This document shows positions 1 to 64,000 of a stretch of 64,000 bases of DNA, piece after piece. Location: positions 372,001 to 436,000 of the forward strand of contig NZ_QRDP01000004.1 in assembly GCF_003385775.1 (NCBI RefSeq). The letters run 5' to 3'. A program made the translations under genes and the position numbers. The notes under the pieces were generated by a model. It saw only the letters and a list, made by a program, of their open reading frames with translations, made no database searches and was not told the origin of the DNA. Source of the DNA: Parasphingopyxis lamellibrachiae. GTDB lineage: Bacteria > Pseudomonadota > Alphaproteobacteria > Sphingomonadales > Sphingomonadaceae. The first letter of the stretch is position 1; each line of letters opens with the position of its first letter.

Positions 1-1730
1 CCCTGATTTTGGGGCAGGCGTACCAGTTTGGCAGTGTTTGCCGCCATCCGGAACAACAGCCGGAGCGGTGCAGGCACATTCTGGCCGGCCTGCGAGATGG
101 CGCGGCGCGTCGCCCGGGCGGGTTGCGGGGCGGGAAGAGTTACGCCGGCTTCGGCAAGGGCCTGGGACAGGGACATCCCGCCATTCACCTTTGCCGCAAC
201 CTCGGTGGCGATGGTACGCGCGCGGCCGGATGCCCGGTCGCGCATGAAATCCTGGCTGACCTGCTGGCGGATCGATGCAAGTGGCTGCGGGGCTGACCGG
301 GCTATCTCCGTTACATCGACCAGGGCGTAGCGCTGATCGACGATGATCGGCGCGAGGACAGCATCTTCGTCGTCATCGAGCGTAAACGCCATCTCCAGGA
401 TCGGCATAAGGTCGGCATTGGGTCGGAAATCGGGCTGTTGCCGGGATACGCCGCCAGCGGAAACAAGCGGGGTGGACACGATGGTCAGCCCCTTGTCGTC
501 GACAACTTCCTCGAAGGACGCGCCATCGTCAATGGCGGTTTCGATATCGATATAGAATTGGGCGAGCGCCTGATTGCCTGCCTGCTCGCTGAGCGCCTGG
601 ACAATTTCCGGGCGCACATTGCCGAGCGGGGTCGCATTCCGGTTGACGATGTCGGCAACGCGAATGATGTGCCAGCCAAGGCCCGACCGCATCGGCTCCA
701 GCAACGTGCCCTCATCTGCTGTGAAAGCGGCCGCGGCGATGGTTGCCGAGGTGGTCCGCTCAAAGCTCTCCTCGGTCGCCCCGCTGATTTGGATGGCGGG
801 AAGGGAAAAGCCGCGCTCCACAGCTTCCGCGCCAAAGTCTGCGCCGCCATTGACGGCGGCGTAAAAGGCCTGGGCGTCGGCCTGGTCGGCGAGGATGATC
901 TGCTGGAAGGTGCGGGTCTCGCTGCCGCCATAGGTGTCGCTATTGGCTTCGTGATATTCGCGGATTTGCTCTTCCGTGGGTGCGGGCACGGTAATATCCG
1001 CAAGAGAGAAAGCTGCGTAGCGCACGGCTCGCCGCTCTGGCAGCGTGTAGTCGCTGATATTGTCGCGATAGAAGCTCTGCAGCTCGTCATCGGTCGGAGG
1101 AGTACCCTGCAGCATTGCGCTGGAGGGAATCGCCGCAACCTGACCGCTGCGTTCTTCCAGCAACAGGCTGGTATAGGGCCGGGCGACCGCGGCCGGCACC
1201 TGTGCACCAGCGGTAATCGGTCCCAGCATCAGGCCGACCAGCGTCTGGCGCATAAGATCTGAACGGACTTCGTCTTCCGTCAGGCCCTGTTGGATTAGCA
1301 CCTGCCGGAAGGATGCCTCATCAAAATTGCCCGTTAGGCCCTGAAAGGCAGGAATCTGTGCGATCGCACGATCAATGAGGCGCTTGCTGATCAAAAGGCC
1401 GTTGTCGCCGGCAAAAGCGGCAAGTGCTTCGCTTTGCACGAATTGGTCGATGGCCTGGTCAAGCCCGCCATTGGCGATCACCGTCGCCATGTCGATGCCG
1501 GGCTGCTCCTCGCGGGCGTTCTGCAACGCACGTGCCATGATCTGCGCAATCTCTTCGTCGGTTACGTTCCTACCGTCGACCGATACAACCGTGTCGCCGC
1601 CGCCTAGGAAACTTCCGCTCGGGGCGCTGACATCGGCCAGGGCAAAGGCCGCGCCGATCAGCACGACAAACAGCATGGCGAGTACCACGCCCAGTTTCGA
1701 CGAAAACAGCCTGCGGAAAAAGGTGATCAT
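1..1730 (-). CDS. ppiD: PpiD-like periplasmic peptidyl-prolyl isomerase, C-terminus off the left edge
   Basis: Membrane-anchored folding chaperone of the SurA/PpiD family that helps outer-membrane and periplasmic proteins fold. The start is the ATG at 1730; the first residues MITFFRRLFSSKLGVVLAML lead straight into one membrane helix (about residues 12-34), as in PpiD. A SurA_N-like helical region follows, then a parvulin-type segment around residues 240-350, where the stretch GLGWHIIRV near its end is typical of the fold. About 576 residues are visible against roughly 620-650 for the family, so only the tail is missing. It diverges from tpiA across 149 bp. Parvulin activity is often absent in PpiD and cannot be judged here. 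Confidence 0.88.
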   Translation of the reverse strand, partial: MITFFRRLFSSKLGVVLAMLFVVLIGAAFALADVSAPSGSFLGGGDTVVSVDGRNVTDEEIAQIMARALQNAREEQPGIDMATVIANGGLDQAIDQFVQSEALAAFAGDNGLLISKRLIDRAIAQIPAFQGLTGNFDEASFRQVLIQQGLTEDEVRSDLMRQTLVGLMLGPITAGAQVPAAVARPYTSLLLEERSGQVAAIPSSAMLQGTPPTDDELQSFYRDNISDYTLPERRAVRYAAFSLADITVPAPTEEQIREYHEANSDTYGGSETRTFQQIILADQADAQAFYAAVNGGADFGAEAVERGFSLPAIQISGATEESFERTTSATIAAAAFTADEGTLLEPMRSGLGWHIIRVADIVNRNATPLGNVRPEIVQALSEQAGNQALAQFYIDIETAIDDGASFEEVVDDKGLTIVSTPLVSAGGVSRQQPDFRPNADLMPILEMAFTLDDDEDAVLAPIIVDQRYALVDVTEIARSAPQPLASIRQQVSQDFMRDRASGRARTIATEVAAKVNGGMSLSQALAEAGVTLPAPQPARATRRAISQAGQNVPAPLRLLFRMAANTAKLVRLPQNQ

Positions 1731-1879
1731 GGGATTGGCATCTTTGCGTAAAGAGGGTCCGGTTTGTTGGTGCTTTACGGATGTGGCCGCGCCGCTTCAA
1801 GCGTTGTCGCGCGATTGGCAGATGAGGACAGCGCCGCTATCAGGCGGCGCAAACATTCACCACAGGAAAGAACAGGGCC

Positions 1880-2629
1880 ATGGCGCGACGCAAGCTTATT
1901 GCCGGAAACTGGAAAATGAACGGCCATCTCGATCATCTGCGCGAACTGCACGGAATCGAAAAAGCGGCAAGGGCCCACCCCCAGGTCGACGTCGCTATCT
2001 GCCCGCCCGCGACGCTGATCGCCGCGGCGGTCGCCCGGGTTCCCGGTCTCGCCATGGGCGCGCAGGATTGCCACAGTGCGGACAAGGGCGCGCATACGGG
2101 GTGCCTGGCCGCGCCGATGCTTCGCGAAGCTGGCGCGCAATATGTTATTGTCGGCCATAGTGAGCGCCGCGCCGACCAGGGCGAAACCGATGAAGATGTT
2201 TGCGGCAAGGCTGAGGCCGCGCATCGGCACGGCCTGATGGCTATTGTCTGTGTCGGCGAGACCGAAGAGGAGCGCGATGAGAGCAGGGCGGAAGCCGTCG
2301 TCACTGGACAGATCGCGGGGTCGGTGCCCCGGGATGCCAGCGCGGACTGGCTGGTCGTGGCCTATGAGCCGGTCTGGGCGATCGGTACCGGGCGGGTTCC
2401 GACCCTGGATGACGTGTCGGCGATGCATGCGGCGATTCGCTCCAAGCTCGCCGAAACAATTGGTGAGGAGGCGCAAGGCGTGCGCATTCTGTACGGCGGT
2501 TCGATGAATGGCGACAATGCCGCCGATCTCCTTGCGGTTCCCAATGTCGACGGTGGGCTGGTGGGCGGAGCAAGTCTCAGCGCCGACAAATTCGTACCGA
2601 TTGTAGAGGCAGGGGCCACGCTCGCTTGA
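1880..2629 (+). CDS. tpiA: Triosephosphate isomerase
   Basis: Cytoplasmic glycolytic enzyme interconverting dihydroxyacetone phosphate and glyceraldehyde 3-phosphate. All catalytic elements are visible: N10 and K12 in GNWKMNG, the electrophilic H93 in VGHSERR, the base E163 in YEPVWAIGTG (followed by the mobile loop) and the phosphate-binding GGS at about 226-228. The length of 249 residues is normal. A CAGGAAAG stretch about 12 nt upstream can serve as ribosome binding site. It is followed by secG and pyrG on the same strand with gaps of 80-105 bp, an order often seen in alphaproteobacteria. Confidence 0.97.
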   Translation: MARRKLIAGNWKMNGHLDHLRELHGIEKAARAHPQVDVAICPPATLIAAAVARVPGLAMGAQDCHSADKGAHTGCLAAPMLREAGAQYVIVGHSERRADQGETDEDVCGKAEAAHRHGLMAIVCVGETEEERDESRAEAVVTGQIAGSVPRDASADWLVVAYEPVWAIGTGRVPTLDDVSAMHAAIRSKLAETIGEEAQGVRILYGGSMNGDNAADLLAVPNVDGGLVGGASLSADKFVPIVEAGATLA

Positions 2630-2712
2630 ACCTTGCGCCGGAAGCGCCTATTTCGCCCTGCAACGCAAAGCTGCGCCGCATATCGGCCGGCTCAACAATA
2701 TAGAGATCCTTC

Positions 2713-3111
2713 ATGTTCACCTTCCTGCTCGTCGTTCAGGCCGTTGTTGCCGCCCTGCTTGTCACTCTTGTCCTGATGCAGCGTTCCGAGGGCGGGGGGC
2801 TTGGCGTGGGCGGTTCTTCATCGGGATTGATGACGGCGCGCGGACAGGCAGATTTCCTGACCCGGGCGACGACGTTCACCGCATTCGCTTTTGTCGGACT
2901 CAGCATCCTGCTTGCCGGCATTGCGACGCAGCGCCAGTCCGACACGGGCATTGACGACAGCCTTCTCCCGACCGCTGAATCGACGGCTCCGATCGCCCCT
3001 GCTGGTGGCGAAGCGCCGGTCACGGATTCTGTCGACAGCGATATTCTGAGTACGATTGCCGGTCAGGCCGAGAGCAGCAGCGCGGATGAGGAAGCGGCTC
3101 CTGCCGAATAA
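2713..3111 (+). CDS. secG: Preprotein translocase subunit SecG
   Basis: Small inner-membrane subunit of the SecYEG translocon. Two membrane helices are visible, about residues 3-22 and 53-72, joined by the typical glycine-rich loop after LMQRSEGGGLG and containing the conserved segment DFLTRAT. The C-terminal 60 residues form an acidic, Ala/Ser/Glu-rich tail, longer than in Escherichia coli (110 residues in total there) but usual for alphaproteobacteria. It lies between tpiA and pyrG, a common neighbourhood for secG. Confidence 0.93.
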   Translation: MFTFLLVVQAVVAALLVTLVLMQRSEGGGLGVGGSSSGLMTARGQADFLTRATTFTAFAFVGLSILLAGIATQRQSDTGIDDSLLPTAESTAPIAPAGGEAPVTDSVDSDILSTIAGQAESSSADEEAAPAE

Positions 3112-3216
3112 TCGCCGCTCGATCGGGATTTCCATCGGCTTTACTCACAAAAAATCGCGAAAGACGGAGTCGTGATCTTGCACTTACCCGTCAATCCTGC
3201 GTAACCCTTTTCTCCC

Positions 3217-4854
3217 ATGGCGCGGTTTATTTTTGTCACCGGCGGCGTGGTCTCCTCGCTCGGCAAGGGTCTTATGGCGGCAAGCCTTGCCGCGTTGCTT
3301 CAGGCACGCGGTTACAAGGTTCGCATTCGCAAGTTCGATCCCTATCTGAATGTCGATCCGGGAACCATGTCGCCCTATCAACACGGCGAAGTTTACGTAA
3401 CGGACGATGGCGCCGAGACGGACCTCGATCTCGGCCATTATGAGCGCTTTACCGGCGTTTCTGCGCGGCAGTCCGACAATGTGACATCGGGCCGCATCTA
3501 CCAGACGATCATCACCAAGGAGCGGCGCGGCGATTATCTTGGCGCGACGGTGCAGGTGATTCCGCATGTTACCGATGCGATCAAGGATTTTGCCAAGGCC
3601 GATCTTGGCGATCTCGACTTCGTGATTTGTGAGGTTGGCGGCACGGTGGGCGATATTGAGAGCCTGCCCTTCATGGAGGCGATCCGGCAACTCAGGAACG
3701 AGCTCGGCCGCGGTCAGTCAGTTTCCATCCATACCACGCTGGTTCCCTATATCGCGGCGGCTGGCGAGCTGAAAACCAAGCCGACCCAGCACAGTGTGCG
3801 CGAGCTGACTTCGCTCGGTATCCAGCCTGAAGTGCTTGTCTGCCGGTGCGAGCATCCGTTGCCCGACAGCGAACGGGCCAAGATCGCGGCTTTCTGCAAT
3901 GTTCGGAAAAGCGCGGTTATCCCGGCGCTCGATGCGCCCAGCATCTATGCCGTACCGCTGACTTATCATGCGGTTGGCCTCGACGACGAAGTGCTGCACG
4001 CCTTCGGCATCGAAGACGCGTCAGAACCCGAGCTCTCCAAATGGGTCGATATCAACGACCGGCTGGAAAATCCCGAAGGCGAAGTCACGATCGGCGTGGT
4101 CGGCAAATATGTCGGTCTGCAGGACGCCTATAAGTCGCTCAACGAAGCGCTGGTCCATGGCGGGATCGCCAACCGGGTGAAGGTCAATATCCGATGGATC
4201 GATGCCGAACTGTTCGAGGAAGAAGAGAGCGACATCGCCGCTCAGCTTGAACCGCTGCATGCGATCCTTGTACCTGGTGCGTTCGGTGAGCGCGGAGCGG
4301 AAGGAAAGATTGCCGCCGTTCGTTTCGCGCGCGAACGCAATGTCCCTTATTTCGGCATCTGTTTCGGCATGCAGATGGCTTGCATCGAGGGCGCGCGGAA
4401 CATTGGCGGCATCGCGCATGCGTCGTCGACGGAATTCGGCGCGACCGACGAACCCGTGGTCGGCCTGATTTCGGAATGGATGTCCGAAGAAGGATTGCAG
4501 AAGCGCGAAGTGGGCGGCGATCTTGGCGGAACCATGCGGCTTGGCGCCTATGATGCGAAGCTGGACGGCAACAGCCATGTGGCGGCGATTTACGACGGTG
4601 CGAACATGATCAGCGAACGCCATCGGCATCGCTATGAGGTCAACACAAATTATATCGACCCGCTGGAGAAAGGCGGGCTGGTTTTTTCCGGCATGTCGCC
4701 CGACGGGGAGTTGCCTGAAATTGTCGAACGCCCCGATCTCGAATGGTTTGTCGGCGTACAGTTCCACCCGGAGCTGAAATCCCGGCCGTTCGATCCGCAC
4801 CCCCTGTTTGCAAGCTTTATCGAAGCGGCATTGAAACAGTCGCGTCTGGTCTGA
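3217..4854 (+). CDS. pyrG: CTP synthase
   Basis: Makes CTP from UTP, ATP and glutamine, the last step of pyrimidine nucleotide synthesis. The N-terminal synthetase domain begins with [13 protein letters not shown] (nucleotide-binding loop) and contains [12 protein letters not shown]. The C-terminal class I glutamine amidotransferase domain has the nucleophile C382 in YFGICFGMQ and the H517/E519 pair in [14 protein letters not shown]. The length of 545 residues is standard. No strong Shine-Dalgarno sequence precedes the ATG, but the N-terminus aligns exactly with the family start. Confidence 0.98.
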
Positions 4855-4908
4855 GGCGCGCCAATACGGCATACTGGCCGTCCATTTGTTTTTCGCGAGG
4901 AGGCGTGA

Positions 4909-5610
4909 ATGGCCGTTGATCGTATGAACGCAAAGGATCTCCTGCAAATCCTGCCGGCAGAATCCCTGCTTGCGGCCTGTGAACCAGGTCAGCTTGAGGA
5001 CTTGCTCAGCCGCACCAAGGTCGAATTCGCCGCGAAACGCGAAGTGCTCATGCATCAGGGCGATCCCGGGGATTCCGCTGTGATCCTTGTTACCGGCCAG
5101 GCTCGGGTGAACATGGTCTCGGCCAATGGTCGCGAAATCGTGCTCGATTATCTCGCTCCCGGTACGGTGATCGGCGAGATCGCTCTGCTCGACGGAGGCG
5201 AGCGCACGGCAACGGTTACCATGGTCGAGGATGGGAGTGTGATGAGACTGACGCGCACGCAGTGCGAAGATTTCATCACCAGCAATCCGGGCGTTGCGCT
5301 GAGCATGTTGCAGGAAATGGCCCGGCGGCTGCGCCAGATGAACCTGACGGTCGAAAGCGATCGCGCTTTTTCCGCCGGCCCCCGGCTTGCGCGATACCTG
5401 CAGCGGCTCACCGACGAAGAAGCGGTAAGCCAGAAACTGAAGATAGATGTCAGTCAGAGCGAACTCGGCCATTTCGTCGGCATCAGCCGGGAAAATATCA
5501 ATCGCCAGCTTTCCGCCTGGGCCGATTCCGGGCTGATCGAACTGGATCAGGGCAAGATCCGGATCATCGATTGCAACGCTCTGTGGGAAATCGCGGCGAT
5601 CGGCGATTGA
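4909..5610 (+). CDS. Crp/Fnr family transcriptional regulator
   Basis: DNA-binding regulator with an N-terminal cyclic-nucleotide-type sensor (about residues 20-140) and a C-terminal winged helix-turn-helix (about 150-220, recognition helix near SRENINRQLSAW). The phosphate-binding cassette carries E90 and R99-T100, matching Crp-like proteins that bind cyclic nucleotides. There is no N-terminal cysteine cluster, so an Fnr-type oxygen sensor is unlikely. A strong GAGGAGG lies 5-11 nt before the ATG. The DUF2855 gene starts 27 nt downstream and is probably co-transcribed. The target genes cannot be inferred. Confidence 0.88.
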   Translation: MAVDRMNAKDLLQILPAESLLAACEPGQLEDLLSRTKVEFAAKREVLMHQGDPGDSAVILVTGQARVNMVSANGREIVLDYLAPGTVIGEIALLDGGERTATVTMVEDGSVMRLTRTQCEDFITSNPGVALSMLQEMARRLRQMNLTVESDRAFSAGPRLARYLQRLTDEEAVSQKLKIDVSQSELGHFVGISRENINRQLSAWADSGLIELDQGKIRIIDCNALWEIAAIGD

Positions 5611-5637
5611 TGCCGGCTTTTTAGCAAAGGAATTTCG

Positions 5638-6717
5638 ATGACTGTTTCGACCGACTTTCTCGTCAGCAAGGCAGATATTGCGCAGACGCGGCTTACAGAA
5701 ACCGAACTTGGCGCACTGGCCGAGGGCCAGATTCTCCTGCGGATCGAAAAATTCGCGCTGACGGCGAACAACATCACCTATGCCGTTGTCGGCGAGCAGA
5801 TGGCCTATTGGAATTTCTTTCCCGCCGAACAGGGCTGGGGAAGGGTGCCCGTTTGGGGTTTCGCAACGGTTGCCGAATCCCGGCACCCGGAAATTGCGGT
5901 CGGCGAGCGCGTCTATGGCTATCTGCCGATGTCGTCCCATCTGGTCGTAGAACCGGGCAAGGTCAGCGACGGCGCCTTTCTCGATATGGCTCCGCACCGC
6001 CAGCCGATGAACCGGGTGTACAACAATTACCGCCGCCTGGCCGTCGATCCGGCCCATAATCCGGATCTCGAAGACTATCGGGCGCTGTTCGAGCCGCTGT
6101 TCATGACATCCTTCCTGATCGAGGCGTTCATGCGCCACCAGGACTATTTCGGCGCAAAATCGCTGCTCATGACGAGCGCCTCATCGAAAACCGGCATGGC
6201 GCTGGCGCAGGTCGCCAAGGCGCGCAGCCCCGGGATCGAGCGCGTCGGGCTGACCAGCGCGGGCAATGTCGGATTTGTCGAGGGCCTTGGCCTGTATGAC
6301 CGGGTGGTCTCCTATGACGCGATTGGCGATCTCGATGCCGCCGCGCCCGCAGTCGTCGTCGATTTCGCCGGCAACGGCAAAACATTGTCGGCGATTCACA
6401 ATCATTTTGCGGACAATCTCAAATATAGCTGCCTCGTCGGCGCGACCCATTGGGAAGCGCGCGGACTTGCCGACGATATCGCCGGCCCTACGCCCATTCT
6501 CTTCTTCGCGCCCGATCATGTCGTCGCGATGACGGATGAACTTGGCCCGGAAGGCTTCGGGATTGAAGTGGGGAAGGCGTGGGGCAGCTTCATCGGCGAG
6601 GCCAGGGGCTGGGTCGATGTGTTGCGCCGTGAAGGCGGCGATGCCGCCGGCGAAACCTATGCGACGGTGCTGGGCGGCAAAGCCAGCCCCCGCGACGGTT
6701 TCATTCTCTCGCTTTAA
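5638..6717 (+). CDS. DUF2855 family protein (MDR-like)
   Basis: A 359-residue protein recognised by its overall pattern as a DUF2855 member: an N-terminal GroES-like region (residues 1-130, with LTANNITYAVVG and VWGFATVAES) and a Rossmann-like C-terminal half (TSASSKTGMALAQVAK near residue 180). This resembles medium-chain dehydrogenase/reductases, but no zinc site or canonical GxGxxG loop is obvious, and no substrate is known. It follows the Crp-type gene by 27 nt and converges with the GST gene across 12 bp. Confidence 0.8.
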   Translation: MTVSTDFLVSKADIAQTRLTETELGALAEGQILLRIEKFALTANNITYAVVGEQMAYWNFFPAEQGWGRVPVWGFATVAESRHPEIAVGERVYGYLPMSSHLVVEPGKVSDGAFLDMAPHRQPMNRVYNNYRRLAVDPAHNPDLEDYRALFEPLFMTSFLIEAFMRHQDYFGAKSLLMTSASSKTGMALAQVAKARSPGIERVGLTSAGNVGFVEGLGLYDRVVSYDAIGDLDAAAPAVVVDFAGNGKTLSAIHNHFADNLKYSCLVGATHWEARGLADDIAGPTPILFFAPDHVVAMTDELGPEGFGIEVGKAWGSFIGEARGWVDVLRREGGDAAGETYATVLGGKASPRDGFILSL

Positions 6718-6729
6718 CGCGAAGACAGG

Positions 6730-7734
6730 TCAGGCCAGCAGCGGTTCGCAGCCCGTGCCATCCAGCAGGGCATGGATGCGCGCCCGATCGTCAGCCGAGA
6801 GCGACGCAAAACTCTCCCGAATCCAGTGCAGGCATTTGGCCTGATAGGGAAAGGTAGGCTGCGACCAGGGGCGGCCGTCAATCTCGGTCTCGAACCGATC
6901 CTCGCCCGCCATGGCCGCCCGGGCATTGGCCAGCAGAAATGGCGCATAGACCCGGCCGATTTCGTCGAGCAACGGTTTCAGGGTTTCTCCGGCGGCGTCG
7001 ACGGCAAGCCAGTCGCCTCGTTCCGGCCTGACGCCTGACAAGTCTTCGACCCGGTCGACCCATGCCCGGACGCGCTGATAGCGCTCGCTGGCAAGGGCGG
7101 CAGAGCTGGGCTCAACGGTCGTCAGCTGGGTCAGCTGGCCATATAGGGCAAAGTCCGCAGAGGAAGGGCGGGCGCCCAGGACATAGCCCTGCCGTGCAAT
7201 CAGCCCGTCCAGAATACCCAATAGTCGGATATAGCTGGCCTCGATGGTTTCGGCGGTGACGGCGTTCGAACCGACCACATAGAGCCGCTCGATCTGCCGT
7301 TTCGAAAACATGTCCGCCATCGCCTCGGCATCGCTTCGCGCCATCGTCGGCATCGACCAGTAGACGAGCAGGGGGGCGGCATGTTCGGCATCGGCTTCAT
7401 GCGCCCAGCGATAGTGGAACATCGCCTTGGTCACCCATTCATCGGCATAATCCTCGATCAGGTGGTTGAGGAAGCGGAGCACGGGATCGGCTGGAAGTGT
7501 AGCGCGTTCTTCATATTCGGTTTCGAGTCGGCGGATGATGGGCGTCGAATCGACCATCGCTTCAATCTCACCATCGGGCCGGTGAAAATAGAAAGTGGGG
7601 AGCAATCGCACCTTGGGTTCGGGATAGCCTTCCGGCGCGCCGCGTATTCCGCCCCAATGAAGCGTATAGGATATCCGGCGATATCGGAGATAGGCGATCA
7701 TCTTGCGGGTATAGGGAGAACCCGGCGCGCCCAT
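6730..7734 (-). CDS. Glutathione S-transferase family protein, start uncertain
   Basis: Cytosolic GST-like protein. The first visible motif, MGAPGSPYTRKMIAYLRYR, is the glutathione-binding thioredoxin-like start, and VDSTPIIRRLE is the conserved helix-3 cap. The remaining 240 residues are a long all-helical C-terminal domain. No ATG, GTG or TTG lies in frame upstream of 7734 before the stop, yet strand beta-1 (RIEL) is encoded just before this ATG. An AAGGA at 7778-7782 sits 7 nt before an in-frame ATC at 7770, which would add 12 residues. The gene follows the MFS transporter at 7809, so the two probably form an operon. The substrate is unknown. Confidence 0.82.
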   Translation of the reverse strand: MGAPGSPYTRKMIAYLRYRRISYTLHWGGIRGAPEGYPEPKVRLLPTFYFHRPDGEIEAMVDSTPIIRRLETEYEERATLPADPVLRFLNHLIEDYADEWVTKAMFHYRWAHEADAEHAAPLLVYWSMPTMARSDAEAMADMFSKRQIERLYVVGSNAVTAETIEASYIRLLGILDGLIARQGYVLGARPSSADFALYGQLTQLTTVEPSSAALASERYQRVRAWVDRVEDLSGVRPERGDWLAVDAAGETLKPLLDEIGRVYAPFLLANARAAMAGEDRFETEIDGRPWSQPTFPYQAKCLHWIRESFASLSADDRARIHALLDGTGCEPLLA

Positions 7735-7808
7735 AAGTTCGATGCGGGATGAGATATGCGGATCGGCGATGGGGATATCCTTTTCGATTCTGGTTCGGCT
7801 GGAGGCGG

Positions 7809-9269
7809 CTACGTCGCTTTGGCAGCCCGCCGTTCGGCAAGCTGCCGCAAATTGTCTTCATGGCCTTCGCGGTTGATCTTGTAGAAGGAAATGCAGCCAA
7901 TCATCGACATCCAGAGGAACAGAATGGTCGGAACATAGATGGCGCCGAGATTCCACAGCGCCTCGTCGGACACCTCTCCCTGCGCCGCGCCGGTCGCCAG
8001 CCCCGCCGTGGCCAGCACGAAGCCGGCGACGGCGATGCCGAAGCCTTCGCCGAATTTGCGCATGAAGGTTGAAGCGGCGAAGAACAGCCCTTCGCTGCGC
8101 CGTCCGGTTTTCAGCTCCGATTGTTCGACAAGATCGGCGACCATCGATGCGGCGAGGATCTGGAAACAGATGATCAGGCCGACATCCAGCGTGTTGGTTA
8201 CGAGATAGAACCAGAAGATAAAGGGCGATTCATTGCTCGGGAGAAGATCGAGCAGGCGCAGGAAGATCGGCAATGGCGCGCCCAGAAAGGCGATCAGGCC
8301 GATGGTGATTGCTCCGCGTTTTTTGCCGAATTTGCGTGTGGCGACCGGGGCCAGGGCCGCGCCGATAATGGCCGAGACGAATACTCCAGCGGTGATCATG
8401 CCGAGCTGTACCGGGCTGAAATTCCAGAAATAGGTGCCGAAATAGAAAGCGAGACCGGCGGCGAGCCCGCTTGCGGTGAAGGCCAGCAGGGCAGCAATGA
8501 ACAGTGCCAGAAACGACCGGCTGGAAAGGGTTTCGAATATCTCCCTGAATATCTTGCCCAGCGTCATGCTGCGCTTTGCCGGCGGCCCTTTGAGATGGGG
8601 AATGCGCGAATGCGTGCCGATCGACGACACCATGATCGCCGTGAAAATGAGGAGCGAGGCAATGATGCCATAGGTTGCATAGGCCTCCCGGTTGAACTGA
8701 CCGTTTGCGATGGTTGCCGTCGCAAACAGGGGAAACAGTATGAAAAAATTCATGACGGTCATCGCGTTGCCGCCGGTCCAGCCGAAATAGTAGCGGAAGC
8801 TGAGCAGCGAGCTGCGTTCGTCATAATCCTCGGTCAATTCCGGGGCGAGGGCGGAGCTCGGCGTCTCGTAAAAGGTGATGAAGGTGCGAATGACGATCGC
8901 CAGAACGACAATATACCAGAACAGCGCCTGTTCGCTCCAGCCGAGCGGCGGGTTCCAGATGAAGTAGTAGCTGAGCGAGATCGGGATGGCGGCCGCATAC
9001 ATGAAGGGATGGCGCCGGCCCCATTTCGAGCGGAGATTGTCCGACCAATAGCCGACAATGGGATCGCTAAAGGCGTCGGCGACAAGGGCGATCAGGATGG
9101 CCAGGCTGACTAGTCGGGCGTCGACGCCGATTACCTGGGCGTAGAAAAGCAGGAGGAAATATTTGAGCCCGCCGTCCTTCACACCATAGGCGACGGAGCC
9201 AAAGCCATAGGCCAGTTTCGTCCAGAAGGGGATTCTCTCGCGGGGCGGGGCCGCAGACGTTCCACTCAT
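7809..9269 (-). CDS. MFS transporter of the GPH (MelB-like) cation symporter type
   Basis: Inner-membrane carrier of 486 residues with about 12 hydrophobic helices. The N-terminal half has the GPH-family signature: LAYGFGSVAYGVKDGG before helix 1, then DAFSDPIVGYWSDNLRSKWGRRHPFM between helices 2 and 3, where the aspartates of MelB-type symporters lie. It probably imports a glycoside or similar solute with H+ or Na+, but the substrate cannot be read from sequence. The GST gene lies downstream in the same direction; upstream is the 438-bp gap before proS. Confidence 0.85.
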   Translation of the reverse strand: MSGTSAAPPRERIPFWTKLAYGFGSVAYGVKDGGLKYFLLLFYAQVIGVDARLVSLAILIALVADAFSDPIVGYWSDNLRSKWGRRHPFMYAAAIPISLSYYFIWNPPLGWSEQALFWYIVVLAIVIRTFITFYETPSSALAPELTEDYDERSSLLSFRYYFGWTGGNAMTVMNFFILFPLFATATIANGQFNREAYATYGIIASLLIFTAIMVSSIGTHSRIPHLKGPPAKRSMTLGKIFREIFETLSSRSFLALFIAALLAFTASGLAAGLAFYFGTYFWNFSPVQLGMITAGVFVSAIIGAALAPVATRKFGKKRGAITIGLIAFLGAPLPIFLRLLDLLPSNESPFIFWFYLVTNTLDVGLIICFQILAASMVADLVEQSELKTGRRSEGLFFAASTFMRKFGEGFGIAVAGFVLATAGLATGAAQGEVSDEALWNLGAIYVPTILFLWMSMIGCISFYKINREGHEDNLRQLAERRAAKAT

Positions 9270-9385
9270 ACAGATCAGCCTCTCGCCAGCTTTTTGTTTC
9301 TTATGCAGGCAAGAATGGCGGCTGGCAAACTATGGCCCCGTTGGCGCAGACCCCCGATGCTCCGGCAAATGGGGGTCTGTTCCGG

Positions 9386-9419
9386 AAACGAAAGTGCCCG
9401 GGCCGTGAGGCCCGGGCAC
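9386..9419 (-). terminator. Rho-independent terminator, minus direction
   Basis: A perfect 11-bp stem (9394-9404 with 9409-9419, GTGA loop as read on the plus strand) is followed in the minus direction by TTTCGTTT. No coding gene on the minus strand ends here, so it most likely terminates a non-coding transcript from the gap or shields the MFS gene from upstream transcription. Confidence 0.6.
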
Positions 9420-9605
9420 AGACGTGACGAACTTAGGTTCGCCCCCAATTTTAGCTCCCTGATCGCGCACAATCCTTCCCCTCAAGGTGTGCAGCGGGGA
9501 GCCTCCCTGAACCACGGCCGTAAGGCGCGGGTTCCGTAGGGAAGGGTGCTAAGCTATTCAAACGGGCCTTGTCATTGGGATAGTGGGTTTTGGGTAACAA
9601 TAAGT
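9420..9605 (-). ncRNA. Candidate structured small RNA
   Basis: This gene-free stretch can fold into several hairpins. Outer arms TTAGC (from about 9450) and GCTAA (about 9552) can pair. Inside lie a GCACA/TGTGC hairpin whose inner arm is CCTT/AAGG, and an extended hairpin built from CCCTGAACC and GGTTCCGTAGGG (about 9505-9548). A further hairpin pairs GACGAAC with GTTCGCC near 9426. The strand is set only by the minus-direction terminator at 9386-9419. I could not match it with confidence to 6S RNA, tmRNA or a riboswitch; a proS leader on the plus strand is the alternative. The rest of the 9270-9707 gap holds nothing I recognise. Confidence 0.35.
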
Positions 9606-9707
9606 TTACGCCTGTGACGATCCGGCAACAGCTTAGATGCTTGCGGCCCGCACCCGGCCCGCCTAGAGACGCGGCTTAACATTGGCCCCTTTCCGGACCC
9701 GATAACC

Positions 9708-11027
9708 ATGCGTCTTTCCCGCTATTTCCTCCCCGTCACCAAAGAAACCCCTGCCGATGCCGAAGTCATCAGCCACAAGCTGATGCTCCGCGCCGGGCTT
9801 GTCCGCCAGACAGCGGCCGGTATTTATGCTTGGTTGCCGCTCGGGCTTCGCGTCTTGAAGAAGATCGAACAGATCGTTCGCGAGGAGCAGGACAGGGCGG
9901 GCGCGGTCGAGCTGCTGATGCCGACGCTGCAGTCCGCCGATCTGTGGCGCGAGAGCGGGCGCTACGATGCCTACGGCCCGGAAATGCTGCGGATAGAAGA
10001 CAGGCAGGGTCGCGATCTGCTGTACGGCCCGACCAATGAGGAAATGATCACTGCGCTCTTCAGGGACGGTGCGAAAAGCTATCGGGATCTGCCGCGTATG
10101 CTTTACCACATCCAGTGGAAGTTCCGTGATGAAACCCGGCCGCGTTTCGGTGTGATGCGGGGCCGCGAGTTCCTGATGAAGGATGCATACAGCTTCGATC
10201 TCGACGAGGCTGCGGGCCGCATCAGTTACAACAAGCAGTTCGTTGCCTATTTGCGGACCTTTGCGCGGATGGGCCTGCGCGCCATTCCGATGCAGGCCGA
10301 TACCGGACCGATCGGGGGCGATCTCAGCCATGAATTCATCATCCTCGCGCCGTCGGGCGAGAGCGAGGTCTTCTTCCACAAGAACTGGGAAGAGGCGCGT
10401 TCGGTGGAGGACTACAATGTTGCAACCGACGACACCGAAGCCTTGCAGACGTTCGTCGACAGCATGACCGCAGAATATGCGGCGACCGACGAAAAGCGCG
10501 ACGAAGCTCGGGAAGCCGAAATGGGCGATGATCTGCTCAGGTCCCGCGGAGTCGAGGTCGGCCATATCTTTTTCTTCGGCGACAAATATTCCAAGGCCAT
10601 GGGGCTCAGGGTGTCGGGCAATGACGGGTCTATGATCACCCCTGTCATGGGCAGTTACGGCGTCGGCGTTTCGCGGCTTGCCGGTGCGATCATCGAAGCG
10701 AGCCATGACGATGACGGCATTGTCTGGCCGGAAGCCGTTGCCCCTTACAAGGTCGGCCTCATCAATATGCGCGCCGACGACGAAGCCTGTGTCGCAGCGG
10801 CGGACGATCTCTACGCCCGGCTGGAGGCGGCGGGCGTAGAAGTGCTGTATGACGACCGTGACGAGCGCGGCGGCGCCAAGTTTGCGACGATGGATGTTAT
10901 CGGTCTGCCCTGGCAGTTGATCGTCGGGCCGCGGGGTCTGAAAAACGGCGTTGTCGAGTTGAAAAACCGGGCGAGCGGAGAGCGTGAAGAATTGAGCGCA
11001 GAGGCGGCGCTGGAGAAACTGGCGTGA
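9708..11027 (+). CDS. proS: Prolyl-tRNA synthetase, short bacterial type
   Basis: Charges tRNA-Pro. The class II core is visible, with motif 2 in [21 protein letters not shown] and motif 3 in [13 protein letters not shown], followed by the C-terminal anticodon-binding domain (about residues 340-439). The 439-residue length and the direct run from motif 2 to motif 3 show that the large editing insertion found in E. coli ProS (572 residues) is absent. This is the alphaproteobacterial form, which relies on separate trans-editing proteins. Its stop overlaps the GTG of the next gene in GTGA, so it leads a proS-lolC/E-lolD-gpx operon. Confidence 0.96.
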
Positions 11028-12274
11028 TCCTGTCCCGCCATGAGCGGATGATAGCGAAACGCTATCTGCTGCCCGGCAAGGGCGAGCGCTTCATCTTCGT
11101 CGTTGCTGCGATCAGCTTCGTTGCCGTGATGCTGGGCGTCATGGCGCTGGTCGTGGTGATGAGCGTGATGAACGGGTTTCGTGCCGATCTGTTCGACAAG
11201 ATTGTCGGGCTTAACGGCCATGCAGTGATGCAGGGCTATAGCGGCCGCCTGCCAGACTGGCGCGAGATACTGGAAGAATCGCAGGAGCTGGATGGCGTCG
11301 TCTCCGCGACGCCGCTGATCGAACAACCTCTGATGGCAAGCTATAGCGGCCGCGTTGAAGGCGTATTGGCGCGCGGGATGCGGGTCGAGGATATCCGGTC
11401 CAATGAGCTTATCAATTCGAATATCGTTGCCGGAGACATGGCGCAGCTGACGCCGGGCAGCAACAATGTGGCGATCGGTTCGCGCCTGGCGACGGCGCTG
11501 GGTGCCGTGACCGGCGGCCAGATCAGCCTGATCTCTCCGCAGGGCCGGACAACGCCGTTCGGAACCGTACCACGCATCGTGTCATACGATGTGGCGGCGA
11601 TTTTCGAGATCGGCATCTATGATTTCGACAAGGCTTTCGTGCTGATGCCTATGGAAGATGCGCAAACCCTGCTGATGCTCGACGATGCCGTTGGCATGAT
11701 CGAGTTCGATACGGTCGATCCCGAAAATGTCGGCGAGATACTGGAACCGTTGGCCCGCAACTATGCGGGGCAAGGCGTGCTCACTGACTGGCGCGAGATG
11801 AACACCCAGCTTTTCGATGCACTGGCGGTGGAGCGGGTGGTGATGTTCTGGGTGCTGTCGCTGATTATCCTGGTGGCCGTGTTCAACATCCTCTCCTCGC
11901 TGATCATGCTGGTGCGCGCCAAGACGCGCGACATCGCGATCCTGCGAACAATGGGGGCATCGCGGCGATCGATGATGAAGATCTTCCTGACGATCGGCTT
12001 GACGACGAGCGGTCTGGGCACGCTGGCGGGCCTTGTCCTCGGCTTTGTCCTGCTTCGCTATCGCCAGGGCGTCGTGAATGTTGTCCAGACGGTGACCGGG
12101 CAGAATCTGTGGGATCCGTCGATCCGTTTCATCACCGAACTGCCGGCCCGCACCGATCCGTTCGAAGTGCTCGGCATCGTTGCGCTGGCCATGGGTTCGG
12201 CCTTTCTCTTCACGCTTTACCCCGCCTTCAAGGCGGCGAGCACCGACCCGGTACAGGTGCTGCGCTATGAGTGA
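11024..12274 (+). CDS. Lipoprotein-releasing ABC transporter permease, LolC/LolE family
   Basis: Inner-membrane permease of the Lol system, which extracts outer-membrane lipoproteins and passes them to LolA. It has a long first helix containing [20 protein letters not shown] (about residues 25-50), a large periplasmic domain to about residue 265, and three C-terminal helices (FtsX/MacB-like fold). GTG start overlapping the proS stop by 4 nt. The last codons overlap lolD by 8 nt. Only one permease gene is present, so the transporter may be a homodimer or pair with a permease encoded elsewhere. lolC and lolE cannot be told apart by eye. Confidence 0.92.
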
Positions 12275-12953
12275 GGCCGTCCTCGAAGTCCGCAATCTCG
12301 CGCGCAGTTTCGAACAGGGCGGCGTTAAGATCGAGGTGCTGCGCGGCGTCGATATCCGCATCGGCAAGGGCGAGATCGTCTCGCTGCTCGGTCCGTCCGG
12401 ATCGGGCAAGTCGACCATGCTCCAGGCCGTGGGCCTGCTCGAAGGCGGCTTTTCGGGATCGATCAGCATCGACGGCGAAGAGGTTGCGAGCCTCGAAAAT
12501 GACGCGCGCACCCGTATCCGGCGCGACCATCTAGGATTTGTGTATCAATTCCATCACCTGCTGCCCGATTTTTCCGCCAAGGAGAATGTCGTCATCCCGC
12601 AGCTGATCAAAGGGGCGACGCCGGCGGCGGCGGACAAGCGCGCGGCCGAACTGCTCGCCCGGCTCGGCCTCGGCCACCGGCTCGATCACCGTCCGTCGCA
12701 ATTGTCGGGCGGCGAGCAGCAGCGTGTCGCCGTTGCCCGCGCGCTGGCCAACCAGCCGTCGCTTGTGCTCGCGGACGAGCCGACCGGCAATCTCGACGAG
12801 GCGACGGCGGATCTTGTGCTGGCCGAGTTTCTGACTCTGGTTCGCGAAGAGGGCAGTGCAGCGCTGATCGCAACGCATAACGAGCGGCTGGCGAAAAAGA
12901 CCGACCGCCTGTTCCGCCTCCATGAAGGCCTGCTCGAAGGAAACAAAACATGA
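12267..12953 (+). CDS. lolD: Lipoprotein-releasing ABC transporter ATPase LolD
   Basis: Cytoplasmic ATPase that powers the Lol permease. Walker A is GPSGSGKST (residues 42-50), the Q-loop is in [12 protein letters not shown], the ABC signature is [15 protein letters not shown], Walker B plus its continuation is [12 protein letters not shown], and the H-loop is in LIATHNE. The ATG at 12267 gives the standard N-terminus [15 protein letters not shown] and 228 residues. It overlaps the permease gene by 8 nt, and its stop overlaps the next start in ATGA. Confidence 0.95.
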
Positions 12954-13426
12954 GTGTCCACGTCTATTCCGTCAGCCTGCCCGACGGCGCCGAGCAGAAG
13001 CTGGCCGACTATGCCGGCAAGACCGTCCTGATTGTAAATGTCGCATCGAAATGCGGTTTCACCCCGCAATATGCGGGGCTTGAGGAACTGTATCGCAAAT
13101 ACAAGGATCGCGGCTTCGAGATACTCGCCTTTCCCTGCAACCAGTTTGGCGGACAGGAACCGGGCGACGCCGACGAGATCGCCAACTTCTGTACGCTGAC
13201 CTACGATGTAAGCTTTCCGCTCTTTGCGAAGATCGACGTGAACGGCCCGAATGCCGATCCGCTCTACCAGCATCTGCGCGCGCAGAAACGCGGTCTTGTC
13301 GGCGACAGCATCAAATGGAATTTCACGAAATTTCTGGTGAATGCGAATGGCGAAGTCGTGAAGCGCTACGCCCCGACCACCAAGCCATATCAGATCGAAA
13401 AAGATATCGCCGCCCTGCTCGGTTAG
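12950..13426 (+). CDS. Glutathione peroxidase family protein (cysteine type)
   Basis: Thiol peroxidase reducing hydrogen peroxide and organic peroxides. The peroxidatic residue is C35 in NVASKCGFT (a cysteine, not selenocysteine), with the catalytic glutamine in [12 protein letters not shown] and the tryptophan in KWNFTKFLV. The Cys in FPCNQ may be a resolving cysteine, which would fit thioredoxin-dependent turnover. The length of 158 residues is normal. It is translationally coupled to lolD by ATGA and ends the operon; the link with Lol has no obvious functional logic. Confidence 0.93.
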
Positions 13427-13506
13427 AGCCCGGCGTCGGCGCGCTATCCACACGCCTTTCCGATATTGTGCTTTGACGAATCGGATCACCTCCCCATAGT
13501 CGGGTC

Positions 13507-16500
13507 ATGCGATCTGCGCCCTTTGTCCCTTTGCGAATATTCTCGGCCTATACGATGCTGGAAGGGGCCATCCAGCCCAAGGATATCGCCGCCCGGGCCC
13601 GGGAACTTGGATTCCCGGCCGCAGCGCTCGTCGATCGCAACGGCCTTTACGCGGCGATGCCTTTCTGCGCCGCCGCTTTCGGCAAGGGCGTACAGCCGAT
13701 CATCGGAACATTGCTTGCCGTCGCCCGGCCCGGCCGTACGGATGGCGACGATCCGGTCATCGACTGGTTGCCGCTGCTGGCCCAGGACGAGGCGGGTTAT
13801 GAAAATCTGTGCGCGCTCGTTTCCGAAGCGCATCTGGACCGACCCCTCGAAGAAGCTCCGCATGTGGCGTTCGAGGCGCTCGACGGACGCACCGCGGGGT
13901 TGATTGCCCTGACCGGCGGCGGGGAGGGAGCGCTAGCCCGGCTGTTCGAGGCTGAGCAGACCGATGCGGCGCTGGCCTATGCCGACGCGCTGGCCGCGCT
14001 TTTCCCCGGCCGCCTCTATGTCGAGATCAGCCGCCGCGGCGATCCGATAGAAGAGGCGAGCGAAGAGGCGCTGCTCGACCTCGCTTATGCGCGGGACTGG
14101 CCCCTGGTCGCCACCAATCCGGCCTATTTCCAGCGGCAGGATTTTCACGCGGCCCATGATGCAATGCTGTGTATCGCAGACTCCAACTATGTCGAAAGCG
14201 ATGATCGGCGCCACAGCCAGGAAGAGGGCTGGCTGGTTCCGCATGAGGCCATGGAAGAGCGGTTTCGCGATCTTCCCGAAGCATTGGCCAACACGCTGGT
14301 CGTCGCCGAACGCTGCGCCTTCGCCGCGCCCGCGCGCGACCCGATCCTGCCCAGTGTCGCAGGCGATCTCGAGGGCGAATCTGCACAGCTGCGGGAAGAT
14401 TCGCGGACGGGTCTCGAAGCGCGGCTCGCGGCGATCCATGGAGACAAGCTTACCGACGAAATCCGCAAACCCTATGTCGAACGGTTGGAATATGAGCTCG
14501 ATATCATCATCGAAATGGGCTTTCCCGGCTATTTCCTGATCGTTGCCGATTTCATCAAATGGTCGAAAAGCCAGGGGATACCTGTCGGGCCCGGCCGTGG
14601 TTCGGGAGCCGGTTCGGTCGTTGCCTGGGCGCTCACCATCACGGATCTCGATCCGCTCCAGCTCGGTCTGCTGTTCGAACGCTTTCTCAACCCGGAACGT
14701 GTGTCGATGCCCGATTTCGACATCGATTTCTGCGAAACGCGGCGCGGCGAAGTGATCCGCTACGTGCAGCAGAAATACGGCCGCGATCAGGTTGCCCAGA
14801 TCATCACCTTCGGAACGATGAAATCGCGCGCTGTGCTCCGCGATGTCGGCCGGGTTCTGCAGATGCCCTATGGCCAGGTCGACCGGCTGACCAAGATGGT
14901 GCCCAACCACCCGACCGACCCCTGGACGCTGGAACGCACGCTCAACGGCGTCGCCGAGTTCGAGAATGAGTATAAGACCGACGCGGACGTAAAGAAGCTG
15001 ATCGATCTTGCGATGAAGCTCGAAGGTTTGCCGCGCCACAGCTCCACCCATGCCGCCGGCGTGGTGATCGGCGACCGGCGCCTCGACAAGCTCGTGCCGC
15101 TCTATCGCGATCCCCGGTCCGACATTCCCGTCACCCAGTTCGACATGAAGAATGTTGAAAAGGCAGGGCTGGTAAAATTCGATTTTCTCGGTCTGAAAAC
15201 CCTATCCGTCCTAAAAAAGGCGGTCCAGCTCCTCGCGCTGCGCGGGATCACGGTCGATCTGGACCGGCTCGGCTGGGACGATGAGGAAGTGTATGCGCTG
15301 CTTCAGAGCGGCGACACGGTCGGTGTGTTCCAGCTGGAATCGGAAGGCATGCGACGGACTCTGGCCGCCGTGAAACCCACTTGTTTCGAGGATATTATCG
15401 CGCTCGTCTCGCTCTATCGGCCCGGTCCGATGGACAATATCCCGATGTTCGGCGCCCGCAAAAACGGGCAGGAAGAAATCGAATATCCGCATCCCGATCT
15501 TGAGCCGATCCTCAGGGAAACATACGGCATCTTCGTCTATCAGGAACAGGTTATGGAGGCGGCGCGGGTGCTTGCCGGCTATTCGCTTGGCGATGCCGAC
15601 CTGCTCCGCCGCGCCATGGGCAAGAAAATCCAGGCCGAGATGGATGCCCAGCGCGATCGCTTTGTTTCGGGTTGCGCGCGGAAGAATATCGCATCGGGCA
15701 AGGCGAACGAACTGTTCGATTTGATCGCCAAGTTCGCCGGCTACGGGTTCAACAAGAGCCATGCCGCCGCTTATGCCCTGATCGCCTATCAGACGGCCTG
15801 GCTCAAAACCCATTATCCGCACGAATTCTTTGCTGCATCCATGTGTTACGACATGGGCAATACCGACAAGCTGGGTATATTTGTCGAGGATATCCGCCGG
15901 ACCAGGGACAAGATTTCGGGCGGCAAGATCGAATGCCTTGCACCTTGCGTCAATGGCAGCGAAGCGCTCTTCACGGTCGAGCAGCATGGCGAGGGGCATG
16001 CCGTTCGCTATGCGCTTGCCGCGCTCAAGGGCGTTGGCCAGAAGGCGATGGAGCAGCTGGCTGTCGAGCGTGAGGCGGAGGGCGAATTTGCGAGCCTCGA
16101 CGATTTCGCGGCCCGCGTCGATCCGCATCTCCTGAACAAGCGTCAGCTTGAGAGCCTCGGCGGAGCGGGCGCGTTCGATGCGCTCGAAAGCAATCGTCCC
16201 GCGGTCTATGCGGCGGCGGAAACGATCCTTGCCATCGCATCGAGCGCCGCCGATGCCCGCGAGACGGGGCAGGGCGGCCTGTTCGCCGGTGGCGACGAAA
16301 CCGACATTGCCCATATCCGGCTTTCCGAAGGAGTTCACTGGCCCCTGGCGGAACGCATGGCGCAGGAAAAAGAGGCCTTCGGTTTCTATTTCTCCGGCCA
16401 TCCGGTCGACAATTTCCGGCATCTGGCGGACGCTTTCGGTGCGCAAGGCTATGGCGATCTGTGCGCGATGCCAGCTCCGGCGGCGGGCGGGCGGGTGACG

Positions 16501-17037
16501 GCCGTGATGGCCGGAATGGCGGAAAATGTCCGCAAGCGCACATCGCGCAAGGGCAACCCCTTTGTGACGGCGACCTTGTCCGACAGTTCGGGACAGTTTT
16601 TCGCCAGCGCGTTCGACGAGGGGCCGCGGCTCGAACTCGAAGAAGCGGCCAAGACCGGCAGTTGCGGCCTGTTGCATGTCGAGCTCGATTGGCAGCCGGG
16701 TGAAGATACGCCGCGCGTCACCGTGCGTCAGTTCCAGCCGTTCGAGGCGCTCGCCAGCAGCAAGCGGATGATGTTGACGGTTTCGCTCGCCGAACCCGCC
16801 ATTCTCGAACAGCTCACGGAATTGCTGGGCCCGAATGGCGAAGGGCAGGGCACAGTGCTGCTTGACGCGGCATTGCCGGATGGGGGCTCGGCCCGGGTCG
16901 TTCTCGGCCGGCATTTCATTCTCGACGCAGAATTGAGCGAAGCGATTCGGCAGACGCCGGGCGTTATTGCGGCCCGGCTTGCCGCCGATAACGGGTCTGC
17001 CGACCGGCAACCGCCAAAACTCGCTCTGGTTTCCTGA
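13507..17037 (+). CDS. dnaE: DNA polymerase III alpha subunit
   Basis: Replicative polymerase subunit of 1176 residues. Order: PHP domain (1-280), palm with the catalytic aspartates D403 and D405 in MPDFDIDFCETRRGEV, thumb and fingers (GRGSGAGSVVAWAL; HSSTHAAGVVI; RPGPMDNIPMF; FNKSHAAAYALIAYQTAWLK), a helix-hairpin-helix region, and a C-terminal OB-fold (around GRVTAVMAGMAENVRKRTSRKGNPF). The PHP start reads FVPLRIFSAYTMLEG, so the histidines usually seen in the first metal-binding motif are missing and exonuclease activity from this domain is unlikely. It is monocistronic between gpx and the acyl-CoA ligase gene. Confidence 0.97.
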   Translation: MRSAPFVPLRIFSAYTMLEGAIQPKDIAARARELGFPAAALVDRNGLYAAMPFCAAAFGKGVQPIIGTLLAVARPGRTDGDDPVIDWLPLLAQDEAGYENLCALVSEAHLDRPLEEAPHVAFEALDGRTAGLIALTGGGEGALARLFEAEQTDAALAYADALAALFPGRLYVEISRRGDPIEEASEEALLDLAYARDWPLVATNPAYFQRQDFHAAHDAMLCIADSNYVESDDRRHSQEEGWLVPHEAMEERFRDLPEALANTLVVAERCAFAAPARDPILPSVAGDLEGESAQLREDSRTGLEARLAAIHGDKLTDEIRKPYVERLEYELDIIIEMGFPGYFLIVADFIKWSKSQGIPVGPGRGSGAGSVVAWALTITDLDPLQLGLLFERFLNPERVSMPDFDIDFCETRRGEVIRYVQQKYGRDQVAQIITFGTMKSRAVLRDVGRVLQMPYGQVDRLTKMVPNHPTDPWTLERTLNGVAEFENEYKTDADVKKLIDLAMKLEGLPRHSSTHAAGVVIGDRRLDKLVPLYRDPRSDIPVTQFDMKNVEKAGLVKFDFLGLKTLSVLKKAVQLLALRGITVDLDRLGWDDEEVYALLQSGDTVGVFQLESEGMRRTLAAVKPTCFEDIIALVSLYRPGPMDNIPMFGARKNGQEEIEYPHPDLEPILRETYGIFVYQEQVMEAARVLAGYSLGDADLLRRAMGKKIQAEMDAQRDRFVSGCARKNIASGKANELFDLIAKFAGYGFNKSHAAAYALIAYQTAWLKTHYPHEFFAASMCYDMGNTDKLGIFVEDIRRTRDKISGGKIECLAPCVNGSEALFTVEQHGEGHAVRYALAALKGVGQKAMEQLAVEREAEGEFASLDDFAARVDPHLLNKRQLESLGGAGAFDALESNRPAVYAAAETILAIASSAADARETGQGGLFAGGDETDIAHIRLSEGVHWPLAERMAQEKEAFGFYFSGHPVDNFRHLADAFGAQGYGDLCAMPAPAAGGRVTAVMAGMAENVRKRTSRKGNPFVTATLSDSSGQFFASAFDEGPRLELEEAAKTGSCGLLHVELDWQPGEDTPRVTVRQFQPFEALASSKRMMLTVSLAEPAILEQLTELLGPNGEGQGTVLLDAALPDGGSARVVLGRHFILDAELSEAIRQTPGVIAARLAADNGSADRQPPKLALVS

Positions 17038-17118
17038 TTATCCGCGCATTTGGCGTCTCTAGGCACTGGACGATTGGCGTGCCCGGGCTAATGTGAACAA
17101 AAAAGAACAATTGAGAGG

Positions 17119-18723
17119 ATGACCATGCTTGGAGGAATGCAGGACGCGCAGCTGCGCATCAGCCGGATTATCGATCATGCCGAACGCGAGCACGGCACGC
17201 GCGAGGTTGTCACGCGCTGGGCGGACGGCAGTACGACACGTTCGAACTGGGCGGGTATTGCCGCCGACGCGCGAAAATTTTCGCAGGCTCTTGAAAAACT
17301 GGGCATGAATAAAGGGGACCGGATCGCAACACTCGCGATGAATCACGGCCACCATCTTTCCGCGTGGTACGGGATCAGCGGTATGGGCGGCGTGGTTCAC
17401 ACCGTAAACCCGCGGCTTTTTACCGAACAACTCGTCTATATCATCAACCATGCCGAAGACCGGGTCCTGCTGTTCGACAAAGTGTTCGAACCACTTGTCG
17501 CGGGTCTCAAAGACCAGCTGAAAACAGTCGAGCGTTATATCCTGTTCGACGGGGAAGGGGACTACCCGACCTTCCGCGAACTCGTCGATGCCGAGAATGG
17601 CGATTATGAATGGGTCGAAGGTGATGAGCGCGAACCTTGCGGGCTTTGTTATACCAGCGGCACGACGGGCAATCCGAAAGGGGTGCTCTATGAGCACCGT
17701 TCGAATGTGATCCATGCGATTACCGAGGGCCAGCCGGATGCGATGAACCTCTCGCAAAGTTCAGTGATGTTGCCGATCGTTCCAATGTTTCATGCCAATG
17801 CCTGGGGCTTGCCTTTCGCCTGCGCTGTAACGGGATCGAAAATGGTGTTTTCGGCGGTGAATGACGGCGAGACATTGTGCGGACTGGTTGTCGACGAAGG
17901 CGTTACCCATTCGGCTGGCGTGCCGACGGTCTGGCTTGCCATGTTCGCCCATATGGATGCGACAAAGGTCGATTATGGCAAGCTCGAAATGGTTGTGATT
18001 GGCGGTTCTGCCTGCCCGCGAGCCATGATCGAACGGTTCATGCATGCCGGCGTATATGTGCTCCATGCCTGGGGTATGACCGAAACCTCACCGATCGGAA
18101 CGATCGGAATGCGTCCCCCTAACTGGGGCGAGCTGAGCTTCGATGAGAAAGTCGATATCATCTGCAAGCAGGGCCGCACGCCCTTCGGCGTCGAAATTCG
18201 TGTCGTTGATGATGAAGGTAACGAACAGCCGCGCGATGGCGAGAGTTCCGGAAGCCTCCAGGTCCGCGGTCCGTGGATTCTCGACCAGTATTTCCAGGAT
18301 GAAAGCGGTAAATGCGTGGGCGACGACAACTGGTTCGATACCGGCGATGTTTCCGTCATCCATCCCGATGGTACGATGCAGATCACCGATCGCGCCAAGG
18401 ATGTCATCAAGTCCGGCGGCGAATGGATAAGCTCGATCGAACTTGAGAATGCCGCCGTCGGCTGCCCCGGCGTGGCGGAAGCTGCGGCGGTTGGCGTCTA
18501 TCATCCCAAATGGGACGAACGGCCGCTGCTGCTGATCGTCAAGAAAGAGGGCGCGGATTTCAGCGATGAAGACGTGCTCGCCTATCTCGACGGCAAGATC
18601 GCCAAATGGTGGATGCCGGACGAGGTAAAGTTCGTCGACGAGCTGCCGCACACCGCGACGGGCAAAATCCTGAAACGTCAGATCCGGGACGAGTATAAGG
18701 ACTACAAGCTGGCGACGGCCTGA
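17119..18723 (+). CDS. Long-chain fatty acid--CoA ligase family protein
   Basis: AMP-forming acyl-CoA synthetase (ANL superfamily) that activates a carboxylic acid via an acyl-adenylate. The P-loop [12 protein letters not shown] is at about residues 178-189. Motif A5 is in [29 protein letters not shown] is the hinge and A8 region, and the catalytic lysine lies in ATGKILKRQ at the C-terminus. The overall pattern resembles medium/long-chain fatty acyl-CoA ligases. The ATG at 17119 touches a GAGAGG; an in-frame ATG at 17125 has better spacing, giving 532 residues. The exact substrate is not determinable. The methyltransferase gene follows by 39 nt. Confidence 0.88.
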
Positions 18724-18762
18724 TCGCAATGCGGTCTTTAGAGACGGGCGGAACCGAATGAC

Positions 18763-19494
18763 ATGGCGGCATGGTACGACACTATCGGGGTTAACTATGC
18801 CGACCTGCGCAAACCCGACCCGCGCATCGCCCAGGCGATGGATGATGCGCTCGGGTCGGCGGAAAATGTGCTCAACGTGGGTGCCGGAGCAGGTTCGTAC
18901 GAACCCGTCGGGCGCAGGGTAACGGCCGTCGAACCTTCGATGGAGATGATCCGCCAACGCAGCCCGTCCCTGGCTGTTGCTGTTCAGGGCTATGCGGAAG
19001 ACTTGCCTTTCGGCGACGACAGTTTCGATGCGTCCATGGCCGTTCTTACGATCCACCATTGGGCAGACAAGTCGAAGGGGCTTTGCGAGATGCGACGGGT
19101 GACGAAGGGCCCGGTTATCCTGCTTACCTTCGATCCCGCGCATCGCGGATGCTGGCTGACCGACTATATTCCCGAACTTGTTGCACTGGACGAAGGGCAG
19201 ATGCCGAGCATGGCCGACTATGCGGACTGGCTTGGCGCTATCGAGATCGTGCCGGTTTTCATACCGCATGATTGCACTGACGGATTCCTCTATGCCTATT
19301 GGCGGCGCCCGGGTGCCTATCTCGATCCGAGAATCAGGACCGGAATGTCCTCTTTCTGGGCAATCGAAAACGTCGAGAAGGGGTTGGAAAAGTTGCAACG
19401 CGATCTGGAATCGGGCGAATGGGAGCAACGCTATTCCAATCTGCTCCAACAAGATTCAATCGACGCCGGATATCGGCTTGTCATAGCGCGCTGA
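18763..19494 (+). CDS. Class I SAM-dependent methyltransferase
   Basis: A 243-residue protein with the Rossmann-type methyltransferase core: motif I is VLNVGAGAGSYEP (about residues 35-47), the acidic end of strand 2 is in VTAVEPSMEM, and motif IV-like SFDASMAVLTIHHWAD ends near residue 100. The pattern is that of the UbiE/Methyltransf_11 group. The substrate is unknown. It follows the acyl-CoA ligase gene closely on the same strand and converges with the radical SAM gene. Confidence 0.83.
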   Translation: MAAWYDTIGVNYADLRKPDPRIAQAMDDALGSAENVLNVGAGAGSYEPVGRRVTAVEPSMEMIRQRSPSLAVAVQGYAEDLPFGDDSFDASMAVLTIHHWADKSKGLCEMRRVTKGPVILLTFDPAHRGCWLTDYIPELVALDEGQMPSMADYADWLGAIEIVPVFIPHDCTDGFLYAYWRRPGAYLDPRIRTGMSSFWAIENVEKGLEKLQRDLESGEWEQRYSNLLQQDSIDAGYRLVIAR

Positions 19495-19522
19495 ATATCG
19501 CCGGCCTCCACTTCTCCTGGAC

Positions 19523-20596
19523 TTAAAACAGTTCGCCTTGCGGGCCGACAGGGGGGCAGAACAGGTCGGAACGCAATGCGATCCTTTCCCGATTGAGGCC
19601 ATGCTTCCGGCACGCCTTAGCAAAGCGGGTCCGTATCAGATCCGCCCATGGGCCAGCGCCGCGCATCCGTGTGAAGAAGCGCGGGTCATTATCCAGGCCC
19701 TGCCGGATGGACCGGACGATGTTCATCACCTTCTTCGCACGATCGGGATAATATTCGTCGAGCCAGGCGCAAAACAGCGGCGCAACTTCGTGCGGAAGGC
19801 GCAGCGGAATGAAGAATGCAGCCTTCGCCCCCGCTTCGGCAGCAGCTTCGATCAGGTGCTCCACTTCATGGTCCGTTATCGCCGGGATGATCGGCGACAT
19901 GGAAACATAAGCCGGAATACCGGCTTCGCTGAGCGCGGTAATCGCATCCAGTCGCTTGCGCGCCGTGGGTGCTCTGGGTTCGAGCGTGCGATGGACTGCG
20001 GGATCGAGCGAAGTGACGGAAATTGCAACGGCGACAAGATTGTCTTTCGCCATGTCCGCGAGCAGATCGATATCGCGTAAGACCCGGTTTGATTTGGTCG
20101 TGATCGTCAGCGGGTGGCGGGTTTCGGCGAGGATCGCGATACAGTCGCGTGTGATCCGGAAACGGCTTTCGATCGGCTGATAGGGATCGGTATTGGTGCC
20201 CATGGCAATCGGCGCGGCGCGGTAGCCGTTCTTGCTCAGCGCCGCGTGCAGCAACCTCGGCGCATCCGGCTTGGCGAACAGCTTCGTCTCGAAATCGAGA
20301 CCAGGCGAGAGATCGTGAAAGGCATGAGTCGGACGAGCAAAACAATAGATGCAGCCATGCTCGCACCCACGATAGGCATTGATGGAGCGATCGAACGGAA
20401 TGTCGGGCGAACGATTGCGCGAAAGGATCGTCTTGGGTCGTTCGATGGTGACATGGGTGCGCGGCGGTGGAGCAGGGCCGTCAATCTCTTCGCGCGCGTC
20501 AAGCCAGTCTCCATCATGTTCCCGTCCAGCTAGGTTGAACCGGTCTGACGGCGCATTGGCTGTCGCGCCTCGCCCTTTGGTTTTCAAAGAGAACAT
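19523..20596 (-). CDS. PA0069-type radical SAM protein
   Basis: Radical SAM protein of 357 residues. The [4Fe-4S] motif CxxxCxxC is C78-C82-C85 in RGCEHGCIYCFARP. The flanking INAYRGCEHGC and the following THAFHDLSPGLDFETKLFAK are typical of the PA0069/SplB-like group of uncharacterised radical SAM proteins. The distant spore photoproduct lyase relationship hints at, but does not prove, a role on DNA. It diverges from a lipoprotein gene across 68 bp and converges with the methyltransferase gene. Confidence 0.85.
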   Translation of the reverse strand: MFSLKTKGRGATANAPSDRFNLAGREHDGDWLDAREEIDGPAPPPRTHVTIERPKTILSRNRSPDIPFDRSINAYRGCEHGCIYCFARPTHAFHDLSPGLDFETKLFAKPDAPRLLHAALSKNGYRAAPIAMGTNTDPYQPIESRFRITRDCIAILAETRHPLTITTKSNRVLRDIDLLADMAKDNLVAVAISVTSLDPAVHRTLEPRAPTARKRLDAITALSEAGIPAYVSMSPIIPAITDHEVEHLIEAAAEAGAKAAFFIPLRLPHEVAPLFCAWLDEYYPDRAKKVMNIVRSIRQGLDNDPRFFTRMRGAGPWADLIRTRFAKACRKHGLNRERIALRSDLFCPPVGPQGELF

Positions 20597-20664
20597 AAGA
20601 GGAACAACTTGCCATAGGCAGGGCCATCGCGCAATGTAGAAAACCCAAAGAGCGGAGAGTTTCG

Positions 20665-21429
20665 ATGAAGATCAGTCTTGTTCCGGCCATATTGGCACCC
20701 ATTGCCCTACTTGCAGCCTGCTCGACGAATAGCGAGCCAGAGCATGCCGCCGAAGGCGATGCCGAGACGAGCGCGCCGGCAGAGGCGACTGTAGGTGATC
20801 CTCTTATGCTGGATACCGACGCCGAAGCGGGTACCGCTTTGATCTCGTCGAACGGATCGGCTGTCTCTTTCGACCCGGAATGCGTGATTACGGAAACCGG
20901 CATTGCGGGTGTGGAAAACCCAGCAACGCTGCACGATTTCGTGGAGTCTTTTCCCGAAACTGCAGCGCTACGCTTTGAACCCGTTTATATGGTCGATTTC
21001 GGAGCGTTGTGCGCCCTTTCCGGCGGGGAGGATGCAATCTGCGTGATTTTCGAAAGCTATGATGTCGAGGAATATGAAGGCGATATCGAAGTCGTGGCGA
21101 TGGGCGTATATGCCGATCAGTGCCGCACCGCTGAAGGCGTCGGCCCGGGGACCAGTATCACGGATGCGGTGGCGGCCTATGGAGCAGCCCGCTTCGGGTT
21201 CAGCTATGACAATGAAGGGCGCGAATATGTGTCATTCGCAGATGCGCCGGACGCCTATAGTTTCCGTGCGGAATCGGTGATTGGCGACGCGATTGAAGGC
21301 GAGGGGTTAAGGGCTCCTGGTCCCCATGGCGGCGACTATACGGGCGTTGAGGGCGATGGCTATTTCGAAACCATGGTCGCTCAGCCCGACGCCGAGCTCT
21401 GGGAAATCTGGATTTCTACACCTCGTTAA
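20665..21429 (+). CDS. Uncharacterised lipoprotein
   Basis: The N-terminus MKISLVPAILAPIALLAACS is a lipoprotein signal with lipobox LAAC (lipidated Cys19), followed by an acidic Ala/Glu/Thr-rich linker and a folded domain from about residue 55 with four further cysteines (near PEC, ALC, ICV and QCR) that could form disulfides. The stretch GPGTSITDAVAAYG resembles a motif in DUF1131-type lipoproteins, but I am not sure of the family. Its last 14 bp overlap the convergent moaB. An AAGAGCGGAGAG precedes the ATG as ribosome binding site. Function unknown. Confidence 0.75.
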   Translation: MKISLVPAILAPIALLAACSTNSEPEHAAEGDAETSAPAEATVGDPLMLDTDAEAGTALISSNGSAVSFDPECVITETGIAGVENPATLHDFVESFPETAALRFEPVYMVDFGALCALSGGEDAICVIFESYDVEEYEGDIEVVAMGVYADQCRTAEGVGPGTSITDAVAAYGAARFGFSYDNEGREYVSFADAPDAYSFRAESVIGDAIEGEGLRAPGPHGGDYTGVEGDGYFETMVAQPDAELWEIWISTPR

Positions 21430-21943
21430 GGCGCGGCATCAACTCGACAAAATTGCAGGGGCTGAATCGACTGTCGAGCTGGGTAGCGAGAATGTCGTCC
21501 CAGCCATCTTTCACCGCGCCGTTTGAGCCGGGCAGGGCGAAAATATAGGTGCCGCGCGCAACGCAGCCGCAAGCACGCGATTGTATGGTGGACGTGCCTA
21601 TCTTTTCATAACTGAGTTGGCGGAACAGTTCGCCAAAACCCGGTATCGGCTTGTCCTGGACGCGTTCCAGCGCTTCGGGAGTGATGTCGCGGCCCGTAAG
21701 CCCGGTTCCGCCGGTTGTGATGATACAGTCGATTTCCGGGTCATCGATCCAGGCATGAAGCCGGGAAACAATTTTCGACATTTCATCGCGGACAATCTGG
21801 CGGGCGCCAAGGGTATGCCCGGCATCGGTCAGTCGCTGTTCAAGGATATCGCCAGAGCTATCCTGCTCCAGATTGCGGGTGTCCGATACCGTGAGGAGCG
21901 CAATCCTGACCGGCCGAAACGTCTTGGATTCGTCAATCGGCAA
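21416..21943 (-). CDS. moaB: Molybdenum cofactor biosynthesis protein MoaB
   Basis: MoaB/MogA-fold protein that acts on molybdopterin (adenylylation) in cofactor synthesis. The fold signatures are [31 protein letters not shown] and [13 protein letters not shown]. The chosen start is a TTG at 21943 ([18 protein letters not shown]) with a GGGAGG 8 nt upstream, giving 175 residues, the family's usual size. A start further upstream would overlap slt by over 40 nt. It follows slt with a short overlap and probably shares its transcript. No other molybdenum cofactor gene is in the window. Confidence 0.9.
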
Positions 21944-23693
21944 TGCGGGAGCCTCCCTGGCCCGACAGCCGCACGGCAACGGCGCCCGGCGTGCCCGGGA
22001 AGCGCGGCCACATGCCCTGGGCGAGGGCGCTCAGGCTCGTCGCCTCTTCACCGGCATTGCGCTGATACATCCAGTAATTGCGCAGGATGATGGGCACATA
22101 GCCGCGGGTCTCATAAAATGGAATGCTCTCGATATAGAGCAGCGGATCGCCGCGATCGCGCAGGCGGCCCTCCCAGTTCGCTACTGCGCCGGGCCCGGCA
22201 TTGTAGGAAGCGATAACCTTTGGAAGCAGGCCCTGCATTCCCGGGAAATCGCGCATCTGCTCCATATAATGCTGGCCATATGCGATATTGACCTCCGGTA
22301 CGTTCAGCCTCGAGGCGTTGACAGTTTCGCCGCGTTGCCGGGCAATGTCTCGCGCCGTTCCGGGCATGAGCTGAAGCAGGCCGCGTGCGCCGGCCGGGCT
22401 TACAACGTCCGGCCTGAAATTCGATTCCTGCAGGGCATGCGCATAGACGAGCGACCGATCGACGCGCCATCCGCCAACCGGCTGATAGTCCGGGGCAGGG
22501 AAGCGATCGCGGGCCGAAGGATGGTGCGATATCGGCGCATTGCGGGCGAGCCAGAGCTCCGTGTTCGGAAGTTGCAGCTGGTTGGCGAGATCGAGCCAGG
22601 CGTCATGATGATGCGGGTTGCCGATCGTTGCGCCGTGGCGCACATAGGCGCCGGCAAGATCGCGTTCGCCGATCTCGACCAGCGCGATTGCGCGGCGGGC
22701 ATTGGAATAGGTTGCAACCGAATCCCAGCCGGGAGGCAATATCGCACCCGGGGCGTCTGCATCGGCTGTGCCAAGCGCCTGGGCGGCAAGCAGACCGTAA
22801 AACGTCTCGTTCATCCGCGCGGCGGTGCGCAGCAGGTTCTGGACGTTTTCAGGCCGACCGCGCGCCATTTCGGCCCGGGCTGCCCAATAGAGGCCGGCGG
22901 TTCTTTTTTCGCTGTCAGGTGCGCGTCGGCCGACCGACGCAAAGGCATCGGCAGCGGCGTCGTAATCGCCAGCGCGCCACGATGCGAGGCCATCGACCCA
23001 ATCTCCGAATACGGCCCATTCACCTGCGCCGGTACGCGCCTGCCGGGCGAGCCGCTGCGCGTTGCGATCATCGCCTGTCAGATAATAGGACCAGGCAATG
23101 CGCTGGCGTACTTCGGTTAATCCTTCGGGGCTGAGATTACCGCCATATTGGTTGAGCAGATTTTCTGCTTCGCGTGGGCTGTCGTCCACGATCAGGGGGC
23201 GAACGCGGCTGACAAGCGCCCGCGCGGCGCTGTCGCTTCTAACGGGACGTGCCGTTCCCCGGCGTGACGGGCCGGGCATGCGGCGTAGAGCATGGCCTTG
23301 AGGAAGCGCAGGAGCGCGTTCAAGGCCGCGGCCCTGGGCGAGAGTCAGAATGCGCTGGGCATCTGGCAGGTCGGGAAAATCGTTTATCAGGGCGCGAAGC
23401 GGCGCCAGTTCGACACGAGGTGAGCCGGCCGCGAGATAGAGTTCGGCGCGTGCAACGGGATGAAGCACGCTGCGGGGCGCCCGTTCCAACCGTTGCGCGG
23501 CACTCTCCCAGCGGCGGTTATGGATATCGCTGAAAATTTCGCGATAGGCTTCGCGTTCACTGCGGCTTAGAACGGCATCCATGTCTGTCTGTGCGGCGCT
23601 AGTCCCAAGCGCGGGGATACTGGCACTGTCGGAAAGGGCCGGGCTGGCGGCAACGGAAATCAGAGCAGTCGCGGCAAGAAATTTCAGTTTCAC
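21933..23693 (-). CDS. Soluble lytic murein transglycosylase, Slt70-like
   Basis: Periplasmic enzyme cleaving the glycan chain of peptidoglycan with formation of 1,6-anhydro ends. A signal peptide (MKLKFLAATALISVAASPAL, cleavage near residue 22) is followed by a long alpha-superhelical region (about 50-400) and a C-terminal SLT domain. The catalytic glutamate is E423 in ALQESNFRPDVVSPAGARGL, and the motifs GLLQLMPGTA, NIAYGQHYM and ASYNAGPGAV are intact. The length of 586 residues fits Slt70-like proteins. It starts 4 nt from the uracil-DNA glycosylase stop with a one-base class overlap, and moaB follows, so udg-slt-moaB look like one operon. Confidence 0.93.
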   Translation of the reverse strand: MKLKFLAATALISVAASPALSDSASIPALGTSAAQTDMDAVLSRSEREAYREIFSDIHNRRWESAAQRLERAPRSVLHPVARAELYLAAGSPRVELAPLRALINDFPDLPDAQRILTLAQGRGLERAPALPQGHALRRMPGPSRRGTARPVRSDSAARALVSRVRPLIVDDSPREAENLLNQYGGNLSPEGLTEVRQRIAWSYYLTGDDRNAQRLARQARTGAGEWAVFGDWVDGLASWRAGDYDAAADAFASVGRRAPDSEKRTAGLYWAARAEMARGRPENVQNLLRTAARMNETFYGLLAAQALGTADADAPGAILPPGWDSVATYSNARRAIALVEIGERDLAGAYVRHGATIGNPHHHDAWLDLANQLQLPNTELWLARNAPISHHPSARDRFPAPDYQPVGGWRVDRSLVYAHALQESNFRPDVVSPAGARGLLQLMPGTARDIARQRGETVNASRLNVPEVNIAYGQHYMEQMRDFPGMQGLLPKVIASYNAGPGAVANWEGRLRDRGDPLLYIESIPFYETRGYVPIILRNYWMYQRNAGEEATSLSALAQGMWPRFPGTPGAVAVRLSGQGGSRIAD

Positions 23694-24349
23694 GCGGTCA
23701 TTCCTTCGGTCATCATCTGCAGATCCTTCCAGCTTTGCGCCTTCAGGCGCGGTTGCTGGAGCAGGAACCGCGGATGGAAAGTTGCGGTCACCGACACAGT
23801 GCCGCCATCATGGTTAAAATTGTGTTTCGATCCGCGACTTTCATTAAGGCTGGACCCGCAAAAGACACGGCTCGGCGCGTCTCCCATCACGAGGAGCCGT
23901 TCAGGCTGCGCCAGCGCCACATGATGCTTTGCTATCCGGCCAAGCATTTCCAAGCTGTTTGCATCGATTGCGCCGCCGGTAATCCGTGCCGGAGAGAGCG
24001 CAGCTATATAGGTGGAAGCACGATCTCGCCCGATCGCGGCCAGCATCCTGTCAAACAACAACCCGGTGTCGCTGGAAAGGAGCGTCCCCGCTTCCGTGTC
24101 GGCCCTGTCCGGCATGTCGACAAGGATCATCAGCCCGCTTGCCGGATCGCCGATCGTGTCCTGGCGTCCGATCTCCGGAACGCCGATTGAGTCGGTGGAA
24201 AGCAGCCAGCTGCGAAGGCCATCCAGATCGGTGGGCAATTTCGCGGGCAAGGTCGGCGCATCGGGCGTCCCGGTGCTCTTTGGCGCAGCTCGCCTGGCAC
24301 GCGACTTGGGCTCTTCGAGCCAGCTACGCGGTTCGTCGCCAACGATCAC
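23690..24349 (-). CDS. Uracil-DNA glycosylase family protein, start uncertain
   Basis: UDG superfamily (family 4/5-like) base-excision repair protein that removes uracil from DNA. Visible pieces are SGLMILVDMPDRADTEAG (first substrate loop region), TYIAALSPAR, and the closing TATFHPRFLLQQPRLK with the family's HP motif. The only canonical in-frame start is the GTG at 24349, but upstream codons encode SEIENTVGWWRDAGVDV, which looks like the normal N-terminal helix. An ATT at 24403 has an AGGA 8 nt upstream. Alternatively one base has been gained after the ATG at 24434 (reading MDSQAKQDT). The family members usually bind a 4Fe-4S cluster; the cysteine pattern here is sparse, so that is doubtful. 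Confidence 0.78.
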   Translation of the reverse strand: MIVGDEPRSWLEEPKSRARRAAPKSTGTPDAPTLPAKLPTDLDGLRSWLLSTDSIGVPEIGRQDTIGDPASGLMILVDMPDRADTEAGTLLSSDTGLLFDRMLAAIGRDRASTYIAALSPARITGGAIDANSLEMLGRIAKHHVALAQPERLLVMGDAPSRVFCGSSLNESRGSKHNFNHDGGTVSVTATFHPRFLLQQPRLKAQSWKDLQMMTEGMTA

Positions 24350-24547
24350 GTCGACGCCGGCATCGCGCCACCAGCCAACTGTGTTTTCGATCTCGCTGTT
24401 AATCGCCTGTATCCTGCTTCGCTTGACTATCCATAAGGTCCAAGGTTGACGGCGTGGTCAATCGCCGGGCAGTGACTATCTGACAGATTGGTTGCTGGCC
24501 GCGACGATATGAGCGAAGAGCGGTCCTTCGAAGGAGAAAATGCGAAA

Positions 24548-26197
24548 ATGTCCGAACGGGAATCCATGCCTTATGACGTCGTTATTGTCGGCGGAGGTCC
24601 TGCAGGACTGTCCGCAGCGATCCGGCTCAAACAACTTGCCGACGAAACGGGCAAGGAAATCTCGGTCTGTATTCTCGAAAAGGGCAGTGAAGTCGGCGCG
24701 CATATTCTGTCCGGAGCGGTGGTCGATCCACGGGCGCTGGACGAGCTTTTCCCGGATTGGCGGGACTTTGACGACAATCCGCTGACAACTCCGGTTACCG
24801 AAAATCACCACTGGGTGCTCAGCAAGACGAAAAAGTGGGAATTCCCGCACATCGCCATGCCGTCCTTCATGAATAACAAGGGCACCTATACGGTTAGCCT
24901 TGGAAATTTTTGCCGGTGGCTTGCCGGCCGCGCCGAAGCCATGGGAATCGAGATTTTTCCCGGTTTTGCAGCCGCCGAGATTCTCTACAACCAAGATGGC
25001 TCGGTGAAAGGCGTTGCGACCGGCGATATGGGTATTGGCCGGGATGGCGAGAAAAAGCCCGATTACATGCCCGGTATGGAGCTGCACGCCAAATATACCT
25101 TCTTCGCCGAAGGCGTACGCGGACATCTTTCCAAACAGCTAATCCGACAGTTCGAACTCGATGCGAACTCCCAGCCACAAGTCTATGGTCTTGGTATAAA
25201 AGAGCTGTGGGATATCGATCCCGGCAAGCATGTCCCTGGCCGCGTGATCCATACGCAAGGCTGGCCGCTTGACGACGCCAATGGCGGCGGTTTTCTCTAT
25301 CATCAGGAGAATGGGCAGGTCGCGCTCGGTTTCGTTACCTGGCTCAACTATTCCAACCCCTGGCTCTCGCCATTCGAGGAAATGCAGCGCTGGAAACAGC
25401 ATCCGGCAATCCGCGAGACACTGGAGGGTGGAAAGCGCGTTTCCTACGGTGCGCGTGCGATCAACGATGGCGGCTGGCAGTCGGTTCCGAAGCTGGCTTT
25501 TCCCGGTGGCGCGCTGATCGGCTGCTCTGCCGGTTTCGTGAACGTTCCCCGGATCAAGGGCAGCCACACGGCGATGAAAACCGGTATGATGGCCGCTGAA
25601 GCCGCGTTCGAGGCGGTGCAGGCCGAACGCGCTCATGACGAGCTAACCAGCTACGAACAGGCTTATGAGGATAGCTGGGTCTACAAAGAGCTCCGGAAAG
25701 TCCGCAACACGCTGCCTCTGGTCGAGAAATTCGGCAATTTCACAGGGACGCTTCTGGCGGGCATGACGATGTGGGCCGAACATATCGGTATCCGGATGCC
25801 GTTCACGATGAAGCACCACCGGGACAATGAGAGCCTGTGGCGCGCGGATCAGGTCAAGAAGATCGACTATCCCAAACCCGATGGTGTCATCAGCTTCGAC
25901 CGCCTGTCTTCAGTGTTCCTTTCCAACACCAACCACGAAGAAGACCAGCCCGTTCATCTGACGCTCAAGGATCCGGATATACCGATCGAGCACAATCTGC
26001 CGCTCTATGCCGAACCGGCGCAGCGTTACTGTCCGGCGGGCGTGTATGAGGTGGTGGAAGAGGACGGTAGCCCAAGGTTCCAGATCAATGCGCAAAACTG
26101 CGTTCATTGTAAGACCTGCGACATCAAGGACCCGACCCAGAACATCAACTGGGTGGTTCCGGAAGGCGGCGGAGGACCCAACTATCCCAATATGTAA
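24548..26197 (+). CDS. Electron transfer flavoprotein-ubiquinone oxidoreductase
   Basis: Membrane-associated flavoprotein that passes electrons from ETF, reduced by acyl-CoA and other dehydrogenases, to ubiquinone. The FAD-binding motif VVIVGGGPAGLSAA lies at the N-terminus, GxxPRIKGSHTAMKTGMMAAEA in the middle, and the [4Fe-4S] ligands near the C-terminus in CPAGVYEV and NAQNCVHCKTCDIKDP. The ending PEGGGGPNYPNM is typical. Starts in frame also exist at 24488 (TTG) and 24509 (ATG); I prefer 24548 because it gives the family N-terminus MSERESMPYDVVIVGGG, with an AAGGAG 11 nt upstream. It fits with the acyl-CoA ligase at 17 kb in fatty-acid oxidation. Confidence 0.94.
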   Translation: MSERESMPYDVVIVGGGPAGLSAAIRLKQLADETGKEISVCILEKGSEVGAHILSGAVVDPRALDELFPDWRDFDDNPLTTPVTENHHWVLSKTKKWEFPHIAMPSFMNNKGTYTVSLGNFCRWLAGRAEAMGIEIFPGFAAAEILYNQDGSVKGVATGDMGIGRDGEKKPDYMPGMELHAKYTFFAEGVRGHLSKQLIRQFELDANSQPQVYGLGIKELWDIDPGKHVPGRVIHTQGWPLDDANGGGFLYHQENGQVALGFVTWLNYSNPWLSPFEEMQRWKQHPAIRETLEGGKRVSYGARAINDGGWQSVPKLAFPGGALIGCSAGFVNVPRIKGSHTAMKTGMMAAEAAFEAVQAERAHDELTSYEQAYEDSWVYKELRKVRNTLPLVEKFGNFTGTLLAGMTMWAEHIGIRMPFTMKHHRDNESLWRADQVKKIDYPKPDGVISFDRLSSVFLSNTNHEEDQPVHLTLKDPDIPIEHNLPLYAEPAQRYCPAGVYEVVEEDGSPRFQINAQNCVHCKTCDIKDPTQNINWVVPEGGGGPNYPNM

Positions 26198-27836
26198 GCG
26201 TTTCGCGGGCCGGACGGCTGCCGTCCTGATATCCGCGCTGCTTTGCCCGGGCGTCGTGCATGCCAGTAATCCGTATACCGAATATGCACGGGCGCGGGTG
26301 GCCGACGCCTCCGGCCAGATAGGCGTTGCAGCGCGCGGTTATGCCGCAGCGCTAACCGAAGCCCCGTTTGACGAAACGCTGGCGGCTCGCGCCTATCGCC
26401 GGGCTGTTGCCGCCGGGGATCGCGTGCTTGCGCTCCGTGCGGCGCAGACACTGCAAGACGCCGGCGCGCTTCCGCCGGATGGCGCCTTCCTGTTCCTGAT
26501 TGAGGCGCTGGATGACGGCGATTGGGCCGAAGCCCGCCGCATTGTGGACCGTATTGAGGAAGAGGCGCTTTTTGCTTCTCTTGTGCCGGTCATGCGCGCC
26601 TGGATTGCCTTTGGCGCGGGCGATGAAGATCCACTGGTTGCTCTTGCTGCAGGTACCGATGGCGGCATAGCTGCCGCCTATGTCCGCGAACATCGCGCTC
26701 TCCTGCTGCTCGCCATGCGACGGTATGAGGAAGGGGTTGCCGCGACGCTCGCGCTGAGCGAGCTTGGCCCGCCGCGCTTTCTGCGTCTCAGACTGGCGGC
26801 TGCCGCGCGCCTTGCACAGGGGCGGCAGCGTGACGAAGCGCTGGCCTTGCTGCCCGGAGAGAGCCGCGCGGAAACCGCCGCCCGGGCTGTGATAGAGCGT
26901 CGCCGTTCTCTGCCCGGCGCAATCGACAGTGCGTCGGACGGCATCGGCGAAATGTTCGTGCGGCTTGCCGGTGAGATAAACCGGCAAAACGCATCGCAGC
27001 TTGCCCTGACTATCAGCCGTTTCGCTACTTTCGTTGCGCCCGACAATTCGGTTGGCTGGTTTGTCACGAGCAGTATCCTCACCCAGTCGGACCAGAACCA
27101 GGCGGCGCTCGCCGCGCTAGACGGAGTCGGATCCCGCGATCCTTTTCATGCCGATGTCCAGGATATGCGGGTTCAGCTGCTGGCGGAAACGGGCGAACCG
27201 GAGGCGGCTCTGGAACTGGCCCGGTCCCGCGCCGATTCCCGCAACGCAACGGTTGCTGACTGGCAACGCTATGGCGAGCGCTACGCCGCGATGGAAAGCT
27301 ATGACGAGGCGGCGGAAGCCTATGGCCGGGCGGTTTCCCTGGCAGGGGGCGAGAATGCGCCCTGGACCGCGCTGCTCCTCTACGGCGGCGCGCTGCTTGA
27401 CGCCGGACGCTGGGAGGAAGCCCGCCCGGTTCTGGAGCGGGCGGTCGAACTGGCGCCGGATCAGGCCGTTGTGCTGAATTACCTCGGGTATGCGCTGCTC
27501 GAACGACGACAGGATCTTGACTATGCGCAAGAGCTGATAACCCGCGCCAGTCAGCTCAATCCCAACAGTGCGTCGATCACCGATTCTCTCGGCTGGGTTC
27601 ATTTTGTACAGGGAGATCTCGAACGCGCTATCCCGATGCTGGAACGGGCGTCGATTGGTCAGCCTGCGGAACCGACGATCAATGAGCATCTGGGCGACGC
27701 CTATTGGGTTGCCGGGCGGCGACGTGAAGCCCGGCATGCATGGCATGCAGCGCTGGTTTCGGCGGAAGATGAGGTTGCGGCCCGCATCCGTGCGAAGCTC
27801 GATCTCGGTTTGACCGCCGAGACCGCATCGCCCTGA
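26184..27836 (+). CDS. Exported tetratricopeptide-repeat protein, non-canonical start likely
   Basis: About 550 residues of helical repeats with clear TPR units near the C-terminus (YDEAAEAYGRAVSL, RWEEARPVLERAVELAPDQ, LGYALLERRQDLDYAQELI). The sequence CKRFAGRTAAVLISALLCPG followed by VVHA is a good signal peptide. No ATG, GTG or TTG lies just before it; the last canonical in-frame start (26088) would put 30 unrelated residues ahead, inside the ETF-QO gene. An ATC at 26184 has GGAGG 8 nt upstream and overlaps the ETF-QO gene by 14 nt. The stop overlaps the ispE start in TGATG. Probably a periplasmic or outer-membrane assembly factor; function unknown. Confidence 0.78.
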   Translation: MPICKRFAGRTAAVLISALLCPGVVHASNPYTEYARARVADASGQIGVAARGYAAALTEAPFDETLAARAYRRAVAAGDRVLALRAAQTLQDAGALPPDGAFLFLIEALDDGDWAEARRIVDRIEEEALFASLVPVMRAWIAFGAGDEDPLVALAAGTDGGIAAAYVREHRALLLLAMRRYEEGVAATLALSELGPPRFLRLRLAAAARLAQGRQRDEALALLPGESRAETAARAVIERRRSLPGAIDSASDGIGEMFVRLAGEINRQNASQLALTISRFATFVAPDNSVGWFVTSSILTQSDQNQAALAALDGVGSRDPFHADVQDMRVQLLAETGEPEAALELARSRADSRNATVADWQRYGERYAAMESYDEAAEAYGRAVSLAGGENAPWTALLLYGGALLDAGRWEEARPVLERAVELAPDQAVVLNYLGYALLERRQDLDYAQELITRASQLNPNSASITDSLGWVHFVQGDLERAIPMLERASIGQPAEPTINEHLGDAYWVAGRRREARHAWHAALVSAEDEVAARIRAKLDLGLTAETASP

Positions 27837-28690
27837 TGAAGGGCGGGCCTGGGGCATTGCGCGAAACCGCTTTCGCCAAGATCAATCTCGCGCTTCATGT
27901 CCGCGAACGCCTGCCCGATGGCTATCACCGGATCGAAACGCTCTTCGCCTTTTGCAAGGATGGCGATACGCTGGAAGCTGCGCCCGCAGACGATATCAGT
28001 CTCACGATAGATGGGGCCTTTGCGGACGGACTTTCGGCTGGTGAGGACAATCTCGTAATACAGGCGGCCACACAATTGCAGGCTGCCAGTTCATTGGCGT
28101 CCGGCGCGGCGATGCGGTTGACCAAGGCGCTCCCTGTCGCCTCAGGGATAGGCGGCGGGTCGGCAGATGCGGCGGCGGCACTGCGGTTGCTCGCCCGGCT
28201 CTGGAATATCCCTCGCGACAGTCCCGTGATCGGCGAGATTGCGTCCAGCCTCGGCGCGGATGTCCCGGCCTGTTTTCTGTCCGAGACATGTCGCGGAGAC
28301 GGGAAGGGCGACCGATTGGCCCCGCTATCGTCCGACAATCTACGAGAATGCCCGGTCTTGCTCGTGAATCCGGGCTTTGCCGTTCCTACCGGCCCGGTTT
28401 TTGCGGGTTGGGATGGGGCCGACCGGGGAAGTCTGGCACTTTCCGAACCGCTGAAGTGGGATCCCGCATGGCGCAATGACCTGATGGACCCGGCGAAAAC
28501 CGTTGCGCCCGCGATTGGCGATGTTCTGGCCGCGCTGGAAGCGTGTCCAGGTGCGGTTTTCACCCGCATGTCGGGGTCCGGGGCAACCTGTTTTGCCTTG
28601 TTCGATACCGTCGGAGAGTGCGACACTGCGGCCGAAACCCTGATCGCAGAACATGCTGACTGGTGGACGATGCGGTCGCTGCTGCGATGA
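27836..28690 (+). CDS. ispE: 4-diphosphocytidyl-2-C-methyl-D-erythritol kinase
   Basis: GHMP kinase of the non-mevalonate isoprenoid pathway; phosphorylates CDP-ME at the 2-hydroxyl. The substrate motif AFAKINLALHVRERLPDGYH is at residues 12-31, the ATP-binding GHMP motif is LPVASGIGGGSADAAAAL (99-116), and the third motif is FTRMSGSGATCFALF near residue 245. The length of 284 residues is normal. Translationally coupled to the TPR gene by a 1-nt stop/start overlap, and followed by a bidirectional terminator. Confidence 0.96.
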   Translation: MKGGPGALRETAFAKINLALHVRERLPDGYHRIETLFAFCKDGDTLEAAPADDISLTIDGAFADGLSAGEDNLVIQAATQLQAASSLASGAAMRLTKALPVASGIGGGSADAAAALRLLARLWNIPRDSPVIGEIASSLGADVPACFLSETCRGDGKGDRLAPLSSDNLRECPVLLVNPGFAVPTGPVFAGWDGADRGSLALSEPLKWDPAWRNDLMDPAKTVAPAIGDVLAALEACPGAVFTRMSGSGATCFALFDTVGECDTAAETLIAEHADWWTMRSLLR

Positions 28691-28823
28691 AGGTTTTTGT
28701 GCGTTAACCCTGTTTTTCAGCCCTTTGGTAAGTTTTTTGCGTATTATTGGGGCATGAACGGATCAGGCCTTCGCGGCATCGTCCGCCAATGATCTACACT
28801 CCCTCCAGAGTCGTACGTCATTG

Positions 28824-28862
28824 AAACGGGCAGCGGCGCTTCGGTGCAGCTGCCCGTTTCGT
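28824..28862. terminator. Bidirectional rho-independent terminator
   Basis: The arms AAACGGGCAGC (28824-28834) and GCTGCCCGTTT (28849-28859) form an 11-bp stem that ends in T-rich sequence on both strands. It lies between the convergent ispE and DUF885 genes and can serve both. Confidence 0.75.
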
Positions 28863-28863
28863 T

Positions 28864-30714
28864 TCAGGCGCTTGCTGCTGCAACGCGTTCGGCGACCAAA
28901 CCGAGCGGCATCGCCCCCTGGTTGAGCACCAACGCATTGAAATTGCGGACATCGAAGGCAGAGCCCTGTGCGGAACGCATCTGTTCTCGCAAGGCAATCA
29001 GGCGCAACTGGCCCAACTTGTAGCCCAGTGCCTGGCCCGGCCAGGCCATGTAACGCTCGATTTCTGCCGTTATGCGGCTTTCGGCGATCCCGGTGGCGCT
29101 TTGCATGAAGGTGATCGCCTGTTCCCTGGGCCAGCGTTTATGGTGCAGGCCGGTATCGACGACGAGCCGAACCGCACGGAACAATTCGTCCTGCAGCCGC
29201 CCAAGATCGCCAAAGGGGTCTTCTTCGTAAAAGCCAAGCTCCGCGGCGATGCGCTCAGAATAGAGCGCCCAGCCTTCCTGATAAGCGTTGAAGCTGGCTA
29301 TCCGGATAATCAGCGGTGCTGCACCCAAACCGCTGGCAATGGCTGTTTGGGTGTGATGGCCGGGCACACCTTCATGATAGCTGAGCGTCGGCAATCGAAA
29401 ACGGGGCACGGCACGCATATCGCGCAGATTGATCCAATAGGTTCCAGGCCGCGTGCCATCGAGCGAAGGAGCGTCATAATAGCCTCCCGGCGCACCATCT
29501 TCCGTGGCTATCGGAACCCGGCGGACGACAAGTTGCTGTTGCGGAATGATATCGGCGGGCAGCATGTCGCCATAATGAACTTCCGCCGTGCGTACGGTCC
29601 GGCGAACATAGTCGAGCAGCTCCTCCCGGCCTGTATCGCTGTCTGCAAACAGGAAGCGCTCATCGCCGGCAAGCCGGAGCATCCTCTCGCCAACGCTTCC
29701 GCCGGTCTCTCCCTGGGCGGTCAGAAGCAGTTCCATCTCGGCGGTAATCCGGCGCACTTCGTCCAGTCCGATATCGTGGATTTCGTCAGGCGTTTGCTCG
29801 GTGTCTCCCAGTGCACGGACATTGGCGGCATAGAGCTCTTCGCCATCGGGCTGTGCCCAGATGCCGGACATTTGCTGGCCTCGCGGCAACATGTCCGCGA
29901 TTTGCGCACGGAGCTGCGCATAGGCCGGGCGTGCCCGGGTTTCGAGCGCCGCTATGGCGCGCTGCATTGCCGCGTCCCGCATGCTCTGATCGATGACCGC
30001 ATCCGCCATGCGGGTGCGGAGCGCTTCGATCAGCGGATGGGATTCGGCTGGCCCTTCTAAAAACGCGTCAAGCACCGGCAGCGTTTTTGCAAGCAGTGCC
30101 TGAGGGGGGCGGCATCCCGCTGCCTCGTCGCTGCGAATCTTCTCCGAAATACCGGCAAAAGCGGCATCGAATGTCTCGAGTTTTTCCAGCCAGGCGTCGA
30201 TGGCGGCCGGTGTCCGCAACGATTGTTGCGTCGTCATCACGGCTTGGGAATCGATATGCGGTCCGCTGATCTGGGAGACCAGATAGGGCAGATGATTGAC
30301 ATAACTGAACGGGTTGATGTGCCCATAGGGTATCGAGGCCGAGCGCGTCGCATTGGCGAGAACAGCCTCCGAAACTCTTGCATGCAGGGCTTCGCGGCTG
30401 TTCGCAGGGCAATCGAGCGAGGCGATGCGCGCGCGGCTGGAGGCAGTGCCATCGCGCAAAGCGCCCTCGCCAGCCGGAGAATAATCGTTCAGGCTACGCG
30501 CGAGCGCTCCGCCATCCAGCGACGCGTCGGCACCGTTGTAAGTGGCCACTTCGGGCAGCAGCGCCAGCAGGTGATTGGCTTCGTTCGCCAGGGCCGGTCC
30601 GGCATTACAGCTGTGCGCACTTGACCCGGCAAGCGATGCGCAGCCGCTCGGCCCCAGCATCGTTCCCGCGGCAAGCCCCGCGATCATTTCCCTGCGTGTC
30701 AGTTCAAAACCCAT
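28864..30714 (-). CDS. DUF885 family metallopeptidase-like protein, exported
   Basis: A protein of 616 residues from the ATG at 30714, which has AGGAGG 6 nt upstream. The N-terminus MGFELTRREMIAGLAAGTML carries a twin-arginine (LTRREM) and a hydrophobic stretch ending in GPSGC, suggesting Tat export and possibly lipidation, though the lipobox is irregular. The DUF885 hallmark SYHEGVPGHHTQ lies near residue 450, an HExxxGHH arrangement thought to bind zinc. Members are viewed as peptidases or hydrolases with little characterisation. It diverges from the N-formylglutamate amidohydrolase gene across 61 bp. Confidence 0.87.
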   Translation of the reverse strand: MGFELTRREMIAGLAAGTMLGPSGCASLAGSSAHSCNAGPALANEANHLLALLPEVATYNGADASLDGGALARSLNDYSPAGEGALRDGTASSRARIASLDCPANSREALHARVSEAVLANATRSASIPYGHINPFSYVNHLPYLVSQISGPHIDSQAVMTTQQSLRTPAAIDAWLEKLETFDAAFAGISEKIRSDEAAGCRPPQALLAKTLPVLDAFLEGPAESHPLIEALRTRMADAVIDQSMRDAAMQRAIAALETRARPAYAQLRAQIADMLPRGQQMSGIWAQPDGEELYAANVRALGDTEQTPDEIHDIGLDEVRRITAEMELLLTAQGETGGSVGERMLRLAGDERFLFADSDTGREELLDYVRRTVRTAEVHYGDMLPADIIPQQQLVVRRVPIATEDGAPGGYYDAPSLDGTRPGTYWINLRDMRAVPRFRLPTLSYHEGVPGHHTQTAIASGLGAAPLIIRIASFNAYQEGWALYSERIAAELGFYEEDPFGDLGRLQDELFRAVRLVVDTGLHHKRWPREQAITFMQSATGIAESRITAEIERYMAWPGQALGYKLGQLRLIALREQMRSAQGSAFDVRNFNALVLNQGAMPLGLVAERVAAASA

Positions 30715-30775
30715 TTGCGACCTCCTGATTGTCTTTGGTGGTGACATAGCGAACGCGGGACGGCAACTAGGCGCG

Positions 30776-31504
30776 ATGCAGGATGTTTACCGTGAAATTG
30801 CCGGCGACAGCGCCTCCGGCCTGATGTTGATTGCCGACCATGCGTCAAACCGCGTGCCGGAGGATATCGATCTGGGCGTGCACCCCTCCATCCTCGACAA
30901 GCATGTTGCGGTGGATATCGGTGTCGACCGGCTTTCGGAATTGGTGACAGAGGCACTAGGCTGTCCGGCGATTATCGCCAATATCTCCCGCCTCGTTGTC
31001 GATCTGCACCGGGAGCATGACAATCCGGCGGCAACGCCCGTTCATAGCGACGGGCACCATGTGCCGGCCAACGCCGCGCTTGATGAGGTTACCCGTGCGG
31101 CCCGTATGGATCGATTCTGGCATCCCTATCATGGCCGGGCATCGACAATGATTGATATGTTTGCCCCGCAGATGCTGTTCACCCTGCACAGTTTTACACC
31201 CCAGCTCGAAACTCGCAACGACGAAGCGCGCCCCTGGCATGCGGGAATTCTCTACAATCAGGATGACCGCGCGCCGCGCATCGCGCTCCCCAAGCTGAAG
31301 GCGCTGGGCCTACACGTCGGCGACAATGAACCTTATTCGGGGCGCGAGCTGAACGCGACTATGAACCTGCACGCTGAGGCGCGAGGCCTGCCTTATCTGG
31401 CGATAGAGGTGCGTAATGACTTGATCGCGGACGAAGAAGGCGCAAGGAAATGGGCCGAATGGCTCGTTCCAGTGATCGCTGAAACCCGGGATGCGCTGAG
31501 TTAG
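30776..31504 (+). CDS. N-formylglutamate amidohydrolase family protein
   Basis: Zinc-dependent amidohydrolase family whose reference activity hydrolyses N-formyl-L-glutamate in histidine degradation. Family blocks are LMLIADHASNRVPEDIDLG, VVDLHREHDNP, FTLHSFTP and LAIEVRNDLI. The ATG at 30776 gives 242 residues, close to family size. It is followed 17 nt later by ilvD on the same strand. No other hut genes are nearby, so the physiological substrate is uncertain. Confidence 0.86.
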   Translation: MQDVYREIAGDSASGLMLIADHASNRVPEDIDLGVHPSILDKHVAVDIGVDRLSELVTEALGCPAIIANISRLVVDLHREHDNPAATPVHSDGHHVPANAALDEVTRAARMDRFWHPYHGRASTMIDMFAPQMLFTLHSFTPQLETRNDEARPWHAGILYNQDDRAPRIALPKLKALGLHVGDNEPYSGRELNATMNLHAEARGLPYLAIEVRNDLIADEEGARKWAEWLVPVIAETRDALS

Positions 31505-31521
31505 AGAGTTTTTGAGGAATC

Positions 31522-33246
31522 TTGATGTCCAATCGTTTCGATAAATTGCAATTGCCGAGCCGTCATGTGTCTCTCGGTCCCTCCCGCGCGCCGCATCGCA
31601 GCTATTATTATGCGATGGGCATGAGCGAGGAGGAAATCGGGCGGCCATTCGTCGCCGTTGCCAGTGCGGGCAATGACAGCGCCCCCTGCAACACGCGGCT
31701 CGACCACCAGGCCGATATCTGTCGCGACGGGGTGATCGAAGGCGGCGGACTGCCGCGCCGGTTTAACACGATCACTGTGACCGACGGCATCGCCATGGGC
31801 CATCAGGGGATGAAAAGCTCGCTTGTCAGCCGGGAGGTGATTGCGGATTCTGTCGAGCTGTCCGTGCGCGGCCATTGCTATGACGCGCTGGTGGGTTTTG
31901 CCGGTTGCGACAAATCGCTGCCCGGAATGATGATGGCGATGCTGCGGCTCAATGTGCCGTCGATCTTCGTCTATGGCGGGTCTATCCTGCCAGGGCGGTT
32001 CCACGATCGGGACGTGACCGTTGTCGACGTGTTCGAGAAGGTGGGCCAATACGAGGCCGATACCTGTCCGCTGCAGGAACTGATCGAGCTGGAAAAGGTT
32101 GCCTGTCCCGGTCATGGCGCGTGCGGCGGCCAGTTTACCGCCAACACCATGGCCTGTGTCGGCGAAGCCATCGGCCTGTCGCTGCCCAACAGCAATATGG
32201 TTCCCGCGCCCTATCAATCGAATGACGATATCGCGCGATCGGCCGGGGAGCGGGTGATGGATTTGCTTGCGCGCAATATCCGGCCCCGCGATCTTTGCAC
32301 CAAAGCTGCATTCCAGAATGCGGCGCGGGTCGTCGCTGCAACAGGGGGATCGACCAACGCTGCGCTGCACCTCCCTGCGATGGCGAATGAGGCGGGGATC
32401 GATTTCGATCTTTTCGATGTCGCCGAAACCTTCAAATCTACGCCCTATCTTGCCGACCTGAAACCTGGCGGGAAATATGTCGCCAAGGACATGTATGAGG
32501 CGGGTGGCGTGTATATGCTGATGAAAACGTTGCTAGCGGATGGTTTGCTCGATGGTGATTGCCTGACGGTCACCGGTAAAACCCTTGGCGAGAATATCGA
32601 CGAGGTTACGTGGAACCCGGACCAGAAGGTCATCTATGCGGTCGATACGCCGATCACGCCGACAGGCGGGGTTGTGGGCCTGAAAGGCTCGCTTGCGCCT
32701 GACGGTGCGATCGTAAAGGTCGCCGGAATGGAACGGCTGCAGTTTACCGGTGCCGCCCGCTGCTTCGACAGCGAAGAAGATTGCTTCCACGCGGTCGAGC
32801 AGCGCGACATTGCCGAAGGCTCCGTCATCGTCATCCGCTATGAAGGCCCTAAGGGCGGACCCGGCATGCGCGAGATGCTGTCGACGACGGCGGCGCTCTA
32901 TGGGCAGGGCATGGGAGAGAAGGTTGCGCTCATCACCGACGGTCGTTTCTCCGGTGCGACGCGGGGCTTCTGCATTGGTCATGTCGGCCCGGAAGCGGCC
33001 GATTGCGGGCCGATTGCGCTGGTCGAAGATGGCGACCAGATCAGCATCGATGCCGAAGCCGGGACAATCGATCTCGATGTCGATGCCGCAGTTCTCGAGC
33101 AGCGTCGTGCGGCCTGGAAGCCGCGCCAGAATGACTATCAGGCGGGAACGCTGTGGCGCTATGCCCAGAATGTCGGCCCGGCCCGAACCGGTGCGCTGAC
33201 CCATCCCGGCGCGAAAGCGGAAACCCATGTTTATGCGGATATTTAG
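31522..33246 (+). CDS. ilvD: Dihydroxy-acid dehydratase
   Basis: Fe-S dehydratase of branched-chain amino acid synthesis. Cluster cysteines are visible in [18 protein letters not shown] and [16 protein letters not shown]. The C-terminal region has [21 protein letters not shown], which includes the catalytic serine region. The 574-residue length and the arrangement of motifs fit IlvD, although sugar-acid dehydratases (EDD, AraC type) share the fold; [15 protein letters not shown] favours IlvD. TTGAGGAATCTTG supplies a ribosome binding site. The last 20 nt overlap the lipoprotein gene that follows. Confidence 0.92.
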
Positions 33247-33631
33247 CGGCATTACAGTGCTGGCCCTGCTCTCTGCATGCGGCGGCGGGGAAACGGATCG
33301 CGCGTCGCCATCCGATTCCGACCCTTTGCTCGAAGCGGAAGCGCAGGCGCGGGCCGAGCTTGCGGAAAGCGGGATGATCTACTGCGCCGTGGATGGTGCA
33401 TCAGGATTCCGACCGGACTGCCAGATCGAACGAACGCAAGGCGATGAGGGCGTGATCCTGACGATGCGGCATCCCAGTGGCGGCTTTCGGCGATTGCTTG
33501 TGACCAGCGACGGGCGCGGTCTGATCGTTGCTGACGGCGCTGAACCGGCGATTGTTACCCCGGTGTCCGAGCGAGAAATCGAGGTCGCCATTGCTTTCGA
33601 CCGATATCGCCTTCCGGCGACTGTCCGGTGA
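33227..33631 (+). CDS. Small uncharacterised lipoprotein
   Basis: 134 residues with a lipoprotein signal [20 protein letters not shown] (lipobox LSAC). An alternative ATG at 33233 gives a shorter signal. The mature part has two cysteines (IYCAV and PDCQIE) that could form a disulfide, and a predicted beta-rich domain ending in [15 protein letters not shown]. It overlaps ilvD upstream and ends in a 4-nt GTGA overlap with nnr, so it belongs to the ilvD-nnr transcript. I do not recognise the family. Confidence 0.75.
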
Positions 33632-35028
33632 CCTTCCGACCGATCCTGACCGCCGAAGAGATGGTCGCAGCAGAAGGCGCTGCGATGGCGGACGGCGTTT
33701 CGGTTGAAGAACTGATGGAACGGGCGGGCAGGGCGGTGGCCGATATTGCCTGGCGCATCGCGGGCAAGAGCGAAGCGCTCATCCTGTGCGGCCCGGGCAA
33801 TAACGGCGGCGACGGCTATGTCGTTGCGCGTCTGCTGGCCGATCGCGGCTGTAAAGTGCGGGTGGCGGCTCTGGCCGAGCCCAGGACCGATGTCGCCAAA
33901 GCCGCCTGCGAACGTTGGGGCGGGCCTGTCGAACCCGTTGCCGATGCAAAAAGCGCACCTCTGCTGATCGATGCGCTGTTCGGTACGGGTTTGATGCGTC
34001 CACTCGGCGATACTCTCGCCAAGACATTGGCCGAACATGTCGGAAAGGCGCGCTACAGCATTGCCGTTGATCTGCCGAGCGGGATCGAAACCGATAGCGG
34101 CGCGTTGCTGTCGGCCGTGCCTCATTTCGATGTGACGGTTGGACTTGGCGCGCTCAAACCGGCTCATCTCCTCCAGCCTTCCGCGCGCTATCTGGGCCGG
34201 GTCATATTGGGTGAAATCGGCGTTGAGGCCTCCAGCAGCCTGGTGGAGCTTGGGCGCCCCGGGATTACAGCGCCAACACCGGGCGATCACAAATATTCCC
34301 GGGGTTTCGTACTGGTAGCCAAAGGGGCAATGGCCGGCGCCGCCTGCCTGTGCGCAGGTGCGGCGATGCGGGCAGGGGCGGGTTATGTGATGCTGGCTGG
34401 GCCGGATCATGGCGCAGGGCCGCTGGCGCTTGTCCACCGCCCGGCTAGCGATCCGCGCGCGCTTGCCGATTTGCTGGCTGACGAGCGGGTCAATGTCGCG
34501 GCTATCGGTCCCGGACTTGGGCTGAACGAAGAAGCCGATGCGCGCCTCGACGAAATATTGACATCTGGACGCCGGCTGGTTCTGGACGCCGATGCGCTGA
34601 CACTTATGGTAAGGCGCGGCGCGGAGTGTCTGAACGCGCTTGAAACTCCGCCGATCCTGACGCCCCATCATGGCGAATTTGTCAGGCTTTTCGGCGGAGG
34701 TGCCGGGAATAAGGTCGAACGAGCACGCGATGCCGCCAGCCGTTCAGGCTCCGTGGTGGTCTATAAGGGCAGCGATACCGTGATTGCCGCCCCCGATGGC
34801 CGTGCCGCGATTGCGCCGCCGGCACCAACCTGGCTGGCGAGCGCGGGAACCGGCGATGTCCTCACCGGAATCGTTGCCGCGCGTTATGCGACAAGCGGAG
34901 ATGCCTTCACCGCAGCTTGTGAAGCCGTGTGGCTGCATGGCGAAGCGGCGAGGCGGGCCGGGCCATTCCTGATTGCCGACGATCTTGTCGGCGCACTACC
35001 CGGCACGCTTGCCGCCTGTCTTCAATAG
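33628..35028 (+). CDS. nnr: Bifunctional NAD(P)H-hydrate epimerase / ADP-dependent NAD(P)H-hydrate dehydratase
   Basis: Repairs damaged hydrated NADH and NADPH. The N-terminal epimerase half (NnrE, 1-210) has CGPGNNGGDGYVVARLL (about 54-70) and VDLPSGIETDSG. The C-terminal ribokinase-like dehydratase half (NnrD, 220-466) has TPHHGEFVRLF and the catalytic SAGTGDVLTGIVAA. The fused 466-residue form is the usual bacterial arrangement. GTG start overlapping the preceding stop. Converges with the MAPEG pair. Confidence 0.95.
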   Translation: MTFRPILTAEEMVAAEGAAMADGVSVEELMERAGRAVADIAWRIAGKSEALILCGPGNNGGDGYVVARLLADRGCKVRVAALAEPRTDVAKAACERWGGPVEPVADAKSAPLLIDALFGTGLMRPLGDTLAKTLAEHVGKARYSIAVDLPSGIETDSGALLSAVPHFDVTVGLGALKPAHLLQPSARYLGRVILGEIGVEASSSLVELGRPGITAPTPGDHKYSRGFVLVAKGAMAGAACLCAGAAMRAGAGYVMLAGPDHGAGPLALVHRPASDPRALADLLADERVNVAAIGPGLGLNEEADARLDEILTSGRRLVLDADALTLMVRRGAECLNALETPPILTPHHGEFVRLFGGGAGNKVERARDAASRSGSVVVYKGSDTVIAAPDGRAAIAPPAPTWLASAGTGDVLTGIVAARYATSGDAFTAACEAVWLHGEAARRAGPFLIADDLVGALPGTLAACLQ

Positions 35029-35034
35029 CGCCCT

Positions 35035-35463
35035 TTAGAAAACGATCAGCGCCGCATTGATCGTGAGCCAGATCAGCACGATGCTCGAAAGTGCGAACAG
35101 CATGAAGCGGATCATCACCCGGTTGATCGTCACCTGCACCAGACTGTGCAGAACGCGGATGCCGACATAGACCCAGGCCAATGTAGCGTTCAGCCCCGCG
35201 CCTGCACCGATCATCGCGAGGGTCAGGGACACCGCGTAAAAAAGCGTCGGCTCGGTGAGCAGATGATTATAGTTATGGGCTTTCCATTGCACGTTGGCCG
35301 GCAGAAGCGCATCGAGATCTGCTCCCTTGCCGCCCACCAGATTGGCTGTGTCGATATTGGCTTTGCCCATCGCGGGAATACGCGTGGCATACATCCAGAG
35401 CCATATGATCATTGTCCAGAGGACGAGCGCGACAACGGGCTGGAGAATTGGACTGTGTTCCAT
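35035..35463 (-). CDS. MAPEG family membrane protein (copy 1)
   Basis: 142-residue integral membrane protein with four hydrophobic helices, typical of the MAPEG family (membrane proteins in eicosanoid and glutathione metabolism). Conserved residues include WKAHNYNHLLTEPTLFYA and WVYVGIRVLHSLVQVTINRVMIRF. The bacterial members are mostly uncharacterised; glutathione transferase or peroxidase activity is known for some. It lies 17 nt downstream of a second, related copy. Confidence 0.85.
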   Translation of the reverse strand: MEHSPILQPVVALVLWTMIIWLWMYATRIPAMGKANIDTANLVGGKGADLDALLPANVQWKAHNYNHLLTEPTLFYAVSLTLAMIGAGAGLNATLAWVYVGIRVLHSLVQVTINRVMIRFMLFALSSIVLIWLTINAALIVF

Positions 35464-35480
35464 GGCTTATTCCTTTTCGT

Positions 35481-35912
35481 TCAATAGCAGGCGGCGAGCA
35501 GTGCATGGATGGCAAGGGCCAGCAAACACAGCGTCGACAGGACGAAGACGGCAAACCGCACGATGACCTTGTTCCACAAAACCTGGATCAGACTGTGGAC
35601 GATGCGCAGGCCAACATAGGCCCAGGCCAGCCAGACATTGATCCAGGCATCGCCGGAGCCGGTCAGTGCGACTATGAAGACGGTTGCATAGAAGAGCGTG
35701 GGTTGTTCGACGAGATGGGTATAGTTATGCGATTTCCAGTTGACCTTGTCGGGTATGGCTCCCTCGAGATCCTGGCCGCGTCCGCCCGGCCTTGCACCCA
35801 TGTCAATTCCGGCTTTGGCTATGGCCGGAAAGCGGGTCGCCGCCATCCAGAAAAGGATAAAAAGCGTCCAAACGACAAGAACGGCGGCTGGTGCGAGAAT
35901 TTGACTGTTCAT
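35481..35912 (-). CDS. MAPEG family membrane protein (copy 2)
   Basis: 143 residues and four membrane helices. It shares with its downstream neighbour the blocks WK(S/A)HNY(T/N)HL, EQPTLFYA or EPTLFYA and AW(A/V)YVGLRIVHSLIQV, so the two arose by tandem duplication. It is first in a two-gene operon and diverges from the threonine dehydratase gene across 105 bp. MAPEG proteins are usually trimers, so the pair could form mixed oligomers; that is inference. Confidence 0.85.
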   Translation of the reverse strand: MNSQILAPAAVLVVWTLFILFWMAATRFPAIAKAGIDMGARPGGRGQDLEGAIPDKVNWKSHNYTHLVEQPTLFYATVFIVALTGSGDAWINVWLAWAYVGLRIVHSLIQVLWNKVIVRFAVFVLSTLCLLALAIHALLAACY

Positions 35913-36017
35913 TTTACTTCCCCGTTTCTGATGCGCGAAGACTGGCGCAGTGCCAAAAAGTTGTCAAATGCAACCGACCTGGTTGCAGTGGACCGATAGC
36001 CGCGCTAGCCGGAAATC

Positions 36018-36986
36018 ATGCAAAACAGAAAATCACGCACACCGACTTTGGCGGGGGTCAAGGATGCCGCAGAGCGCATCCGCGAGATCGTGCCACCGAC
36101 GCCGCTGGTCCCGTTTGAAACCGAACATGGCCAAGTCTGGCTGAAATGCGAAAACCTCCAGCCGATTGGAGCATTCAAGCTACGCGGCGGCTATCACCGT
36201 CTGGCTGCGTTGAGCGAAGAACAACGAAAAACCGGGGTTGTAGCCTTTTCATCGGGCAATCATGCGCAGGGCGTTGCCTGGGCGGCAAAACGCCTCGGCA
36301 TGCCTGCATTGATCGTGATGCCGGCCGATGCGCCCCGGGCAAAACTTGATGCGACCAGGGCGCTGGGCGCTGAGATCGTCACCTACGACCGTATGACCGA
36401 AGGGCGTGAGGAACTGGCAGCCCGTCTGGGAGAAGAGCGCGGCGCGGTTGTGGTTCCCAGCTTTGACGACCCGTGGGTGGTCGAAGGGCAGGGCACGGCA
36501 GCGCTAGAAGCGGTCGATCAGATGACGGCTTTGGCCGGCGGTCCGCCTGACAGTGCAGTTACCTGTTGCGGCGGTGGCGGTTTGTCCGCGGGTACGGCCC
36601 TTGTCTTGCCCGATGCGCAGATCACGATCGTCGAGCCGGAAGGTTGGGACGATATGGCGCGCTCACTTGCGACCGGTAAAATCGAACCCGTTGGCTCCAA
36701 TCCGCCTGACACGCGCTGCGACGCGCTGCAGACGATGCGGGTTGCGCCGATTACCTTCGATATTCTCAAAGCCCATGGTGCTACCGGCGTCGCTGTGAGC
36801 GAAGCGGAAGTTGCCCATGCGATGCGGGTCGCCTATTCCCGGCTGCAGCTGGTCGTCGAACCGGGCGGCGCGGTCGCGCTGGCCGCAGTTCTTTCGGGTA
36901 AAGTGAAGCCCAAGGGCCGGACGATGGTCACACTTTCGGGTGGCAATGTTGATCCGGCGATTTTCGCCGAGATTATCCTGGGATAG
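36018..36986 (+). CDS. PLP-dependent threonine/serine dehydratase family enzyme
   Basis: Fold-type II PLP enzyme of 322 residues. The PLP lysine is K54 in PIGAFKLRGGYH, the substrate loop is SSGNHAQGVAWAA, and the phosphate-binding glycine loop is CCGGGGLSAG. It lacks the C-terminal ACT-like domain of biosynthetic IlvA, so it resembles catabolic threonine dehydratases or serine racemases. An isoleucine role alongside ilvD at 31.5 kb is possible but not shown. A 59-residue membrane protein gene follows by 9 nt. Confidence 0.88.
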   Translation: MQNRKSRTPTLAGVKDAAERIREIVPPTPLVPFETEHGQVWLKCENLQPIGAFKLRGGYHRLAALSEEQRKTGVVAFSSGNHAQGVAWAAKRLGMPALIVMPADAPRAKLDATRALGAEIVTYDRMTEGREELAARLGEERGAVVVPSFDDPWVVEGQGTAALEAVDQMTALAGGPPDSAVTCCGGGGLSAGTALVLPDAQITIVEPEGWDDMARSLATGKIEPVGSNPPDTRCDALQTMRVAPITFDILKAHGATGVAVSEAEVAHAMRVAYSRLQLVVEPGGAVALAAVLSGKVKPKGRTMVTLSGGNVDPAIFAEIILG

Positions 36987-36995
36987 GACAGTCCG

Positions 36996-37175
36996 ATGCT
37001 TATTGCCGCCAATATTGCGCTGACGATTGCTATGTTCGCCGTTTTCGCGCTGGGCTCAGGCGGCATATATCTATGGGCGAAGCGTGGCGAAAGGCAGCGG
37101 GGGCTGCTGATGCTCGCGGCCGCCTTCGTCATTCTCGTCAATGTCCTGATCTGGACAGTGCCAAACCCTACTTAA
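36996..37175 (+). CDS. Small two-helix membrane protein
   Basis: A 59-residue reading frame starting MLIAANIALTIAMFAVFALG with hydrophobic segments at about 4-26 and 38-55 separated by the basic loop WAKRGERQRG. It sits 9 nt after the dehydratase gene on the same strand and its last 8 bp overlap the convergent alpha/beta hydrolase gene. The positive-inside pattern suggests a hairpin with both ends outside. No family recognised. Confidence 0.6.
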   Translation: MLIAANIALTIAMFAVFALGSGGIYLWAKRGERQRGLLMLAAAFVILVNVLIWTVPNPT

Positions 37176-37824
37176 TCGGGCAGTCCGGATCGAGCCGCAT
37201 GTCCAGATAATCGTCGACCGATTTCATCAGCGGATTCATTTCGCGTTCGAAGAAATGGTTGGCGCCGGGGATCACGTCATGCTGGATCGTAATGTGCTTT
37301 TGTGTCCGCAGCTTGTCGACCAGCTTTTGCGTACCCGACGGTGTCGCAACCTCGTCCTGATCGCCCTGGATAATCACACCTGAAGCAGGGCAGGGCGCAA
37401 GGAAGCTGAAATCATACATGTTCGCGGGCGGCGCGATGGTGATGAAGCCACGAATTTCGGGGCGTCGCATCAGAAGCTGCATGCCGATCAGCGAACCGAA
37501 TGAAAAGCCTGCGACCCATGTCGTTTCCGCTTCGGGATGAAAGGTCTGGATCCAGTCGAGCGCAGCGGCGGCATCGGAAAGTTCGCCCACGCCATTGTCG
37601 AATTCGCCCTGGCTCTTGCCGACGCCCCGGAAGTTGAAGCGCAGGGTCGCAAAACCGCGCCGCACGAACGTCTTGTAGAGCGCCTGAACGATGGCATTGT
37701 TCATCGTGCCGCCGCCTTGCGGGTGCGGATGGAGTATCATGGCCACTGGCGCGCGTGGACGCGGTGGAGGAGAAAAACGACCTTCAAGGCGGCCGTCGGG
37801 GCCGGTGAATACGACTTCAGGCAT
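37168..37824 (-). CDS. Alpha/beta hydrolase
   Basis: 218-residue lidless alpha/beta hydrolase. N-terminal block ILHPHPQGGGTMNN contains the oxyanion region, the nucleophile is S108 in GFSFGS, and the acid and histidine are probably in IQGDQDEVATP and GANHFFE. This subgroup (dienelactone hydrolase-like) is widespread in alphaproteobacteria beside iron-sulfur assembly genes, as here with divergent cysteine desulfurases 116 bp away. The substrate is unknown. Confidence 0.85.
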   Translation of the reverse strand: MPEVVFTGPDGRLEGRFSPPPRPRAPVAMILHPHPQGGGTMNNAIVQALYKTFVRRGFATLRFNFRGVGKSQGEFDNGVGELSDAAAALDWIQTFHPEAETTWVAGFSFGSLIGMQLLMRRPEIRGFITIAPPANMYDFSFLAPCPASGVIIQGDQDEVATPSGTQKLVDKLRTQKHITIQHDVIPGANHFFEREMNPLMKSVDDYLDMRLDPDCPIK

Positions 37825-37866
37825 GGTGTTTGGGTTACCCTTGGCTGGAAACGGGCGGGAATCGCG

Positions 37867-37882
37867 CTTATGCGGACATAAG
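37867..37882. promoter_or_regulatory. Palindrome in the hydrolase/desulfurase divergent region
   Basis: CTTATGCGGACATAAG is a 6-bp inverted repeat with a 4-nt centre, 58 nt upstream of the desulfurase start and 43 nt upstream of the hydrolase start. Its place and symmetry suit an operator for one or both genes, but it does not match an IscR or Fur site I know. Confidence 0.3.
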
Positions 37883-37940
37883 CAAAGAGGAAGCTATAGG
37901 ATAAGAACGCGTCTTTTAGCAACAAAAACCGAGTAAGTAT

Positions 37941-39014
37941 TTGAAAGAACGCCTTTATCTGGATCATGCGGCTACCACGCCGATGCTGCCTGAAGCGCAG
38001 GAAGCCATGACGGCGGCATTTGCAAGCTGGGCAAATCCCTCATCGCCGCATGGCGAAGGGCGCGGCGCGCGGTCGGATCTTGAAGAGGCGCGACGGCGAA
38101 TTGCCGCCGCTCTGGACTGGTCTGGCGAAGTGATTTTCACAAGCGGTGCGAGTGAAGCCATCGCGCTCGCCCTGTCCTGTGTCAAAGCCGAACGGTTGAT
38201 CGTCAGCGCTGTCGAGCATGATGCAGTGCTTCGCGCGGCTGGCGATGTGGAACGCATTCCCGTCGACGAGCAGGGCCGTGTCGATGGCGGGAAGCTCAAC
38301 TGGGTGCTTTCCGGGGCAGAGCAGCAGGCGCTGGTCGCGATTCAGGCCGTCAACAGCGAGACGGGTGTCAAACAGGATCTCGACGACCTGCGTGAGCGTA
38401 TCCATGTCGGCGGCAACATTCTCTTTTCCGATTGCAGCCAGTCCGCCGGAAAACTGCCCTTGCCCGATGCCGACCTGATCGCGATTTCCGCGCACAAGCT
38501 GGGCGGTCCGCCGGGGATCGGTGCCCTGTTGGTCAAGGATTTCACGTCCCTCCACGCGCTTGGCGGGCAGGAGCGTGGATACAGACCGGGCACGGAGAAT
38601 CTTCCCGCAGCCCTGGGTTTTGCCGCCGCCCTCGAAGCGCCGACGGGTTGGCTCGGGCGCGCAGCGGAACTGCGCGAGCATCTCGACAAGGCAATAGAGC
38701 AGGAAGGCGGTACGGTTGTTGCCGGCATTGCCGACCGGATGCCGACTATCGCGTCATACCGGATGCCCGGCGTCGCAGCGAATGCGCAGTTGATCCAGTT
38801 CGATATGGCGGGGATCGCCGTATCTGCCGGCAGCGCCTGTTCCTCGGGCAGTCTCAAGTCCAGCCATGTGCTGACAGCCATGGGCTGGAGCGCAGAGGAA
38901 GCTGGCGAGGTGGTTCGCGTCAGCTTTGGCCCCCAGACCAGCCGGGCCGACATCTATCGCTTCATGGATGTCTGGAAACGGCTGGCGGCAGAGGGTAGGG
39001 GTGCAGTGGCATGA
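37941..39014 (+). CDS. Cysteine desulfurase family protein (first of two)
   Basis: PLP enzyme that removes sulfur from cysteine for Fe-S clusters or thiolation. The N-terminus YLDHAATTPMLPEAQ is canonical, the PLP lysine is K186 in SAHKLGGPPGIGAL, and the catalytic cysteine is C300 in VSAGSACSSGS. At 357 residues it is shorter than IscS. The start is a TTG with no good Shine-Dalgarno sequence, suggesting weak initiation. The stop overlaps the next ATG (ATGA), coupling it to the second desulfurase. Confidence 0.9.
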   Translation: MKERLYLDHAATTPMLPEAQEAMTAAFASWANPSSPHGEGRGARSDLEEARRRIAAALDWSGEVIFTSGASEAIALALSCVKAERLIVSAVEHDAVLRAAGDVERIPVDEQGRVDGGKLNWVLSGAEQQALVAIQAVNSETGVKQDLDDLRERIHVGGNILFSDCSQSAGKLPLPDADLIAISAHKLGGPPGIGALLVKDFTSLHALGGQERGYRPGTENLPAALGFAAALEAPTGWLGRAAELREHLDKAIEQEGGTVVAGIADRMPTIASYRMPGVAANAQLIQFDMAGIAVSAGSACSSGSLKSSHVLTAMGWSAEEAGEVVRVSFGPQTSRADIYRFMDVWKRLAAEGRGAVA

Positions 39015-40201
39015 GCGCGCCCATCTATCTCGATTATCAGGCGACAACACCGCTGGCGTCCGAAGCGCGAGAGGCCATGCTACCCTTTCTCGAAGACAAA
39101 TTCGGCAACCCCCATTCGCCCCATAAAATGGGTCGCGAGGCCGCTGCGGCGGTGGAAGTGGCTCGCGAGCAGGTGATGGGCTGTATCGGTGCGGATAGCG
39201 GCAATCTCTACTTCACCAGCGGGGCGACCGAGGCGGCGAACTGGGCGATCAAGGGAGCGCTTGCCAATATGCCGGAAAGCCGCAGGCGCATCGTGACCGC
39301 CGCGACCGAACATGCTTGTGTGCTCGATACCTGCGCGTTCCTTGAAAGCTGGGGCTGTGAGCTGACGGTGCTTGATGTTTCCGACGAGGGACTTGTCGAT
39401 CCGATGGCCGTCGAAGCGGCGCTGGATGACGATGTCGCGCTTGTTGCGCTGATGCTGGTCAACAACGAGATCGGCGTGACCCAGCGGATCGCAGAGATCG
39501 GACCGCTCGCCGAGAAATGCGGTGCGCTTATGTTCTGCGATGCTGTCCAGGCGCTCGGCCGGGTCGCAATTCCCTGGCGGCAATGCGACATGATCGCGAT
39601 GTCCTCGCACAAGATTCACGGCCCCAAGGGCATTGGTGCACTTTGGCTCGCTGATGGCGTGAAGCCGGCCCCGCTGCTCCATGGCGGCGGACAGGAAGGC
39701 GACTTGCGCTCAGGTACATTGGCGCCGGCTCTGTGTGCGGGCTTCGGCGCTGCAGCAGCCCTGATGGCGGAACGGCATGACGAGGATTATGCACTCGTCG
39801 AGAAACTATGGGCCATCGCAATTCACCGGTTCGGCGATCGTTGGACGATCAACGGATCGGATTGCGCCCGTTATCCGGGCAATCTGAACATCCGGCTGGA
39901 TGGCCTCGACGCATCCCGGCTGATCTCCGACACGCGCGGCGTGGCTTTCTCGGCCGGTTCAGCCTGCGCCAGCGGATCGGGTCGGCCCAGCCGCGTCCTC
40001 TCGGCGCTGGGTCTCTCCAAGGCGGCGGCCAACGCCAGTATCAGGCTCGGTTTCGGACGCTATACAAGTGAGGAGGATCTCGAAAAGGCGATCGACCTGA
40101 TCCTCGAAAGCGCGCACCAACAATTGCCCAATCAACCGGTCGAAGGGGATGAGTCGTACCCCGAAGACGACGTCCAATTGCTGGAAGACGGGGGCGAATG
40201 A
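39011..40201 (+). CDS. Cysteine desulfurase (second of two)
   Basis: IscS/NifS-type enzyme of 396 residues: YLDYQATTPLASEARE at the N-terminus, PLP lysine K201 in SSHKIHGPKGIGALW, catalytic cysteine C319 in SAGSACASGSG. It lacks the very C-terminal IscU-binding tail of E. coli IscS and ends in an acidic segment. It overlaps the upstream desulfurase and the downstream ferredoxin by 4 nt each. Because both copies keep lysine and cysteine, both are likely active. Confidence 0.92.
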   Translation: MSAPIYLDYQATTPLASEAREAMLPFLEDKFGNPHSPHKMGREAAAAVEVAREQVMGCIGADSGNLYFTSGATEAANWAIKGALANMPESRRRIVTAATEHACVLDTCAFLESWGCELTVLDVSDEGLVDPMAVEAALDDDVALVALMLVNNEIGVTQRIAEIGPLAEKCGALMFCDAVQALGRVAIPWRQCDMIAMSSHKIHGPKGIGALWLADGVKPAPLLHGGGQEGDLRSGTLAPALCAGFGAAAALMAERHDEDYALVEKLWAIAIHRFGDRWTINGSDCARYPGNLNIRLDGLDASRLISDTRGVAFSAGSACASGSGRPSRVLSALGLSKAAANASIRLGFGRYTSEEDLEKAIDLILESAHQQLPNQPVEGDESYPEDDVQLLEDGGE

Positions 40202-40533
40202 CAAAGGTTCGCTTTGTTTCCGCCGATGGCCGGAGTGTCAGCGAAGCGGAAGGAAGCCCCGGCGAACGGCTTCTTGATATCGCCCAGGCCGATGGCCAGC
40301 CGCTTGAAGGAACGTGCGAAGGCCAGATGGCATGTTCGACCTGTCATGTGCATGTCGATCCGGACGATTTTGCCAAGTTGCCGCCTGCGCAGGAGATGGA
40401 AGACGATATGCTCGATCTCGCTGCAGACGTGAACCGGTACAGCCGGCTTGCCTGCCAGATATGGCTGAGCGAGGATCTGGAAAGTCTGACCGTCAAAATA
40501 CCGGGCAGCGTACACAATATGCAGGGGCGATAG
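40198..40533 (+). CDS. [2Fe-2S] ferredoxin, adrenodoxin type
   Basis: Electron carrier of 111 residues. The cluster ligands C40, C46, C49 and C86 follow the adrenodoxin/Fdx spacing (Cx5Cx2C then Cx36C) in EGTCEGQMACSTCHVHV and SRLACQIW. Such ferredoxins supply electrons for Fe-S cluster assembly in ISC systems, which fits the desulfurase directly upstream (ATGA overlap). The beta-lactamase ATG lies just 1 nt past the stop. Confidence 0.93.
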   Translation: MTKVRFVSADGRSVSEAEGSPGERLLDIAQADGQPLEGTCEGQMACSTCHVHVDPDDFAKLPPAQEMEDDMLDLAADVNRYSRLACQIWLSEDLESLTVKIPGSVHNMQGR

Positions 40534-40534
40534 G

Positions 40535-41428
40535 ATGTTACGGCGGATATTGGGGCTTTGTGCCGCGACATTGCTTTGGGCCGGATGCACGTCCGGACCG
40601 GAATATCCGGAGCGTATCGAGGCCATTTTTGGCGATCCCGTTCTGGAAGGCATCGAGCGGAGAATCGGCGGACGGATGGGTGTCGCCCTTGTCGACGATA
40701 CTGGCACCCAGTTGCGTTCCTATCGCGGCGATGAGCGATTCGCCATGTGCTCCACCTTCAAGCTCGCGCTGAGTGCGGCGGTGCTTGAAAGGGTAGATGG
40801 TGGCGACATGTCGCTCGACGATATGGTCAGTTTCGGCGAAGACGATCTTCTCGATTATGCGCCGGTCGCGCGGATGCATCTTGCGGATGGCGAGATGTCG
40901 GTTGGGCAGATGGCGGAAGCGATCAGCACACTCAGTGACAATGTGGCGGCCAATCTGCTGCTGGATGCCATCGGCGGCCCGGAAGCGATGACCGAGTTTT
41001 TCCGCCGTCATGGCGATACCGTGTCACGTCTCGACAGGCGGGAACCGGAACTCAATGAAAATGTGCCGGGCGATGAACGCGATACGACGAGCCCTTCAGC
41101 GATGGCGGGTCTGGTTACGCGATTAATGTTCGAAGACGCGCTCGGGGAAGCCGGGCGCGAACAGCTCGCGGCCTGGGCAGTTGCCAACCAGACGGGCGAC
41201 GACCGCATTCGTGCGGGCATGCCTGAAGGCTGGACGGTCGGCGACAAGACGGGCAGCTGCGGAACAGCCTATAATGATATCGGCATCGTTTGGCCGCCCA
41301 GCGGGCGCGCCTTCGTCCTGACCGTCTATGTCGACCGGCCGGCCGCCGAAGGGGCCGAGGTCGATGCAGCCATTGCCGAGATTGCAGCCCTTGCCGCATT
41401 CTATATGACCGAACGCAATATCAACTGA
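40535..41428 (+). CDS. Class A beta-lactamase, carbapenemase-like cysteine pair
   Basis: Serine beta-lactamase of 297 residues with a lipoprotein-like signal (MLRRILGLCAATLLWAGC, possible lipidated C18). Ambler motifs: S73-T-F-K76 (SxxK), S134-D-N (SDN), E170-P-E-L-N (E166 of the omega loop) and K238-T-G. C72 next to the active serine and C242 after KTGS correspond to the C69-C238 disulfide of KPC, SME and NMC-A type carbapenemases, and R224 in GDDRIRAG matches their R220. The loop after C242 is two residues shorter than in KPC. Starts 1 nt after the ferredoxin stop; no ampR-like regulator is adjacent. Confidence 0.92.
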   Translation: MLRRILGLCAATLLWAGCTSGPEYPERIEAIFGDPVLEGIERRIGGRMGVALVDDTGTQLRSYRGDERFAMCSTFKLALSAAVLERVDGGDMSLDDMVSFGEDDLLDYAPVARMHLADGEMSVGQMAEAISTLSDNVAANLLLDAIGGPEAMTEFFRRHGDTVSRLDRREPELNENVPGDERDTTSPSAMAGLVTRLMFEDALGEAGREQLAAWAVANQTGDDRIRAGMPEGWTVGDKTGSCGTAYNDIGIVWPPSGRAFVLTVYVDRPAAEGAEVDAAIAEIAALAAFYMTERNIN

Positions 41429-41430
41429 CG

Positions 41431-41459
41431 TTGCATTTCTGTCCGGACATCGCCATATG
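41431..41459 (+). promoter_or_regulatory. Candidate promoter of the SRP RNA
   Basis: TTGCAT, a 17-bp spacer and CATATG lie 7 nt upstream of the GGAAG that begins the SRP RNA stem. The hexamers match sigma-70 consensus only in part, but the geometry is right and places the start at about 41466. Confidence 0.35.
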
Positions 41460-41465
41460 CCCCTC

Positions 41466-41554
41466 GGAAGTCGGGCGGACGTGGCATTCGCCAACCCGGT
41501 CAGGTCCGGAAGGAAGCAGCCGTAACGATTTCGTCGCGGGTCGTTCCGGCTTCC
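41466..41554 (+). ncRNA. ffs: Signal recognition particle RNA, small (4.5S) type
   Basis: The universal SRP core is present: GGTCAGGTCCGGAAGGAAGC, followed by the CAGCCGTAACG segment. The 5' arm GGAAGTCGG pairs with the 3' arm CCGGCTTCC, closing a single long hairpin of about 90 nt as in proteobacterial 4.5S RNA. It binds Ffh and guides nascent membrane proteins to FtsY (whose gene is at the right edge). Location just upstream of dnaX is the common bacterial one. Ends may differ by a few bases. Confidence 0.93.
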
Positions 41555-41610
41555 ACCATTCTCTTCATAACAGCTTCGACATGACGTCCGTCACGGGCTA
41601 GTCTCCGCCG

Positions 41611-43296
41611 ATGTCCGATTCCCCCGATATATTGGAACCTGCTGCCGATTCCGGCCCGGGTCTTGGTTTAGGCGAACCACCGCAGCCGGCAGCGCCGGAA
41701 AGCGCGCAGCCTTACCGTGTGCTCGCCCGCAAATATCGCCCGCAAAGCTTTGCAGGCCTGATCGGGCAGGACGCGATGGTCCAGACCCTGGGTAACGCGA
41801 TCAAGCGGGACAGGCTGGCGCATGCCTTCCTGCTTACCGGCGTGCGTGGGGTTGGCAAGACGACCACGGCGCGGTTGATTGCCAAGGCGCTGAACTGCGT
41901 GGGGCCGGACGGCGAAGGCGGGCCTACCATCGATCCGTGCGGCACGTGTGAGCCCTGTGTAGCGATTGCCGAAGGTCGTCATATCGATGTCGTTGAGATG
42001 GACGCTGCCTCGCACACCGGGGTCGACGATGTCCGCGAGATTATCGAAGCCGTGCGCTATTCCGCCGTGTCCGCGCGTTTCAAAATCTATATCATCGACG
42101 AAGTTCACATGCTGTCGAAGAACGCCTTCAACGCGCTTCTGAAGACGCTTGAGGAGCCGCCGCCGCATGTAAAATTCCTGTTCGCGACGACCGAGGTCAA
42201 CAAGGTGCCGGTGACGGTGCTCTCGCGTTGTCAGCGTTTCGATCTCCGCCGCATTCCTGCTGACAAGCTTGCCGCGCTTTTCCGCTCTATCCTCGAACAG
42301 GAAGGCGCGGAGGCCGAAGATGAAGCGCTGGCTTTGATTGCGCGGGCTGCAGAAGGTTCGGCACGGGACGGACTCTCGATTCTCGATCAGGCGATTGCCC
42401 ATGGTACGGATGGCGTGACCGCTGCGCAGGTGCGCGAGATGATCGGTCTTTCAGATCGCGGCGCAGTGCGGGCATTGTTCGGTCAGCTGCTCGCTGGCGA
42501 GGCGCAGGCTGTACTCGCAACCATTCAGGAGCAGCATGACCTTGGCACCGATCCTGCATCGCTGTTTCGCGGACTGCTCGAAACCGCCCATGGAATAGTT
42601 CGCGCCAAAGTGGGAGGGGCCGACGATCCGGCCTTGTCTGCCGAAGAACGCGCAGCCTTTGCCGACTGGGCGAGCCGGCTCGGCTTTGCGCCGCTGCACC
42701 GTATCTGGCAGCTACTGCTCAAGGGCCTTCACGAGGTGGAGACCGCGCCGATGCCGCTGGAAGCTGCTGAAATGGCATTGCTCAGGATCGTTCATGCGGC
42801 TGGATTGCCGGATCCCGGCGAACTGGCCCGAAAATTTGAAAGCGGAGAAATGACTACCGCAGCCGCTCCCGCTCAGACGGGTTCGGAAAAGGGCGGCGGA
42901 CCGCAAGGTGCCTTTCCGCCGACTTATGCCGCTATGGTCAAGATGGTGGCCGACAGCATGATCGACGACGAAAGCTGGCGCACCGCACAGTTTCTCGAAC
43001 GCGATGTCCGGCTGGTTCGTTATGAGCCGCCCCATCTCGTCATTCACCCGACCAAGCCGCGCGATGAAGAGTTTTTTCGCGATCTCGGACGATTGCTGCG
43101 CGAGGAAACGGGCCAGGCCTGGACTGTTGAGACGAGCGACGAGCGGGGCGAACCCAGCCTGCTTGAGCAGGAACAGGCGGCATTGAACGCCGAACGGGAA
43201 TCCATATTGCAATCGCCGATGGTCAAGGCTGCGTTCGGAGCCTTTCCGGACGCCGAGCTGATCGATTACAAGCTGGCCAGCGGTGGCGCGGCCTGA
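41611..43296 (+). CDS. dnaX: DNA polymerase III subunit gamma/tau
   Basis: Clamp-loader ATPase of 561 residues. A proline-rich N-terminal extension of about 35 residues precedes YRVLARKYRPQSFAGLIGQ. Walker A is GVRGVGKTTTARL, the zinc-binding cysteines are in NCVGPDGEGGPTIDPCGTC and EPC, Walker B is IYIIDEVHML, and the SRC motif is in VTVLSRCQRFDLR. The C-terminal tau region binds the polymerase. I saw no A-rich slippery site of the E. coli type, so a shorter gamma form by frameshifting is not indicated. ybaB follows by 20 nt. Confidence 0.95.
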   Translation: MSDSPDILEPAADSGPGLGLGEPPQPAAPESAQPYRVLARKYRPQSFAGLIGQDAMVQTLGNAIKRDRLAHAFLLTGVRGVGKTTTARLIAKALNCVGPDGEGGPTIDPCGTCEPCVAIAEGRHIDVVEMDAASHTGVDDVREIIEAVRYSAVSARFKIYIIDEVHMLSKNAFNALLKTLEEPPPHVKFLFATTEVNKVPVTVLSRCQRFDLRRIPADKLAALFRSILEQEGAEAEDEALALIARAAEGSARDGLSILDQAIAHGTDGVTAAQVREMIGLSDRGAVRALFGQLLAGEAQAVLATIQEQHDLGTDPASLFRGLLETAHGIVRAKVGGADDPALSAEERAAFADWASRLGFAPLHRIWQLLLKGLHEVETAPMPLEAAEMALLRIVHAAGLPDPGELARKFESGEMTTAAAPAQTGSEKGGGPQGAFPPTYAAMVKMVADSMIDDESWRTAQFLERDVRLVRYEPPHLVIHPTKPRDEEFFRDLGRLLREETGQAWTVETSDERGEPSLLEQEQAALNAERESILQSPMVKAAFGAFPDAELIDYKLASGGAA

Positions 43297-43316
43297 CCCA
43301 ATAGGAGCTGAATTCC

Positions 43317-43640
43317 GTGGAAAATTTCGAAGACATCATGAAAGCTGCGCAGAATGTGCAGGAAGAATTGCAGAAGGCGCAGGCCAGCCTAGAAAATATT
43401 GAGGTGGAAGGCGTTTCGGGTGGCGGGCTCGTCAAGGTCCGCGCGAGTGCCAAAGGCATTATCAAGGGCGTCCAGATCGACGATTCTCTGATGACGCCGG
43501 ATGAGAAGCAGGTTCTTGAGGACCTGATCGCCGCGGCGTTGAACGATGCGCGGGTCAAGGCGGACGCGAAGAGCCAGGAAGAAATGGGCAAGATGACGAG
43601 TGGTTTGCCCTTGCCGCCGGGTTTCAAACTGCCCTTTTAG
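43317..43640 (+). CDS. YbaB/EbfC family nucleoid-associated protein
   Basis: 107-residue DNA-binding protein, usually a dimer. The sequence [20 protein letters not shown] starts a long helix, then [19 protein letters not shown] and the helix [22 protein letters not shown] complete the family pattern. GTG start with AGGAGC 9 nt upstream. It follows dnaX as in most bacteria, but recR, the usual third gene, is absent here. Confidence 0.94.
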
Positions 43641-43688
43641 GCCTATTCCAATATTGCCCGGGTGTGCTCTGTTGGAACTTCCCTGAAT

Positions 43689-43706
43689 GAGGATCGTTTG
43701 ATCCTC
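43689..43706. repeat. Short perfect inverted repeat
   Basis: GAGGATC and GATCCTC flank a GTTT centre, 20 nt upstream of the next ATG. It could be an operator or an RNA hairpin in the leader of the small membrane protein gene; there is no T-tract for a terminator. Confidence 0.4.
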
Positions 43707-43725
43707 ACAATAGGGAGGATTTACT

Positions 43726-44016
43726 ATGACCGATGAAAAGCACTCCGAGCATGACGACAGCGCAGCTGGCGATAGCGGCGGCTCTCGCGATAAAACCGTT
43801 ATTATCGAACGCAAAGGCGGCGGTGCAGGCTGGGCGATTGCCTTCGTTCTGGTCGTCGGGGTTGCCGTCGGCGCCTATTTTCTGAGCCAGAGTAGCGCCC
43901 GCGACGCGCTCGAAACCGAGGCGATTACCGATGCTGCCGGAAATGTAGGGGAAGCAGCTCAACAGGTCGGTGACGCTGCGCAGGATGCGGCGGATGCCGT
44001 GAGCGGCAACGACTAG
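43726..44016 (+). CDS. Small single-pass membrane protein, uncharacterised
   Basis: 96 residues: a charged, disordered N-terminus (to about residue 32), one membrane helix (AGWAIAFVLVVGVAVGAYFL, about 33-52) and a C-terminal Ala/Asp/Gln-rich segment likely to be helical. GGGAGG lies 8 nt before the ATG. It stands alone between ybaB and mtgA. No family recognised; compositionally similar small anchors are common in sphingomonads. Confidence 0.65.
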   Translation: MTDEKHSEHDDSAAGDSGGSRDKTVIIERKGGGAGWAIAFVLVVGVAVGAYFLSQSSARDALETEAITDAAGNVGEAAQQVGDAAQDAADAVSGND

Positions 44017-44059
44017 GCTTGTCGTCAGATGCTGTGGGCGAGGCCGGTTCTGATCGGCT

Positions 44060-44740
44060 TCAGATACAGTCGTCGAGAGTGCTGGCTCTGACCTGCTGCA
44101 TGCGGCCAACAATCCGGCCGGCATAGCGGGCAGTCCAGCCGCCGCTCGGGCTGCGCGTCCGAGGCGAGGGAAACACGGCAATTATCTGCGCGGCTTCAGT
44201 GTCCGAAAGCCGATTTGCGCCATGGCCGAAATATCGCTGGGCCCCGGCTTCCACGCCATAGGTGCCGATCCCCGTTTCCGCCACGTTCAGATAGACTTCC
44301 ATGATGCGGTTTTTGCCCCAAAGCAGCTCTATGAGGACGGTGAAATAGGTTTCCAGGCCCTTGCGAACCCAGCCGCCGTCCTGCCAGAGGAATACGTTTT
44401 TCGCGGTCTGCTGGCTGATCGAGGAGCCGCCACGCTGCCTTTGGCCCGATTGGCGCTCCTCCCAGGCCTGTTCGATCGCGGCGAAATCGAAGCCGTTATG
44501 TAGGCAGAAATTGCCGTCTTCGGCGGCGATCGCGGCTACGGCCATCGATCGGTCGATATTACCCATGCTCGTCCAGTCGCGCGTTGCGCCTTGTTCGTCC
44601 ATCAGCATTGTAGCTGTGATGGGCGGAGGTACGAAACGATACAGCAATACCCAGAGGCTGGTGACCAGAAGAAACCAGAGAATCGTCTTGAAAAGAAATA
44701 TCAGCATTCGGGCAGGCAGGGATCGGGAGCGGATAGCCAT
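44060..44740 (-). CDS. mtgA: Monofunctional biosynthetic peptidoglycan transglycosylase
   Basis: GT51 glycosyltransferase polymerising lipid II, anchored by one N-terminal helix (about residues 10-32). The catalytic glutamate is in AAEDGNFCLHNGFD, and GGSSISQQTAKNVFLWQ, RKGLETYFTVLIE and NRIMEVYLNVAETG are all present. At 226 residues it matches MtgA. No transpeptidase domain. It lies downstream of rpoH on the minus strand but is separated by a terminator. Confidence 0.95.
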   Translation of the reverse strand: MAIRSRSLPARMLIFLFKTILWFLLVTSLWVLLYRFVPPPITATMLMDEQGATRDWTSMGNIDRSMAVAAIAAEDGNFCLHNGFDFAAIEQAWEERQSGQRQRGGSSISQQTAKNVFLWQDGGWVRKGLETYFTVLIELLWGKNRIMEVYLNVAETGIGTYGVEAGAQRYFGHGANRLSDTEAAQIIAVFPSPRTRSPSGGWTARYAGRIVGRMQQVRASTLDDCI

Positions 44741-44760
44741 GAAGACGGTTTATCCTGCTC

Positions 44761-44801
44761 AAAGCAAAACGCCATCCCCGATCTGTGCCGGGGATGGCGT
44801 T
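44761..44801 (-). terminator. Rho-independent terminator of rpoH
   Basis: On the minus strand the arms AACGCCATCCCC and GGGGATGGCGTT (12 bp) are followed by TTGCTTT, 23 nt after the rpoH stop. Confidence 0.8.
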
Positions 44802-44823
44802 TCTGGTGATCGGTTTTGGCGGT

Positions 44824-45729
44824 TTACTGGGCCGGAAGCAGCTTATTGTCTTCGGCAATCCGTATCATTGCCTTTTGCAACTTCTCGAAAGCCCGAACCT
44901 CGATCTGGCGAATGCGTTCGCGCGATACGCCGTAAACCTGGCTCAGCTCTTCCAGCGTCTGCGGATCGTCGGTCAGCTTGCGCTCGGTGAGGATGTGCTG
45001 CTCGCGCTCGTTGAGCTCGCCCATCGCTTCCATCAGCATGCCGCGCCGGACATCGGCTTCCTGTTCGTTGGCGATCGTCTGGTCATGCAGCGGTTCATCG
45101 TCGACGAGCCAGTCCTGCCACTGTCCTTCGCCGTCTTCCCGCATCGGCACGTTGAGCGATGTATCGCCACCCATTGCCATGCGGCGGTTCATGCTGACGA
45201 CCTCATCTTCGGTCACGCCGAGGTCGGTCGCGATCGTTTCAACATCTTCGGGCCGCAGATCGCCATCCTCAAACGCGTTAAGGCGGGATTTCATCTTGCG
45301 AAGATTGAAGAACAGTTTTTTCTGCGCCGCTGTCGTGCCCATTTTGACAAGGCTCCACGACCGCAGGATATATTCCTGGATCGATGCGCGAATCCACCAC
45401 ATGGCGTAGGTTGCGAGCCTAAAGCCGCGATCAGCCTCAAACTTTTTCACGCCTTGCATCAGGCCGATATTGCCTTCGGAGATAAGCTCCGTCACGGGCA
45501 GCCCATAGCCGCGATAGCCCATCGCGATTTTCGCGACGAGACGCAGATGTGACGTTACAAGTTTTTGCGCCGCTTCGCGGTCGTCATGTTCTTCGAACCG
45601 CTTGGCGAGCATATATTCCTCTTCCTGAGACAGGATCGGGAATTTCTTGATTTCTGTCATGTAACGATTGAGGCCGAGTTCGCCCCCAATCGCCGGAATT
45701 GTAGCAACGGCTTTAGCCATATCGCTCAT
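44824..45729 (-). CDS. rpoH: RNA polymerase sigma factor RpoH (sigma-32)
   Basis: Heat-shock sigma factor of 301 residues. Region 2 is LVTSHLRLVAKIAMGYRGYG to RGFRLATYAMWWIRASIQEY, with the RpoH box QKKLFFNLRKMKSRL after it, and region 4 ends in ELSQVYGVSRERIRQIEVRA. The ATG at 45729 has AAGGAG 4 nt upstream and gives MSDMAKAVATIPAIGG, the alphaproteobacterial RpoH start. It lies downstream of the divergent or same-strand rluD with a 52-bp gap and has its own terminator. Confidence 0.96.
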   Translation of the reverse strand: MSDMAKAVATIPAIGGELGLNRYMTEIKKFPILSQEEEYMLAKRFEEHDDREAAQKLVTSHLRLVAKIAMGYRGYGLPVTELISEGNIGLMQGVKKFEADRGFRLATYAMWWIRASIQEYILRSWSLVKMGTTAAQKKLFFNLRKMKSRLNAFEDGDLRPEDVETIATDLGVTEDEVVSMNRRMAMGGDTSLNVPMREDGEGQWQDWLVDDEPLHDQTIANEQEADVRRGMLMEAMGELNEREQHILTERKLTDDPQTLEELSQVYGVSRERIRQIEVRAFEKLQKAMIRIAEDNKLLPAQ

Positions 45730-45781
45730 TTGCTCCTTGAACCTTATTTGCGCGGATAATCCCCGCAAAACCTTGTAGTAT

Positions 45782-46738
45782 CTATACGTATAATGCCCTT
45801 AACAGTTCCTGTATGTCGACAGGGAGTTCGCTTTCAAATGCTAAAGCTTCACTTGTCACGGGATGGGTGAATCCCAGTCTTTTAGCATGTAATGCCTGAC
45901 GGCGGAAATCCAAATTTTCGAGAATGGGCCGATGTGCTTTGTTTGGGCGGCCATAAAAGGGATCGCCGAGCAGGGCATGACCGGCATGCGCCATGTGTAC
46001 GCGGACCTGATGGGTGCGCCCGGTTTCCAGTCGACATTCGAGCAATGTCGCATCGTTGAGCGCCTCCAACCGGCGAAAATGCGTTGTCGCATGCTTCCCG
46101 CGACCGGCTTCCACAACCTCCATTTTCTGGCGATTACGTGAAGATCGCGCCAGGTTTCCTTCGATTTTTCCTTCAGAATCCATAACAATCTTGTTCACTA
46201 CAGCATTGTAAACGCGATCAATGCTATGGGCTGCAAACTGTTTGGCAAGCCCGGCATGGGCCTTGTCCGTCTTGGCTGCGACAATCAGCCCCGACGTACC
46301 CTTGTCGATTCGGTGTACGATACCGGGGCGGGCAACGCCGCCAATACCCGAAAGTCTGCCGGCACAATGGTGGAGCAGGGCGTTAACCAATGTGCCATCC
46401 GCATTTCCGGCCGCCGGATGGACGACCAGTCCGGCAGGCTTGTCGACAACGATCAGATGTTCGTCCTCGAATGTTATCGTGAGGGGAATATCCTGCGCGA
46501 CGGCTTCCGCGGGTTCAGGCAGCGGTACGGAAACCGTAAAACTCTGATCTTTTTTAACCGCACTTTTGGGATCGCGCGCTTCTTCACCGCCGGCTCTGCG
46601 CACATGGCCCGACGAAATCAGTTTTTTCAGCCGTTCACGCGAAAATTGCGGTAAGGTGGCAGCGAGCGCCCGATCGAGCCGCCAGCCATCATTTTCCGCC
46701 GAAATGCGCGCTTCCAATGTCGACAAATCCCCCGTCAT
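45782..46738 (-). CDS. 23S rRNA pseudouridine synthase, RluD family
   Basis: 318 residues. An N-terminal S4 RNA-binding domain (RLDRALAATLPQFSRERLKKL) precedes the RluA-type catalytic domain with D145 in VHRIDKGTSGL. Other family blocks are VVDKPAGLVVHP and ECRLETGRTHQVRVHMA. It most resembles RluD (U1911/1915/1917 of 23S rRNA), though RluC cannot be excluded. Its first 22 bp overlap the divergent JAMM gene head to head if that gene starts at 46717. Confidence 0.9.
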   Translation of the reverse strand: MTGDLSTLEARISAENDGWRLDRALAATLPQFSRERLKKLISSGHVRRAGGEEARDPKSAVKKDQSFTVSVPLPEPAEAVAQDIPLTITFEDEHLIVVDKPAGLVVHPAAGNADGTLVNALLHHCAGRLSGIGGVARPGIVHRIDKGTSGLIVAAKTDKAHAGLAKQFAAHSIDRVYNAVVNKIVMDSEGKIEGNLARSSRNRQKMEVVEAGRGKHATTHFRRLEALNDATLLECRLETGRTHQVRVHMAHAGHALLGDPFYGRPNKAHRPILENLDFRRQALHAKRLGFTHPVTSEALAFESELPVDIQELLRALYV

Positions 46739-47169
46739 TACCTATTAATTTGGGGGTGTCTGTCACAATATCAAGAGCCGCACGGAAGCGAATTCTGGCT
46801 GAAGCCGCACAGTCGCCCAATGAAGAGGTTTGCGGACTGCTTTTCGGCGGAGAATCGCGCATTGTCAGCGTTCTGCCCACGATCAATATCGCAGACAATC
46901 CGGCAAACAGTTTTGAAATCGACCCGGCGGCGCTGTTCGCTGCCATACGGAACCAACGCGGTGGCGGTGAGCGGATTGTGGGCCACTACCATTCCCATCC
47001 AGAGGGTCCGGCCCGCCCATCTGTGCGCGATACCGAAATGGCCCTTGATACAGGGCGTCTATGGCTCATCGTCACCGCTGGCGAGATGAGCCTCTGGCGC
47101 GCAGGGGCGCCGGGCCAGCTGGAACCTGTGGAGCTAGCCCTTGCAAGCCCCCCGTCCAACCGACAATAG
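46717..47169 (+). CDS. M67 (JAMM/MPN) family metallopeptidase-like protein
   Basis: About 150 residues with an intact JAMM zinc motif: a glutamate in SPNEEVCGLLFG (E36 or E37), H92 and H94 in GHYHSHPEG, S102 and D105 in PSVRDTEMA. Bacterial members remove ubiquitin-like tails or process sulfur carriers. The start is uncertain: an ATG at 46717 overlaps rluD, and a GTG at 46756 would give MSVTISRAARKRILAEA, which fits family starts better; neither has a clear ribosome binding site. chpT follows 37 nt later. Confidence 0.85.
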   Translation: MSTNPPSLPINLGVSVTISRAARKRILAEAAQSPNEEVCGLLFGGESRIVSVLPTINIADNPANSFEIDPAALFAAIRNQRGGGERIVGHYHSHPEGPARPSVRDTEMALDTGRLWLIVTAGEMSLWRAGAPGQLEPVELALASPPSNRQ

Positions 47170-47206
47170 AGGTTGGCGCACAGCAATGGACAGGAATCGT
47201 CGAACG

Positions 47207-47836
47207 ATGGACAGCAAGAGCGTTGAATTTGCGAGCCTTTTGGCATCACGCCTGTGTCATGACCTGTTGAGCCCGATAGGCGCGCTTAACAATGGCATCG
47301 AACTGCTGGCCGATGAGCATGATCCCGAAATGCGTGAGCGGTGTATGGAACTGCTTGCGGAGAGCGCCCGGACATCGGCGACAAAACTGAAATTTTTCCG
47401 TCTGGCGTTTGGCGCCGCAGGCGGGTTTGACGATGAGATCGACAGCCGCGAGGCGAAAACCGCTATCGAAGGCCTGGTTGGCAATACTGGCCGGGTTGAT
47501 CTTGAGTGGATGGTCGAACAGCCATCCATGTCCAAGGCCAAGATCAAGATTTTGCTCAATCTGGCGCTCATCGCGGCAGATGCGCTTGTTCGCGGAGGTA
47601 CGCTGCTGGTCGGGGCCGAAGGGGGAGAAATCGTCGTCCGCGCAGAAGGAACCCGCATCGTTCTCGATCCCGAACTGAAGACGGCGCTCCTTGGCAAAAC
47701 CGATGCCGAAGCGCTGACACCGCGCGCAGCGGCGGCCTGGCTTGTCCATGTGCTGGTTAAAGAAGGCAGCGGCGAAGTGATGGTATCGGAGCCGGAGGAT
47801 AACGTCCTGCTTTTCGGTGTATCTTTCGCCAGCTGA
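47207..47836 (+). CDS. chpT: Histidine phosphotransferase ChpT
   Basis: Alphaproteobacterial phosphotransferase that relays phosphate from CckA to CtrA and CpdR, controlling cell cycle and motility. The phospho-accepting H18 is in LLASRLCHDLLSPIGALNNG, and the C-terminal Bergerat-like domain (from about residue 90) has lost ATP-binding motifs, as in ChpT. The ATG at 47207 gives 209 residues; ATG at 47186 is also possible. It lies immediately upstream of the cheA operon, from which it is separated by 63 nt holding a CtrA-like box. Confidence 0.9.
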   Translation: MDSKSVEFASLLASRLCHDLLSPIGALNNGIELLADEHDPEMRERCMELLAESARTSATKLKFFRLAFGAAGGFDDEIDSREAKTAIEGLVGNTGRVDLEWMVEQPSMSKAKIKILLNLALIAADALVRGGTLLVGAEGGEIVVRAEGTRIVLDPELKTALLGKTDAEALTPRAAAAWLVHVLVKEGSGEVMVSEPEDNVLLFGVSFAS

Positions 47837-47845
47837 ACGGACGGG

Positions 47846-47862
47846 TAAACGACATCTTAACC
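47846..47862 (+). promoter_or_regulatory. CtrA-like binding site upstream of cheA
   Basis: TAAA, 7 nt, TTAACC against the CtrA consensus TTAA-N7-TTAAC: one mismatch and exact spacing. It lies 38 nt before the cheA ATG, in the gap after chpT, whose product phosphorylates CtrA. Confidence 0.45.
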
Positions 47863-47899
47863 ATCAGAGCCCATCAGAACAGTCTGGTGACTTTTCTGG

Positions 47900-50263
47900 A
47901 TGGGCTTGATGGACGACCTACTCGCTGAATTCATTGCCGAAACACGCGAAACGCTGGGCACGATCTCGGGTGAAATTGTTGCATGGGAAGCCAATCCGAA
48001 GGATAGTCGGCGACTTAATGACGTTTTTCGCTTCGTCCACACGGTCAAGGGCAGCTGCGGTTTTCTCGACCTGACCCATCTCCAGCGAGTCAGCCATGAA
48101 GCTGAAAACGCACTTTCGGACCTGCGCGACGGAAAGCGCGAACCAACAACCGGTCTGGTTAGCGCGATACTCGCTGTCATCGACCGCATCGGCGAGATTG
48201 TCGATGCCCTTGAACTGGGCGAAGAGATTGACGAGTCGATTGACGAACCGTTGCTTGCCGCGCTCAACGCCGGGGAAGACGATCCCGAAATTTTTCCCGC
48301 CGCCACCCAGCCTGCTTCCGAGCGCCGAAGCCCCGCGCGCAGCATCCGTGTACCGCTGGAACTGCTCGATCGGTTGATGGGCGGCGTGTCCGATCTCGTG
48401 CTCTCGCGCAATGAGCTCTCCCGCCAGCTTCGCCGCACGAGCAGCGATGACCAGGTCGAGACGGCTTTCGACAGGATGTCCTCATGCATTGCTGAAATGC
48501 GCGACGCTATCACCTGGGCAAGGATGCAGCGGATCGAAAGCCTGTTCGCGGCATTGCCCCGGCTGGTGCGCGACCTTTCGGCTGAGCTCGGCAAATCGGT
48601 GATGCTGGAAATAGATGGTGCCGATGTGGAGCTTGATCGCGAGATGATCGAGATGCTGCGCGATCCCCTGACCCATATCGTCCGCAACGCCCTTGATCAC
48701 GGTATCGAGGATTCCGAGGAACGCCAGAAGAAGGGCAAGTCCCGCGACGGGGTCTTGCGGATCAGCGCGCATCAGTCTGGCAATAAAATCCAGATCGTCA
48801 TCGCCGATGACGGGCGTGGAATCGACCAGCATAAGCTTGGCGCACGGGCTGTAGAGAATGGAACCCTTTCGGCCGATGCCGTCCGGGATATGGACGACAA
48901 GACGTTGCTCGATCTTGTATTCCAGCCTGGCCTGTCCACTGCCGATGCAGTCAGCACCGTGTCGGGCCGGGGTGTCGGCATGGATGTCGTCAGGTCCAAT
49001 GTCGAACGGATCGGCGGTACGATCGAGATTGAGAGCGTGGTTGGCGAAGGCACCAAACTGGTACTGTTCGTTCCCCTGACGCTAACGATCATACCGGCGC
49101 TGATCTTCGGCGCGCGCGATAGTCGTTACGCCATTCCGCGCTCCAATATCGAAGAGATTGTATCCCTCAGCAAAGGCAGGGCTCGTATCGAGAATATCGG
49201 CGGCACGGAATTTGCTATTGTCCGCGAAAACCGCATTCCCGTTATCCGGCTCGGGCGACTGCTCGAGGGCCGGGGACAGGATGACGAAGTGTCGGAAAAC
49301 CGGGATGATCGCCATCTCGTCATCGTCCGCTCCAATCGCCGTGAACGCTATGCGATCATGGTGTCGGCGGTATTCAACCATGAAGAGCTGGTCGTGAAAC
49401 CCGCCGCTCCGGCCATCATGGGTGCGGGTATCTATGCCGGAACGGCATTGCCGGACAATGGACTGCCCCTGTTGTTGCTGGACATAGCCGGCCTCGCCGC
49501 TGCGGCGGGGTTGCGACTGTCGCTCAGCCGCTCCCGGAACGAGAAGCAGGGCGAAGAGCAGGAACCGGCGGCGCCCGACTCGTTGATTTTCCTAGACAGG
49601 GATGGCCGGCGCAGGGCGATACGAATGGCGCTCGTCGAGCGCATCATCGATGCGGATGTTGGGCAGATTGCGGAGCGGGCCGGCAGGCTAAGGCTTGTAC
49701 GAGACGATGAAACGCTACCCGTTGCGACCTGTGCTCCGCTCCCGGAAACCGGCACTGTCCGGCTTCTGCGCCTCAGCGATGGCGACAATATGTTGGCCTA
49801 CGCCATCGAACGCGGCACGGCCGATCTGGGATCCTTGCCCGAACAGTTCGAACCGGCGGTCGAGCCTGGCCGCATCGCCGGGGTTGCGGTTGTAGATGGC
49901 GAACCGATCGAGCTCTTGGATGCACATTACCTCTTTTCCGAATTCTCCGCCGGTCAAAGTGGGGCATCCCACGGTTCGCTCTCGGGAAAATCGCGCTGTC
50001 TCGTTGTCGGCGGCGACAGTCTTTGGCGGCATGAGCTGCTTGCCCCGCTGATCGAGCTGGCCGGATACGAAACCACGTTCGACGAGACGGACGATTATGA
50101 TCTCGTGATCGACGCCAGCGATTCCGACTATGTCGAGGATGTACAGTCGGGAGACGTCCTGCGCCTTTCCGCCGATCCGTCTCCGGGCGAGGACAGGCTC
50201 TACCGTTATGACCGGACGGGGATTGTGAATGCGCTGCATGCACGCCTGAAAGCGAAAGGCTAG
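47900..50263 (+). CDS. cheA: Chemotaxis histidine kinase CheA with C-terminal extra domains
   Basis: 787 residues. Hpt domain (1-110) with H47 in FVHTVKGSCGF; no P2 (CheY-binding) domain; dimerisation domain (about 145-215); HATPase with IVRNALDHG, DDGRGID and GRGVGMDVVRSNV; CheW-like domain (about 385-520); a second, diverged CheW-like domain (about 540-670); and a C-terminal receiver-like domain (about 690-787) in which the acidic pocket reads VVGGD instead of VVDD and the conserved lysine is not evident. The ATG at 47900 or 47909 may be used. First of five chemotaxis genes with short gaps or overlaps. Confidence 0.93.
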   Translation: MGLMDDLLAEFIAETRETLGTISGEIVAWEANPKDSRRLNDVFRFVHTVKGSCGFLDLTHLQRVSHEAENALSDLRDGKREPTTGLVSAILAVIDRIGEIVDALELGEEIDESIDEPLLAALNAGEDDPEIFPAATQPASERRSPARSIRVPLELLDRLMGGVSDLVLSRNELSRQLRRTSSDDQVETAFDRMSSCIAEMRDAITWARMQRIESLFAALPRLVRDLSAELGKSVMLEIDGADVELDREMIEMLRDPLTHIVRNALDHGIEDSEERQKKGKSRDGVLRISAHQSGNKIQIVIADDGRGIDQHKLGARAVENGTLSADAVRDMDDKTLLDLVFQPGLSTADAVSTVSGRGVGMDVVRSNVERIGGTIEIESVVGEGTKLVLFVPLTLTIIPALIFGARDSRYAIPRSNIEEIVSLSKGRARIENIGGTEFAIVRENRIPVIRLGRLLEGRGQDDEVSENRDDRHLVIVRSNRRERYAIMVSAVFNHEELVVKPAAPAIMGAGIYAGTALPDNGLPLLLLDIAGLAAAAGLRLSLSRSRNEKQGEEQEPAAPDSLIFLDRDGRRRAIRMALVERIIDADVGQIAERAGRLRLVRDDETLPVATCAPLPETGTVRLLRLSDGDNMLAYAIERGTADLGSLPEQFEPAVEPGRIAGVAVVDGEPIELLDAHYLFSEFSAGQSGASHGSLSGKSRCLVVGGDSLWRHELLAPLIELAGYETTFDETDDYDLVIDASDSDYVEDVQSGDVLRLSADPSPGEDRLYRYDRTGIVNALHARLKAKG

Positions 50264-50268
50264 ATTCT

Positions 50269-50703
50269 ATGGAGCAACTCTATCTTGTAGCCGAAGCGGG
50301 CGGTGCGCGATTTGCCATGCCCGCCGGTGCGATCGGATCGGTCGTGCCGGCGTCCGATGTTGTTCCCGTTCCCAGAGCCGCTTTCATGGTGGCGGGCGTG
50401 GCCGCATTGCGCAGCAATGTGGTTACCGTCATCGATACCATGGCGGCCATTGATGGCCGGCCGGCCTCGGTTTCGGAGGGCCAATCGCTCATCGTCGTGA
50501 ATGTCGACGGGTTTCTCTATGGACTTGCCGTCGATGAGGTTCATGACGTTTGCGAATGCCCCGAACTTCCCGAAAAACTGGAAGGCGCGTTCGAACCTGG
50601 ATGGCACCGGATTTCTACCGGGGTGATTGAAATGGAGGGGCGGTCGGTAGTTGTCATCAACCCCGCAGCATTAGTCGTCTTGCCTGAAAGCAAGGCAGCG
50701 TAG
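50269..50703 (+). CDS. cheW: Chemotaxis coupling protein CheW
   Basis: 144-residue CheW-fold protein linking chemoreceptors to CheA. Typical elements are LVAEAGGARFAMPAGAIGSV, the proline-rich VVPVPRAAFMVAGVAALRSN, VVTVIDTMAAI, and LIVVNVDGFLYGLAVDEV. It begins 5 nt after the cheA stop. Slightly diverged from the E. coli protein but of normal size. No receptor gene is in the window. Confidence 0.88.
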   Translation: MEQLYLVAEAGGARFAMPAGAIGSVVPASDVVPVPRAAFMVAGVAALRSNVVTVIDTMAAIDGRPASVSEGQSLIVVNVDGFLYGLAVDEVHDVCECPELPEKLEGAFEPGWHRISTGVIEMEGRSVVVINPAALVVLPESKAA

Positions 50704-50788
50704 CCGTGATTATGTCAAGCACCGTTAACGTCAAAATTACCGCAGGCCCCTACGCAGTCCACCGGGGGAATTCGAGGGGAGAGGGCAC

Positions 50789-51175
50789 GTGAAGAAATGT
50801 CTTGTTGTGGATGATTCAAAAGTCATTCGAAAAGTTGCCTGTCACATGCTCGAAACGCTGGATTTTTCGGTGGAGGAAGCCGGTGACGGGAGCGAGGCGA
50901 TTGAGATCCTGAAGCAGGAGGTGCCGGATGTTGTGCTTCTGGACTGGAATATGCCCGTTATGGACGGCATGGAATTCCTGCACGCGCTGAAGGCTCTGGC
51001 GCTGGAGAATCTCCCCAAGGTAATCTTCTGCACGACCGAGAATGACGCCGATCAAATTCGGCGCGCGATGGATGCCGGTGCCGACGAATATATCATGAAA
51101 CCGTTCGACCGCGAGACGCTGCAGAGCAAAGTCGAATTGGTTCAAAACGGCGATCATTGTGGCCAGCAGGCCTAA
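50789..51175 (+). CDS. CheY-type response regulator
   Basis: Single receiver domain of 128 residues. The acidic pocket is D8-D9, the phosphorylated aspartate is D52 in VVLLDWNMPVMDG, the switch threonine T82 is in FCTTEND, and the lysine K104 is in YIMKPFD. GTG start with GAGGGGAGAGGG upstream. The 85-nt gap from cheW contains a TTAAC half-site and may hold a promoter. Expected to be the output of CheA, acting on the flagellar motor or another target. Confidence 0.92.
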   Translation: MKKCLVVDDSKVIRKVACHMLETLDFSVEEAGDGSEAIEILKQEVPDVVLLDWNMPVMDGMEFLHALKALALENLPKVIFCTTENDADQIRRAMDAGADEYIMKPFDRETLQSKVELVQNGDHCGQQA

Positions 51176-52262
51176 TTTCCCGGTCTCGAATGCCCGGGAG
51201 CGTTCGCATCGCCGCAACGTTCTGGTTGTCGACGATTCCGCCGTGGCGCGGCTTATCGTTCAGCGGGTTGTCAACGATACGGACGATTTCGAGATTGTTG
51301 GCCATGCCGCAAGCGCAGAAGAGGCGCTTGAAAAACTCAGGACCCTGGCCGTCGATCTTGTGATTCTCGATATCGAAATGCCGGGCATGAACGGAATAGC
51401 GGCTATCCCGCATATCCTTCGTTTCGGCCGCAATGCCCCGATACTGATAGTATCATCGCACTGCCGCGCGGATGCCAAAGCCTCGGTTCGCGCTATGGCG
51501 ATGGGCGCGAGCGACCTCATCTTGAAGCCCAATAGCCCGACGTCAAACGATCAGTTTGCAACTGCGCTCCTTGAGAAAATGACCCGGCTGACGGTACCGA
51601 CCACCCAGAAGGTGCCTGCCACTCTGCCGAAAAGCGAAGAGACCGATTATTTGGCAAGCGGTGTCCCTGTCCGACGACCGGTAAGGTGTCTGGCAATCGG
51701 TGCATCGACTGGCGGAATTCACGCACTTTCGGCGTTCTTTGCGGAATTGCCACGCGATTTCACAATGCCAATATTGGTGACACAGCATTTGCCCGCCGAT
51801 TTTATCGTCTATTTCGCCAGGCAGCTGCAGGTGGTTTCGGGCCGCAAGGCGATACCAGCCCGTGACGGCCAACGGGTTGAGGCGGGAGAGGTGCTCGTCG
51901 CGGCAGGTGACGCCCATCTGACCGTCAGGAAGTGCGACGGGCATGTTCGAGTCTGCTTTGATTATAATCGCACGCAGGATGGATTCTGTCCGTCGGTAGA
52001 TCCGATGTTGTCCAGCGTTGCCGAGGTTTACGGTAGCGATTCTGTCGGGGTCGTGCTGACCGGTATGGGCCGCGACGGAGCCATGGGCGCGCAGATGCTA
52101 GCCAAAGCGGGCGGAGAAATTCTAGTCCAGGATCAGAAAAGTTCCGTCGTCTGGGGCATGCCCGGGGCAGTTGCCCGGTTGGGTATCGCCAATATGATCG
52201 CTCCTCCCTTTGATCTGGCAAATCAAGTCAGCCGCCGCGCAAAGGCATTCGGATGCAAGTGA
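51159..52262 (+). CDS. cheB: Chemotaxis methylesterase CheB
   Basis: Adaptation enzyme that removes methyl groups from receptors. Receiver domain with D71 in LVILDIEMPGMNG, linker, then a methylesterase domain with the triad S183 (GASTGGIHAL), H210 (TQHLPADF) and D306 (GMGRDGAMGA). 367 residues; GTG start inside the last codons of the CheY gene (17-nt overlap), suggesting coupling. Its last 10 nt overlap cheR. Confidence 0.95.
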   Translation: MASRPNFPVSNARERSHRRNVLVVDDSAVARLIVQRVVNDTDDFEIVGHAASAEEALEKLRTLAVDLVILDIEMPGMNGIAAIPHILRFGRNAPILIVSSHCRADAKASVRAMAMGASDLILKPNSPTSNDQFATALLEKMTRLTVPTTQKVPATLPKSEETDYLASGVPVRRPVRCLAIGASTGGIHALSAFFAELPRDFTMPILVTQHLPADFIVYFARQLQVVSGRKAIPARDGQRVEAGEVLVAAGDAHLTVRKCDGHVRVCFDYNRTQDGFCPSVDPMLSSVAEVYGSDSVGVVLTGMGRDGAMGAQMLAKAGGEILVQDQKSSVVWGMPGAVARLGIANMIAPPFDLANQVSRRAKAFGCK

Positions 52263-53095
52263 ATCCGGCATCCCTGTCTGTGCTCTCGTCCCTGCTTGAG
52301 GCGCGGACGGGACAACGGCTGTCGGAAGGGCGGCACTGGCGGGTCGAAATGGTGCTCAAACCGATACTGAAAGCGCATGATATCGCCAGCTGTGACGAGC
52401 TGATCGCGCAGCTGGCTGCGCCTGGCAGCGGCCCTTTGTGCAACGAAACCATTGATGCGCTGCTCAACAATGAAACCTACTTCTTCCGTGACAGCGATGC
52501 CTTTGCGGATCTGTTTCGGCGTATCGAAAACACTGCGGAACGCCGGCAGGATACCAAAAAAATCAGAATCTGGAGCGCAGGCTGCTCCACCGGTCAGGAA
52601 ATATTCTCGCTGGCGATGATGTTTCGCGAGAATGCAGAGCGCTGGCGAGACTGGTCGATCGAGCTACTGGGCACGGATATTTCGCACACCGCGGTCAACC
52701 GGGCGCGTTTAGGCGATTTCAGCCAGTTCGAGATTCAACGCGGATTGCCAACCCGGCTTATGCTGCGCTGCTTCGATCAATGCGGGACGCGCTGGCAGGT
52801 GAAGGAAATGGTCCGCCAGACGGTGCGCTTCAGATGCCATAACGTGTTGGAGGCTCCGCCGCCGGGGCCGTGGGATTTTGTGCTGTGCCGAAATGTTCTG
52901 CTGTACTTCCCCGACGTCAATCGTAGCGCCGCGCTCCGGAATATCTCCACCGTATTGGCGCCCGATGGCGGCTTGATACTTGGTGCCGGGGAGACTGTTC
53001 TCGGCTATACGGATCGTTTCGAAATCTTGCCTGGCGCGCGATCCCTTTACCGGCTTGTGTCCGGCGAATTGCGGCAGATATCAAGCGCAGCCTAG
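52253..53095 (+). CDS. cheR: Chemotaxis methyltransferase CheR
   Basis: SAM-dependent methyltransferase for receptor glutamates. The N-terminal helical domain runs to about residue 75, then LLNNETYFFRD, the SAM motif IRIWSAGCSTGQEIFSLAM, GTDISHTAVNRARLG and FVLCRNVLLYFPDV complete the family pattern. 280 residues is normal. Last gene of the chpT-cheA-W-Y-B-R run; it completes an adaptation system although no methyl-accepting receptor is encoded nearby. Confidence 0.95.
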   Translation: MQVNPASLSVLSSLLEARTGQRLSEGRHWRVEMVLKPILKAHDIASCDELIAQLAAPGSGPLCNETIDALLNNETYFFRDSDAFADLFRRIENTAERRQDTKKIRIWSAGCSTGQEIFSLAMMFRENAERWRDWSIELLGTDISHTAVNRARLGDFSQFEIQRGLPTRLMLRCFDQCGTRWQVKEMVRQTVRFRCHNVLEAPPPGPWDFVLCRNVLLYFPDVNRSAALRNISTVLAPDGGLILGAGETVLGYTDRFEILPGARSLYRLVSGELRQISSAA

Positions 53096-53199
53096 GCTCC
53101 GCTCTTGACCTTGCCGAAGATATTGGGCCGTATCGCCGCGATGTTGTATGATACGCATCTTCAGACAGGTTGTTGCCAGTTTGGCGGAAAGCCGTTCCA

Positions 53200-53892
53200 A
53201 TGACGATTGTTGATACGCCATCTCCGAATTTCAATGATCGCAGATTGCCCGTGTCGATGCTGGTCATGCATTATACGGGCATGGTCGACGGCGCTTCGGC
53301 TATCCGGCGACTGACCAGTCCGGATGCCGGTGTTTCTGCGCATTATGTCGTAAACGAGGACGGTACGATCCTGCAACTTGTCGATGAAGGCAAGCGCGCA
53401 TGGCATGCGGGCGCGTCATACTGGCGCGGCATCACCGATGTGAATTCGGCCAGTATCGGGATCGAGATCGTCAATCCCGGGCATGAATTCGGCTATCATC
53501 CTTTTCCGGACGATCAGATCGCTGCGGTGCTGCGGCTATCGCATGAAATTCACAAACGACACGATATCCCGCGCGCCAATGTCGTCGGCCATTCGGATGT
53601 CGCACCGGCGCGCAAACAGGATCCCGGCGAACTTTTTCCATGGGACAAGCTGGCGCGCCTGAATCTCGCTCTGACGCGGCCAGATGATGCAACCAACGAC
53701 CCGCAATGGACCGACAGCGCATTCCTGATTGCCCTTGAGCGCTTCGGCTATGATATCGAAGACAAGCTGGCCGCGGTGGTTGCGTTTCAGCGCCGTTTCC
53801 GGCCGGAGCTTATTGACGGAATGATCGACGGCCAGTCCCGTGCTATTCTTTTCCGCCTGCTCTTGGATCGCGAGCAAGGCGACGCTAGATAG
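53200..53892 (+). CDS. N-acetylmuramoyl-L-alanine amidase, AmiD-like
   Basis: Amidase_2 (zinc) domain of about 160 residues with LVMHYTG, SAHYVVNEDGTILQLVDEGK, HAGASYWRG, SIGIEIVN and the late histidine in GHSDVAPARKQDPGELF, followed by a short C-terminal peptidoglycan-binding-like region. The 230-residue protein shows no signal peptide from the ATG at 53200, so it may recycle cell-wall fragments in the cytoplasm like AmpD, or lack a recognised export signal. Its last codons appear to contain the rnpB promoter. Confidence 0.9.
   Translation: MTIVDTPSPNFNDRRLPVSMLVMHYTGMVDGASAIRRLTSPDAGVSAHYVVNEDGTILQLVDEGKRAWHAGASYWRGITDVNSASIGIEIVNPGHEFGYHPFPDDQIAAVLRLSHEIHKRHDIPRANVVGHSDVAPARKQDPGELFPWDKLARLNLALTRPDDATNDPQWTDSAFLIALERFGYDIEDKLAAVVAFQRRFRPELIDGMIDGQSRAILFRLLLDREQGDAR
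53863..53891 (+). promoter_or_regulatory. Candidate rnpB promoter inside the amidase gene
   Basis: TTGGAT, a 17-bp spacer and TAGATA end 7 nt before the likely 5' end of RNase P RNA. The -10 element spans the amidase stop codon. Each hexamer matches the consensus only partly. Confidence 0.35.
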
Positions 53893-53897
53893 GCAAG

Positions 53898-54262
53898 GCC
53901 AGAGGGCCGGGCGGCCGCGGGGCATTTATGCCGCGAGGAAAGTCCGGGCTCCATGGACCCACGGTGCCGGATAATGTCCGGCGGGGGCGACCCCAGGGAA
54001 AGTGCCACAGAAAGCAGGTTGCCCACGGCTTCGGCCCGGCGATAGTGAAAGGGTGCGGTAAGAGCGCACCGCGCGCGCCAGCAATGGCCGCGGCACGGCA
54101 AACCCCACCGGGAGCAAGACCGAATAGGGATGGCATATAGGCCTGGGTCCGGCCTGTCGTCCGGGTTGGTCGCTTGAGGACGGGAGCAATCCCGTTCCTA
54201 GAGGAATGGTCGCACAGGCGGAGTGATCCGCTGGACAAAACCCGGCTTACAGGCCCTCTGGC
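53898..54262 (+). ncRNA. rnpB: RNase P RNA, bacterial type A
   Basis: Catalytic RNA of RNase P, which matures tRNA 5' ends. The ends GCCAGAGGG and CCCTCTGGC pair to form helix P1. Conserved core segments are GAGGAAAGTCCGGGCTCC near the 5' side, ACAGAAA, GGTAAGAGCGCACC and, near the 3' end, GAGGAATGGTCGCACAG with the terminal GGCTTACAGGCC. The length of about 365 nt is typical. It begins only 6 nt after the amidase stop. Confidence 0.96.
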
Positions 54263-54355
54263 AGTGATCTGCGGCACAGCCGCGCAAAACCGCACCTGCT
54301 TTACGAATCGAGCAATTTGGTCCACATATTCACACACTCAAAGAGGGGAACAGCA

Positions 54356-54961
54356 ATGAGCTTGATTGATCGCGCAAAAAACATCCTATTTTCACCGAAA
54401 ACCGAATGGGCGAAGATCGATGCCGAACAAGGCTCAATCATGGGACTTTTTACCGGATACGCGATGATTTTGGCGGCGCTGCCGGCTATCGGGACGCTAG
54501 TGGGCTTTGCGCTTTCGTTCGGCCCTTATCGGTATTTCGGGATGAACTATTTCCTGGTCACGGCGGTCGCCGGCTATGTCATCGGGCTCGGGATTCTCTA
54601 TTTGATGGGTATCATCGCCAATGCGCTGGCCCCCAGTTTTGATGGCGCAAAGAATGACCTCTCGGCGATGAAAATGGTGGTTTATTCCGCTACGCCCGGC
54701 TGGATTGCAGGGTTTTTCGGTTTCATCCCGGGCCTGAATATCCTGCTCTCACTGGCGGCGTTCGGCTATTCGGCATATCTGCTCTATCTGGGCAGCCAGG
54801 CTGTAATGAAAGTGCCGGAAAACAAGGCGGTCGGCTATACTGCCGTTACCATCATCATCTGGATCATAGCATCCTTTGTCGTGATGGCGGTGATCATGAG
54901 CATCCTTATCTCGTCGATCATCGGTACCGCTGGGCTCGTCGGAGCGGCGGCTTATCGTTGA
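54356..54961 (+). CDS. Yip1 family membrane protein
   Basis: 201 residues with a short cytoplasmic N-terminus (MSLIDRAKNILFSPKTEWAK, where the segment NILFSPKTEW is typical of bacterial Yip1-domain proteins) and about five membrane helices. AGAGGGGAA lies 6 nt before the ATG; starting further upstream would enter the gap after rnpB. The function of bacterial Yip1-domain proteins is unknown. A hairpin and a terminator follow. Confidence 0.82.
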   Translation: MSLIDRAKNILFSPKTEWAKIDAEQGSIMGLFTGYAMILAALPAIGTLVGFALSFGPYRYFGMNYFLVTAVAGYVIGLGILYLMGIIANALAPSFDGAKNDLSAMKMVVYSATPGWIAGFFGFIPGLNILLSLAAFGYSAYLLYLGSQAVMKVPENKAVGYTAVTIIIWIIASFVVMAVIMSILISSIIGTAGLVGAAAYR

Positions 54962-54965
54962 TTGC

Positions 54966-55048
54966 TGCACCGGGCGATTTCGCCCGGTGCAGGCAAAAAT
55001 ATCGGGGAACGGGTCATAGCCAAACCGGCGGTGGCCCGTTCCTTTATT
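54966..55048 (+). terminator. Hairpin plus rho-independent terminator after the Yip1 gene
   Basis: First an 11-bp hairpin (54966-54976 with 54981-54991, loop ATTT) without a T-tract, then GGAACGGGTCA (55006-55016) pairing with TGGCCCGTTCC (55032-55042) followed by TTTATT. The J-domain gene starts only 20 nt on, so its promoter must overlap this region. Confidence 0.65.
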
Positions 55049-55068
55049 GGGAGTTAGACTAAGCGGAT

Positions 55069-55605
55069 ATGGCAGGCGGACGACGAAGCAGTGACTGGGG
55101 CTTTCCCCGCTGGAGGGGATATGAATCCTCGCGGGATACGGTTGAGGTGCGCATCTGCGACCGGCATCTGTGCGAAGAGCCTGGCGACCGTCCCGCGCCC
55201 AAATCGCCGAACAGCCCTGAGCGCTGGTATTTCTGCGAGAAACACGCGGCGGAATATAATCGCAACTATAACTATTTCGAAGGTCTGACCAAGGAACAGC
55301 GAAAACAGCGCGAACATGACGAACAGCGCGATGCCGGCGGGTTTGGCCAGGCATCGCACTATGGCTGGGGCGGCCCGGGAGACGGCACGCGGAGTTCGGA
55401 TGAGATGCTTGCGCTCGAAATTCTCGAACTTGAGAGCGATGCGGATATCGCCACTGTGAAAAAGGCGTGGCGCAAGCTGGCGAAGGAAAACCATCCGGAC
55501 GTTAATCCGGACGATGCAGATGCTGCGAAACGCTTTCAGGCAGCGCAAGCGGCATGGGATGTTCTGCGCACTGCCGAGGAGCGCCGCAGCTGGAAGGGCG
55601 CTTAG
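55069..55605 (+). CDS. J-domain protein with C-terminal J domain and putative zinc motif
   Basis: 178 residues. The J domain is at the C-terminus (about 120-178) with HPD in KENHPDVNPDDADAAKRF, so it should stimulate DnaK. The N-terminal half carries C30-x2-H33-x-C35 and C56-x2-H59, a possible zinc ribbon, then EYNRNYNYFEGLTKEQRKQ. This layout is that of a J-protein group common in alphaproteobacteria, distinct from DnaJ and DjlA. Its client is unknown. It converges with sufE. Confidence 0.87.
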   Translation: MAGGRRSSDWGFPRWRGYESSRDTVEVRICDRHLCEEPGDRPAPKSPNSPERWYFCEKHAAEYNRNYNYFEGLTKEQRKQREHDEQRDAGGFGQASHYGWGGPGDGTRSSDEMLALEILELESDADIATVKKAWRKLAKENHPDVNPDDADAAKRFQAAQAAWDVLRTAEERRSWKGA

Positions 55606-55608
55606 GTG

Positions 55609-56022
55609 TCAGGCCAGGCGTTCGGCGGTTTCGCGGATCAGCGCGATCATGTTCGGAATGCCTTGCGTCCGGTTTGAGCTCAGCTGGTTTTTGAGATCGA
55701 ACGTCTTGAGTTCATCGGAAATATCGGTTGCGAGGATATCTGCCGGCGCGCGATCCTGCACGGCAAGCAGCACCAGCGCGATGATCCCCTTGGTAATCGC
55801 CGCGTTGCTATCCGCGAGAAAATGCAGCCGGCTATCGTCCAGTTGTGTCGGGTAAACCCAGACGGAGGCCGAACAGCCACGCACTAGGGTCGCATCGGTT
55901 TTCAGGGCTTCGGGCATATCGTCCAGCGTTTGCCCGAGATCGATCAGGAGCCTGTAACGGTCGTCGCTGTCGAGAAAATCATATTCCTCGCGGACATCGT
56001 TGAGTGTTGGGAGATTGGTCAT
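55609..56022 (-). CDS. sufE: SufE family sulfur acceptor
   Basis: Accepts persulfide from a SufS-type cysteine desulfurase and boosts its activity. The active cysteine is C50 in LVRGCSASVWV; other family blocks are DRYRLLIDLGQTLDDMP and ITKGIIALVLLAVQD. 137 residues is standard. It stands alone, about 15 kb from the two cysteine desulfurase genes, either of which could be its partner. Confidence 0.93.
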   Translation of the reverse strand: MTNLPTLNDVREEYDFLDSDDRYRLLIDLGQTLDDMPEALKTDATLVRGCSASVWVYPTQLDDSRLHFLADSNAAITKGIIALVLLAVQDRAPADILATDISDELKTFDLKNQLSSNRTQGIPNMIALIRETAERLA

Positions 56023-56051
56023 GCCGGTCGTTTAGGGGCTGACCGGGTGGC

Positions 56052-56149
56052 CGTCACCCCGGTACGTCGCCCCGGCGGGAAGCCGGGGCCTTTTCGGAAG
56101 GGAGTATTGGGCCAGGCCGAAAAGATTCCGCAGGGCAGGCGGAATGACG
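56052..56149. repeat. Nested palindromic intergenic element
   Basis: The 98-bp stretch is bounded by CGTCACCCCG and CGGAATGACG, which are imperfect inverted repeats (8 of 10). Inside are GCCCCGGC/GCCGGGGC (56069-56089), CTTTTCGG/CCGAAAAG, and ATTCCGC/GCGGAAT (56125-56145). This resembles dispersed REP-like elements with GTCATTCC or GTCACCCC ends found in many alphaproteobacterial genomes. Confidence 0.45.
56118..56146 (-). terminator. Rho-independent terminator of the psp operon
   Basis: Read on the minus strand, ATTCCGC and GCGGAAT form a 7-bp stem followed by CTTTTCGG, 16 nt after the last psp-operon stop. It is part of the nested palindromic element. Confidence 0.55.
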
Positions 56150-56161
56150 AATTTCAGTTTG

Positions 56162-56404
56162 TTACAGCTCGATACCCGCAGCGATGGCTTCGAGCTTGCG
56201 GACACGTTCCTTGAGATCGGCGACTTCAATCCGCGACCCCGTGCTGGGTGCGGGGACATCGCCAGACAGGGCCGCCGTCTGCTGCAGCTCCATCCGCTTC
56301 AATTCGAGCCATCCGCGCCAGCCTTTAAGGACGACAAGGCTGGCGATCATCAAGCCAATCAATCCGGCTGCCGTTGTGGCCAGTGTCGGGATCTGATCCT
56401 GCAT
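56162..56404 (-). CDS. Psp-operon small membrane protein 5
   Basis: 80 residues, last gene of the operon. One membrane helix (about residues 8-28, TLATTAAGLIGLMIASLVVL), then WRGWLELKRMELQQTAALSG and a C-terminal coiled coil RIEVADLKERVRKLEAIAAG. It keeps the R-x3-LE-x-I start of the shared module but lacks the T-D-x4-L-x2-E-I-E-x-L-R-D ending. The ATG at 56404 has AAAGGAA upstream. It resembles PspB in plan, but I cannot assign it to PspB proper. Confidence 0.7.
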   Translation of the reverse strand: MQDQIPTLATTAAGLIGLMIASLVVLKGWRGWLELKRMELQQTAALSGDVPAPSTGSRIEVADLKERVRKLEAIAAGIEL

Positions 56405-56435
56405 GACTATTCCTTTCTTTCCTGAACCTTTGTTC

Positions 56436-56705
56436 TTAGCTGTGCGTCTTATCGCGCAGAGCTTCGATTTCATCCTCGAGCCGGTTGCTCTTGTCGGTGG
56501 CAATCCGCTCAAGGACGGCGATGCGATCTTTCAACTGTTTGATCTCTTCCCGCATCCGACCGGCATCGGGGTCGACCAGGCGGCGAGGTTCGCCATTCCC
56601 GTCTTCGACGATCCCTTGTTCGGCCTTGTATTTTGCTCTCAGAACACCGGCGATTGCGGTGATCAGGACGATGGCGACCACCATCGAAAAAGGATTGTCA
56701 AACAT
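56436..56705 (-). CDS. Psp-operon small membrane protein 4 (PspB-like)
   Basis: 89 residues: N-terminal helix (about 6-22, FSMVVAIVLITAIAGVLRAK), an acidic-basic linker, and a C-terminal coiled coil MREEIKQLKDRIAVLERIAT continuing TDKSNRLEDEIEALRD. The ending matches the module shared by PspC and three sibling genes. 28 nt after sibling 3. Predicted to be an inner-membrane protein with a cytoplasmic coiled coil that could touch PspA or PspB/C. Confidence 0.72.
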   Translation of the reverse strand: MFDNPFSMVVAIVLITAIAGVLRAKYKAEQGIVEDGNGEPRRLVDPDAGRMREEIKQLKDRIAVLERIATDKSNRLEDEIEALRDKTHS

Positions 56706-56733
56706 CTAGTATCTCCCTGAACCGTGTTCTCTT

Positions 56734-57003
56734 TTAGTTGAGTGGCTTATCCCGCAGATTCTCGATTTCTTCGCTTAGACCCGTCGAGCGATCTGTAAGG
56801 ATCCGCTCCAGGGTCGCTACGCGCTGCTCGAGCCGTTCGGATTTCGCTGCATATTGGGCAGCGCTTTCTGCCGTCATCCTGACATTGGCATCGGCTTCCG
56901 CCTTGCGAAGTTCGAACCATTTTCCGCCGAAGATCCAGAAGGTGACCGCACAGATCGGAAAAACCACCGTCATCAACAGGATACCCATCAGTTCCAAATC
57001 CAC
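56734..57003 (-). CDS. Psp-operon small membrane protein 3 (PspB-like)
   Basis: 89 residues: membrane helix at about 5-25 (MGILLMTVVFPICAVTFWIF), then WFELRKAEADANVRMTAESA, a long heptad-rich stretch, and the module RVATLERILTDRSTGLSEEI ending ENLRD. It is the copy whose N-terminal part (helix then KWFELRKAE) most resembles the helix-to-charged-stretch join of PspB. 11 nt after sibling 2. No enzymatic motif. Confidence 0.72.
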   Translation of the reverse strand: MDLELMGILLMTVVFPICAVTFWIFGGKWFELRKAEADANVRMTAESAAQYAAKSERLEQRVATLERILTDRSTGLSEEIENLRDKPLN

Positions 57004-57014
57004 GAGCTTTCTCC

Positions 57015-57341
57015 CTATTCGGCCCTGTCACGCAGGCGTTCGATTTCCTGATCCAGCCCGTAGCCACTGTCGGTAACGATGGTTTCGACATTGGCGAGTC
57101 GGTTTTTCAGGCCGGCAAGTTCGTCGCGCAGCTGGCTGTTTTCCTGGTTGAGCAACTTGATCTCTTCGTTTGCTTTGCGATCAACCTGTGGATGGTGCGC
57201 TCCACCCATTCCGTCGTCGAGTGGGTAGCCATTCTTTATCCGCAACCATGTCGTGGTCACCCAGGCGGCCATGACGACGATAACCACTACCGCGATTGCC
57301 GGGGCCAGATCTGCCAACAAACGTGCTTTTTCGGGGTCCAT
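57015..57341 (-). CDS. Psp-operon small membrane protein 2 (PspB-like)
   Basis: 108 residues: membrane helix at about 12-34 (LAPAIAVVVIVVMAAWVTTT), then WLRIKNGYPLDDGMGGAHHP, a segment very like RAKHGYPLEDEWGG of sibling 1, a coiled coil LLNQENSQLRDELAGLKNRL and the module RLANVETIVTDSGYGLDQEI ending ERLRD. The shared (I/A)K(N/H)GYPL(D/E)D block shows that siblings 1 and 2 are the closest pair. 11 nt after sibling 1. Confidence 0.73.
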   Translation of the reverse strand: MDPEKARLLADLAPAIAVVVIVVMAAWVTTTWLRIKNGYPLDDGMGGAHHPQVDRKANEEIKLLNQENSQLRDELAGLKNRLANVETIVTDSGYGLDQEIERLRDRAE

Positions 57342-57352
57342 TCAAATTCTCC

Positions 57353-57655
57353 CTATTCTGCCGCGTCGCGGAGATTTTCGATCTCGTTCGCGAGCCTTGT
57401 ACTGCCATCCGTTGCGATCCGTTCGAGCACCGAAATCCGTTCTTCGAGCCGGACGATCTTGTCCTTCAGTTCGCCATTCTCATTCGACATCAATTCGATC
57501 TTCCGGTCTGTTTCCGGGTTTTTGGGCAGCGTTGTGCCGCCCCATTCATCTTCCAGCGGATAGCCGTGTTTGGCGCGGATGGCCGTGGTGATGATCCATG
57601 CCAGGAAACTCATTCCTATGATGGCCAAAACAAAGGTCGGGCTTCCCCAATTCAT
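57353..57655 (-). CDS. Psp-operon small membrane protein 1 (PspB-like)
   Basis: 100 residues: membrane helix at about 7-27 (TFVLAIIGMSFLAWIITTAI), then RAKHGYPLEDEWGG, a coiled coil KIELMSNENGELKDKIVRLE and the module RISVLERIATDGSTRLANEI ending ENLRD. It follows pspC by 27 nt. The block after the helix is shared with sibling 2. Expected topology is N-out, coiled coil in the cytoplasm, as for PspB. Confidence 0.73.
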   Translation of the reverse strand: MNWGSPTFVLAIIGMSFLAWIITTAIRAKHGYPLEDEWGGTTLPKNPETDRKIELMSNENGELKDKIVRLEERISVLERIATDGSTRLANEIENLRDAAE

Positions 57656-57682
57656 GATGATTTTCTCCCTGAACCTGTAAAC

Positions 57683-58060
57683 TTAACGCAGCGCGTCGAT
57701 TTCCTGGGCGAGCCGCGTATTCTTGCTGGTCACCATCAGTTCCATATCGGCAAGCCGGCGATCGACATCGCGGAATTGTGAGCGGATTGCGTTGACCGAG
57801 CGGCGCGGGTTGGCGCGTGTGCCCTGCCAGAATTTCGCCTCTTCCTCATTCTCGTAAAGATCGAGCGGCTTTTTCGGTGCCAGCCATGCGACGATGAAAT
57901 ACACAAGGAAGAGCGGCGGAAAAAAGAACATCGCGGTGCACATGAACCCGATCCGGGTCCAAAGTGTATCGATGCCCGTATAGTCCGCGACACCCGAACA
58001 GACGCCCAGAAATTTGCCGTTCTGCTTGTCGAGATAGAATTTTGTGCGGCGATCATGCAT
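57683..58060 (-). CDS. pspC: Phage shock protein C, coiled-coil tail variant
   Basis: Inner-membrane partner of PspB that senses envelope stress and recruits PspA. The PspC domain is at the N-terminus: FYLDKQNGKFLGVCSGVADY (residues 8-27) then a membrane helix FMCTAMFFFPPLFLVYFIVA. The C-terminus DVDRRLADMELMVTSKNTRL continuing AQEIDALR is the same module that ends four downstream siblings. 125 residues. It follows pspB by 25 nt. Confidence 0.92.
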   Translation of the reverse strand: MHDRRTKFYLDKQNGKFLGVCSGVADYTGIDTLWTRIGFMCTAMFFFPPLFLVYFIVAWLAPKKPLDLYENEEEAKFWQGTRANPRRSVNAIRSQFRDVDRRLADMELMVTSKNTRLAQEIDALR

Positions 58061-58085
58061 TTTCGGTCTCCTGTTCTTTTGTTCG

Positions 58086-58409
58086 TTACCGTCGGCGTTC
58101 GGCGCGGCTTACATCCTGTTCGGCTATCCGGTCCTCGAACCGCTCTTCGATCCGTTCTTCCCGGGGTGCCTCGTGGCGCAGTGCGCGTTCGCGGGCCCAT
58201 TCAGGGTTATCGGCGGCCATGATTCGTTCGATCGTGTTCATCCGGTCATCCAGTCTGCGCGCCGTGTCATAAAGTTCATCCAGCAAATCCTCGTCTTCCC
58301 GGGTCATCGAACCGGCGCGTTTCCATTGCGTGGAATAGTGGAGGATCAACCAGGGAAGCCCGATGAAGAGCATCCCGACGACGCCGATGGGTACGAGGAT
58401 ATCTTCCAT
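58086..58409 (-). CDS. pspB: Phage shock protein B
   Basis: 107 residues: N-terminal helix MEDILVPIGVVGMLFIGLPW, then ILHYSTQWKRAGSMTREDED and the PspB coiled coil RLDDRMNTIERIMAADNPEW, which matches the family ending (R-x2-LE-x-IL followed by P-x-W). The C-terminal extension of about 30 residues is rich in Arg and Glu. It works with PspC to release PspF from PspA under stress. 3 nt separate it from pspA. Confidence 0.92.
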   Translation of the reverse strand: MEDILVPIGVVGMLFIGLPWLILHYSTQWKRAGSMTREDEDLLDELYDTARRLDDRMNTIERIMAADNPEWARERALRHEAPREERIEERFEDRIAEQDVSRAERRR

Positions 58410-58412
58410 TGT

Positions 58413-59096
58413 TTACGCCTCCTTCGAGTCAGAGCTTTTTTTGCTGGCCTTTTTCATGGCGGCGAGTTCGGCCTCGACCCGATCGCTCGTTTCGAGCTCG
58501 TTGATCTCGTCCTCAAGCGTTTTCGGCTGGCTGCCCAGGGCAAGCGCATCGGCGCGGCCTTCGGCCATGTCGACATGCCGCTCTAGCATTTCAAAGCGTG
58601 CAAAGGCGTCCTGAACCCGGTCGCCATTGTATAGGTCGCGCAGCTTGATCTGGTTTTCGGCGCTTTCGAGGCGGACCGAGATGTTGCTCTGGCGGCTGCG
58701 GGCTTCGCGAAGCTTGCCCTGGAGCTTGGAAATGTCCTGCTCATAGGCGTGAAGCGATTCATCAAGAATGGCGATCTCGCCGTTCAGGCGGTCGGCCATG
58801 TCGGCGGCTTTCTGTTTCTCGACAAGCGCCTGCTTGGCCAGGTCTTCACGATCTTTCGAAAGGGCGAGCTCGGCCTTGTCCTTCCAGCTTTCCTGGAGAT
58901 TTTCGAGCTTGGTGATCGACCGGCGCATTTCCTTCTGGTCGGCAATGGTGCGAGCAGCGGTAGCGCGAACTTCCACCAGCGTTTCTTCCATCTCGAGGAT
59001 GATCATGCGAACCATTTTGGCCGGATCTTCAGCCTTGTCGAGAATGTCGGTGACATTGGCTGCGATGATATCGCGGGTTCGGGAGAAAATTCCCAT
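58413..59096 (-). CDS. pspA: Phage shock protein A
   Basis: Peripheral membrane protein of the PspA/IM30/Vipp1 family, a membrane-stabilising ESCRT-III relative and inhibitor of PspF. MGIFSRTRDIIAANVTDILD is the amphipathic start, PAKMVRMIILEMEETLVEVR the family hallmark, and almost the whole chain is coiled coil. 227 residues is standard. AGGAG lies 8 nt before the ATG. A stable hairpin lies just upstream, between it and the 57-residue first gene. Confidence 0.96.
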   Translation of the reverse strand: MGIFSRTRDIIAANVTDILDKAEDPAKMVRMIILEMEETLVEVRATAARTIADQKEMRRSITKLENLQESWKDKAELALSKDREDLAKQALVEKQKAADMADRLNGEIAILDESLHAYEQDISKLQGKLREARSRQSNISVRLESAENQIKLRDLYNGDRVQDAFARFEMLERHVDMAEGRADALALGSQPKTLEDEINELETSDRVEAELAAMKKASKKSSDSKEA

Positions 59097-59128
59097 GATG
59101 ACTACTCCTAAACCCCTTGAACTAGAAT

Positions 59129-59164
59129 GGCCGGGGAGGGGAAGGGGCTGCCGCCTCCCCGGCC
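59129..59164. other. Stable intercistronic hairpin ahead of pspA
   Basis: GGCCGGGGAGG (59129-59139) and CCTCCCCGGCC (59154-59164) form an 11-bp GC-rich stem without a T-tract, between the first small gene and pspA. It may protect or partition the message. Confidence 0.5.
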
Positions 59165-59176
59165 TGTCTGCTTGGC

Positions 59177-59350
59177 CTAAGCGATGCGGCCCGTAACGAT
59201 GATTGCGCCATCTTGATCGGCCTGAAGCTGCACTGGCTGCGCGGTGCCGCCGTCGATCGGGCCAACTGTCCCGAAGACACAGACGCCGGTCACTGCAAGA
59301 GCGGCCAAGGCGGAAAGGATGTTTTGGCGAATGCTGGTAATGTTGGTCAT
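59177..59350 (-). CDS. 57-residue exported peptide, first gene of the psp operon
   Basis: The frame starts at the ATG at 59350 with AGGAG 8 nt upstream and reads MTNITSIRQNILSALAALAV then TGVCVFGTVGPIDGG, a signal peptide or membrane helix, followed by a short polar tail (QPVQLQADQDGAIIVTGRIA). It is the first gene after the sigma-54 promoter and should be induced with pspA. No family recognised. The single cysteine precedes a possible cleavage region. Confidence 0.65.
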   Translation of the reverse strand: MTNITSIRQNILSALAALAVTGVCVFGTVGPIDGGTAQPVQLQADQDGAIIVTGRIA

Positions 59351-59430
59351 GTTTGGTCTCCTGAACCTTGGCCCGAAACGGGAGCCTGAAATTGGGTTAC
59401 TGTCTTTGTGACTGTTAACGCCCCATTCAC

Positions 59431-59446
59431 TGCAGAGACCGTGCCA
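59431..59446 (-). promoter_or_regulatory. Sigma-54 promoter of the psp operon
   Basis: On the minus strand TGGCACGGTCTCTGCA matches the -24/-12 consensus: GG (59444-59445) and GC (59432-59433) are separated by exactly 10 nt, and the -24 box TGGCACG is perfect. The predicted start is near 59420, about 70 nt before the first ATG. PspF, encoded divergently, is the expected activator, and the AT-rich stretch from 59448 to 59475 could carry IHF and PspF sites. Confidence 0.85.
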
Positions 59447-59516
59447 GTTTTTTAAAAATCAATAATAACAATGCATTAGGTAGAATTCACGACATTGTAG
59501 AGCGGCGCATATTGCT

Positions 59517-59533
59517 ATTATTTGGGAAATAAT
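59517..59533. promoter_or_regulatory. Palindrome in the psp intergenic region
   Basis: ATTATTTGGGAAATAAT is a 7-bp inverted repeat with GGG centre, 14 nt before the pspF ATG and about 70 nt upstream of the sigma-54 box. Position suits a PspF enhancer site that also represses pspF, as known in enterobacteria. Confidence 0.45.
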
Positions 59534-59547
59534 GCTAAAAGATTGGC

Positions 59548-60564
59548 ATGGAACGCGGTGCGCAATTTGTGGGGGAATCGGGCGCTTTTCTCGATGCTGT
59601 CGAGATGGCCAGTCGGGCGGCGGCGCTTGATCGCCCGGTCCTTGTGATCGGCGAGCGGGGCACAGGCAAGGAACTTATAGCCGAGCGTCTACACCGGCTC
59701 AGCCAGCGTTGGGAAGGGCCATTGATCACGCTCAATTGCGCCGCGCTTCCCGAAACGCTGATCGAGGCAGAGCTGTTCGGCCATGAAGCCGGAGCCTTTA
59801 CCGGCGCGACCCGCGCCCGCGCCGGCGCTTTCGAGGAGGCCGATGGCGGTACGCTGTTTCTCGACGAACTGGCCACATTGTCGGCTGCGGCGCAGGAAAG
59901 ACTTTTGCGGGCGGTCGAATATGGCGAAGTCAGCAGGATCGGATCCAACAAGCCCTTGCGGGTCGACGTCCGGATCGTGGCTGCGACCAACGAAAACCTG
60001 CCAAGCCTTGTCGACCGGAACCGGTTTCGGGCGGATTTGCTCGATCGCCTGTCTTTCGAGGTCGTTACGTTGCCGCCGCTCAGGGTGCGCGAAAGCGATA
60101 TTCTCATACTTGCCGATTATTTCGGGCGGCGCATGGCTGCCGAGCTCGATTGGGCTGAATGGCCGGGTTTCGGAGACAATTCGACCAAGATTCTCATGGC
60201 GCATGACTGGCCCGGCAACGTTCGCGAACTGCGCAACGCTGTGGAGCGCGCCGTTTATCGCTGGGATCGTCCATCCGATCCTGTCGATACTATCCAGCTC
60301 GATCCGTTCGACTCTCCATGGCAGATGCCGCCGTCAACCGCCGCCAGTGACGAGCAGCCCGCCCAGGCGGCCGTACAGACGGTTCCGCAGACTGCCAAGC
60401 CGGTCGTGACCGATTTCAAGGCAGCGGTTGAGGTCTATGAGAAAGAGATACTGGAAAACGCCCTGGAAAGAGCCCGGTACAACCAGCGGCAGACCGCCAA
60501 GGCATTGGGACTAAGCTATGATCAGCTCCGCCATGCCCTGAAGCGACACGACATGATCGGCTGA
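59548..60564 (+). CDS. pspF: Psp operon transcriptional activator PspF
   Basis: Sigma-54 enhancer-binding protein without a sensory N-terminal domain: it begins directly with the AAA+ domain, as PspF does. Walker A is GERGTGKE (35-42), the sigma-54 contacting loop is GAFTGAT (82-88), Walker B is GTLFLDE, and R-finger and sensor II regions follow. A linker rich in Pro/Ala/Gln leads to a Fis-type helix-turn-helix (RQTAKALGLSYDQLRHALKR). 338 residues. Divergent from the psp operon and expected to be held inactive by PspA. Confidence 0.94.
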   Translation: MERGAQFVGESGAFLDAVEMASRAAALDRPVLVIGERGTGKELIAERLHRLSQRWEGPLITLNCAALPETLIEAELFGHEAGAFTGATRARAGAFEEADGGTLFLDELATLSAAAQERLLRAVEYGEVSRIGSNKPLRVDVRIVAATNENLPSLVDRNRFRADLLDRLSFEVVTLPPLRVRESDILILADYFGRRMAAELDWAEWPGFGDNSTKILMAHDWPGNVRELRNAVERAVYRWDRPSDPVDTIQLDPFDSPWQMPPSTAASDEQPAQAAVQTVPQTAKPVVTDFKAAVEVYEKEILENALERARYNQRQTAKALGLSYDQLRHALKRHDMIG

Positions 60565-60619
60565 TTCGCCAAAATCCCAGAAATCGGGTATATTGAGGCT
60601 GCATCACGGGAGAAGTACC

Positions 60620-61186
60620 ATGCGTAGTTCATCCATTGCCGCAGCCCTCGCCATCGCCGGTTTCGCAGCGAGCGGCGTCCATGCGGCCGTTAGCGTTTTC
60701 GGAAACAGCACGGCGCGGTCCTGCTATGAATCCGCGCTTTATGAGCGTTCCGGCCCCAGCGATATCCGCACCTGTACGGAAGCGATCGACGATTATCGTC
60801 TCAGCGGGCGCGACCGCGTTGCCAGCTATGTCAATCGCGGTATTCTCCATGTTCGCAATGGGAATTTTGCTTTGGCTATCGCCGACTATGACGAGGCGAT
60901 TACGCTCGATCGCAGCGAGCCGGAAGCCTATCTCAACAAAGCGCTGGCGATGCTGCACCGGCGCGAGAGCATGGCCGAGATTGTCGAACTTCTCACGACA
61001 GCGATCGAGAATGGCACGAGAGAGCCTGCGCTGGCCTATTATGGCCGCGGGGTCGCGCATGAGATGAATGGCGATGTATCGGCCGCCTATTACGATATCC
61101 GGCGTGCCGCCGACATCGCACCCGAATGGGATCTGCCGGCCCGCGATCTGGGTCGGTTTCGAGTTTCAGGCGAAGAGGGCGATTAA
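60620..61186 (+). CDS. Exported TPR protein (tandem copy A)
   Basis: 188 residues with a signal peptide (MRSSSIAAALAIAGFAASGV, cleavage near HAA at residue 22) and about three TPR-like helical pairs: VASYVNRGILHVRNGNFALA, YDEAITLDRSEPEAYLNKAL and LAYYGRGVAHEMNGDVSAAY. Two cysteines in the mature N-terminus (SCYES and RTCTE) probably form a disulfide. GGGAGAAG precedes the ATG. It lies 55 nt after pspF. A related copy follows. Confidence 0.8.
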   Translation: MRSSSIAAALAIAGFAASGVHAAVSVFGNSTARSCYESALYERSGPSDIRTCTEAIDDYRLSGRDRVASYVNRGILHVRNGNFALAIADYDEAITLDRSEPEAYLNKALAMLHRRESMAEIVELLTTAIENGTREPALAYYGRGVAHEMNGDVSAAYYDIRRAADIAPEWDLPARDLGRFRVSGEEGD

Positions 61187-61317
61187 ATCCGGTCGCGGGC
61201 CTGCTGTTTGTCGCATGAGGCGCGTCGTTGGGCGAATAACATGGTGGGCGCAGCCCGCTTATTAGGCAATATCATCAATTCTGTGCATATTGGCGTCTCC
61301 TACAGGAGGAGGATGCT

Positions 61318-61881
61318 ATGAAAACCATGCTCAAACTTGCTGCTGGCGCATTCGTGCTCACGACAGCGGCCAGCGCTGCAAATAGCGCGATCCAGGTTGC
61401 TGGTAACAGTTCGGCACAAGCTTGTTACACGGCGGCGGCGCAGCGCTCGGACTCGCGGAGCGATCTCAGGCCATGCAATTTTGCGCTCGATGTCGAGATG
61501 CTCAATTCCTACGATCGCGTAGCGACATTCGTAAACCGTGGAATCATCCATTTCCATCGCGGCAATTATGATCGCGCCCTGGTCGATTTCGATCGCGCTC
61601 TGGGGCTGGATGCGGAAAATCCCGAAGCAATGCTCAACAAGGCGATCACGTTGATGCGGCGCGACGAACGAGGCGACCAGGCCTTGCCGCTGTTCACCCG
61701 TGCGTTGGATCTCGGCACAGACCAGCCGGCGGTCGCGCATTATGGCCGCGGTCTGGCGCACCAGCTGACCGGCGACCTGACATCCGCCTATATGGATATT
61801 CTCACGGCCTCCGAGCTGGCGCCGGAATGGGAGGCGCCGCGCAACGACCTGTCGAATTTCATAGTCGAACCGAACAGTTAA
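61318..61881 (+). CDS. Exported TPR protein (tandem copy B)
   Basis: 187 residues, signal peptide MKTMLKLAAGAFVLTTAASA, then the same layout as copy A: VAGNSSAQACYTAAAQ, two cysteines at equivalent places, DRVATFVNRGIIHFHRGNYD, DRALGLDAENPEAMLNKAIT, AVAHYGRGLAHQLTGDLTSA and APEWEAP. The GNS..A..CY start and PEW ending are common to both copies, showing tandem duplication. CAGGAGGAGG lies 4 nt before the ATG. Followed by two hairpins. Confidence 0.82.
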   Translation: MKTMLKLAAGAFVLTTAASAANSAIQVAGNSSAQACYTAAAQRSDSRSDLRPCNFALDVEMLNSYDRVATFVNRGIIHFHRGNYDRALVDFDRALGLDAENPEAMLNKAITLMRRDERGDQALPLFTRALDLGTDQPAVAHYGRGLAHQLTGDLTSAYMDILTASELAPEWEAPRNDLSNFIVEPNS

Positions 61882-61889
61882 CGTTCCAC

Positions 61890-61954
61890 GGACCAGTTCT
61901 TGGTCCTTACACGAGAATGGACCGGCCACCCCGTCAGGGCGGGCGGTCCTTTTC
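61890..61954 (+). terminator. Two hairpins ending the TPR gene pair
   Basis: GGACCA/TGGTCC (61890-61906) followed by TTAC, then a GC-rich hairpin with arms GGACCG and CGGTCC (61919-61949) followed by TTTTCG. The second is a good rho-independent terminator. Confidence 0.7.
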
Positions 61955-62063
61955 GATTCCGGGGGATTGGCGATGGCAATTTTTCGTCTTTTCGCGGGAC
62001 GGAAACTCTTGAAGACCTTGTGCGTAACGGTCATGTATGGCCCAACACAAAGGAGACTTGTCC

Positions 62064-62684
62064 ATGGCGTTCGAACTCCCCGCACTTCCTTATTCCAAAG
62101 ACGCTTTTGGCGATCTGATTTCGGCGAAAACATTCGAGTACCACCATGGCAAGCATCATCAGGCCTATGTGGACAAAACAAACGCCGCGATCGAAGGCGG
62201 CGAGCTGGAAAATGCCAGGTTGTCGGAAGTTATCCTTGCTGCGAAAAACAGCGGAGACCAGGGCTTGTTCAACAATGCCGCGCAGGTCTGGAACCACAGT
62301 TTCTACTGGAAGTGCCTGAGCTCCGAAAAGCAGAATCCGTCTGGCGCGCTCGCGGCGCACATCGAAGACAGTTTTGGATCGAAGTCTGCGCTTCTCGAGG
62401 CGCTCAAGGCCGAAGCGACCGGCCATTTCGCCAGCGGCTGGGCCTGGCTTATCCTGAACGGAGACGCACTCGAAATCACGTCGCTGCATGACGCGGATAC
62501 ACCGGTCGCCCATGAGGGTATGAAGCCGCTACTGACGATCGATGTGTGGGAACATGCCTATTATCTCGATTATCAGAATGGCCGCGGCGATTATGTCGAC
62601 GCCATCCTGAACAATGCGGTCAACTGGGAATTCGTCGCCAAGAATCTGGACGGTGACGGGGTGTCGCGCGCCGACCAGGGCTAG
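62064..62684 (+). CDS. sodB: Superoxide dismutase, Fe type
   Basis: Cytoplasmic superoxide dismutase of 206 residues. Metal ligands are H27 (EYHHGKHHQAY), H78 (QVWNHSFYW), D160 and H164 (TIDVWEHAYYLDY). Q74 before WNH and ASGWAWL favour iron over manganese. AAAGGAGA lies 8 nt before the ATG. It is the first gene after the TPR-pair terminator and converges with yciB across 27 bp. Confidence 0.96.
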   Translation: MAFELPALPYSKDAFGDLISAKTFEYHHGKHHQAYVDKTNAAIEGGELENARLSEVILAAKNSGDQGLFNNAAQVWNHSFYWKCLSSEKQNPSGALAAHIEDSFGSKSALLEALKAEATGHFASGWAWLILNGDALEITSLHDADTPVAHEGMKPLLTIDVWEHAYYLDYQNGRGDYVDAILNNAVNWEFVAKNLDGDGVSRADQG

Positions 62685-62711
62685 GCAGTGGCGGTCGTAA
62701 GTCCCGAGGGC

Positions 62712-63338
62712 TTACTCGTGCGCGTCCGGCATGGGCGGTTCGTCCGCTTTTTCCAGATTGAGGCCGTGTTTCAACAGCATAGGGACATTTGCGAAGGCGA
62801 AAATCAGCGTCAGCGGAATCGCGCCCCATAGTTTGAAGCCAACCCAGAAGTCCGTGCTGCTGTTGCGCCATACGGCTTCGTTCAGCACCGCCATGGCGAG
62901 AAAAAAGATCGCCCAGTTGCGCGACAGAATATCCCATCCGCGGTCGCTGAGCCCGGGATAGGCGCTCCCGAGAAGGGCCGCCAGGGTTGGCCGTTTCGTA
63001 ATAAGGCCGCCGATGAGCAGCAGCGCGATGAAGACGTAGTAAATCGTCGGTTTGACCTTGATGAACGTCTCGTCGCGCAGGAAAAGCGTAACCCCGCCGA
63101 AAACAAGCACCATCACGCCGGAAAAGAGCAACATCGGCGATATTTTTCCGGCTTTCACCCAGGAAATGACGAGCGCAATCATCATTGCGGCCATGAAGGC
63201 GCCGGTGGCGTAGAATATTCCAAGTGGAGGTGGTGCCAAAAAATTGACGACGAAGAACACCAGGACCGGTCCGAAATCGAGCGCCATGCGCATACCGGGA
63301 GACAGGTCTTTCTTCGCATCGGATTGCACGTCGCTCAT
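62712..63338 (-). CDS. Inner membrane-spanning protein YciB (septation protein A)
   Basis: 208 residues with about six hydrophobic helices. Family landmarks are DFGPVLVFFVVNFL near the start, KPTIYYVFIALLLIGGL in the middle and WDILSRNWAIFFLAMAVLNE with WVGFKLWG near the end. The ATG at 63338 gives MSDVQSDAKKDLSPGMRMAL; the YciB/ispZ group contributes to cell-envelope upkeep and division. It lies 4 nt after the ftsY stop, so the two are co-transcribed, as in many alphaproteobacteria. Confidence 0.93.
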   Translation of the reverse strand: MSDVQSDAKKDLSPGMRMALDFGPVLVFFVVNFLAPPPLGIFYATGAFMAAMMIALVISWVKAGKISPMLLFSGVMVLVFGGVTLFLRDETFIKVKPTIYYVFIALLLIGGLITKRPTLAALLGSAYPGLSDRGWDILSRNWAIFFLAMAVLNEAVWRNSSTDFWVGFKLWGAIPLTLIFAFANVPMLLKHGLNLEKADEPPMPDAHE

Positions 63339-63342
63339 ATGT

Positions 63343-64000
63343 CTACTCTCCGTCAAACTCGTCTGCGCCGGTGATCGCGCGGGCAACGGCCCGGGGATCG
63401 AAGGGCCGTAAATCTTCCAATGTTTCGCCGACGCCGATCGCATGGATCGGCAGGCCGAATTTTTCCGCCGCCGCAACTAGCACGCCCCCGCGGGCCGTGC
63501 CGTCAAGCTTGGTCATGACAAGGCCTGTGACGTTCGCGACTTCCTTGAATACTTCAATCTGCGAGAGCGCATTCTGACCGGTCGTCGCATCGAGGACGAG
63601 GATCACATTGTGTGGCGCTTCCTCGTTGAGTCTTCCCAAGACCCGCCGGATTTTCGAAAGCTCGTCCATCAGGTGGCTCTTGTTCTGGAGCCGCCCCGCC
63701 GTGTCGACGATCAGTACGTCCGTGCCATCGTCGGTGCCGCGCTTGACGCCCTCAAAGACAAGGCTGGCGGCGTCGCCGCCTTCCTCTCCGGAGATAATCG
63801 GTACGCCCAGCCGTTCCGCCCAGACTTTCAGCTGCCCGATGGCGGCCGCGCGGAATGTGTCTCCCGCGACCAGCATGACATTGTAGTCGTCTTCGAGAAA
63901 CAGGTGGCCAAGCTTGGCAATCGTTGTCGTTTTTCCGGAGCCGTTGACGCCGATGACCAGCATCACCTGAGGGCGGGGGAATGCATCTATTTCCAGCGGG
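63343..64000 (-). CDS. ftsY: Signal recognition particle receptor FtsY, N-terminus off the right edge
   Basis: SRP GTPase that receives the ribosome-SRP complex at the membrane. The visible part is the G domain: G1 GVNGSGKTTT, then AGDTFRAAAIGQL, LIVDTAGRLQNK (G3), TKLDGTARGG (G4) and the closing FGLPIHAIGVGETLEDLRPF. About 219 residues are seen; the acidic N-terminal A domain and part of the N domain lie beyond 64000. It works with the SRP RNA at 41.5 kb. Confidence 0.96.
   Translation of the reverse strand, partial: PLEIDAFPRPQVMLVIGVNGSGKTTTIAKLGHLFLEDDYNVMLVAGDTFRAAAIGQLKVWAERLGVPIISGEEGGDAASLVFEGVKRGTDDGTDVLIVDTAGRLQNKSHLMDELSKIRRVLGRLNEEAPHNVILVLDATTGQNALSQIEVFKEVANVTGLVMTKLDGTARGGVLVAAAEKFGLPIHAIGVGETLEDLRPFDPRAVARAITGADEFDGE

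Follow-up and report, generated by a model that had tools for sequence, protein, structure and literature searches.

The closest described relatives of the five small genes analysed here, which follow pspA, pspB and pspC and which we call S1-S5, are parts of the phage shock protein (Psp) system. PspB (PF06667, TIGR02976) resembles their products in its single N-terminal membrane helix, in an R-x3-hydrophobic-E anchor set in a heptad register, and in being encoded in the same operon. The S proteins match its profile, yet stay below the curated cut-offs, and they are devoid of both its PW-x3-HY-x-T-x-WK membrane-edge motif and its NP-x-[FW] tail (the HY-x-T-x-WK part and the tail are missing from the S1-S5 consensus), carrying linkers of their own instead. 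The coil at the C-terminus of PspC (roughly positions 76-121 of TIGR02978) ranks with the strongest outside matches that the profiles of S1, S2 and S4 give, and has in common with the S proteins a TD/TS break and an L-x2-EI-x2-L ending, whereas S1-S5 have only one membrane helix and no match to the PspC domain (PF04024). Enterobacterial PspD and PspG, which are under PspF control, are small membrane proteins too, but neither model is found among the family matches of S1-S5, and the S genes are many paralogues rather than one.

Additions of PspB-related genes to pspFABC have been described before. Ravi et al. (2024; PMC11237479, section 17) reported "PspB duplicates" in the operon as well as a fusion of PspC with a divergent PspB at its C-terminus, that is, a PspB-like tail on PspC. 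The main text of that paper gives the duplicates one sentence and one accession (AOL22920.1), describes no paralogue groups, family-wide set or orphan relatives, and nowhere names Sphingomonas or Erythrobacter. Our literature searches retrieved no paper linking pspB or pspC with Sphingomonas or Erythrobacter, nor phage shock protein with Novosphingobium. The S genes, presented as an undescribed system in a preliminary description of this DNA, are therefore of a kind that is not wholly undescribed, while their paralogue groups, their family-wide set and their orphan relatives go beyond the main text of the 2024 paper.

Organisation of the psp locus

The window, a stretch of 64,000 nucleotides from Parasphingopyxis lamellibrachiae, contains a psp locus in which pspA-pspB-pspC and then S1-S5 (80-108 aa) lie on the minus strand. 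PspA, PspB, PspC and PspF were assigned by passing the NCBIfam equivalog cut-offs. The features are as follows:

59548..60564, plus strand: pspF, divergent activator (TIGR02974, 482 bits, above cut-off)
59431..59446, minus strand: sigma-54 (-24/-12) promoter-like site TGGCAC-N5-CTGCA (pattern match)
59177..59350, minus strand: small leader gene encoding 57 aa with a single hydrophobic segment (dN/dS and relatives)
58413..59096, minus strand: pspA (TIGR02977, 268.5 bits, above cut-off)
58086..58409, minus strand: pspB (TIGR02976, 82 bits, above cut-off)
57683..58060, minus strand: pspC (TIGR02978, 116.4 bits, above cut-off)
57686-57811, minus strand: C-terminal coil of pspC, about residues 84-125 (AlphaFold2 helices)
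57353..57655, minus strand: S1, PspB-like paralogue, 100 aa (profile and identity comparisons, AlphaFold2 model)
57015..57341, minus strand: S2, PspB-like paralogue, 108 aa (clade support 1.0)
56734..57003, minus strand: S3, PspB-like paralogue, 89 aa, GTG start (TIGR02976 at 3e-5, sub-threshold)
56436..56705, minus strand: S4, PspB-like paralogue, 89 aa, of a type also found as orphan genes elsewhere (profile comparisons)
56162..56404, minus strand: S5, final gene of the operon, 80 aa from its ATG (clade support 0.999)
56069..56089, no strand assigned: GC-rich hairpin in the S5-sufE interval (minus strand lacking a U-tract)

The five small same-strand genes of the preliminary description are thus all present, with gaps, from pspC onward, of 27, 11, 11, 28 and 31 nt (11-31 nt had been given). 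They are co-directional, closely spaced and downstream of a single sigma-54 promoter-like site, and are probably co-transcribed and expressed along with pspABC under a single PspF/sigma-54 promoter. Such a site lies 5' of pspA in 119 of the 121 loci compared, and across loci 122 sites were counted upstream of pspA versus 18 in the much longer downstream stretch. The operon had also been said to end at a terminator; none of the intrinsic type was found 3' of S5 on the minus strand. The leader gene, upstream of pspA and inside the range first described (56162-59350), has relatives at the same place in 60/85 loci and a dN/dS of 0.15-0.30 in the Parasphingopyxis comparison.

Each of S1-S5 has a single N-terminal hydrophobic segment, as judged from hydropathy and sequence, and the AlphaFold2 model of S1 places a membrane helix at residues 6-30, then a linker and one helix at 47-99, in agreement with the membrane helix and C-terminal coiled coil that had been predicted for all five. 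A Foldseek search of the S1 fold against the PDB returned nothing informative. Positively charged residues directly after the membrane helix suggest that the C-terminal part is cytoplasmic, so that the proteins would share with PspB the succession of one N-terminal membrane helix and a helix predicted to be cytoplasmic. Compared with three other Parasphingopyxis loci, S1-S5 show dN/dS values of 0.05-0.26 (synonymous sites being saturated in one S3 comparison) and are under purifying selection.

Relationship of the S proteins to PspB and PspC

None of S1-S5 reached the cut-off of any Pfam or NCBIfam model. The best PspB scorer, S3, attained 24.2 bits against a cut-off of 51.7 for TIGR02976 and 17.0 against 25.6 for PF06667. 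Profile comparisons with PspB gave 94% for S3 and 85% for S1, and 6 of 120 heptad shuffles equalled the real scores. The C-terminal coil of PspC, for which AlphaFold2 models helices at residues 85-113 and 115-124, was matched by S1-S4 at 91-96% probability, and for each of the four none of 30 heptad-block shuffles reached the real score; S5 matched it at 3% only. PspA, taken as a coiled-coil control, gave at most 5% with S1-S5, and a search of the organism's own genome with the S profile retrieved S1-S4 and the PspC tail only. With these three controls, generic coiled-coil likeness was rejected as the source of the link to PspC. Searches of PDB sequences found no match for PspB of the window, one chance-level match for its PspC (0.22, a lipid transporter) and, for the S profile, weak coiled-coil matches only. 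An R-x3-hydrophobic-E anchor occurs in one heptad register in every S1-S5 and PspB coil, as well as in 118 of 132 PspC sequences, and S5 keeps the coil without the TD-x4-L-x2-EI-x2-L tail.

Profile comparisons therefore appear to tie the S proteins to both PspB and the PspC coil, the PspB link being the weaker when taken alone, and bear out the idea of diverged PspB-type partners. We consider it very improbable that S1-S5 are unrelated passengers on a shared promoter that have come to look like PspB and PspC by coil convergence: this would fit the absence of curated-model matches and the shuffles that equal the PspB score, but the shuffle and PspA controls uphold the PspC link, and the S profile is specific across the whole genome.

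Genes of the S4 type, which also occur alone and distant from psp in other Proteobacteria, argue against convergence as well. The best NCBIfam families of their products are PspB (TIGR02976, down to 2.2e-10) and the PspC tail, and they co-occur with pspA away from the operon: outside Sphingomonadaceae, all 27 genomes with such an orphan (18 genera) have a pspA above the equivalog cut-off, versus 57/379 in the same draw (hypergeometric 9e-26, uncorrected for relatedness). A sigma-54 site was absent from the 500 nt upstream of the orphans in 11 of 13 loci, with two exceptions.

Conservation and divergence in Sphingomonadaceae

Co-conservation with pspABC in relatives, which had been set beforehand as the test of the preliminary reading, was found in 85/85 Sphingomonadaceae psp operons examined, each with 2-8 S-type genes (median 5); the genes are spaced by a median of 11 nt. 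Since they recur in every one of these relatives, S1-S5 are not a chance run of open reading frames. Their order is near-fixed, S5 being the final gene in 79 of the 85, and S1 or S2 is occasionally lost. In other families of the order Sphingomonadales S genes are absent, save for an S4-type gene adjoining a second PspC in one family. The partner proteins of the Psp system are probably far more numerous in Sphingomonadaceae than in the textbook version. In Sphingomonas sediminicola the main operon is without S5, which lies behind a second pspA-pspC pair; a reading of S5 as the PspB substitute of a minimal operon was dropped, as a fuller psp operon with pspB is located elsewhere in this genome.

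In the tree, S2, S3 and S5 form well-supported clades, S1 and S4 being less clear. Each group has its own conserved juxtamembrane or linker motif, and orthologues are mostly closer to each other than paralogues are. Such a pattern suggests components that are specialised, not exchangeable, and the notion of "interchangeable anchors" put forward earlier is not supported. The pattern also makes it improbable that S1-S5 are largely redundant PspB copies kept for dosage. The tandem arrangement, the common coil anchor, the variation in copy number and the occasional losses would suit such a role, yet besides the distinct clades and linkers, S2-S5 are only 25-43% identical to S1 within the genome, and an ordinary pspB stands beside the S genes in nearly all loci.

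Putative role in the Psp response

Taking together what was observed directly, namely gene content, conservation, coil homology, the arrangement of the promoter and the co-occurrence with pspA at genome level, we lean towards the view that S1-S5 are PspB-like paralogues that have diverged and serve the Psp complex as additional coiled-coil partners anchored in the membrane. They would supply the PspB/PspC assembly with further coils held at the membrane, and these coils might pair with each other or, heteromerically, with PspB or PspC. Speaking against coil-mediated pairing, the PspB-PspC contact in E. coli maps to the membrane region and not to the zipper. The S proteins probably dock PspA in the manner of the PspC tail, and could in this way offer places where PspA is drawn off PspF and kept at the membrane under stress. 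Their differing membrane helices and juxtamembrane motifs may respond to different membrane conditions, amounting to a division of labour.

Alternatively, S1-S5 could be effectors and not sensors, that is, PspF-induced small membrane proteins that stabilise or mark damaged membrane like PspD and PspG, with a coil serving self-association only. The S genes do follow the regulatory genes and vary in number among relatives, as accessory effectors might, and PspG of E. coli both self-associates and contacts PspC (PMC3068692). We nevertheless find this rather unlikely, as the S coil is homologous to the part of PspC in which the zipper region that contacts PspA lies, and NCBIfam gave S1-S5 no PspD or PspG match.

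Extending our view of S1-S5 as additional Psp partners, we tentatively envisage a many-membered Psp sensor in Sphingomonadaceae: PspB, PspC and 2-8 S proteins, as many as ten membrane proteins with coils in all, might assemble in varying mixtures, and every S type might report on a membrane condition of its own. On the same tentative view, the S4-type orphans of other Proteobacteria might encode an unrecognised Psp component off the operon. Should these orphans prove to belong to Psp, its known parts list would be incomplete beyond Sphingomonadaceae too. Constant multiplication of the PspB-like part in a whole family provides natural variation in just the part that bears on the sensing of membrane damage by PspB and PspC and on the handover of PspA: operons have 2-8 extra genes, one S gene stands behind a second pspA, and orphan relatives occur in other Proteobacteria.

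Layout of the extended psp operon

The psp genes of the window and the five small genes following pspC (S1 to S5), each encoding one N-terminal membrane helix and a C-terminal coiled coil, are arranged as follows; promoter sites are pattern matches throughout.

59548-60564, plus strand: pspF, divergent, over the NCBIfam equivalog cut-off
59431-59446, minus strand: sigma-54 promoter-like site TGGCAC-N5-CTGCA (pattern match)
59177-59350, minus strand: small leader gene (57 aa, one hydrophobic segment), after the sigma-54 site and before pspA
58413-59096, minus strand: pspA, over the NCBIfam equivalog cut-off
58086-58409, minus strand: pspB, over the NCBIfam equivalog cut-off
57683-58060, minus strand: pspC, over the NCBIfam equivalog cut-off
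57353-57655, minus strand: S1
57015-57341, minus strand: S2
56734-57003, minus strand: S3, GTG start
56436-56705, minus strand: S4
56162-56404, minus strand: S5

The gaps from pspC to S5 measure 27, 11, 11, 28 and 31 nt, in agreement with the spacing given in the preliminary description, which also placed a terminator after S5; we found no convincing one there on the minus strand. The interval from S5 to sufE contains a strong GC-rich hairpin (56069-56089) that lacks a minus-strand U-tract. Relatives of the leader gene (about 50-61 aa) occupy the same position in 60 of 85 Sphingomonadaceae psp loci, often starting with M-[YF]-[DN]-R-x-FF and ending with E-[IL]-A.

Relationship of the S proteins to PspB and PspC

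All five S proteins stay below the Pfam and NCBIfam cut-offs; their closest NCBIfam hits are those of S3 to PspB (3e-5) and of S2 to positions 43-121 of PspC (3e-5). In profile-profile comparisons with 53-132 sequences per group, S1-S4 match one another at probabilities of at least 98.8%, the C-terminal coil of PspC matches S1-S4 at 91-96%, PspB matches S3 at 94%, and S3 and S4 match S5 at 95%; PspA, itself a coiled coil and serving as control, scores at most 5% with any of S1-S5. When the C-terminal heptads were shuffled, the real score was reached in 0 of 30 cases against PspC for each of S1-S4, and in 6 of 120 against PspB. Over the organism's own genome, an S profile matched S1-S4 and, as the sole further hit, the PspC tail. 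The groups have an R-x3-hydrophobic-E anchor in common, at an identical heptad register: all S1-S5 and all PspB sequences carry it, as do 118 of the 132 from PspC. In a parallel dimer, an R at g and an E at the next e have the classical salt-bridge spacing. Judging from these comparisons, S1-S5 appear to be PspB-like, yet are not PspB by the curated PspB models, and the coil of S1-S4 is homologous to the C-terminal segment of PspC, carried on a separate membrane anchor. AlphaFold2 predicts for S1 (50 sequences) a membrane helix (6-30) followed by one long helix (47-99), and a low-confidence model of PspC gives its tail as two helices (85-113 and 115-124) with a break at 114.

Window S1 shares 25-43% identity with the other S proteins and 38-87% with its orthologues, and dN/dS values of 0.05-0.26, from comparisons with unsaturated synonymous sites, indicate purifying selection. 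Among 543 sequences, assigned to orthologue groups by profiles built from these same loci and seeded from a few, the tree recovers S2 and S5 as monophyletic and S3 and S4 as almost monophyletic (S3 well supported, S4 weakly, at 0.38), and does not resolve S1.

Distribution beside and away from psp genes

Within Sphingomonadales, pspA was found in 186 of 199 drawn genomes, and 121 psp regions were examined, window included. All 85 assigned by PspA similarity to the window's family, which corresponds to Sphingomonadaceae in the GTDB sense with presumptive family names for the drawn genomes, carry 2-8 S genes (median 5), usually ordered (S3)-(S1)-(S2)-(S3)-S4-S5, with S5 last in 79 of 85; the intergenic gaps have a median of 11 nt. 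All 80 named S5-bearing loci belong to Sphingomonadaceae or to MAGs named only to higher rank, and psp genes adjoin S5 in 79. Among the 121 regions, psp operons of the order's other families are without S genes, except for seven loci of one family (L057, L062, L143, L146, L147, L148 and L150) with a second short PspC and then an S4-type gene; L057 and L062 then have a gene whose product is about 180 aa long. Strong matches among 289 drawn genomes of the class were confined to the window's family and one other genome.

The main operon of Sphingomonas sediminicola (locus L286) reads S3-S1-S2-S3-S4 without S5, which lies behind a second pspA-pspC pair (L191:6791-8219). Sphingomonas colocasiae has S5 in its main operon and an extra S5 near an SPFH (Band_7) gene away from it (L223:6544-8213); in Bacillus subtilis, an SPFH protein reportedly connects the phage-shock protein with the membrane (PMC8581546). 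From these two exceptions, S5 therefore follows PspA-type systems. The window's own genome holds a second pspA and then a short pspC-type gene with a tail ending in REIDALR (G000:C1:1613921-1614559; loci L002 and L288), with neither pspB nor S genes nearby.

Across 398 genomes of the phylum, one eight-sequence S4 profile matched 48, comprising 19 of the window's family, two weak hits that fall within long reading frames, and 27 others from 18 genera with orphan S4-type genes. The products at the 13 orphan loci read are S-type single-helix proteins; no psp genes lie within about 1.5 kb on either side, and 11 of the 13 have no sigma-54 pattern match within 500 nt upstream. By coordinates, the best orphan matches lie on another contig than pspA or tens of kilobases away. 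For seven scanned orphans, PspB or PspC is the best NCBIfam family, each time under the cut-off; one of them reaches 2.2e-10 to PspB. PspA passes the equivalog cut-off in 27 of 27 orphan-bearing genomes versus 57 of 379 outside the window's family in the same draw (hypergeometric 9e-26, ignoring relatedness), and this co-occurrence is a link to PspA independent of the operon. In one alphaproteobacterial family (f153; L237:1243-1725, L267, L268) the orphans adjoin a dUTPase-like gene, and in L237 they stand in tandem.

Putative roles of the S proteins

A literature search returned no paper linking pspB and pspC to Sphingomonas or to Erythrobacter; neither genus is mentioned in the main text of Ravi et al. 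(2024; PMC11237479), and the words Sphingomonas and Alphaproteobacteria are absent from that of the 2022 survey by Popp et al. (PMC9239133). In E. coli, the C-terminal leucine zipper of PspC (77-98) is required for PspA contact and full induction, and contact between PspB and PspC has been located in the membrane region (PMC3068692). Read most simply, the S proteins, which one operon would produce together with PspA, PspB and PspC, may be further membrane-bound docking or pairing partners of these three; their binding, stoichiometry and signal are what we infer. The preliminary description suggested interchangeable anchors. The membrane and linker motifs are group-specific (KHGYPLEDEWGG in S1, KNGYPL in S2, TAE-x-AAQYA in S3), as are a W-x2-W-x3-K segment and a fixed C-terminus in S5, and such motifs speak for specialised inputs and against exchangeable copies.
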